Below are positions 1 through 33,836 of a stretch of DNA of 33,836 nucleotides, one piece after another. The stretch comes from Ignavibacteriales bacterium (GTDB taxonomy: Bacteria; Bacteroidota; Ignavibacteria; Ignavibacteriales; Ignavibacteriaceae). The position numbers were made by a program, and so were the translations under genes. The stretch lies in assembly GCA_012517155.1 (NCBI GenBank), contig JAAYVN010000103.1:1-33836 (forward strand), written 5' to 3'. The notes beneath the pieces are model-generated. The model did not search any database, was not told where the DNA came from, and was given only the letters and a program-made list of their open reading frames with translations. Numbering within the stretch: position 1 is the stretch's first letter; every line of letters starts with the position of its first letter.

Positions 1-128
1 ATTCAGAAGCACATAGCAAATGCTACAATGTATATTTTTTTGTATTAAATGGCTTTTTTGCTCTAAAATATTTAATAACTAATTAAATTTACTATTTTTT
101 TTCAAACCTTACAAACAAATTCTTGTTA

Positions 129-269
129 GGACGCAGGACGTAAGGAAATTACTTTTTTGAATCTGATTGAAATGTTAAGTTTTTTGCGTCCATGCGTCCA
201 AAACTGCTAATTTTGCTTGTTTTCGCCGCTTTTTGTAAATTCGTTGCGTCCAAAAAAGGGCTTATGGAC
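129..269. repeat. Cluster of GCGTCC/GGACGC short repeats
   Basis: The hexamer GCGTCC occurs at 186-191, 194-199 and 246-251. Its reverse complement GGACGC is at 129-134, followed by GGACG at 136-140. The copy at 129-140 is a near-perfect inverted match to 187-199, and GTCC at 248-251 can pair with GGAC at 266-269. No reading frame of note lies here. The cluster may be a remnant of a mobile or repetitive element, or chance enrichment in AT-rich DNA. Confidence 0.35.
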
Positions 270-310
270 CCAAAAAAGTTAATTAATTCACTTATCCATT
301 CTCTGACGGG

Positions 311-322
311 CAGGCTGTTGCA
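311..322 (-). repeat. Partial inverted copy of the repeat at 490-510
   Basis: CAGGCTGTTGCA is the exact reverse complement of TGCAACAGCCTG, the last 12 bases of the direct repeats at 490-510 and 1447-1467. The next eight bases match the repeat only in part. With 490-510 it forms an inverted repeat enclosing about 170 bases. Confidence 0.5.
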
Positions 323-420
323 GTGAATGTAGAATATTTTACTCAGGCAAAAATTTCTAAAGTTTCTTAGTTGCGAGGGAGTATTCTAAGCGAAAATCAG
401 CTCTTAAACGCTAAGTACGC

Positions 421-459
421 AATCCGACTCGGTCGGATCGCAATCCGCCTGCGGCGGAA
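421..459. repeat. Two consecutive REP-like palindromes
   Basis: Two perfect small hairpins lie side by side. ATCCGAC (422-428) pairs with GTCGGAT (432-438) around TCG, and TCCGCC (444-449) pairs with GGCGGA (453-458) around TGC. They are GC-rich inside AT-rich intergenic DNA and have no T-run after them, so they resemble a dispersed repetitive palindrome unit more than a terminator. Confidence 0.5.
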
Positions 460-489
460 CGCCAAGTAAAAACAATCACTGTGACGGAA

Positions 490-510
490 AGTACTCATTG
501 CAACAGCCTG
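490..510 (+). repeat. 21-bp direct repeat, left copy
   Basis: Twenty-one bases ending in CATTGCAACAGCCTG recur exactly at 1447-1467. Flanking bases diverge immediately on both sides. The two copies bracket the gene at 629-1318. The last bases of this copy (505-510) form the 5' arm of the folded element at 505-570. Confidence 0.65.
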
Positions 511-570
511 TATGGGGGATTCCTCCGTCTTTAACTCCGGTGTACTAACTGTACACTGCACAGGCTTTTT
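505..570 (+). terminator. Folded leader with terminator-like end upstream of the DUF6266-like gene
   Basis: AGCCTGT (505-511) is complementary to ACAGGCT (560-566), which runs straight into T566-T570. Inside the outer stem, GTGTAC (540-545) pairs with GTACAC (551-556), extendable by a G-U and a C-G pair, and GGGG (515-518) can pair with CCTC-type bases at 523-526. The fold looks like a three-way junction ending in a T-run. It could be a terminator for upstream transcription or an attenuator-like leader, as the next gene starts 59 bases on. No known riboswitch family was recognised. Confidence 0.4.
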
Positions 571-628
571 ATTTACCTTATGTTTGTATTGCCAATAAAT
601 TTCATTAACAAACAGAAAGGAAAATAGA

Positions 629-1318
629 ATGGCAATTCTAATTGGATCTGTCCTCGGTAACTTCAGAGGACGACTTGGTAATATCTGCGCACGCATTAAT
701 GCAGGCAGAACAATATTCGCAGCTCTCCCCAGTTCTTTTAAGGACGCTAATACTCAGGAGCAGCAGGATTACAGGAGCAAACTTACAACTTCGGCTAAAT
801 TTTGCTCCGGCATAAATAACAATCTCACACTCCGCAAACTCTGGAAACTGCGGACTCCCGAATTGCTTTCACCCTTTAACTATATGGTTAAAGTGAATGC
901 AAAGAAGGTAGGGCTTATTGCTCCCACCGGAGACTGCCTTACATCTCCACCGCAAGGTTTTGCCTTTACAGCAAACAGCATAAGCGTTACTGAAAGCGCA
1001 GTAACAGCAACTATCCCGGCGCTCGAGACGTTTCTGTCCCTTCCCCCTGAAGCTTCAGGAGTTAAATTTGCAGGCATAGTCTGTTACTCCGACCCCCTGA
1101 ACGAGGGAATGGAGGTGTTTGTGGTTACTTCGCTGAATAAGACGGTTGAAAGTTACAACTTCACGACTCAGTATTCACTCTCAATTGATCTGAGTCCGGT
1201 GCAGGTGGCTCTGGGCGCCGTCTATCAGAAGAAGACGGTCTTCCTGGGGGTTATTGTTACGGATGAGTCGGGGAATGACATTCTTGCCCATAGCGATTCA
1301 GTTTCGGAAGTACTCTAA
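629..1318 (+). CDS. DUF6266-like protein
   Basis: A 229-residue protein of unknown function. The N-terminus shows the pattern I associate with the Bacteroidota family DUF6266: a Gly-rich start with GNFRGRLGN at residues 11-19, then a basic/polar stretch, LPSSF at 33-37, a Thr/Gln-rich segment and RSKLTTSAKF at 49-58. The rest is predicted mostly beta. No signal peptide, sorting tail or membrane segment is visible. The ATG is preceded by AGAAAGGA at a reasonable distance, which supports this start. The gene stands alone, flanked by 21-bp direct repeats (490-510 and 1447-1467), with a folded element before it and a terminator after it. The family call rests on remembered N-terminal pattern similarity, so coding is more certain than family. 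Confidence 0.72.
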   Translation: MAILIGSVLGNFRGRLGNICARINAGRTIFAALPSSFKDANTQEQQDYRSKLTTSAKFCSGINNNLTLRKLWKLRTPELLSPFNYMVKVNAKKVGLIAPTGDCLTSPPQGFAFTANSISVTESAVTATIPALETFLSLPPEASGVKFAGIVCYSDPLNEGMEVFVVTSLNKTVESYNFTTQYSLSIDLSPVQVALGAVYQKKTVFLGVIVTDESGNDILAHSDSVSEVL

Positions 1319-1345
1319 ATTGATAAATTAACAGCGTATCAATTT
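1317..1345 (+). other. 9-bp hairpin overlapping the stop codon
   Basis: AAATTGATA (1317-1325) and TATCAATTT (1337-1345) are perfect inverted repeats around an 11-base loop. The element begins inside the TAA stop of the DUF6266-like gene and lies just before the terminator, so it may protect the 3' end of the transcript. Confidence 0.45.
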
Positions 1346-1362
1346 ATAGTGCATCTGAAGAA

Positions 1363-1401
1363 AGAGGCTCGGTGCTGGCGCGCGGTACCGAACCTCTTTT
1401 T
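1363..1401 (+). terminator. Rho-independent terminator after the DUF6266-like gene
   Basis: AGAGGCTCGGT (1363-1373) pairs with ACCGAACCTCT (1387-1397) with one C/A mismatch, around a GC-rich loop, followed by T1397-T1401. It lies 45 bases after the stop at 1318. Confidence 0.7.
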
Positions 1402-1446
1402 ATATAATCCCCTTTTGGTATACAGGTGGCTGCAGAGAAGGCAAAG

Positions 1447-1467
1447 AGTACTCATTGCAACAGCCTG
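1447..1467 (+). repeat. 21-bp direct repeat, right copy
   Basis: Exact second copy of the repeat at 490-510, in the same orientation and 957 bases downstream. It lies beyond the terminator of the DUF6266-like gene and before the decayed T9SS gene. Unlike the left copy, it has no obvious T-run hairpin built on it. Confidence 0.65.
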
Positions 1468-1545
1468 CTCAGTGTTATAGCAGTAATAACTCCCTGCTTC
1501 TGTTTTCTTTCTACTTATTAAAACCTTAACAAATCAATTTTTATT

Positions 1546-2143
1546 CTATTTAATAAATGTCATCTTCCTCACACTTACATTTTCTCCTGAGGATAGTTTG
1601 TAAATGTATGTTCCGCTGGCAAGTCCCGATGCGTTAAATGTATGGTTGTAACTACCTGCTTCCTGTTCAGCACTGACCAATGTTGCCACTTCATTTCCTA
1701 GTATGTCGAATAATTTCAGGGAGACATTCCCTTTTTCGGGTATTTGATAATTTATCACTGTGCTCGGATTAAAGGGATTTGGATAATTCTGGGACAGTCC
1801 AAAAGTTAATGGTTTAAGATTCTCAACTTCAACTTCGTTTGAATAAGCGAAAGTTCCGTCAAAATCAATCTGTTTTAAGCGGTAATAAGTTTTTCCTGAA
1901 GAATATCCGTTGTCCGTAAATGTATAGCTATTCATTTTTGTTGAGGTCCCGGTTCCGTTAACGAAGCCGATAGAGATCCATTCGCCGGTGGTTTTTTTCT
2001 GAACGGAAAAGCCGCGGTTATTGGTTTCTGTTGCAGTTGACCATTGAAGCACAACGCTACCGTCATCGGCTCCTGCGGAAATACCGCGAATGTCATCAAC
2101 AGTACAAACATCAATGACGGAAAAACGCAAAATGTTTTCTCAT
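1546..2143 (-). pseudogene. Decayed T9SS cargo gene (Por secretion tail fragment)
   Basis: The longest open frame (1546-2130, TTG start, 194 residues) is the C-terminal part of a secreted T9SS substrate. It has a fibronectin-like segment with WSTATETNNRG at residues 30-40 and a type A sorting domain with NYPNPFNPST at 115-124, ending in RKMTFIK. No signal peptide is in frame. Upstream, an ATG at 2143 with GAGG before it gives MRKHFAFFRH and then a stop. A second frame from about 2120 reads SLMFVLLMTFAVFPQ, a plausible signal-peptide core, just before the tail domain in the third frame. The simplest reading is that an internal deletion plus frameshifts joined the two ends of a larger cargo gene. 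A short expressed fragment cannot be excluded. Confidence 0.65.
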
Positions 2144-2654
2144 TTTAACCTCATATCGTTCTTGTTGATAAATTAATTATGGACCGGAGCACAGGTAATG
2201 GATGGTTCCTTGTTTAATTTGCAGAAAGGAATATTACGAAGCCACACAAACTTCTTGTCATTTAGATTGTGAATTTTGATAATTTCTTTTGGTAAAATAA
2301 CAATTAATTAAAGCAAAAGAAAGAAATTAATAAAATATTCTTTCCCCGTTATAAAAAACACTGAACCCGGAGTTTTCAGGCTGCGGAAGTTTATCTTCAG
2401 GCAAATCTCACAAATTCTGAGGGGAAAGTATTATAACAATAAGCCGGTATTAAATCCCATAAGGTCCTATACCTGTTTATCTCAGGGGACGGGTTTAGGT
2501 GTAATACTATCGGTTTTCAGGAAAAGTTGAAATAGTTTAGAAAATATTTGTAATAACTCCTTATCTTCCTTTGCTTTTGTTTTTTATCTTCATTTACTTA
2601 TTTTGCATTATGAATCAGAAATTTAATTCACAATAGTCCCCCGGTAAAATTCCC
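2144..2654. other. Gene-free intergenic stretch
   Basis: About 510 AT-rich bases between the divergent decayed T9SS gene and the GH13 gene. I see no convincing reading frame, tRNA, strong hairpin or repeat. It should hold the promoter of the GH13 gene, but no clear match to the Bacteroidota TTG/TAnnTTTG promoter pattern was found. Confidence 0.5.
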
Positions 2655-4796
2655 ATGAAGAAATTAACTTTTTTATTATTTATTTGCTCTTTTGGGATGA
2701 ATAACTTGTATTCCAAAACGGAATTTTTCATCTCATCCCCAATTAATCCATATCAAATTCAGAATATGCAAAAAACTACAAATCAACAGTCGAAAAAGAA
2801 TATCCTTGTCCGTAAGCAACATCTCAATGATCTCGATAAGTTCTATAGCACTAAAAAACTTGGGGCATTCGTTCAGGATAATCAGACTGTTTTCCGCCTC
2901 TTTGCACCCCAGGCTCTTGATGTTAATCTTTACTTGTTCGAAAGACCCGAAGATAAGAAGGGAAAAACATTCAAAATGATCCGCGATTCCAACGGTGTAT
3001 GGGAGTTCGCTTACCACAAACCACTTAATAAAATTTATTACGGTTTTCGAATTAAAAATAGTCCAAACGAAAATATTGATAAAAACCCCCTCTGTATTGA
3101 CCCTTATTCCAAAGCCGTGACTTCACTGACTACATACTATAATCCCAGGAAATCAATTCTTGTTGACCTCCCCTTTGATTGGGAAGGAGATACCTGGATA
3201 CAGCAGGACTGGCGTGATCTTGTTATTTATGAAATGCATCTTCGGGATATGACTTACCACCAAACTTCCGGCGTCTCAAATCCCGGAACATACCTGGGAC
3301 TGACCGAGAAGAATAAAACCGGAGGTCTTTCATATATTAAAAATCTTGGAGTTAACACTGTTGAACTTCTTCCCGCAATGGATTTTGGAAGAATTGAGAT
3401 TCCCTACAAAGATACTCTGAACGGTCGCTTTAACACCTGGAACTCTTACGAACGAAACCACTGGGGATATATGACCGCCGCTTTCTTTGCACCTGAGTCT
3501 TACTACTCCGAAGATCCTGGGGAACTCAGATGGAATAAATGGATTGGAACTGAGGGAAAACAAATTACTGACTTTAAGAATATGGTTAAGTCATTCCACC
3601 GCGAAGGTATTGCGGTAATTATGGATGTTGTTTATAACCACTTGTCAGAATATGAAATCGGAAATCTGAAGGAAATTGACAAGAAATATTATTTCCGGTT
3701 AAATGATAAGGGACACTTTATTGCCGAAAGCGGTTGCGGAAATGACTTGAAAACCGAAAGACCTATGGTTCGCAGGCTTATTGTGGAATCGGTACTTTTC
3801 TGGATGCAGGAATATCATATTGACGGTTTCCGGTTTGATCTGGGTAAACTGATTGACTGGGAAACAATAGAAGAAATTATTCGCGAAGCACGGAAAATTA
3901 ATCCTTATGTGGTTTTTGTTTGTGAACCATGGGGAGGCGGCTGGGATCCCGCAGGTTTCTCGCTAAGGGATTGGGGAAGCTGGAATGACCAGATCCGCAA
4001 TGGAATTAAGGGGGAAAATCCCGACCATGGGCTGGGGTGGATTTTTGGCAAATGGTATGGAAATAATGACCCCGGAAGAATTAAAAGTTATCTGAATGGA
4101 ACACTCGTAAGGGATAAACACGGACTCTTCCAGCGCAAGGAGCATTCCGTTAACTATCTTGAATCTCACGATGGATATACTCTGGGGGATTTTATTCGTA
4201 TCGGACTTAAAAATGTTGATAACCACAAGGTAATAAAAGATGTTGATTCATTCCAGACACTTACCCCCGAACAACTTAAGCTTAATAAGCTTGCTGCGCT
4301 TTTCCTTTTTACTTCTCAGGGGATCACTATGATCCACTCGGGTCAGGAATTTGCCCGTTCTAAAGTTATTCCGCATGATATAAAACATGACTCGCACCGC
4401 GGAAAAATTGACCATAATTCCTACAACAAGGATAACGAGGTTAATTACATAAACTACCGGCATGCGGAACTAAACAACGAACTGCTTAATTATTACAAGG
4501 GTTTGATTGCTATGCGTAAAAAATATCCTGCGTTCACTAGAGCTGAATATGACGAGATAAAGTTTACGGATGTTACGGAGAATCCCTTTGCAATGGCTTT
4601 TTCTATCTCCCACAATGGGGATGAATTTTATATTCTCTTTAATGCAAATACGGAAAAGGAGCAGGAATTCCATCTGCCTGCGGGGAACTGGAACGTGCTG
4701 GCATCTCCCTTGGAGGCGAATCCTGATTCGGATAAAATAGTCAAATCCAGGATCACTCTGGGAACCTCAGAAGGATATGTCTTAAAGAAAAAGTAG
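2655..4796 (+). CDS. Exported GH13 alpha-glucan debranching enzyme (pullulanase/isoamylase type)
   Basis: A 713-residue GH13 hydrolase expected to cut alpha-1,6 branches in glycogen, starch or pullulan. Residues 1-20 look like a signal peptide (MKK, hydrophobic core, then small residues), so it should act in the periplasm or outside. A CBM48-type N-domain spans about 68-155 (VFRLFAPQALDV). The barrel carries region I DVVYNH at 324-329, the nucleophile D395 in GFRFDLGKL, the acid E424 in VFVCEPWGG and D506 in ESHD; NHWGYMTAAFFAPE near 268 resembles the pullulanase-type loop. The C-terminal region is a typical beta domain. No T9SS tail is present. It is monocistronic and converges on pdxB with 20 bases between. 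Pullulanase and secreted GlgX-like debranching are hard to separate by eye; alpha-amylase is less likely given CBM48. Confidence 0.87.
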   Translation: MKKLTFLLFICSFGMNNLYSKTEFFISSPINPYQIQNMQKTTNQQSKKNILVRKQHLNDLDKFYSTKKLGAFVQDNQTVFRLFAPQALDVNLYLFERPEDKKGKTFKMIRDSNGVWEFAYHKPLNKIYYGFRIKNSPNENIDKNPLCIDPYSKAVTSLTTYYNPRKSILVDLPFDWEGDTWIQQDWRDLVIYEMHLRDMTYHQTSGVSNPGTYLGLTEKNKTGGLSYIKNLGVNTVELLPAMDFGRIEIPYKDTLNGRFNTWNSYERNHWGYMTAAFFAPESYYSEDPGELRWNKWIGTEGKQITDFKNMVKSFHREGIAVIMDVVYNHLSEYEIGNLKEIDKKYYFRLNDKGHFIAESGCGNDLKTERPMVRRLIVESVLFWMQEYHIDGFRFDLGKLIDWETIEEIIREARKINPYVVFVCEPWGGGWDPAGFSLRDWGSWNDQIRNGIKGENPDHGLGWIFGKWYGNNDPGRIKSYLNGTLVRDKHGLFQRKEHSVNYLESHDGYTLGDFIRIGLKNVDNHKVIKDVDSFQTLTPEQLKLNKLAALFLFTSQGITMIHSGQEFARSKVIPHDIKHDSHRGKIDHNSYNKDNEVNYINYRHAELNNELLNYYKGLIAMRKKYPAFTRAEYDEIKFTDVTENPFAMAFSISHNGDEFYILFNANTEKEQEFHLPAGNWNVLASPLEANPDSDKIVKSRITLGTSEGYVLKKK

Positions 4797-4816
4797 ATCC
4801 AGACGGTAAGTGGTCA

Positions 4817-5860
4817 TTACTTTATTAAGAACTCGCGGCGATAGGGATATTTTTTTCTCATTTCATCAAAGTTCTTTGCTTCCGACTCTCTTAATAAACG
4901 GTCATCCCTCATTATATCATAAAACCGTGATAGTAATTCATTCAACTCACCGACCTTTTTTCCATAAAGTTCCTGTGTACTTACTTTACGTTCCATAACA
5001 GGCAGCACAGGCTGCCATTTGTTTTCTTTCCCCAGAAACGCACACAGTTTATCGTAAATAATTTTAGTTCCGTTTGCTTTCCCCTCTGTTGAGTATCCCG
5101 CAATATGCGGCGTAGCTATATCAGCCATTTTAAGGAGTTCCACATCTATATTTGGTTCATTTTCCCAGACGTCCAAAGCCGCTATTATTTTTTTCGTTTG
5201 CACTCCTCTTTTCAATGCCATGTTATCAATAACCTCTCCCCTAGAGGAATTTATAACAATTGCCCCATCCCTGAAATATTTTATATTTTTTTCATTAATC
5301 AGGTGAAAGCTGTTATCCTCCCCGCCTCTGTTTAGCGCAGTGTGGAAAGTAACCACATCACAATCCAGCACTTTTTCAAGAGGCAGATATTTTGAATCTC
5401 CGGACTTTCGTTTTAACGGCGGATCATTTAAGAACACCCGCATACCAAACTGTTCGCACAATTCCGCCACTCTTCCCCCAATTCTACCGACTCCAACGAC
5501 TCCAACCGAAAGATTTGTCGGATCCAGATGGTACTTATTCAGCAGATGAATCAATGCGCAGAGAAAATATTCCACTACCGAGTTTGCGTTGCACCCCTCC
5601 GCGTTTGTGAAGAACACTCCTTCCCTTTTCAGGAATTCCTTATCCACATGGTCATCCCCTATAGTTGCAGTTCCTACAAACTTAACACCGGTGCCCTTCA
5701 ACAATTCTTCGTTAATTTTAGTAACCGACCGGACTATCAGGACCTCTGCTCCTTCCAGGTTCTCTTTTCGCAGGGATCTTCCTTCCACCAGCACCACATC
5801 ACCCAGACTGCCGAATGCTTCCCGTGCAAATGTTATATTTTCATCTGCTACTATTTTCAT
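4817..5860 (-). CDS. pdxB: 4-phosphoerythronate dehydrogenase
   Basis: A D-2-hydroxyacid dehydrogenase that oxidises 4-phosphoerythronate in the DXP-dependent route to pyridoxal 5'-phosphate. The N-terminus (MKIVADENITFA, then VRSVTKIN and FVGTATIGDDHVD) closely follows E. coli PdxB. The NAD site is GVVGVGRIG at 120-128. The catalytic triad of the family is present: R207 in SSRGE, E234 in WENEP and H252 in TPHIAGYSTEGK. The short C-terminal domain keeps the YDIMRDD and RREF pattern that separates PdxB from SerA. At 347 residues it is slightly shorter than the usual 380. The gene is divergent from the HisH-like gene across a 152-base spacer and is not in a visible B6 operon. PLP made downstream would serve the tryptophanase at 30962. 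Confidence 0.9.
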   Translation of the reverse strand: MKIVADENITFAREAFGSLGDVVLVEGRSLRKENLEGAEVLIVRSVTKINEELLKGTGVKFVGTATIGDDHVDKEFLKREGVFFTNAEGCNANSVVEYFLCALIHLLNKYHLDPTNLSVGVVGVGRIGGRVAELCEQFGMRVFLNDPPLKRKSGDSKYLPLEKVLDCDVVTFHTALNRGGEDNSFHLINEKNIKYFRDGAIVINSSRGEVIDNMALKRGVQTKKIIAALDVWENEPNIDVELLKMADIATPHIAGYSTEGKANGTKIIYDKLCAFLGKENKWQPVLPVMERKVSTQELYGKKVGELNELLSRFYDIMRDDRLLRESEAKNFDEMRKKYPYRREFLIK

Positions 5861-6012
5861 TTGAGAATTATATATGAATAAACAATTTTTATTTGTAATC
5901 GCATTGATTATTAAAAATAAATACCATAAATTTCAATGTTAAATATATTTCAGATTTCTTCAATAAGAAAATAATCTGATATGCAAATATAAAGATAACG
6001 TCAGGATTTGTT

Positions 6013-6600
6013 TTGATAGGAATTATAGATTACGGAATAGAGGAAAATTCAGACCTTCTGAAGACTCTGGATCAAATGGGAGAAAAGTATCTGGTAAGCA
6101 ACGATGAATTTCAGATAACCGGTTGCTCAAAGATTATATTGCCGGATACGGATGATATCAGCTCAGCAGTGAAAAATCTGAACATCTCGAACCTTTTTAA
6201 TTATCTGCGACTGTATAAAAAACCGGTGCTTGGAATTGCTGCCGGATTGAAAATAATGTGCGAATTCGCAAACGAGGAAAACAAAGCATGTCTTGGCATC
6301 TTTCCTCTATCAACATCAAAATCCATGGACGAAAATTTCACATCCGGTAAATTCTACTCACTTAAATTCAGAGAGGATCATTTTCCCCGGCTAATGAAGG
6401 GAATATCCAAAGATGCCAAATTCTGTTTTCACCGACTGTTTGATTTCCCGTGTAATATTTATGCCACTTCCTGTATAGAGGAACTGGATTCAGTTTGTGC
6501 GATTGTGGAGAAGGATAACTTCACTGCTGTGCATTTCTCTCCTGAAAAATCAGGCGCTAACGGAATAATTTTACTCAAAAACTTTATTAATAACCCTTAA
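6013..6600 (+). CDS. HisH-like glutamine amidotransferase homologue lacking catalytic Cys and His
   Basis: A 195-residue protein that follows HisH along its length: IIDYG at 4-8, KIILPDTDD at 40-48, LGIAAGLK at 73-80, HFSPEKSG at 174-181 and LLKNF near the end. HisH is the glutaminase subunit of imidazole glycerol phosphate synthase. Here the nucleophile of GICLG is Ala76 (codon GCT) and the catalytic His of QFHPEKS is Ser176; only Glu178 of the triad remains. The GVGAF-type loop is also changed to DTDD. Glutaminase activity is therefore not expected, and a structural, binding or regulatory role is more likely. No hisF or other his gene is near. The start is TTG at 6013, with AGGA at 6003-6006. 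The stop is 5 bases before the serine hydrolase start, so the two are probably cotranscribed. Confidence 0.78.
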   Translation: MIGIIDYGIEENSDLLKTLDQMGEKYLVSNDEFQITGCSKIILPDTDDISSAVKNLNISNLFNYLRLYKKPVLGIAAGLKIMCEFANEENKACLGIFPLSTSKSMDENFTSGKFYSLKFREDHFPRLMKGISKDAKFCFHRLFDFPCNIYATSCIEELDSVCAIVEKDNFTAVHFSPEKSGANGIILLKNFINNP

Positions 6601-6605
6601 GTACA

Positions 6606-7790
6606 ATGAAAAAACTTATAATATTTTTTCTCTTTCTAAGCCCCTGCATTATATACTCACAGTTCCTTCCGGTAGTCACTCCGGAATCCGTGGGGCTTTC
6701 TTCAACGCGGCTTGCTTTTATTGACACACTTTTTAACAACCAGATTGCCGAATCTGTTATCCCCGGCGGAGTGGTCTTGGTCGCACGCCACGGAAAAATT
6801 GCATATCGAAAAGCCTTTGGGTATAAATCCCTTGAACCCCAAAAAGAAGTTGTTTCAATTGAAACAATTTATGATCTTGCTTCCGTCACAAAACCTGTTG
6901 CAACTGCCACTGCCATAATGATGCTGGTTGAGCAGGGGAAAATAGGATTGTTTGACTATGTTAAAAAGTATATCCCGAACTTTGCTCCTTCTATAGATTC
7001 ATCTGGAAAAGAACGTAATGCAGACATATATCACCTACTTACTCACACATCAGGATTGCCTGATTACATTCAGGCGGACAAGATACTTGCAAAATACAGT
7101 AATCCCACCCGCTTTGATATAATCAACGAAATTGCCACAGTCAAAAGAAATAATATTCCCGGAAAGGAATTCACATACAGCTGCCTAAATTTCATTACCC
7201 TTGCCGAAATTGTTAGCCGCGTTTCGGGTAAAACAATTGATAAGTTTACAAAAGAGGAAATTTATAAACCCCTCGGAATGATGAACACTTTTTATCTCCC
7301 TCCAAACAACAGGATCAAGGATATAGCACCAACGGAAAGGAACTCCGACGGTTCAATGATAAGGGGAGTTGTCCATGATCCACTCGCTTCGCTGGCAAAA
7401 GGAATTTCCGGTAATGCGGGACTTTTTTCGAATGTGGATGACCTGGCAATTTTCATGCAGATGATGATGAACGGTGGAATTTACAACAACACAAGGATCC
7501 TGGGAAAGTTTACAGTTGAACAAATGACCAAACCTTATAAACATGTCTCTTTTGCGGGTAGAGGCCTGGGCTGGGATTGTGATTCGGATTATATGGGGCA
7601 GCGCGGGGATATTTTCACGGACCATTGTTACGGACATACCGGATTTACAGGGACTTCAATTCTCGCTGTTCCGGAGAAGGATCTTTTCTTCATAATTTTA
7701 ACTAACCGGATTCATCCGTCTCCAAAGACTAACCTGCTGGCATTCAGAAGACTGATTGCCAACATTATAGCGGCTTCAATTATTGAATAG
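6606..7790 (+). CDS. Exported serine hydrolase of the beta-lactamase class C / DD-peptidase family
   Basis: A 394-residue protein with a signal peptide (about 1-18, MKKLIIFFLFLS core). The Pfam beta-lactamase fold is shown by the nucleophile motif S93-V-T-K96 in LASVTKP, a Tyr motif at Y191 (YSCLNF, matching the common YSDLNF form of this family) and HTG at 344-346 in GHTGFTGTS, which replaces the KTG box. Members cleave or transfer esters and peptides, including D-Ala-D-Ala carboxypeptidases, esterases and cell-wall modifying enzymes, so the substrate cannot be named. True antibiotic resistance is unlikely from this motif set. It follows the HisH-like gene by 5 bases without a clear ribosome site, suggesting translational coupling. 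A bidirectional terminator follows. Confidence 0.87.
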   Translation: MKKLIIFFLFLSPCIIYSQFLPVVTPESVGLSSTRLAFIDTLFNNQIAESVIPGGVVLVARHGKIAYRKAFGYKSLEPQKEVVSIETIYDLASVTKPVATATAIMMLVEQGKIGLFDYVKKYIPNFAPSIDSSGKERNADIYHLLTHTSGLPDYIQADKILAKYSNPTRFDIINEIATVKRNNIPGKEFTYSCLNFITLAEIVSRVSGKTIDKFTKEEIYKPLGMMNTFYLPPNNRIKDIAPTERNSDGSMIRGVVHDPLASLAKGISGNAGLFSNVDDLAIFMQMMMNGGIYNNTRILGKFTVEQMTKPYKHVSFAGRGLGWDCDSDYMGQRGDIFTDHCYGHTGFTGTSILAVPEKDLFFIILTNRIHPSPKTNLLAFRRLIANIIAASIIE

Positions 7791-7795
7791 ATATA

Positions 7796-7825
7796 AAAAG
7801 TGTCCCGGAAATCCGGGACCCTTTT
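7796..7825. terminator. Bidirectional terminator between convergent genes
   Basis: GTCCCGGA (7802-7809) and TCCGGGAC (7812-7819) form a strong stem with a two-base loop, or a 7-bp stem with a four-base loop. AAAAG (7796-7800) and CTTTT (7821-7825) extend it, giving a T-run on both strands. It serves the serine hydrolase on plus and prfA on minus. Confidence 0.88.
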
Positions 7826-7827
7826 AA

Positions 7828-8904
7828 TTAACTATCTGCCTGCAGGCGCTCTGCCTTGTCGGCAAGTTTTAATTGTTCAATCAAATGATCCAGATCCCCG
7901 TTAATCACATCCGATAAGTTGTAAAGCGTCAGCCCTATGCGGTGATCTGTAACCCGGTTTTGCGGAAAATTGTAAGTGCGGATTTTATCGCTCCTGTCTC
8001 CGCTTCCAACCATTAATTTTCTTGCCGCGGCAATTTCACTGTTCTGTTCCCTGCTCTTCAGGTCGTAAAGTCTTGCCTTAAGTACCTTCAGGGCTTTCTG
8101 CCGGTTCTTCAGCTGCGATCTTTCATCCTGGCACTGCACAACAATACCCGTGGGCAGGTGAGTCATTCTTATTGCTGTTTCAACTTTATTAACATTCTGT
8201 CCTCCGGCACCACCGCTCCGGTAAACATCAATCTTAACATCGTTCATATTAAGGTCAATCTGAACATCCTCTATTTCAGGAAGCACTGCGACCGAAGCTG
8301 CAGAGGTGTGAACTCTTCCGCTAGCCTCAGTAACAGGAATCCGCTGAACCCTGTGCACACCACTTTCAAATTTAAGCTCGCCATATACATTATTCCCGGA
8401 AACCGAAAAAACAACTTCCTTAATTCCGTTCAATCCGGCGGTATCATTCATTTCGATAAGTTCAACAGTCCAGCCTTTGCTCTCCGCATAACGGGTGTAC
8501 ATTCTTAATAAATCCCCTGCAAACAGTGCCGCTTCATCACCCCCGGTACCGGCACGAATTTCAAAAATAATGTTTTTGTCGTCATTCGGATCTTTAGGAA
8601 GTAGAAGGACTTTTAACTCTTCTTCAAGAGTGTCCCGCTTCTCTTTCAGCTCTTCAAGTTCCAGAAAAGCCATATCGGCAAGTTCCTTATCCCCCCCGCT
8701 ATCCATTATCTCCTTGTTCCCCTCAATATCCTTAAGAACTTTTTCATACCGGTCAAACACCTCAATAATTTCACTTAGATTACTCCGTTCTTTACTAAGT
8801 GCAATCAGTTTTTCAGTATCGTTCACAATAGCGGGATTCTGCAGATCCTCGTTAATTCTGTCGTACTTTTCTTTTATTTTTCTTAATCTGTCTACCAGTT
8901 CCAT
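7828..8904 (-). CDS. prfA: Peptide chain release factor 1
   Basis: Class I release factor that reads UAA and UAG and triggers peptidyl-tRNA hydrolysis on the ribosome. At 358 residues it has the usual length. The codon-recognition tripeptide is P190-V191-T192 in RIPVTEASGRVHT, which marks RF1 (RF2 has SPF). The GGQ hydrolysis motif is at 234-236 in SGGAGGQNVNKVETA, whose Gln is normally methylated by PrmC (not in this window). The N-terminal helical domain is intact. It is the last gene of the minus-strand run that begins with alaS, 34 bases after the second coiled-coil gene, and ends at a strong terminator. Confidence 0.97.
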   Translation of the reverse strand: MELVDRLRKIKEKYDRINEDLQNPAIVNDTEKLIALSKERSNLSEIIEVFDRYEKVLKDIEGNKEIMDSGGDKELADMAFLELEELKEKRDTLEEELKVLLLPKDPNDDKNIIFEIRAGTGGDEAALFAGDLLRMYTRYAESKGWTVELIEMNDTAGLNGIKEVVFSVSGNNVYGELKFESGVHRVQRIPVTEASGRVHTSAASVAVLPEIEDVQIDLNMNDVKIDVYRSGGAGGQNVNKVETAIRMTHLPTGIVVQCQDERSQLKNRQKALKVLKARLYDLKSREQNSEIAAARKLMVGSGDRSDKIRTYNFPQNRVTDHRIGLTLYNLSDVINGDLDHLIEQLKLADKAERLQADS

Positions 8905-8938
8905 ACTTTTCTATTCTGTAAAATAAAGCCTCCTGAAA

Positions 8939-10150
8939 TTATAGGAGCTCTTCGTCTTCCTTGTTCAATATACTTTGAATCAACATATCCTTCTCTTCAA
9001 TTTCCTTCCGGAACTGTTGATTTTCCTCTTTAAGCCTCTCGAATTCCTCGTTCCTGATCCTCAATTCTTCTTCTCTCTCTTTTAAGGACTTCTCCATTAA
9101 TTCCTGTTTTTCATTAAGATTCCAGATTTCCACATTAAGGGTTTCCAGAGTGTTTTCCACGCTTATCTTTTCCTGCTCCTTTTCGGCAATTTCATTTTTC
9201 AGTTTTTCCACCTCGGCAAGAGAAAGTTCTCTCTGCTTCAGCAGGTTTTCCTCCTCACTTTTAATTCGGTAAATGTTTTCCATTACTGAATCAGCTTCTT
9301 TGCGTAGAGCTTCCACCTCCTGCCGGGTTTCGCTCAATTCCTGCTGCTCAATTGCCATTCTGGCTTCATCGGGAATTCCTTCAATGAACATTTCATACTG
9401 CCGCTTTTTTGATTCAAGTGAATCCAGTTTAGATAAAAGTATCTCCCGCTTTTCATTTCCGGCATACAGGTCCTCCTCGGTTTGCTTTAAAATGTACCGC
9501 ATGGAATCAAGCTCTTTTCTTGCGTTTGAGAGTTCCGCAATAACCTCATCCCTCGTAGCTTCGAATTGTTCAATTTCTTTGCTAAGATGCTCAGTGACTT
9601 TGTTTTTCTCTTCAATTGCCCTGTCCCGTTCTTCAACCTGTGAAAGAACTCCTCCCAGAAAGAGGGACAGATCAGCCTTTATGGAAACAAGTTTTTCCTT
9701 TGCGGAATCGAGCTTCCTCTCGAAATTAATCACGTTTTCGGTTTCGAGCTTTAGTCCTTTTAGATTATTCTCCAGCACTCCTGTGTCAGAAAGAAGTTGG
9801 TTTTTTTGACCGGTTAGCTTTTCCACCAGCGTAATGGTTTCATCAATCTGAAACCGGAGTTCGTTCAGTTTTTCTTCCTGAGCTGCAACTTCAGCCATCA
9901 GTGAATTATATCTTTTTTCGCTTTGATTAATCTCACTCAGCAAGTCCTCCCTCACCGTTTTCAGATTATCAATATTTGTGGAAAGCGAATTGAAAGTACG
10001 GCTCATTTCTTCTTTCACTTTCATAAAACCGGCGGAAGATTTTTCAGAAGAGTCTTTCAGAAGATTTATCTCGTTCTGAAGCGTTATCAACTCATATTTG
10101 AGTTTCTCACGTTCAAGCATTAACTCGTCAATATTTTTAATGTCGCTCAT
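8939..10150 (-). CDS. Long coiled-coil protein of unknown function (403 aa)
   Basis: Nearly the whole protein is predicted coiled coil: heptad-rich, dominated by Glu, Lys, Leu, Gln and Ser, with almost no Pro or Gly and only one short break near FIEGIPDEARMA (about 256-267). There is no signal peptide, membrane segment, ATP-binding site or enzymatic motif. It ends in the acidic/hydrophobic tail NKEDEELL. The ATG has GGAG about seven bases upstream. It starts 12 bases after the stop of the related 365-residue coiled-coil gene and precedes prfA. N-termini of the two proteins align loosely (KNIDELMLEREKL against KKIDALELEVAFL), suggesting old tandem duplication. A scaffold or filament role is inference only. 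Confidence 0.85.
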   Translation of the reverse strand: MSDIKNIDELMLEREKLKYELITLQNEINLLKDSSEKSSAGFMKVKEEMSRTFNSLSTNIDNLKTVREDLLSEINQSEKRYNSLMAEVAAQEEKLNELRFQIDETITLVEKLTGQKNQLLSDTGVLENNLKGLKLETENVINFERKLDSAKEKLVSIKADLSLFLGGVLSQVEERDRAIEEKNKVTEHLSKEIEQFEATRDEVIAELSNARKELDSMRYILKQTEEDLYAGNEKREILLSKLDSLESKKRQYEMFIEGIPDEARMAIEQQELSETRQEVEALRKEADSVMENIYRIKSEEENLLKQRELSLAEVEKLKNEIAEKEQEKISVENTLETLNVEIWNLNEKQELMEKSLKEREEELRIRNEEFERLKEENQQFRKEIEEKDMLIQSILNKEDEELL

Positions 10151-10162
10151 ACAGATACTCCA

Positions 10163-11260
10163 TTATAATTGCAGTTCATCGGAAGAAAGATTTTTAATAA
10201 AAACCACCATTTCGTTTTTTATCTTCTCGCTTTCATAACGGATTTCGGAAAGTTTTTCTTCTGATTCTTTCAGCAGGATCTTAACAGCCTCTTTCCGGTT
10301 CTGATACTCAAGCAGTTCCTTTTTTGTAATGTCAATAAGATTTTTTAGATCGGCAAGTTCAGTTTCTTTGCTGCTTATTGATTCATTATACCTGTTTTTA
10401 AGGTTGATAATTGCCTCTGTCTCGTTTTTCATACTGAGCAATTCTTTTTCGGTATTTATCTTATCCTCGGTATATCTTGCATACTCCCCAATCAGCCCCC
10501 GGTTCTTTTGCGCCATATCATTAACGTCCTCCGATACTTTAACAAGCAGGGAAGCTGTTTCTTCTTCGAGCCTGATTTTACTGGCGCGGACTTCTGCATA
10601 CTCGCCATTAATTTTTTCAAGCTGCTGCCGGGCATAGTTAGTCTCTGATTCTATGGATTCCCGCTGCTCCACAAGCTGGTTAATCCTTTTCTTAACTTCT
10701 GTTTCCTTTTCCTCCAGTTCAATAATACCTGCCAGCAGGGTATCCTTGCTGTTTAATCTTTCCTCCATTTCTTCAATAAGCAGGCGGTTCTGATCAACAG
10801 ATTCCAGCAGCTCATTATTGAGGATCTTATTGCGTTCAACTTCAGCAGAAATATTTTCAAGCGCTGCTTTCCTTGTTTCCGCTTCGGACTCAAGGGTGTT
10901 TAACTCCTCTCTTTTCAGCGGTAGCAGTGCTTCGATAGTTTCATTTTCCCCTGTTTTATCAAGAATACTTTGTTGGAGGGATTCGAGTTTAACAGTTAAT
11001 TCATCCGCCTCCGTTTTTTTATTCGTTATCACGGAATCAATCCCGGCAAGGGTATCCATCTTTTCCTGCCATTCCGCATTTATTTGATCAAAGTCAGCAA
11101 GCAAGGCTTCCTTTTTTTCAAGGAGTTCGGATATTTCCTCGGTGGTTTCGATTTTATCCCGGATTTCCTGAATGGTGTCATTCTTATCCTCCAGCTTCTG
11201 TTTGAGGAAAGCGACTTCAAGCTCCAGAGCGTCAATTTTTTTCTTATTAAACAAATCCAT
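10163..11260 (-). CDS. Long coiled-coil protein of unknown function (365 aa)
   Basis: A continuous coiled-coil protein from about residue 8 to 350, rich in Glu, Leu, Lys and Ile, with no signal peptide, membrane span or recognised globular domain. It starts MDLFNKKKIDALELE and ends SSDELQL, similar in style to the DEELL end of its downstream neighbour. GGAG sits before the ATG. It lies 33 bases after queD and 12 before the second coiled-coil gene, so both are likely cotranscribed with alaS-queE-queD. Lack of Walker motifs argues against SMC or RecN. What it binds cannot be said from the sequence. Confidence 0.85.
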   Translation of the reverse strand: MDLFNKKKIDALELEVAFLKQKLEDKNDTIQEIRDKIETTEEISELLEKKEALLADFDQINAEWQEKMDTLAGIDSVITNKKTEADELTVKLESLQQSILDKTGENETIEALLPLKREELNTLESEAETRKAALENISAEVERNKILNNELLESVDQNRLLIEEMEERLNSKDTLLAGIIELEEKETEVKKRINQLVEQRESIESETNYARQQLEKINGEYAEVRASKIRLEEETASLLVKVSEDVNDMAQKNRGLIGEYARYTEDKINTEKELLSMKNETEAIINLKNRYNESISSKETELADLKNLIDITKKELLEYQNRKEAVKILLKESEEKLSEIRYESEKIKNEMVVFIKNLSSDELQL

Positions 11261-11293
11261 AATTTCTCCAATATAAAAACATATCGGTAAACT

Positions 11294-11707
11294 TTAAAAT
11301 ACTAATTCATCCTGTACAAAACAATCGGAAGTTTCAAAGAGAAGACACTTTATCCCTTTTATTTTTCCTGGCAGATCAGTCTTTCTGATCTCGCACAAAA
11401 AGTAATTACAAAGATTCTCCGCGGTACTCTGAAAATCAACCAGGACCATCTTGCTGTCGAGTTGTTTAAGCACCTCAATTAACTCGGTATCCTTCTCATA
11501 AGCAATAAAGCTATGGTCAAGTTTTTCTAACAGTGGTTTTACTGCGTTATCCAGATCATAGAAATCAATCACTATCCCGTTTTCATCGGGAGTACCTTCA
11601 ACTTCCAGTACCACCTTATAGGAATGTCCGTGCAGGTTTCTGCAACCTCCGGTGTGGAAAGGAAGACGGTGCCCCATTTCCCATTTATATTCTCTTACTA
11701 TTTTCAT
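11294..11707 (-). CDS. queD: 6-carboxy-5,6,7,8-tetrahydropterin synthase
   Basis: PTPS/QueD family enzyme converting dihydroneopterin triphosphate to 6-carboxytetrahydropterin, the second step to preQ0 and queuosine. Zinc ligands are H13, H26 and H28 (MGHRLPFH and NLHGHSY), and the catalytic Cys is C22 in GGCRNLHGH. The LDHSF motif (near 63-67) and FETSD near the C-terminus complete the site. The 137-residue length fits bacterial QueD. AAGGAT precedes the ATG. It sits 24 bases after queE, and QueE uses its product, so the pair is functionally linked. queC, queF and folE are not in this window. Confidence 0.93.
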   Translation of the reverse strand: MKIVREYKWEMGHRLPFHTGGCRNLHGHSYKVVLEVEGTPDENGIVIDFYDLDNAVKPLLEKLDHSFIAYEKDTELIEVLKQLDSKMVLVDFQSTAENLCNYFLCEIRKTDLPGKIKGIKCLLFETSDCFVQDELVF

Positions 11708-11731
11708 TCTTATCCTTTTGTAAACTATTTA

Positions 11732-12370
11732 TCAGACGCCTCTTTTATCCGGATCCCAGATATACTTATGCAGTTGGAGCTGAAGCCTGGCCGGAAGATT
11801 ATCCCTTAAAATCCATCCGGCAATTTCAACCGGCTTAATTTTTCCAAAAACGGGCGAGATCAGAACTTCACACCTGTTTGCCAGTTCATATTCTTCAATT
11901 TTCCGCTTTGCCCAGTTATAATCATCCTCATCCCCTACAACGAACTTGACTTCGTCCTCTTTTTTGAGACTCTCAATATTACTCCAGAGATTCTTTGACT
12001 CCATTTTACTGGAAGGGGTTTTCAGGTCCATAATTATCTTTACCCGCGTATCAACATCCTTGATTGGAAGACTCCCTCCCGTTTCCAGCATCACTTTGTA
12101 TCCAACATCACATAGAGCCTGCATCAACTTCAAAGACTCCTTCTGCACCAGGGGCTCCCCACCGGTAACCTCAACCAGATTACATCTGTAAGTCCCGGTT
12201 TCAAAAAGTATATCATCAATGGACATATCCTTTCCCTCAAAAAAGGCATACTCGGTATCGCAGTAAGTACACCGCAGGTTGCAGTAGGTAAGCCGCACAA
12301 ACACGCACGCAAGCCCGGCTGCAGTTCCCTCTCCCTGAATTGAGTGAAATATTTCATTGACTTTAAGCAT
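11732..12370 (-). CDS. queE: 7-carboxy-7-deazaguanine synthase
   Basis: Radical SAM enzyme that converts 6-carboxytetrahydropterin to 7-carboxy-7-deazaguanine in preQ0/queuosine synthesis. The [4Fe-4S] cluster ligands are C30, C34 and C37 in YCNLRCTYC, the CxxxCxxC arrangement. SIQGEGTAAG near 10-19 and VTGGEPLVQ near 68-76 are the family's SAM and substrate motifs. At 212 residues it is normal for Bacteroidota QueE. The start codon follows the alaS stop by one base, so translation is likely coupled. Its partner queD follows by 24 bases. Confidence 0.94.
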   Translation of the reverse strand: MLKVNEIFHSIQGEGTAAGLACVFVRLTYCNLRCTYCDTEYAFFEGKDMSIDDILFETGTYRCNLVEVTGGEPLVQKESLKLMQALCDVGYKVMLETGGSLPIKDVDTRVKIIMDLKTPSSKMESKNLWSNIESLKKEDEVKFVVGDEDDYNWAKRKIEEYELANRCEVLISPVFGKIKPVEIAGWILRDNLPARLQLQLHKYIWDPDKRGV

Positions 12371-12371
12371 C

Positions 12372-14957
12372 TCAAATAATATATTTTCTTACTATATTTT
12401 CCGTTTCTTCAAGCGCAGCATTAATTTTTGTAATATCCTTACCTCCGGCAGTAGCAAGGTGAGGTTTCCCCCCGCCTCCGCCGCCAACAAGCCTGGCAAG
12501 ATCCCCCACAATTTTGCCTGCACTCAGGTTTTTATCCTTTACCAGCAAATCCGAAACAACGCAAACAAGTCCCACTTTACCATCAATTTCCGAAGCCAGT
12601 ATCCCCACACCGTTTTTTATTCTGTTTCTGATCTCATCCCCAAAGGATTTTAGTTCGTCCATGTTTTCAACTCTCACTCTCCCTTTATAAAGTTGAATCC
12701 CATTTACGTCAGTATAGGACGCAAGTATATCCGGAATCTGTTTCATCTTCTCCTTTAGCTTGAACTCGGCAAGTTCTTTTTCTAGTCTTCTTTTTTCCTC
12801 CAGGATTTCCTCAATCCGTTTTTGTTCAAACGCTATTTTATCTTCCTGTTTACGAATCAACTCCTCCACACCGCGTCCTGTAACGGCTTCAATTCTCCGC
12901 ACTCCGCTTGCAATGGACGATTCGGAAACAATCTTGAATAACCCTATCTGGGATGAATTCTTCACATGTGTGCCACCGCAAAATTCAAGCGTAAAATCCC
13001 CGAACTGCACTACGTTTACTTTCTCGCCGTAGTTATCACCAAAGAACATTAATGCCCCCATCTTCTTTGCCTCCTCAAAAGGAACGTTACGGTGATGGTG
13101 AAGCTCAAGATTCCTGCGAAGTTGCTTATTTACCAGCGTTTCAATTTCGTATATTTCATCGTCCGTAAGTTTTGCAAAGTGAGTAAAATCAAAACGCAGA
13201 TAGTCCGGACCAACAAAGGACCCCGCTTGCTGAACATGTGTTCCCGCTATCTTACGAAGTGCCGCATGGACAAAGTGAGTAACCGAGTGGTTTCTCATTA
13301 TATCAAGTCTCCTCACTTCATTAACTCTTGCGGTGACCTCAATCCCTTCGTGTATCACCACATCCGCCGGATTATCCGCAATATGGATTACCAGATTGTT
13401 ATACTTTACCAAACTGATTATTGGAAGCGAGGTATCAGAAATTTCAATAATCCCCTCATCACTTACCTGTCCTCCTGACTCCGCATAAAACGGAGTACGG
13501 TCCAGTACAATCAGGACATTCGTGCCATCCTGTTTGAATGCTGTTATTTTAGCTCGGTCAACAAGAGTATCATAACCCGTGAATTCGGAATGGAGATTTG
13601 CAAGGTCCAGACCATTCAGGTCAAGATCCGAGATGTTAATCTGAGCAAGTTTATTTTTATTTGCCGTGCGAGCTCTTTCCTTTTGCTCATTCATCAGATC
13701 ATTAAAACCGGCTTCATCAATTGTTATTCCCGTCTCCTTTGCCATAACGTTGGTCAGGTCAAGCGGAAATCCGAAAGTATCATAAAGCCTGAAAGCATCC
13801 TGACCCGACATTCTGCTTTGATTATTCTTTTTTAGATTTTCCGTTATCCCTTCAAACAGTTCAATACCCCGGTCCAGCGTCTTATTAAAACTTTCCTCTT
13901 CTGAACGGATAATTTTCTTGATGAGTCCCTGCTTTTCAGAGATTTCGGGGAACATTTTACCCATGTTATCAACAAGTATATCCACAAGAGAATAAAGGAA
14001 AGGTTCTCGGAGATTGAGTTTCCTCCCATATCTGGAGGCTCTGCGAAGAATACGGCGGAGTACATAGCCCCTCCCTTCGTTTCCCGGAGTTGCCCCGTCT
14101 GCAATTGCAAACGTCAGCGTACGGATATGATCCGCTATTACACGCATCGGTATTTTATGTTCTTCCGAGTCGTACTTAACACCTGAAATTACCGAAATTT
14201 TATCAATGAGCGGCATAAAAACATCGGAGTCATAATTTGAAGATTTATTCTGCAGAACCGCACAAACTCTCTCGAACCCCATCCCCGTATCCACATGCTT
14301 GGCGGGAAGTTCGTGCAGTGTTCCGTTTTCATCCCGGTTGTACTGAATAAAAACCAGATTCCAGATCTCGATACATTCAGGTTTTCCTGCATTAACCAGA
14401 GAGGGATTTTCCAGATCATCGCTTAAGTTAATATGAATCTCAGAGCAGGGTCCGCACGGTCCCGTCTCCCCCATTTCCCAGAAATTATCCTTTTCATCAA
14501 ACCTCAGGATATGTGCAGGATTGATATCCGTTTTCGATTTCCAGAGTTGGAAAGCCTCATCATCAGTCCGGTAAACAGTAGCCCAAAGTCGTTCCTTAGG
14601 GAGTTTCCATACAACAGTTAGCAGTTCCCATGCCCATTCAATTGCCTCCGCTTTATAGTAATCACCAAAAGACCAGTTGCCAAGCATTTCGAAAAAAGTA
14701 TGGTGATAAGTATCGTAACCAACTTCCTCAAGGTCGTTATGCTTACCGCTGACGCGAATACATTTTTGACTATTGGCAGCCCGTTTATAATCGCGGGTGC
14801 CTTTCCCAAGAAAAACGTCCTTAAACTGGTTCATCCCCGCATTTGCAAAAAGAAGTGTTGGGTCTTCATAAGGAACAACCGGAGAACTCTGGACGATTTT
14901 ATGCTCTTTATTTTTGAAAAAATCAAGAAATTGCTGTCTGATTTCAGATGAAGTCAT
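12372..14957 (-). CDS. alaS: Alanyl-tRNA synthetase
   Basis: Charges tRNA-Ala. The 861-residue protein has the full bacterial layout. The class II catalytic domain is N-terminal (FFKNKEH at 13-19, FANAGMNQFK at 37-46, HHTFFEMLGNWSFGDYYK from 85, GRGYVLRRILRRA from 295). The editing domain carries H557-x3-H561 in NHSVTHFVH and C660/H664 in CGGTH. A coiled linker follows, then a C-Ala domain with a GGGGGG run near the end. AGGA precedes the ATG. It is the first gene of the minus-strand run alaS-queE-queD-coiled coils-prfA. Confidence 0.97.
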   Translation of the reverse strand: MTSSEIRQQFLDFFKNKEHKIVQSSPVVPYEDPTLLFANAGMNQFKDVFLGKGTRDYKRAANSQKCIRVSGKHNDLEEVGYDTYHHTFFEMLGNWSFGDYYKAEAIEWAWELLTVVWKLPKERLWATVYRTDDEAFQLWKSKTDINPAHILRFDEKDNFWEMGETGPCGPCSEIHINLSDDLENPSLVNAGKPECIEIWNLVFIQYNRDENGTLHELPAKHVDTGMGFERVCAVLQNKSSNYDSDVFMPLIDKISVISGVKYDSEEHKIPMRVIADHIRTLTFAIADGATPGNEGRGYVLRRILRRASRYGRKLNLREPFLYSLVDILVDNMGKMFPEISEKQGLIKKIIRSEEESFNKTLDRGIELFEGITENLKKNNQSRMSGQDAFRLYDTFGFPLDLTNVMAKETGITIDEAGFNDLMNEQKERARTANKNKLAQINISDLDLNGLDLANLHSEFTGYDTLVDRAKITAFKQDGTNVLIVLDRTPFYAESGGQVSDEGIIEISDTSLPIISLVKYNNLVIHIADNPADVVIHEGIEVTARVNEVRRLDIMRNHSVTHFVHAALRKIAGTHVQQAGSFVGPDYLRFDFTHFAKLTDDEIYEIETLVNKQLRRNLELHHHRNVPFEEAKKMGALMFFGDNYGEKVNVVQFGDFTLEFCGGTHVKNSSQIGLFKIVSESSIASGVRRIEAVTGRGVEELIRKQEDKIAFEQKRIEEILEEKRRLEKELAEFKLKEKMKQIPDILASYTDVNGIQLYKGRVRVENMDELKSFGDEIRNRIKNGVGILASEIDGKVGLVCVVSDLLVKDKNLSAGKIVGDLARLVGGGGGGKPHLATAGGKDITKINAALEETENIVRKYII

Positions 14958-14985
14958 TTTATCCTAATTATTTTAATATAACTTA

Positions 14986-14993
14986 CAAAAATA
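14986..14993 (-). promoter_or_regulatory. Possible -7 promoter element for the alaS operon
   Basis: On the minus strand TATTTTTG lies 29 bases before the alaS ATG and matches the Bacteroidota TAnnTTTG consensus. No clear TTG -33 box was found at the right spacing, so this is a weak call based on one element. Confidence 0.3.
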
Positions 14994-15126
14994 AGGAATT
15001 ATAAGGTAATTCGGAATTATTCAGTTAAAAAGGGAGGTTCTCAAACAAAATACCCCACTCATTCACATAAATTTAACATACCGCAAGCGGGACAGCTCAG
15101 TTATTTATTATTTATTTAACGTTAAT

Positions 15127-15185
15127 AATGTCTTCAGACATTGGGTTGAGAAGTAAATTAAAATATCATAACGGTTTTAACCGTT
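15127..15185. repeat. Two nearby palindromes, possible operators
   Basis: AATGTC/GACATT (15127-15132 and 15137-15142) flanks TTCA. AACGGTT/AACCGTT (15170-15176 and 15179-15185) is a perfect inverted repeat around TT. The second sits about 190 bases upstream of alaS and has the symmetry of a dimeric regulator site, but no regulator gene is nearby. Confidence 0.35.
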
Positions 15186-15600
15186 TACTTCTTTGCGGAA
15201 TCATTTCAGGAGGTAATTGAGTGTCAGTGCAATAAAAAGATTTGAAATTATCCATGCACCCTAAACCTTATTTTTACCCCTCCCTCCGTCTCTCCCTCCC
15301 TTCGTCTTAAGTCTCAACGACCCAACCTCTTTTCACCCTTCCCTTCTGCTCCCCTTTCGAACCTTCATCCTTAAAAGAAAAATGCTGTTTTTAGCCCATT
15401 TTCGCAGTTTGACAAATTATACATAATTTTGACATTTTGTACGCAAAGCCCCTCTAACTTGCCTCTAACTTGCCCCTGCCTTGCTGTTTCACTGTTTCAC
15501 ATTTCATCTTTTAGTTTCTTAACCTTTTTATCTCTTAGCCTTTTTTCCGCCATCTGTCTTCTAAGTAAATCTCTCAACAAAAAAACAACTCGTGTTCCGG

Positions 15601-15626
15601 ATACAACTCTCCCAATAAAGTTGTAT
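15601..15626. other. 8-bp hairpin upstream of the peptidase genes
   Basis: ATACAACT (15601-15608) and AGTTGTAT (15619-15626) pair perfectly around a 10-base loop. The flanks are AT-rich without a full T-run, so it may be a weak terminator or a leader structure for the gene at 15722. Confidence 0.35.
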
Positions 15627-15721
15627 TTATTAATTAAGTGCTTTTTAATCCACTTATAGAGTTTGGTATTCACTCGGAGTATAACTAAATTTGTAGTAAT
15701 TGAAATTGTTCAGGTGATGAT

Positions 15722-16678
15722 TTGAAATTAAAAATAATTTGGTTGGCATTTATGATATCTATTTTCTTTTCATGCAATGATAACAAATCCGGTTTGACTC
15801 CGCAAATATTGGAGGGATATGTTCAAACGGAGGACGGTAAAGTTTGGTATAAAATTATTGGTACTGATAAACCCGGAATACCATTGCTTGTTGTACACGG
15901 AGGACCTGGGGCTCCCCATGATTATCTGGAACCACTTGGTGATTTGGCAAACGAACGCCCTGTTGTTTTTTACGACCAGCTTGGATGCGGAAATTCGGAT
16001 AGACCTTCCGATTCTGCTCTCTGGAGCGTTCAGAGATTCGTCAACGAACTTGAAACTGTCAGAAAACATCTGAATCTTGAAAGTGTGCATATATTGGGAC
16101 AGTCCTGGGGAACAATGCTCAGCGTTGAGTATATCCTCAGAAAAAATCCTGAAGGGGTGCGCTCATTGATTTTATCTGCCCCTTATCTAAGCACTCCTCG
16201 CTGGGAGGCGGATCAGAAATTGCTGATAGCAAAATTACCGGAGAATATCCGGAATACAATAACCGAACATGAACAAACAGGTGATTATTCCTCCCCCGCT
16301 TATCAGGAGGCTATGTCCCATTTTTATAATCTGTATTTGTGCCGCCTTGATCCCTGGCCGGATTGTCTGAACCGCACAATGACAAAAATGGGAATTGAAG
16401 TTTATAATTATATGTGGGGACCGAGTGAGTTCACCATGACCGGAACTTTAAAGAATGCAGATCTTACCGGAAAACTTAAATATATTAAAGTGCCGGTGCT
16501 GTTTACATGTGGTGAATTTGACGAAGCAACTCCGGCAACAACTGAATATTTTAAAGACAAGCTGCCGGGCTCGGAAATCCGTATTTTTTCTGGCGCATCT
16601 CACAGCCATCATCTGGAAAAAAGAAACGCCTACCTTGATACAGTCAGAGATTTTCTGGACAGATGCGAAGTTAAATAA
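15722..16678 (+). CDS. Proline iminopeptidase-like alpha/beta hydrolase, lipoprotein
   Basis: A 318-residue S33-type alpha/beta hydrolase. Peptidases of this group remove N-terminal proline from peptides. HGGPG at 59-63 is the oxyanion motif typical of the family. S128 in GQSWG is the nucleophile, D267 in GEFDEATP the acid and H294 in SGASHSHH the base; a helical cap lies between about 155 and 245. The N-terminus is a lipoprotein signal with Cys18 after IFFS, so the enzyme should be membrane-anchored, facing the periplasm or surface. The start is TTG, supported by AGGTGA at 15712-15717. The M1 aminopeptidase follows 141 bases later, suggesting shared peptide scavenging. Other hydrolase substrates are possible. 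Confidence 0.86.
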   Translation: MKLKIIWLAFMISIFFSCNDNKSGLTPQILEGYVQTEDGKVWYKIIGTDKPGIPLLVVHGGPGAPHDYLEPLGDLANERPVVFYDQLGCGNSDRPSDSALWSVQRFVNELETVRKHLNLESVHILGQSWGTMLSVEYILRKNPEGVRSLILSAPYLSTPRWEADQKLLIAKLPENIRNTITEHEQTGDYSSPAYQEAMSHFYNLYLCRLDPWPDCLNRTMTKMGIEVYNYMWGPSEFTMTGTLKNADLTGKLKYIKVPVLFTCGEFDEATPATTEYFKDKLPGSEIRIFSGASHSHHLEKRNAYLDTVRDFLDRCEVK

Positions 16679-16819
16679 TTTCTTAGGATTTATTGCCACT
16701 GGAAGTAGAATAGAGCATTAGTTCCCTCTTTTTTATACCTTTTTTCCACAAAGAAATAATCGTAATTTTAGCTTTGTAATTTTCTATGTTTGACAATTTA
16801 ATTTGAGAATGGACTGCGA

Positions 16820-18835
16820 ATGAAATATTTTTTGTTGATCACTGTTGTAGCTTCCTTGTTTATTATTAAAGTGCAGGGACAGTTTCTTCCTTACGAAAAG
16901 ATTCACAACAAAGGTTCGGAGTATTGTAACCACAAGAGGATCAATTCAACAAATTTGCCGCTTATTGAGGGAAATCAGGCAAATATAAGACATAGTTTTG
17001 ACGCGATTGATTATTCCCTTGAACTGGATCTGTACAGCAATTTCATTTCCCCCTATCCTAAATCCTTCCGGGGCACAAACACTGTAACATTAAGCGCTGA
17101 TACCACTATTGACATCATTACATTAAATGCGGTTAACTCCAGCCTTCAGATTGATTCTGTCATGTTAGCGGGAGTTTCATTCACTCATACCGGAAATATT
17201 CTGACGATAAATCTAGACAGACAGTATGCAGGCGGGGAAACTTTACAGGTGAAAATCTTTTATCAGCATAAAAACGTAAGCGACGGTGCTTTTTACGCAA
17301 GTGGTGGATTTGTTTTTACGGACTCTGAGCCCGAGGGAGCAAGGAAATGGTTCCCCTGCTGGGACAAACCGAGCGATAAAGCTACTTTTTCTTTGAAAGC
17401 AAAAACCCCGGCAACTGTTAAACTTGCTTCAAACGGACGCTTAGAGGATTCTGCTAAGATTGCTGATACTGTCTACTATCACTGGGTTAGCAGGGATCCG
17501 GTGGCAACTTATATTATGGTGATTACCGCTAAAGTCAATTATAATCTTGATATTGTTAATTACGTCCATCCGACAAATCCGGAATATAATTTCCCGGTTA
17601 GATTTTACTATAACAACGGAGAGAATGTTGGACCGATGAAAAACATTATTTCTCCCGTCACAGATTTCTTTATCTCGAAATTTGGACCCCATCCTTTTGA
17701 GAAGAATGGGTTTGCTACGCTAAACAGCCAGTTTTATTGGGGGGGAATGGAAAACCAGACTTTAACAAGTCTTTGCTCAAACTGCTGGAGTGAAATGTTG
17801 ATTGTCCATGAGTATGCCCACCAGTGGTTCGGTGATATGATTACCTGCGCAACATGGGCTGACATTTTCCTTAATGAGGGTTTTGCTACTTATCTTGAAT
17901 CGTTATGGCTTGAGCACAGCCAGGGTAATAGTGCATATATGGGGGACGTTCAGAGCAATGCAAATTCTTACTTAAGCGGAAACCCCGGTTGGGCAATTTC
18001 TAATCCGGACTGGGCAACAACCACTCCCTCAACAAACGAGTTATTTAACTATTCAATTACATATATGAAATCATCACTGATTTTGTATATGCTTAGATAC
18101 GTTATCGGTGATGAGGCATTTTTCACTGCGATGTACAATTATGCAAATGATCCCGACTTAAAATATAAGAGCGCCGTAATATCCGATTTTATTGAGCACG
18201 TAAATACTGCTGCCGGTGAGGATATGTATTGGTATTTTGACCAGTGGATCTTTAAACCTAACCATCCGGTTTATCAGAACCAGTTTTATAAAACTCTTCG
18301 GAACGGAAAATATGTGCTGGGATTTATAGCAAAACAAACACAGAGTAATCCGGTCTTTTTCAAAATGCCATTTGAATTGAAAGTGCTCTTTGTTAATGGT
18401 TCCGATACGACACTTACTTTGATGAATGACTCAAACAACCAGCTTTTTGAGCTGGAATTCGATAAGGAAATCAGTTCCTGTCAGTTTGACCCGTACCAAA
18501 GAATAATAGTAAAAAAAGCTACCTTGTCTTTCATTAACGATCCGACATCCATCAAAGATTTGAAGGTACCTGCGGAATTTTTACTTGAGCAGAATTACCC
18601 GAATCCGTTCAATCCTGAGACCGTAATTAATTTTAGTCTCCCATCGGAGTCCTTTGTGGAACTTGGGATTTACAATAATTTGGGACAGCTGGTGGTAATG
18701 ATCGAAAACAGCACGCTTCCAGCCGGAAAACATACAAAAGTGTTTAATGGAAGCAAACTATCGAGCGGTACATATTTCTGTAAACTTAATGCAGATGGTA
18801 AAATAATTATTAAAAAGATGAATTTAATAAAATAA
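16820..18835 (+). CDS. M1 family metallo-aminopeptidase with T9SS sorting domain
   Basis: A 671-residue secreted zinc aminopeptidase. A signal peptide covers about 1-20. The N-terminal beta domain starts near HSFDAIDYSLELDL (58-71). The exopeptidase motif GGMEN is at 308-312. Zinc ligands are H330 and H334 in HEYAHQWFGD with catalytic E331, and E353 in LNEGF; Y415 in ITYMK is the likely transition-state Tyr. The helical C-terminal domain of larger M1 enzymes is missing. A type A sorting domain (QNYPNPFNPE at 591-600, ending IIIKKMNLIK) should direct export through T9SS and surface attachment or release. The sugar transporter gene starts 10 bases after the stop, so they may share a transcript. 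It pairs functionally with the iminopeptidase at 15722. Confidence 0.93.
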   Translation: MKYFLLITVVASLFIIKVQGQFLPYEKIHNKGSEYCNHKRINSTNLPLIEGNQANIRHSFDAIDYSLELDLYSNFISPYPKSFRGTNTVTLSADTTIDIITLNAVNSSLQIDSVMLAGVSFTHTGNILTINLDRQYAGGETLQVKIFYQHKNVSDGAFYASGGFVFTDSEPEGARKWFPCWDKPSDKATFSLKAKTPATVKLASNGRLEDSAKIADTVYYHWVSRDPVATYIMVITAKVNYNLDIVNYVHPTNPEYNFPVRFYYNNGENVGPMKNIISPVTDFFISKFGPHPFEKNGFATLNSQFYWGGMENQTLTSLCSNCWSEMLIVHEYAHQWFGDMITCATWADIFLNEGFATYLESLWLEHSQGNSAYMGDVQSNANSYLSGNPGWAISNPDWATTTPSTNELFNYSITYMKSSLILYMLRYVIGDEAFFTAMYNYANDPDLKYKSAVISDFIEHVNTAAGEDMYWYFDQWIFKPNHPVYQNQFYKTLRNGKYVLGFIAKQTQSNPVFFKMPFELKVLFVNGSDTTLTLMNDSNNQLFELEFDKEISSCQFDPYQRIIVKKATLSFINDPTSIKDLKVPAEFLLEQNYPNPFNPETVINFSLPSESFVELGIYNNLGQLVVMIENSTLPAGKHTKVFNGSKLSSGTYFCKLNADGKIIIKKMNLIK

Positions 18836-18845
18836 GAATACTTCT

Positions 18846-20348
18846 ATGAAAAAGAAATTATCCTTCTGGCAAATTTGGAACATGAGTTTCGGATTTCTCG
18901 GTATACAGTTCGGTTTTGCACTTCAGAATGCGAATGTTAGCCGGATTTTTGAAACTCTGGGAGCAGATATTGATAAAATCCCTATTCTCTGGATTGCGGC
19001 TCCTGTAACCGGACTTATTATTCAGCCCATTATTGGACACATGAGCGACAAAACCTGGACCCGCCTGGGAAGACGACGACCTTACTTTCTTACCGGAGCC
19101 ATACTCAGTTCCCTCGCCTTGATGGTTATGCCCAATTCTCCCTATCTTTGGGTGGCAGCCGGAATGTTATGGATTATGGACGCTTCGATCAATATTTCCA
19201 TGGAACCTTTCAGGGCTTTTGTTGGTGACATGCTGCCTTCGGAACAACGGACTAACGGATTTGCCATGCAAAGTTTCTTTATCGGAACAGGTGCGGTTAT
19301 TGCATCCGGATTGCCATATATCATGACAAATTGGTTCGGGATTGCAAATACTGCCCCTGAAGGCACGATCCCTGATTCGGTTAAGTACTCCTTTTATATC
19401 GGAGCAGTAGTGTTCCTCCTTGCCGTAATCTGGACAGTGGCTTCATCCAAAGAGTATTCCCCCGAGGAATTGGAGAGGATGTCCGAAAAGTCGGACACAC
19501 TTAATGACGAAGACAGTAAACAGTACAATAAGGAAATCAAGTCTAAGAATTATTTCATAAACGGTAGCGTTTGGACTTTAACGGGGCTTGCGGTATCGGC
19601 ATATTTTTACTTCGGCTTAAATCTGACAGACTACGGAGTATATGTTCTATTTGTCGGATGTGCAATATTCGGACTGTTGCAGATTATTGCAGGTCTGCTT
19701 TTGCAAACCTCTCTGAATCAAAACGGATTTGTCGAAGTAATTACTGATTTATACAAAATGCCAAAGTCAATGAAGCAGTTGGCATTTGTTCAGTTTTTCT
19801 CATGGTTCGCACTTTTTGCTATGTGGATATACACAACCCCTGCGGTAACTCATCATATCTACGGCGCTACTGATCCCTCTACCGACCTCTATAATAAAGG
19901 TGCGGACTGGGTTGGCGTGCTGATGGCAGTATATAACGGATTCGCTGCAATAATGGCTTTTGTGATAATGTGGATTGCAAAACTCACAAGCCGCAAAACA
20001 GTCCATTTAATTAGTCTGATGATTGGCGGATTAAGCCTGCTTTCTTTTTTCTACATTAAGAATCCCAATCTGCTCCTTGTTTCAGAACTTGGAATCGGAC
20101 TGGCTTGGGCTTCAATATTAGCAATGCCCTACGCTATTCTCGCAGGATCGTTGCCAGCAAAAAAGATGGGCGTTTATATGGGAATCTTCAACTTCTTCAT
20201 TGTCATTCCGCAAATTACTGCCGCTGCAATTCTTGGCTTTATTGTGAAAAATATGTTTGCTAACAATGCAATTTATGCTTTGATTGTGGGAGGTGTTTCC
20301 ATGATGCTTGCCGGAATTTTAGTACTCTTTGTGGAGGATAAGAATTAG
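18846..20348 (+). CDS. MFS sugar transporter (SLC45 / GPH-like)
   Basis: A 500-residue inner-membrane transporter with about 12 hydrophobic segments. The motif-A loop reads GHMSDKTWTRLGRRRPYF (about 64-81), the RxGRRRP form seen in SLC45, sucrose and maltose transporters; NISMEPFRAFVGD near 117-129 is another hallmark of this group. A cytoplasmic loop of charged residues (about 208-237) separates the two halves. Likely function is proton-coupled uptake of a disaccharide or malto-oligosaccharide, which would fit the exported debranching enzyme at 2655. The substrate is inferred, not shown. It begins 10 bases after the M1 gene and its 3' end overlaps the dus gene. Confidence 0.86.
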   Translation: MKKKLSFWQIWNMSFGFLGIQFGFALQNANVSRIFETLGADIDKIPILWIAAPVTGLIIQPIIGHMSDKTWTRLGRRRPYFLTGAILSSLALMVMPNSPYLWVAAGMLWIMDASINISMEPFRAFVGDMLPSEQRTNGFAMQSFFIGTGAVIASGLPYIMTNWFGIANTAPEGTIPDSVKYSFYIGAVVFLLAVIWTVASSKEYSPEELERMSEKSDTLNDEDSKQYNKEIKSKNYFINGSVWTLTGLAVSAYFYFGLNLTDYGVYVLFVGCAIFGLLQIIAGLLLQTSLNQNGFVEVITDLYKMPKSMKQLAFVQFFSWFALFAMWIYTTPAVTHHIYGATDPSTDLYNKGADWVGVLMAVYNGFAAIMAFVIMWIAKLTSRKTVHLISLMIGGLSLLSFFYIKNPNLLLVSELGIGLAWASILAMPYAILAGSLPAKKMGVYMGIFNFFIVIPQITAAAILGFIVKNMFANNAIYALIVGGVSMMLAGILVLFVEDKN

Positions 20349-21321
20349 CATCACGGCAAATAAAAATAACTTAAAGAAACTGCTGCTTGCTCCAATGGAG
20401 GATATTACCGATCTCTCCTTTAGATTGACGTGTAAAAGACTCGGAGCTGATTTCGTATTTACAGAATTTGTCAATGCCGAAGGTCTCGTGCGCAACAATA
20501 TTAAAACGCATAGGAAAATGGCAATTCATCCGGACGAACGGCCAATTGGCATACAGATATACGGAAACAATATCGAGTCCATGGTCGGTGCGGCAAAACA
20601 TGCGGCTGAATTGAAACCGGACGTAATCGATATCAACGCCGGATGCTGGGTGAAAAATGTGGTTGGCTGTGGTGCCGGTGCAGGTCTCTTAAAGGACCCG
20701 GATTACCTCGAAAAACTTGTTCTGGAAGTGGTTAAAGTTACCTCTATTCCCGTCACTGTGAAAACAAGAATCGGTTGGGACAATGACTCAATCCTCATCC
20801 TGGAAATTGCGGAGAGACTTGAGACTGTTGGGATTGCAGCTTTGACGGTCCACTGCAGGACTCGCAGTCAGGCTCACAGAGGTGAACCCGACTGGTCATG
20901 GATTAATAAAATAAAGGATGTGGTTTCTATTCCTGTATTTCTGAATGGAGGTGTATTCACTCCCGACGATGTGAAAAGAGCTTTTCAGGAAACGAATGCC
21001 GACGGAGTAATGATAGCCAGAGGAGCAATTGATAATCCATGGATTTTCAGACAAGCCAGGGAACTGCTGACCACTGGAACTATCGAAACAGAAATTGATC
21101 CTTTCCTGAGGATAAATACCTGTCTGGAACATCTGCGCCTTGCTATTGAAATAAAAGAAGAAAAGAGAGGCGTAATTGAACACAGGAAGTTCTATACAGG
21201 CTACTTAAAGGGGCTTTATAATGCGTCGCAAATTAGAAATAATTTAATGAAGATAACTCAATATAGCGAAGTTGAGAATCTTTTACTCGACTATCTTGAA
21301 CAGTTGACAGTGAGAAAATGA
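20329..21321 (+). CDS. tRNA-dihydrouridine synthase
   Basis: Flavin enzyme that reduces uridine to dihydrouridine in tRNA. LAPMEDITDLSFR (20-32) begins the TIM barrel. GIQIYG and DINAGC follow, with catalytic C106. KTRIGW near 144-149, HCRTRSQAHRGEPDW near 175-189 and NGGVFTPDD/DGVMIARGAIDNPW complete the FMN site. The residue after the Cys is Trp (GCW) rather than the common Pro. The open frame starts at TTG 20329 inside the transporter gene. However, a perfect GGAGG at 20333-20337 is 6 bases before an in-frame ATT at 20344, so translation may start there or at another codon. The stop overlaps the next ATG (ATGA). Which Dus subfamily it belongs to cannot be settled by eye. Confidence 0.92.
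   Translation: MWRIRISITANKNNLKKLLLAPMEDITDLSFRLTCKRLGADFVFTEFVNAEGLVRNNIKTHRKMAIHPDERPIGIQIYGNNIESMVGAAKHAAELKPDVIDINAGCWVKNVVGCGAGAGLLKDPDYLEKLVLEVVKVTSIPVTVKTRIGWDNDSILILEIAERLETVGIAALTVHCRTRSQAHRGEPDWSWINKIKDVVSIPVFLNGGVFTPDDVKRAFQETNADGVMIARGAIDNPWIFRQARELLTTGTIETEIDPFLRINTCLEHLRLAIEIKEEKRGVIEHRKFYTGYLKGLYNASQIRNNLMKITQYSEVENLLLDYLEQLTVRK
20333..20337 (+). promoter_or_regulatory. Strong ribosome site that questions the dus start
   Basis: GGAGG lies inside the annotated dus frame, after the TTG at 20329 and 6 bases before an in-frame ATT at 20344-20346. That ATT overlaps the transporter's TAG stop by one base. The best-placed initiation codon is therefore a non-canonical ATT, giving a protein five residues shorter. 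Confidence 0.45.
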
Positions 21322-21911
21322 ACAGATTAATATACATTACAGCAAGAAGTATCTCAACTATCCTGATTCCGCCGACACTTTTTTTGTTTACTTTCGTGTT
21401 TATTGCTTTCTACTTTGAGTCTTTCGAAAACATTATCCCGGTAATCGGTACCACACTGATCTTTGGTGTTATTATACCGATAGCTTTATTCTCATACTGG
21501 GTGAAAACCGGAAGGGTTATTAATCAGGATGCAACCAATAAAGACGAAAGAACTACTCCTTATTTGTACGGAATTATTCTCTACTCTTTGGGATTTCTGC
21601 TACTCTTCCTTTTTCAGACCGGTTATTTGACTATGGTAGTATGGTTAACTTATCTTTTGAATACAGCCGTTATACTCCTCATAAATAAATATTGGAAAAT
21701 ATCCGCTCATGCAATGGGAGTTGCGGGTCCGCTCGGCTTGTTTTATTTTATTTTTGGCGTAAACGCCTGGCCCTTGTTTATTTTGCTTGTATTGGTATCC
21801 TGGTCCAGAATTTATTTAAAATGTCATACGCCACTGCAAGTTGCCCTGGGAAGCTTGTATGGATTCTTTTCAGTCTATTTATTATTAACTTTTTTTATGA
21901 ATTATGTTTAA
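21318..21911 (+). CDS. PAP2-like phosphatase family membrane protein
   Basis: A 197-residue protein with about six hydrophobic helices. The three PAP2 signature pieces are recognisable: KDERTTPY (around 76-83, for KxxxxxxRP), SAHAMG (around 129-134, for PSGH) and SWSRIYLKCHTPLQVALG (around 160-177, for SRxxxxxH). Such enzymes dephosphorylate lipids such as undecaprenyl pyrophosphate or phosphatidic acid at the membrane. The first two signatures are degenerate (no RP, no PSG), so catalytic competence is uncertain. The gene overlaps the dus stop by four bases and its own stop overlaps the PolX-like start by eight, showing tight coupling. Confidence 0.75.
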   Translation: MNRLIYITARSISTILIPPTLFLFTFVFIAFYFESFENIIPVIGTTLIFGVIIPIALFSYWVKTGRVINQDATNKDERTTPYLYGIILYSLGFLLLFLFQTGYLTMVVWLTYLLNTAVILLINKYWKISAHAMGVAGPLGLFYFIFGVNAWPLFILLVLVSWSRIYLKCHTPLQVALGSLYGFFSVYLLLTFFMNYV

Positions 21912-23568
21912 TAAAAATGATTTAATTTCCCTGCTTGAGGAAATAACCACTTTGCTCGAATTCAGAGGCGAAAATACCTTTAAGATTTCCGCCTTCAGAA
22001 ATGCCGCGTTTATAATTCAGAACTACAAGGAAGACTTTGAAGTCTTAATAAAGAAAAATAAACTCGATAGCCTTAAGGGAATCGGTAAAGGTTTGCAGTC
22101 TGTGATAATGGAGTTCTATGATAACGGCGGCTCTTCTATGCTTGAGGAACTGAAGAAAGATATTCCGGAATCGTTATTTGAACTTTTCTCACTCCGGGGA
22201 TTGGGACCCAAAAAGATTTATCTCCTCCATAATCAGTACAATATTTCCGATATAAGCGCATTGGAGGATGCCTGCAAAAGAAATATCCTCGCCTCAATAA
22301 AGGGATTCGGGGAAAAAACTCAGCAGAAAATTCTTGATAGCATTGATAAATACAAGGAATCAAAGAAAAAAGTACTCCTTAATTATGCTGAGAAAACCGT
22401 TAAGTTAATCTCAGAAAAACTGTCTGAAGTTGAAACAATAGAAAAATTTATTTGTGCCGGTGAATACCGGAGAGGACGCGAAGTCATTTCTTCCCTTGAT
22501 TTTGTCATCCTTGTAAAAACTGATTTCAAACCGGCAGAATTAGCGGAATTTATTAACATTGAGGAGTCAGGAAAGGGTAAACTCGTTTCTATGGACTATC
22601 CGATTCCGGTAACCTTTCACATAGTGAATAATGAGTCTGATTTCTTGGCAACAACAATACTCCGGACTGGTTCCGAGGATTTTTTCAGCAAGCTTTTCCA
22701 TAAAACCGGGTTTGACTGGAGTAAAATAAAATCAGAAGAGGATTTGTTTAAACAAAATAAAACCGGGTATATTCCGCCGGAACAGTGGGAAACTGAATAT
22801 TATTATGTGGGGAGCGTTAAGATACTCCCATCTGATCTGGATGAAAAAAAACCAAAAGGAATGTTGCACTTTCATACTGAATTTTCTGACGGAATTGCTA
22901 CGCTTGAAGAGATGGTCGCTAAAGCAACAGAATATGGATTTGAGTATTTCGCGGTCTGTGATCATAGTAAATCTGCTTTTTATGCTAACGGACTCACCGA
23001 GGAAAGAGTGTTACTGCAGAAAGCGGAGATTGAAAGATTGCGCAGGGAAAAGGATTATAAGATCCTCCATGGTGTGGAATCCGATATTCTCCCGGATGGA
23101 AATCTTGATTATCCTGACGATTTTTTGCCCACTTTTGATTTTATAGTTGCATCGGTCCATTCCTCATTCAGCCAGCCGGAAGAGGAAATGACAAAGAGAA
23201 TAATCAGGGCTATCGAGAATCCTTTCACCGACGTGGTGGGACACTTAACCGGAAGATTACTGCTTTACAGAAATGGGTACAATGTGGATACGAAAAAAAT
23301 TCTTGATGCTTGCGCAGCCAATCAGGTAGCAATTGAGATTAATTCATCCCCTCACAGACTGGACCTCGACTGGCGTTGGTACTACTATGCCACGGAAAAA
23401 AATCTACTCTTTGCAATTAATCAGGACGCTCATTCTACTGATGAGATCAGAAATATCGGGTTCGGAATAAGAATGGCAAAAAAAGGCGGAATACAATCAG
23501 ACCGGGTTATTAATTATTTTTCCTATACTGAATTCAAAAAGTTTTTAAACAGAAAAAGAAATAAGTGA
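21904..23568 (+). CDS. polX: PolX-like protein with degenerate polymerase site and C-terminal PHP domain
   Basis: A 554-residue homologue of bacterial family X DNA polymerase. Helix-hairpin-helix elements are visible (LKGIGKGLQ at 57-65, LRGLGPKK at 97-104, IKGFGEKTQQ at 132-141). In the palm, the usual GDIDIL carries S197 and D199 (ISSLDF), so the first catalytic Asp is gone. The third carboxylate, normally VDLR, is T237 (PVTFHIV). DNA synthesis is therefore unlikely. The PHP nuclease domain looks intact: LHFHTEFSDG at 321-330, CDHSKSAFYANGL at 352-364, GVESDILPDG at 390-399, SVHSSF near 417-422, GHLTGRLL near 446-453, EINSSPHRLDL and a late QDAHS. It is probably a 3'-5' exonuclease or endonuclease in DNA repair. 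Non-canonical PolX proteins with this kind of loss have been described. Confidence 0.88.
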   Translation: MFNKNDLISLLEEITTLLEFRGENTFKISAFRNAAFIIQNYKEDFEVLIKKNKLDSLKGIGKGLQSVIMEFYDNGGSSMLEELKKDIPESLFELFSLRGLGPKKIYLLHNQYNISDISALEDACKRNILASIKGFGEKTQQKILDSIDKYKESKKKVLLNYAEKTVKLISEKLSEVETIEKFICAGEYRRGREVISSLDFVILVKTDFKPAELAEFINIEESGKGKLVSMDYPIPVTFHIVNNESDFLATTILRTGSEDFFSKLFHKTGFDWSKIKSEEDLFKQNKTGYIPPEQWETEYYYVGSVKILPSDLDEKKPKGMLHFHTEFSDGIATLEEMVAKATEYGFEYFAVCDHSKSAFYANGLTEERVLLQKAEIERLRREKDYKILHGVESDILPDGNLDYPDDFLPTFDFIVASVHSSFSQPEEEMTKRIIRAIENPFTDVVGHLTGRLLLYRNGYNVDTKKILDACAANQVAIEINSSPHRLDLDWRWYYYATEKNLLFAINQDAHSTDEIRNIGFGIRMAKKGGIQSDRVINYFSYTEFKKFLNRKRNK

Positions 23569-23576
23569 GGTAAGAA

Positions 23577-24104
23577 ATGAATCAGGATTTGAAAGGAACT
23601 ATAAGGAGCATTAAAGATTTCCCAAAACCCGGAATTATGTTCAGGGACATAACCACACTTCTGAAAGATCCAAAAGCTCTTGAAGCCGCGGCTAAAACAT
23701 TGTATGTAGCCGCTAAAAATAAGGGTATAACCAAAGTTGCTGGCATAGAATCGCGGGGATTTATTTTAGGTGGACTGATTTCAAATATGCTGGGAGTTGG
23801 ATTCGTGCCTATCAGAAAACCCGGAAAACTTCCCGCAGAAACAATTTCAGAAACCTACTCCCTGGAATATGGAACCGATTCTATTCAAATCCACAAAGAC
23901 GCTCTTGATTCCGGCGATAAAGTCCTCCTGCATGATGATTTATTGGCAACCGGCGGTACTGCAAAGGCTGCTTGTAATCTTATTGAAAAACTTGGAGCAG
24001 AAGTGTCTCAGGTATCCTTTATAATTGAACTTTCTTTTCTTAACGGACGGGAAAAATTAAAGGGATATGATATAATAAGTCTTGTGGATTACGACTCAGA
24101 ATAA
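23577..24104 (+). CDS. apt: Adenine phosphoribosyltransferase
   Basis: Purine salvage enzyme making AMP from adenine and PRPP. The 175-residue protein has the standard motifs: IKDFPKPGIMFRDIT at 12-26, GIESRGFILG at 56-65, RKPGKLP at 80-86 and the PRPP loop VLLHDDLLATGGTA at 116-129. GAGGT shortly before the ATG is the best ribosome site on this strand. It is the last gene of the plus-strand run and converges on rsmI with only three bases between the stop codons. Confidence 0.97.
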   Translation: MNQDLKGTIRSIKDFPKPGIMFRDITTLLKDPKALEAAAKTLYVAAKNKGITKVAGIESRGFILGGLISNMLGVGFVPIRKPGKLPAETISETYSLEYGTDSIQIHKDALDSGDKVLLHDDLLATGGTAKAACNLIEKLGAEVSQVSFIIELSFLNGREKLKGYDIISLVDYDSE

Positions 24105-24107
24105 TGT

Positions 24108-24791
24108 CTAAATGCCCGGCTGGACTCTCCAGTTCATCGGTGCAATAACAACTACAAATTCCCCCTTCAGCGTTATGCGCGGTAGCATCTCCTGAAGTTC
24201 GTGCGGATATCCCCGTAACGTCTCCTCAAACATCTTTGTAAGTTCCCGGCAGATAACCACATATCTGTCGGGCATATATTCTGCCAGCTCATTTATCAGT
24301 TTCTCGATGCGGTAAGTTGATTCGTAAATTACTATGGTCCGTTTTTCACCGGAGAGATCCTTGAAAAAAGTTTGCCTTCCCTTTTTCAGTGGTGGGAAAC
24401 CTTCAAACAGAAAAGAATCCGTCGGAAGTCCGGCAACTGATAATGCCGCAGTAAATGCAGACACGCCCGGAACCGGAATTACTTTTATTCCCTTGCTGAT
24501 GGCTGCTGAGATAAGCCTTACTCCCGGATCTGAGATGGTCGGTGTTCCCGCATCGGACACCAGCCCACATTTCTGACCACTTTCAATTCGTCGTAATATA
24601 CCGGAAATCTTTTTCTCTTCAGTAGCTGCATTCAGGGAAATAAGTTCCTTTTTTATTTCGTAATGTGACAGTAGGCGGGATGTGACTCTTGTATCTTCGC
24701 ACACCAGGAAATCAACTTCACGCACCGTATCAAGTGCCCGGAGGGTAATGTCCCTTAGATTTCCAATTGGTGTACTGATTACAAAAAGCAT
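24108..24791 (-). CDS. rsmI: 16S rRNA (cytidine-1402-2'-O)-methyltransferase
   Basis: SAM-dependent enzyme methylating C1402 of 16S rRNA in the decoding centre. The tetrapyrrole-methylase fold is clear: STPIGNLRDIT at 6-16, CEDTRVTSRLL at 31-41, LVSDAGTPTISDPG at 77-90, PVPGVSAFTAALSVAGLP at 106-123 and CRELTKMFEE near 181-190. The 227 residues cover the methyltransferase domain but not the extra C-terminal domain of E. coli RsmI. The segment that reads HxHNE in most members is NAATE here (54-58). The ATG lies just beyond the T-run of the upstream terminator and has no Shine-Dalgarno site, so the transcript may be nearly leaderless. Confidence 0.92.
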   Translation of the reverse strand: MLFVISTPIGNLRDITLRALDTVREVDFLVCEDTRVTSRLLSHYEIKKELISLNAATEEKKISGILRRIESGQKCGLVSDAGTPTISDPGVRLISAAISKGIKVIPVPGVSAFTAALSVAGLPTDSFLFEGFPPLKKGRQTFFKDLSGEKRTIVIYESTYRIEKLINELAEYMPDRYVVICRELTKMFEETLRGYPHELQEMLPRITLKGEFVVVIAPMNWRVQPGI

Positions 24792-24796
24792 AATTT

Positions 24797-24833
24797 AAAA
24801 AGATTTAGGCTTCAATTAAGAAGCCTAAAATCT
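24797..24833 (-). terminator. Rho-independent terminator of the lysine catabolic operon
   Basis: On the minus strand a 13-bp stem with one bulged base (AGATTTTAGGCTTC pairing with GAAGCCTAAATCT, arms 24820-24833 and 24801-24813) encloses a six-base loop and is followed by TTTTT at 24801-24797. It sits 64 bases after the stop of the saccharopine dehydrogenase gene and 5 bases before the rsmI ATG. Confidence 0.88.
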
Positions 24834-24897
24834 GCAAGTAGTTAAATAATTTGTTTATTGATACACAAAAATAACGAACCAATCCGAAAAATAAAAA

Positions 24898-26220
24898 TCA
24901 GATTTCCGTTTTTTCTTCCACAATTTTGATTCCCAGGCTTTCCAGTTCGCTTAGAATAGGAAGATATATATCCGGAGTGTTCGGAATCTGAACTCCTGTG
25001 GAATTAATTCTCTCCTCGGCAATTAACTTAACCCCGATAGCCAGCGGAAGACTTACAGTTCGGGCCATCGAGGATTCCCCTTCGGGAATACCATAGTCAA
25101 TCAGGGTGGATGTTACCTTGTAAATTGTTTCCTCTTCCTCCTCAATCACAAATGTATGCCGCATTATCACCATATCAATCTCCCCTTTCGCGTACATCAT
25201 TTTGCTCTGCATCTGTTCGCAAAGAATATCGAGATAATTATCCTTCCGAGGCACTGATGTATCGGAGAAAAGCCCCAGCCACTCTAATCTGTCAAGAATT
25301 GCATCCTCCGGTTCGAGACCTGATTTTGAAGCCACTTCTTTTCGCAGATCCGAACTCCTGGACACTCCAAGAAGATCTGAGAGTAATTCCTTGAATGTCT
25401 TTTCTGTTAATCCTGATCGTGGTGTATCATCTATCAGACCCAGATCAACAATCTTTTTGAGAGTCGAGCACCATCCGGGATTACGGTACGTCCCCCTCTT
25501 AACGGTTAGGGCATCATTTAGTCCGTATAATTGTTTATACGGTAGTGAATTCCTGTTTGGGTATACTTCAAATATTCCCAACTCATTTATCTCTTCAGTA
25601 TCATAATTAAGAAAAAGGTCTTTTCCTTCAATATAAATCTCTTCGCCGTCTTCAAGAAATCGGGAATCATTGCGGGACGCAAGAATAACTCCACGCGGAC
25701 TCCAGGAGAATTTGTACCCAAACGGATTGTTATTGTGCTGCGGTGCCGGAAGCCCTCCGCAGTAAGAATAAAAGTGAAGCACTTTCCCCCCTCTTTTTTT
25801 AACCTCATCAATTATTTTCATGGCGGACATATGATCAATCCCCGGATCAAGCCCCAGCTCATTCAGAAAGAGTACCTCCTTTTCCTTCGCACGCGAATCA
25901 AAACTCCTCATTGCATCGCTTACATAAGACGCTGTCACCATGTGTTTTGAATACTCCAGACATAATTCAGCCACAACAGTGTGATAAGTCCAGGGCAATA
26001 AACTCACAACAATATCGTTCTCACGGATAAGCTCCCTTAATTGTTTTCGGTTTTCGACATCCAGAAAGACTGCTTTGCCGTTTTGTCTGTCCGCCGTAAG
26101 CGCTTCGGCTTTGTCAACGTTAAGCGCTGCCACTGTTACAATAAAATTTTTCTGTTCCAGTAAGTATTTTACTCCGGGCTCACTTACTAGTCCGGCACCA
26201 AGTATTAATATCTTTTTCAT
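24898..26220 (-). CDS. Saccharopine dehydrogenase (glutamate-forming; AASS C-terminal half homologue)
   Basis: Oxidises saccharopine to glutamate and alpha-aminoadipate semialdehyde, the second step of lysine breakdown. The 440-residue protein starts with a Rossmann site (ILGAGLVSEPGVKYL, 5-19). It then follows the C-terminal half of animal AASS closely from memory: SLLPWTYHTVVA, NELGLDPGIDHMSAMKIID, YCGGLPAPQHNNNPFGYK, FSWSPRGVI, YPNRNS, RGTYRNPGW, EWLGL and SMARTVSLPLA. It starts 3 bases after the stop of the lysine-ketoglutarate reductase gene, so the two halves are separate but tightly coupled. No aminoadipate semialdehyde dehydrogenase lies in the window. A lysine-synthesis (reverse) role is possible but less likely given the AASS-type pairing. 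Confidence 0.9.
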   Translation of the reverse strand: MKKILILGAGLVSEPGVKYLLEQKNFIVTVAALNVDKAEALTADRQNGKAVFLDVENRKQLRELIRENDIVVSLLPWTYHTVVAELCLEYSKHMVTASYVSDAMRSFDSRAKEKEVLFLNELGLDPGIDHMSAMKIIDEVKKRGGKVLHFYSYCGGLPAPQHNNNPFGYKFSWSPRGVILASRNDSRFLEDGEEIYIEGKDLFLNYDTEEINELGIFEVYPNRNSLPYKQLYGLNDALTVKRGTYRNPGWCSTLKKIVDLGLIDDTPRSGLTEKTFKELLSDLLGVSRSSDLRKEVASKSGLEPEDAILDRLEWLGLFSDTSVPRKDNYLDILCEQMQSKMMYAKGEIDMVIMRHTFVIEEEEETIYKVTSTLIDYGIPEGESSMARTVSLPLAIGVKLIAEERINSTGVQIPNTPDIYLPILSELESLGIKIVEEKTEI

Positions 26221-26223
26221 ATT

Positions 26224-27525
26224 TTAATTTTTAATATATTCTCTCATGTATTCAAATGGTTTGGTAAATTCACCCCGGTGAAGGATAAGCGCACTTTTTA
26301 TTTCTGAAGGAATATCAAGCTCTTCATAAGATTTGGTGAAATCCGCTTTGCATATACCGGATACATAAGGGGAAAGTAATGACGAAAATGCAGTTGATGA
26401 TTCGGCGGGTAATAAGCATGGCAGATTATCAATCGCCATTACCGAAATTCCTTCCGGCTCCATTCCCTCTGTGAAAGTCTGGGTTACAGAATTGTATGTA
26501 AAAACAGGATTGTCCGGAGTTGTTATTTTATGCGTAATTTCAACCGCTCCGTTTATGTCACAACTGATATCCCCGATATAAGAAAGTTTCTGGTTTTCCC
26601 TTAACGTTGCATCCTTAAGGTATTTCTTCGTGATTATTCTTGGATACTTTTCTGTCCAGAATATGCAGTTGATTAAAACTGACAGGAAAGGAATAAATGA
26701 TTCGAATTTCGATTCATAATTTTCTGGATGGTGGTAATATTCCTGAAGATTAAACACCCCCTCTTTTCTTTTGAAAAGGTGCTCTTCATGGAAGACTACT
26801 TTGTAAAAATTCCGGTTATCCAAAGTGAGTGAGTTGTGAAGTGTGGGAAGAATTTCCGGTGTGATAACTTTGTTCGGCAGAAGGTCAAATACTGCCTGGG
26901 CTCCTTGAGAAACGTTTCCATATCCGGCAAAACCGAACACAATCGGTGCTAGCTTATGAGAAAATCCTGTTTCATTAATTTCTTCCCCTACCAGCTTTAT
27001 TCCTTTCTTTGCTTCCTCCAGCGAGGCATATTCAAATGGTCTCCTGATTTTAAGCAGTGGAGTTTCAATTCCCTGCTGTTTCAGTTTTTGTCCAAACAGA
27101 TAGAGCGATTCTATCATTCCTGCATAACCGGCATAATGCCCAAAGAAAACCAGTCGCTTTCCCTTTTCATCTACAATTTTTTCGTAATCAATTAAATTGC
27201 ATTTTAACTCCATAAGTTTTTTAAGCATAGGCATATTATACTTTTGACCTTTTAGCGTATGTGAGAAAAAAACATAAGTTTTGTTCTTCATGAAAATTTC
27301 TTTGGGAATTTCTTTTATTGCAAAAACTACGTCTGCCATGGAAAGATCTTCTTTTACTTCTGTACCCGCTTCCTGAAATTCAGCCGGACGAAAACACCTT
27401 ATGTCTGAAGGCTGAATAATGGAATTGATTCCGGACTTTTCTTTCAATCCTTTTAAATGGTCAGGAACAAGAGGAACTCTCTTTTCCCATTTGTTTTTAT
27501 CTTCTCTTCTTATACCTATAGTCAT
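26224..27525 (-). CDS. Lysine-ketoglutarate reductase (AASS N-terminal half homologue)
   Basis: Condenses lysine with 2-oxoglutarate to saccharopine using NAD(P)H. The 433-residue protein matches the N-terminal half of AASS/LKR in order: IRREDKNKWEKRVPLVPDH (5-23), IQPS, FFSHTLKGQKYNM (86-98), IDYEKIVDEKGKRLVFFG (112-129), a glycine-rich nucleotide site FGFAGYGNVSQGAQAVFD (197-214), YHHPENY, CDINGAVEITH and AIDNLPCLLPAESS. The fold is related to alanine dehydrogenase, but the motif order favours LKR. A perfect AAGGAG at 27531-27536 sits 5 bases before the ATG, stronger than most sites in this window. It is the first gene of a two-gene operon, with saccharopine dehydrogenase next and a terminator after it. 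Confidence 0.9.
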   Translation of the reverse strand: MTIGIRREDKNKWEKRVPLVPDHLKGLKEKSGINSIIQPSDIRCFRPAEFQEAGTEVKEDLSMADVVFAIKEIPKEIFMKNKTYVFFSHTLKGQKYNMPMLKKLMELKCNLIDYEKIVDEKGKRLVFFGHYAGYAGMIESLYLFGQKLKQQGIETPLLKIRRPFEYASLEEAKKGIKLVGEEINETGFSHKLAPIVFGFAGYGNVSQGAQAVFDLLPNKVITPEILPTLHNSLTLDNRNFYKVVFHEEHLFKRKEGVFNLQEYYHHPENYESKFESFIPFLSVLINCIFWTEKYPRIITKKYLKDATLRENQKLSYIGDISCDINGAVEITHKITTPDNPVFTYNSVTQTFTEGMEPEGISVMAIDNLPCLLPAESSTAFSSLLSPYVSGICKADFTKSYEELDIPSEIKSALILHRGEFTKPFEYMREYIKN

Positions 27526-27698
27526 TAAAACTCCTTTTTAATAATAAAATCTGAATTGAGGCGGAAAAAGAGGCGGGAATCAAAAAACGTTTTCGAATTT
27601 TGAAACGAAATAGCTCCTGTGGCTAATGTGGTTTATATGATTAAAAAAATCTGTCGTTATATAAATAAGCATGTCTGGTGAAAATTATCTTTACAAAC

Positions 27699-28634
27699 TT
27701 AAGGATATTTAAGTATATAATCAAACAATGTCAATGGATTTAAATGTTTGATTAAATTCAAGTCTCTTACTTTGGAATCGGAATTTGGTCCTTCCCTCAT
27801 CCGAATAAATTCTCCAATTGCCATCGTTTGGTTTAGATAGTTTAATAAAGTCTTTATCGCTGTTTTTTCATCTTTTATCCTCTTTTCCAGAGCGGATAAA
27901 TGTAATTTCAATGTGTCTTCATCCCCCCTTTGCATTGGTCCGGAGAAAGAATTCATCACTCCGTATTTTTTAATGTTTCTTACAGTCGTCAGCAGCAATG
28001 GTTCAAACACCTTATAAGCAGGCGCCCCCTTAATCCCGCTGTATTTGAAAAGTTCTTCCGCCATCGCAAAATTGGAAACCAGAAAATTGGAAATAAACAC
28101 TCCGGCAATATGATAATATACCTTTCCACCTGCAGGAATTTCAAGTGGGCGGAGTTTTAAATCGGATGCAAGTTTAAGCAGTAACTTTTTTGTTGTGGGA
28201 TTGGAGTACTCCAATCCCACAAAAGCCTTTTCAATTTTAACAATATCTTTTGATGGAAAGGTCTGCATTATATGAAAACTTCCTGTATTCCCCCCTTTCT
28301 TCAGTAACGCTGATAGCGGCTTTAAGTCAAGACAACCGCTAAAATGTACATAAGTATTATTTTTATGATGAAGATTTTGCCTTGCTAGTAGCCTTGCAGT
28401 CTTTCCTATTTGCGAGTCCGGAACGGTAAGCAGAATTAGCGAAGGCTTTTTTAATATTGAGTTGAGATTGGATGAAAACTTACTTATAACTTTCCCCTCT
28501 AATGCCAGTCTCTTCGCTGAACCAAGATCTTTGCTTATTACTAATGAGGGGTGTAATCCCGTTTTAGATAATGCGGCGGCTAGTGAAAATGCCACTTTCC
28601 CCGCTCCGATTATTACTATATTTTTTTCTGCCAT
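27699..28634 (-). CDS. Rossmann-like / DUF2520 domain protein
   Basis: A 311-residue protein with an N-terminal NAD(P)-binding fold (NIVIIGAGKVAFSLAAAL, 5-22; LTVPDSQI near 69-76) and a C-terminal helical DUF2520 domain (AGVFISNFLVSNFAMAEELF near 179-198; SGPMQRGDEDTLKLHL near 231-246). HFSGCLDLKPLSAL and SFHIMQTFP are the linking conserved pieces. Relatives resemble F420-dependent NADP oxidoreductase or ketopantoate reductase folds, but no reaction is assigned to the group that I can name with confidence. It starts 6 bases after the MEMO1-like gene, so it is likely cotranscribed with AMMECR1-MEMO1. Confidence 0.86.
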   Translation of the reverse strand: MAEKNIVIIGAGKVAFSLAAALSKTGLHPSLVISKDLGSAKRLALEGKVISKFSSNLNSILKKPSLILLTVPDSQIGKTARLLARQNLHHKNNTYVHFSGCLDLKPLSALLKKGGNTGSFHIMQTFPSKDIVKIEKAFVGLEYSNPTTKKLLLKLASDLKLRPLEIPAGGKVYYHIAGVFISNFLVSNFAMAEELFKYSGIKGAPAYKVFEPLLLTTVRNIKKYGVMNSFSGPMQRGDEDTLKLHLSALEKRIKDEKTAIKTLLNYLNQTMAIGEFIRMREGPNSDSKVRDLNLIKHLNPLTLFDYILKYP

Positions 28635-28640
28635 TGATTT

Positions 28641-29459
28641 TTACCTGTATAATATGGCTGATAAATATCCCACCACTTCTGAATAATCTCCGCTGGCATC
28701 CCCGCTTGTGCATCGTTTAAGTACCGCGGATTTTCTTATCCCGTAATCCCATAAAGTTTTCATAACAACCACTACTGGTCCTAATCCGCAGGCTTCAAGT
28801 TTATGTGTGGCGGAATCCTTAATTAATTTTTCAAAGTCAAAAGATTCGATCCCCGATTCCACTAATGCATCAAGCTGATTTGCATCTTGTGCATTGTGGA
28901 AGTGCGAAAGATCCGTACTCGCTACAAGAAGTGTCTCTTCATCAATTATTTCCGTTAATGCAGAAGCCAGATCATACAGGAATATTTTGCTCTGATCCCC
29001 AACTACTACCGGAATTATTTTGAAGTCACCAAGAACACTCTGCAAAAACGGGAGTTGTACTTCCAGCGAATGTTCACCGCGATGACCTTCAAATCCCTCA
29101 AACAGATGCTTCGCAGTCTTGCAAAGCGTGCCTGATTTAGTTTTGTCCAGCTCTGTTATACCCAGAGGAGTTTCGTACGCCTCCCCTTTATAAATAGAGC
29201 ATCCTTGAAAATACTCTCTGTGACTGGGAGCAATTACAACTACTGTTTTGTAGTTCTTTCCCTTTACCTGTGCATATGCGTGCGCAGCTGTTTTACCGGA
29301 GTAAATATATCCCGCATGCGGCGAAATAATTCCGTAAATATGCTCCGCTTCCTTGAAAATCCGAATATCCTCAAGCAGCTTTTCTGTTTCAATTCTCAGT
29401 TCCTTTGCAGAACCTGGATAAAAATAGCCCGCTACTGACGGCTTTCTAATGTTGACCAA
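28641..29459 (-). CDS. amrB: MEMO1 family protein (AmmeMemoRadiSam system protein B)
   Basis: A 272-residue homologue of human MEMO1, a metal-binding protein related to extradiol dioxygenases. RKPSVAGYFYPGSAKEL opens the protein. Candidate metal ligands matching human His49, His81 and Cys244 are H48 (SPHAGYIYSG), H80 (IAPSHREY) and C250 (KRCTSGDASG); STDLSHFH at 181-188 is also conserved. The start is TTG at 29459 with AGGA nine bases upstream, and the gene overlaps the end of the AMMECR1 gene by 14 bases. The bacterial three-part set usually adds a radical SAM protein (AmrS), which is absent here. The biochemical role is unresolved. Confidence 0.92.
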   Translation of the reverse strand: MVNIRKPSVAGYFYPGSAKELRIETEKLLEDIRIFKEAEHIYGIISPHAGYIYSGKTAAHAYAQVKGKNYKTVVVIAPSHREYFQGCSIYKGEAYETPLGITELDKTKSGTLCKTAKHLFEGFEGHRGEHSLEVQLPFLQSVLGDFKIIPVVVGDQSKIFLYDLASALTEIIDEETLLVASTDLSHFHNAQDANQLDALVESGIESFDFEKLIKDSATHKLEACGLGPVVVVMKTLWDYGIRKSAVLKRCTSGDASGDYSEVVGYLSAILYR

Positions 29460-30024
29460 GTGTCGTATTCCTGTGATGTGTTTCTGAAAAAACGATCGCT
29501 CTGAATGTTAATATGTTTAAAAATCTTTCTCTCCACTCAAAATTTGGAAGTCCTGCCTTCCTGCATAGTGCGGACAAAAAATCAGAAATACCGAAATTGT
29601 GTTCCGTAGCTACCTGTGGGAGCAACACTCCTCTTCCCGCCGGATCTTCAAGTATTAAACCATGCCTTCCTATTACAATATCTTCGTAGCGGACAAGTTT
29701 CTCCGGCGGTGTCAAAACAGATATTTCGATTAATATTTTCGATAATTCTTGTAAGTAAACTGGTGGAAATCTGTAATCCTTCGAGGCTGCCAGCACAGCA
29801 GCTTCACAAACTGTCTGGAACAGTGGGGTATCAGATGTTATAAATCCGATACAACCTCTTAGTTGCTTGTCCAGATGTAGTGTAACGAAAGCTCCTGCTT
29901 TTATTCCCAGTCTGGGATACAACTTATAGTCAACACGTGGCAAAGGAATATCCTCAAACAGTGTCCTTATTGATGATCTTGCACTCAGTAACAAGATACC
30001 TTGCTCTTCTTTTGTGAGTTCCAT
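29446..30024 (-). CDS. amrA: AMMECR1 domain protein (AmmeMemoRadiSam system protein A)
   Basis: A 192-residue AMMECR1 family protein. The signature LRGCIG is at 55-60, followed by LFQTVCEAAVLAASKDYRFPP (68-88) and IEISVLTPP (98-106); GRHGLILEDPAGRGVLLPQVA around 119-139 is the second conserved block. The function of the family is unknown; the invariant LRGCIG cysteine suggests catalysis or metal/ligand binding. AAAGGAT precedes the ATG. Its last codons overlap the TTG start of the MEMO1 gene, so the two proteins are translationally coupled, consistent with a functional pair. Confidence 0.93.
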   Translation of the reverse strand: MELTKEEQGILLLSARSSIRTLFEDIPLPRVDYKLYPRLGIKAGAFVTLHLDKQLRGCIGFITSDTPLFQTVCEAAVLAASKDYRFPPVYLQELSKILIEISVLTPPEKLVRYEDIVIGRHGLILEDPAGRGVLLPQVATEHNFGISDFLSALCRKAGLPNFEWRERFLNILTFRAIVFSETHHRNTTLGQH

Positions 30025-30134
30025 ACAAATCCTTTTGGTTGTTATTGTTAGAAACTACTTAAAGAGATTTTTACTTTCTCCGGAACCGATAACAGTATTG
30101 TCCGGTACAATCATGTCCCTTTAGTAATATTTTA

Positions 30135-30974
30135 TTACGCCTGAATATTGAACACAATAATTTGAGTTTTCCCCTTCAGCACAAATAAATAGCTCTCTTT
30201 CATAAAAAAAGAATCAAAAAATAACGATTTTATGTTTTCTCCCAGAACTTGCCGTGATAAAGTTTTATTTTTCTTTATATCAAATATAATCAACTCACAG
30301 TTAAAATAATCAATTCCTGTCTTATAATGAAATGTGAATATTAATAAATCGGAAAATCTGATATGCTCTATATTCCCCTCGGTTTTTTCTATTGCTATTC
30401 TGTTTTCCTTCAGTCCCCTTAAAAGTGCTTCATCACTGGGATTTATTACTTCCGGAAATAAATAGTCCGCACTCAATTCATCCCTCCCCTTCTCTTCCTG
30501 AATCCGGTTGAATTCCTCTTCTTCAATTTTCTTTTCCTCGGATAAATTCCCCCCATCTAAAAAACGCATGAAATAATCTCTTTCGAATGTCCCTTTTGAA
30601 GAATAGTATAATCTGTTCTTATAAAAAAATCCGAATATCTTTGCATCATCCCGCCAGACCAGCTTCTCCTGATTAATGTCATAAAGAAAAATTCCTGTGT
30701 GATGCGGCAAATCCGGTTTAATATATGTATGAAAGAAAATGTACTGGTCTGTTAACTGATCAACCCCCAGCCACTGATTCTCCTCAAACCTGATATCATC
30801 AATTACTGTTTTCCCGGCTTTTATATCAATCAGTTTGAAAACAACATTTTTCTTCTTCTCGTCCCTCTCTTCCACTAGTAACTTCATCGAGTCGGAGAGT
30901 AACAGTCGCCAAATCTTATTCCCCGCATTATAAGTGTAATATGGTCTTAAGCCAAAGAACATTAAGGATTGCAA
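30135..30974 (-). CDS. DUF4905 family protein
   Basis: A 279-residue protein of unknown function. It begins with the pattern I associate with DUF4905 in Bacteroidota (KIWRLLLSDSMKLLVEERD, about 20-38) and alternates beta-strand segments such as YIFFHTYIKPDLPHHTGIFLYD, suggesting a beta-propeller-like fold. A charged helical insert (about 146-170) is rich in Glu and Lys. No signal peptide or enzyme motif is visible. The frame opens at ATG 30974, 13 bases inside the tryptophanase gene, but an in-frame ATG at 30962 overlaps the tryptophanase stop as TAATG and may be the real start. Cotranscription with tryptophanase is likely; a link to its function is not shown. Confidence 0.78.
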   Translation of the reverse strand: MQSLMFFGLRPYYTYNAGNKIWRLLLSDSMKLLVEERDEKKKNVVFKLIDIKAGKTVIDDIRFEENQWLGVDQLTDQYIFFHTYIKPDLPHHTGIFLYDINQEKLVWRDDAKIFGFFYKNRLYYSSKGTFERDYFMRFLDGGNLSEEKKIEEEEFNRIQEEKGRDELSADYLFPEVINPSDEALLRGLKENRIAIEKTEGNIEHIRFSDLLIFTFHYKTGIDYFNCELIIFDIKKNKTLSRQVLGENIKSLFFDSFFMKESYLFVLKGKTQIIVFNIQA

Positions 30975-32341
30975 AGTTTTTCAAATCTTGCAGTAAAATG
31001 CCTCAGAATAGGAGCTTCATAGGTTAACAGATATCCCGGTAACGTTTGCCTCCTGTTATATACTTCGATAACCACCTCCGCAACATAATCAATATGGCTT
31101 TGCGTATATACTCTTCGGGGTATTGCAAGCCGCACCAATTCCATCGGCGGTGGAATAAGATACCCGTCCTTGTCATACTTGCCGAACATAACACTTCCTA
31201 TTTCCACCGCTCGTATTCCCCCCTCAATGTAGAGTTCGCAGACTATGGATTGTGCCGGAAACTCTTCAGGCGGTATGTTGGGGAGAAATCTCTTGGCATC
31301 CAGATATATTGCATGCCCCCCCGGCGGTTCTATTATCGGAACACCGGCAGCAATTAGTTTCTCACCAAGATATTCAACCGACCTTATTCTGTATTGAAGA
31401 TAATGCTCATCTACTATTTCCTCCAAACCCTGAGCAATAGCCTCGAGGTCTCTTCCCGCCAGTCCTCCGTAAGTCGGGAAACCTTCCGTAACAATCAGCA
31501 GATTCCGGCAATTCATTGCCAGTTCATCATCATTCAAAGCAAGAAACCCGCCAATATTCACAAGCGCATCTTTTTTCGCACTCATTGTTGCACCGTCAGC
31601 GTACGAAAACATCTCCTGAGCAATTTCCAGTACACTTTTATTCTCGTACCCCTTCTCCCGCTTTTTGATAAAGTAGGCATTCTCTGCAAAGCGGCATGCA
31701 TCAAGATATAGTGGAATCTCATAGTCATCGCATATTTCGCGCACTTCTCTTATGTTTTGCATCGAAACCGGTTGCCCCCCCCCTGAATTATTTGTTATAG
31801 TCAGCATAATTAATGGAATGTTCTCTGCCCCCTTTTCATTAATAAATGTCTCAAGAGCTTTAACATCCATATTTCCCTTAAAGTCAGCCCGCTGCTCTGG
31901 ATGCTTCCCCACTTCCACTACAAAATCGAAGCCTTCCGAACCTGAAAACTCAATGTTTGCGCGGGTAGTATCAAAAAACGTATTTGCTGCAAAGTACTTC
32001 CCTTTGCCACCCAGAATTGAAAACAGTATTTTCTCTGCCGCCCTTCCCTGATGCGTCGGTATAACAGTTTTCATTCCCGTTATTTTCTTTACTGCCGCAT
32101 CAAATTTATAAAAACTGTTTGAACCCGCATAAGCTTCATCTCCCAGCATAATTCCCGCCCATTGCTGCGCGCTCATTGCTGATGTACCGCTGTCAGTCAG
32201 CAAATCTATCAGAACATCCTCTGCTTTTATCAGGAACGGATTATACCCCGCTTCCTTCAGGAGTACTTCTCTCTCTTCTCTCGTAGTGAATTTGATCGGT
32301 TCTACCGATTTTATCTTAAAAGGTTCTATTATGGTCTTCAT
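30962..32341 (-). CDS. tnaA: Tryptophanase (beta-eliminating lyase)
   Basis: PLP enzyme splitting tryptophan to indole, pyruvate and ammonia. The 459-residue sequence resembles tyrosine phenol-lyase overall (EPFKIKSVEP, EAGYNPFL, LTDSGTSAMSAQQWAG, GDEAYAGS). PLP contacts are D214 and R217 in LDACRFAENAYF and the Schiff-base K257 in MSAKKD. Three positions that tell the two enzymes apart all match tryptophanase: D124 (NTFFDTT; Thr in the lyase), I381 (AVEIG; Arg in the lyase) and H448 (LRHFTARF; Phe in the lyase). Tryptophanase is therefore the better call. No tnaC-like leader or permease was seen; DUF4905 follows directly. Indole production would be the visible phenotype. Confidence 0.9.
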   Translation of the reverse strand: MKTIIEPFKIKSVEPIKFTTREEREVLLKEAGYNPFLIKAEDVLIDLLTDSGTSAMSAQQWAGIMLGDEAYAGSNSFYKFDAAVKKITGMKTVIPTHQGRAAEKILFSILGGKGKYFAANTFFDTTRANIEFSGSEGFDFVVEVGKHPEQRADFKGNMDVKALETFINEKGAENIPLIMLTITNNSGGGQPVSMQNIREVREICDDYEIPLYLDACRFAENAYFIKKREKGYENKSVLEIAQEMFSYADGATMSAKKDALVNIGGFLALNDDELAMNCRNLLIVTEGFPTYGGLAGRDLEAIAQGLEEIVDEHYLQYRIRSVEYLGEKLIAAGVPIIEPPGGHAIYLDAKRFLPNIPPEEFPAQSIVCELYIEGGIRAVEIGSVMFGKYDKDGYLIPPPMELVRLAIPRRVYTQSHIDYVAEVVIEVYNRRQTLPGYLLTYEAPILRHFTARFEKLCNP

Positions 32342-32402
32342 TTTGATTTCCGGTTACAATGATAAAATTATACTTACTAAAATTAAAACAATAGGAAATC
32401 AT

Positions 32403-32519
32403 ATGCAACAAAAATCAAGAGAGATTTTATCTATTTTCAGAGTCAAAACCGGGGTGATTGCAGGTTTGGGGGCATGTTTCATTTTGTTATCCTTTTTATT
32501 TAATAAGTTCTATTTTTAA
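32403..32519 (+). CDS. Possible 38-residue single-pass membrane protein
   Basis: A short plus-strand frame starting MQQKSREILSIFRVK and continuing as one hydrophobic helix (GVIAGLGACFILLSFLF, about 17-33) before NKFYF. AGGAAA at 32393-32398 sits 4 bases before the ATG. The N-terminus is basic, so it would lie inside with the helix spanning the membrane. It is divergent from tryptophanase and its last 24 bases overlap the 3' end of the opposing T9SS cargo gene. A longer frame from 32286 would run into tryptophanase coding sequence and is less likely. Chance cannot be excluded at this size. Confidence 0.33.
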   Translation: MQQKSREILSIFRVKTGVIAGLGACFILLSFLFNKFYF

Positions 32520-33836
32520 CGAGTTTATTACTTCCAGCCCATCGCTTTGACGGTATGAACACCTGACTATGTACACCCCGCTTGCAAGTCCGCTACCGTT
32601 AAATCTGACTTCATGCTTTCCTGCTTCCTGTTCTTCATCCACCAGCTTCCCTACCTCCCTCCCAAGAATATCATATATCCCTAAAATTACTTTACTGTTT
32701 ACCGGTAACTGATAACTAATTACCGTTTCCGGATTAAAGGGATTTGGGTAAGCAGTGAGCAATTCAAAACCTTGAGGTATCTTATTCTCATCCTCAATAC
32801 CTGTCGTTGTATCTACGTGAACACTTGTATCTCCTAAAAATATATGCACCCATCCCTCTGGATAATTCCAATCGTCATAGCTCCTTCCGATGAATATATC
32901 ATCTGCTCCGTCTTTATTTACATCTCCTAGATTTCCTGAGAACCTCCCCTCCCAATACTCCTGTGCAAGCCATTTCTTTACGGGAAGTTGATTGAAAGTT
33001 CTCGAACCAAGCCACAAATAAGTGTGATGCGTTCCCAATCCAAACATCTTTATCAACAAATCATTTATCCCGTCTCCATTGGCATCTATTTCTTCTGCTA
33101 TCTCAGTTGATATTGCACGGTTATTGGTGTGCAGCATATATCTTACTGTAGTATCCACCGGATAACCCCCTCTTCTTACGGCGCCACCATCATAATAATC
33201 CGGGGGTGGATTATAATCGGTTATCAGATCGGTTTTCCCATCATTTGTTATATCTTTCAGGAATACGTAGGATTCCAGCATATAAATTTCTCTGGTTGTA
33301 TATCCCCAGAATTCCTGATTGGGAGTAGTGATATCAAAATTTGAGTTGCCAAGATATATCTTTACAAACCTTGATTCCATATATCCTGATGAATTGACTT
33401 TTGCACCATAAATAATTAAATCTGCCAATTCGTCATTATTAATATCAACGGATTTAATTTGGTCTAATCTTTCTCTCTCAGCAACATTCCCCTCCCTCGT
33501 CTTAAATGGTAATGAATCTATAATACCATTCTCAATCTTATAAAAATAGATTGTTCCCCATTGACTTGAACTGAACGGTGTGTCCGAATCATAACAGGCA
33601 AGTTCTTCATCCCCATCACCGTCAAAATCTTTTATTAGTGTTACTCTGCTTCCCCAGTTTTTTGAAGCTCCTTCGGGTTTATTAACAATCTGATCAGGGA
33701 TACTGTCCAATACCGCCCCACAGTTATATACATGAAGCATAGGCCAGTAAGTCAACGGAGGTTCGAATATTCTTGTCATTTGCACTATTATGTCTTTATA
33801 TCCATCTTGGTTCATGTCTTTTACAATTATTTTATA
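32496..33836 (-). CDS. FG-GAP/VCBS repeat T9SS cargo protein (5' end outside window)
   Basis: The frame stays open to the window edge: seven codons (YKIIVKD) precede the Met at 33815, and that Met lies inside a repeat, so the true start is beyond 33836. At least five FG-GAP/VCBS calcium-loop repeats are visible: DMNQDGYKDIIV, DFDGDGDEEL, DINNDELADLII, DITNDGKTDLIT, DANGDGINDLLI and DVNKDGADDIFIG. They should build a beta-propeller that binds calcium. The C-terminus is a T9SS type A sorting domain (AYPNPFNPETVISYQLP, then a Gly-rich strand and LKIELIK), so the protein is exported and probably surface-exposed. Such proteins often bind ligands or adhere; no enzyme domain is visible in the part present. 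Confidence 0.9.
   Translation of the reverse strand, partial: YKIIVKDMNQDGYKDIIVQMTRIFEPPLTYWPMLHVYNCGAVLDSIPDQIVNKPEGASKNWGSRVTLIKDFDGDGDEELACYDSDTPFSSSQWGTIYFYKIENGIIDSLPFKTREGNVAERERLDQIKSVDINNDELADLIIYGAKVNSSGYMESRFVKIYLGNSNFDITTPNQEFWGYTTREIYMLESYVFLKDITNDGKTDLITDYNPPPDYYDGGAVRRGGYPVDTTVRYMLHTNNRAISTEIAEEIDANGDGINDLLIKMFGLGTHHTYLWLGSRTFNQLPVKKWLAQEYWEGRFSGNLGDVNKDGADDIFIGRSYDDWNYPEGWVHIFLGDTSVHVDTTTGIEDENKIPQGFELLTAYPNPFNPETVISYQLPVNSKVILGIYDILGREVGKLVDEEQEAGKHEVRFNGSGLASGVYIVRCSYRQSDGLEVINSLKIELIK

Follow-up and report, generated by a model that had tools for sequence, protein, structure and literature searches.

Cys-less HisH-fold proteins of Ignavibacteriales point to a probable second function of HisH that outlives the histidine operon

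The locus and its product

The window (the whole stretch of 33,836 nucleotides analysed here) contains a frameshift-free open reading frame that encodes a protein of 195 aa and starts with TTG behind an AGGA sequence. The features of this locus are listed below; dead HisH denotes HisH-fold proteins without the catalytic cysteine.

4817..5860, minus strand: pdxB-like gene, divergent from hisH (NF001309, E=9e-115, 383.6 bits, below the cut-off of 434)
6003..6006, plus strand: AGGA, likely ribosome-binding site, 6 bases 5' of the TTG (read from the sequence)
6013..6600, plus strand: hisH relic, a HisH-fold pseudoenzyme of 195 aa with a TTG start (TIGR01855, 77 bits; AlphaFold)
6106..6108, plus strand: codon of Glu32, a residue invariant in dead HisH (43/43)
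6172..6225, plus strand: signature kinked helix, residues 54-71 (KNLNISNLFNYLRLYKKP; alignment of dead HisH and AlphaFold model)
6190-6192, plus strand: codon of Asn60, invariant, within the signature helix (alignment)
6238..6240, plus strand: Ala76 (GCT) at the position of the catalytic Cys (sequence and alignment)
6538..6540, plus strand: Ser176 (TCT) at the position of the catalytic His (sequence and alignment)
6606..7790, plus strand: exported serine hydrolase of the beta-lactamase fold (PF00144, Beta-lactamase, E=6.8e-60), with its ATG at 6606, 5 bases after the hisH stop

The top family for this protein is HisH (TIGR01855), with a full-length match of 77.1 bits that is below the curated cut-off of 105.4 bits; the match to the Pfam class I glutamine amidotransferase family (GATase, PF00117) scores 15 bits, also below the gathering cut-off of 22.8. 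The AlphaFold model has a pLDDT of 93, and the closest PDB structure is HisH from Vibrio cholerae (4gud, TM 0.87). At the positions of the catalytic triad the protein contains Ala76, Ser176 and Glu178, so that Glu178 alone is retained, and the oxyanion loop PGVG reads PDTD. The original prediction described a HisH fold with both catalytic residues replaced, in which the fold was kept and catalysis discarded; the full-length match and the two codons confirm the former, and the latter is supported. The protein belongs to the Cys-less signature HisH family, defined here by the absence of the nucleophile Cys combined with the presence of Glu32 and Asn60 (A76, E32 and N60 in this case). Elsewhere in the window, the 229-aa ORF at 629-1318 (plus strand) has no Pfam or NCBIfam match, and the 194-aa ORF at 1546-2130 (minus strand) encodes little beyond a type IX secretion (T9SS) C-terminal sorting domain.

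The genome that holds the window is 99.65% complete and lacks any histidine operon; histidine synthesis has been lost. No hisF above the cut-off is found in the window, as originally noted for the vicinity of the gene, or in the rest of the genome, where the top barrel match scores 78.7 bits against a cut-off of 294.55, and neither IGPD (hisB), nor hisD, nor another hisH is detected in this genome. The only other HisH match (35 bits, to a 513-aa frame at C91) probably represents GMP synthase, so an intact hisH hidden elsewhere in the genome is rejected. Given the absence of hisF, hisD, hisB and another hisH, the gene in the window does not duplicate a functional hisH, and the expectation of a second, intact hisH next to hisF is not borne out. 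The original prediction regarded the lack of such a copy as an argument against a new role; the copy is indeed missing, but a new role is not refuted by this, since the loss covered the entire pathway and spared only hisH. The presence of hisH alone does not imply histidine prototrophy.

Dead HisH across the order

Searching about 93 genomes from the order identified 43 Cys-less HisH-fold proteins in 41 of them (the presence of hisF was checked in the first 40 relatives, and for most of the others IGPD or the operon around hisH served as the marker). Because 42 other Cys-less proteins occur in the order, it is very unlikely that Ala76 and Ser176 result from sequencing errors at 6238-6240 and 6538-6540, a concern that accompanied the original prediction. 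None of the 43 proteins retains the catalytic Cys, which is replaced by Gly, Ala, Asp, Asn, Ser, Met or Leu, and the catalytic His site varies as well (His is kept in 10 of 40). Ala and Ser, which had been expected to be fixed among the orthologs, are therefore variable, and the fixed residues are instead Glu32 and Asn60, each present in 43/43 dead HisH from more than 25 genera. The equivalent of the HisF-contact residue Asn12 is retained in 7/43 proteins, that of Trp123 in 3/34, and the oxyanion Gly in 10-11/43 (the roles of hN12, hW123 and hG50 in HisF contact or the oxyanion hole are taken from PMC8115485); the equivalent of Lys181 is retained in 11/41.

The best conserved stretch of dead HisH is helix 54-71, with the pattern K-x-L-H-x-x-N-L-F-x-x-L-R-x-x-K-K-P, and nearly all of the proteins keep the rest of the helix in addition to Asn60. 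Codons for the conserved residues vary freely, which places the conservation at the protein level; a DNA-level element inside hisH, e.g., a dif site or an overlapping RNA, is rejected on the same grounds. Purifying selection, one of the original claims, is supported by dN/dS values of 0.05-0.19 in the seven pairs of dead copies with measurable dS (0.05-0.14 in pairs of catalytic HisH), and the reading frames are intact in nearly all 43 copies. In one genus (L082, L166 and L171 from G025, G091 and G092), dead HisH is encoded in 158-aa frames in which the N-terminal half, including Glu32 and the helix, is retained and much of the C-terminal half is missing. Two assemblies contain two dead HisH each (L147 and L150 in G062; L152 and L167 in G064), which may reflect a strain mixture or true duplication.

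The same signature is found in working HisH. The order includes 43 operon HisH with both an intact triad and the signature; these were sorted into signature classes by Glu32, so that the presence of Glu32 in 43/43 is a matter of definition, and the helix residues follow, with Asn60 in 42/43. Glu32 is present in 0/19 of the other operon HisH of the order and in 0/28 HisH from elsewhere in the phylum; the signature is also missing in 80 HisH from other bacteria and archaea, an outgroup that consists of the ordinary HisH returned by the search for related loci. By this comparison, the signature is an order-specific addition to HisH that is unnecessary for the HisH-HisF reaction.

The distribution of the dead form is complementary to that of the signature in operon HisH: the dead form is present in 0/43 genomes with a signature-bearing operon HisH, in 18/19 genomes whose operon HisH lacks the signature, and in 23/31 genomes without the operon (hisD is missing from 23/23 of these operon-less genomes that retain the dead copy). 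The difference between the two operon classes yields a Fisher p=1e-14, a value obtained on related and hence non-independent genomes. Phylogenetically independent contrasts number three with strong support and five in all, each in the predicted direction; three correspond to p=0.25. Several genomes have no signature protein at all: five genomes from three genera (G001/G050, G011/G057 and G066) contain neither operon nor relic, and G019 combines a signature-less operon with the absence of a relic, so that the function of the signature protein must be dispensable or replaceable. Three less complete genomes likewise lack both operon and relic. In the exceptional genomes, a search for a diverged or truncated relic with an N-terminal profile retrieved only chance-level peptides, and what else is missing from G001, G050, G011, G057, G066 and G019 could reveal the partner of the signature protein. 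Some genomes also carry an extra, signature-less catalytic HisH of the WbuY/HisH2 type (L061, L062, L122, L164 and similar); in G006, G011, G012 and G036, such a copy adjoins a HisF-like gene.

Gene order around hisH

Comparison of gene neighborhoods indicates that many dead hisH copies occupy the place of the former operon. In G027, the order is metallophosphatase-hisGDCBHAF(IE)-desulfurase(-like), and in G039, G084 and G073 it is metallophosphatase-hisH-desulfurase, with hisH alone between the same flanks. Within the genus g33, the operon of G033 adjoins the metallophosphatase gene, and only hisH is found at the same flank in G070/G071. The dead copy of G037 is followed by trp genes, the same ones that are located 3' of the operon in G029, G031, G038, G082 and G086. 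In the family to which the window belongs, thioesterase and MscS genes lie 3' of dead copies, as they do 3' of the operon in G003, G044 and G056. An in-place position of the hisH in the window is suggested by one flank, the other being uninformative: the divergent pdxB-hisH arrangement, shared with G020, matches the divergent pdxB-hisGDCBH of the complete operon in G008, and the pdxB-like product is 46% identical to the G008 homolog, with the qualification that pdxB homologs are also found, differently arranged, near other his loci. No other his genes or recognisable remnants are detectable near the 42 dead loci examined. In four genera (L065, L067, L076 and L307), clpC is located directly 5' of dead hisH and may be the other flank of the former operon there. 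A conserved neighbor that could be the partner of the dead protein was sought, and none was found; the neighbors are the genes that flanked the former operon.

Given that in-place operons persist in g33, among the other members of its family, and in the family of the window, it is argued that at least three independent operon deletions spared hisH. The protein tree, in which 37 dead forms belong to one clade, is at odds with independent in-place losses. Its terminal branches reach 3.8 changes per site and long-branch attraction is flagged, and for these reasons the gene order was trusted over the tree.

A candidate second function and its alternatives

Taken together, these observations are best compatible with the hypothesis, here considered likely, that HisH of this order has a second, non-catalytic function and that hisH outlived the deleted operon by virtue of it. 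The gene in the window would then be the last gene left of a histidine operon. The second function, which is predicted to be unrelated to histidine synthesis or glutamine hydrolysis, would use the face formed by Glu32 and the kinked helix 54-71 (Asn60, Arg66 and Lys70). Lineages that lost hisGDCB and hisA-F-IE would have retained hisH alone for this function through several independent deletions; afterwards, glutamine hydrolysis and HisF docking would have decayed, with purifying selection still acting on the second face. Where a lineage later carried a signature-less histidine operon, it would have retained the relic beside it, such that the second function is probably split from catalysis wherever a second HisH is present. 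The presence pattern, the loss of catalytic and HisF-contact residues, the conservation of the face, the gene order and the dN/dS values were computed, and from these we infer the binding role. The relic would most plausibly be a docking or regulatory subunit, i.e., a scaffold or regulator without chemistry of its own, in agreement with the original suggestion of a new binding or regulatory role, which appears likely. The face would bind a partner present throughout the order, conceivably a protein, and the combined identification of a binding site and a protein partner is offered tentatively, with the chances slightly against it.

The main alternative concerns this last step only and shares with the preferred reading both the in-place relic and the second function. 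The face, comprising Glu32, His57, Asn60, Arg66 and Lys70, could be a pocket for a small ligand, such as a phosphate-bearing metabolite, in which case HisH would be a metabolite sensor. In favor of such a pocket, the signature-specific residues (an acidic one where a short helix begins, the others in a basic helix with Asn60 at the kink) are polar and charged. Their placement, along one helix and at the beginning of a second while the fold is otherwise unaltered, is equally fitting for an interface. A change of the backbone caused by the signature is rejected, since a HisH that lacks the signature is modelled with the same backbone, also kinked at residues 59-61, and the signature accordingly amounts to side-chain chemistry on an unchanged fold. 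Small-ligand binding is deemed rather unlikely, although it is the best of the alternatives.

It is improbable that the signature reflects ancestry only, with the dead forms derived from the HisH clade of the order, the signature-less operons acquired by horizontal transfer, and no second function required. Some signature-less operon HisH do group with the outgroups (G041, G060-62 and G019), and there are only three to five independent contrasts. Common ancestry, however, leaves unexplained why this face is the most conserved part of the protein after all else has changed, and why hisH is the sole survivor in most operon-less genomes. Furthermore, in G039/G084 the operon HisH falls within the signature clade but has lost the signature where a relic that keeps it is present, a pattern that looks like division of labour between two HisH copies.

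The remaining possibilities fare worse. Sensing of glutamine or glutamate through the former active-site pocket, with no hydrolysis, would fit those relics in which His and Glu are kept and Cys alone is changed (e.g., in G006, G018, G022 and G039), but the pocket as a whole is not conserved, as the counts for His, the oxyanion Gly and the Lys181 equivalent indicate, and this function is highly improbable. Slightly less credible still is a decaying pseudogene or a neutral operon leftover that awaits deletion: fast overall divergence with long branches, loss of the catalytic and HisF-contact residues, and the shortened forms in one genus are all in line with decay, yet this reading is already contradicted by the intact frames, the low dN/dS and the invariance of Glu32 and Asn60, and the other seven his genes have vanished from the same loci without a trace. 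Finally, a functional link with the exported serine hydrolase encoded downstream, originally proposed from the 5-base spacing, can be practically dismissed, given that this neighbor is unique to the genome of the window (0/41 other dead-HisH loci examined) and that the neighbors differ between families.

The search for a partner can now rely on a list of residues (Glu32, Asn60, Arg66 and Lys70) and on sets of genomes that have or lack the trait. Compared with HisH, the glutaminase subunit of imidazole glycerol phosphate synthase (TIGR01855; PDB 1GPW and 4GUD), the relic has the same fold from end to end, the same ancestry and, putatively, the same genomic place; it differs in the absence of the catalytic Cys and His, the loss of the HisF-contact residues, the lack of HisF in the genome, and the extra invariant face of Glu32 and helix 54-71. 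WbuY/HisH2, which is paired with HisF2/WbuZ, is likewise a HisH outside the histidine operon and occurs in some of the same genomes, but these proteins keep the triad, adjoin a HisF-like partner and lack the signature. The relevant passages of a his gene survey published in 2021 (PMC8305728) report hisH2/hisF2 in Melioribacter roseus and HisH without group-specific structure, and contain no mention of Cys-less copies. Literature searches found no published report of a Cys-less signature HisH. HisH is a textbook single-purpose subunit, and a hidden second role, if true, would represent a path from moonlighting through loss of catalysis to divided labour. Moonlighting metabolic enzymes and pseudoenzymes that have lost catalysis and kept the fold for another role are a familiar theme; the present case differs in that the second role is deduced from the repeated survival of a single gene after deletion of the entire operon.
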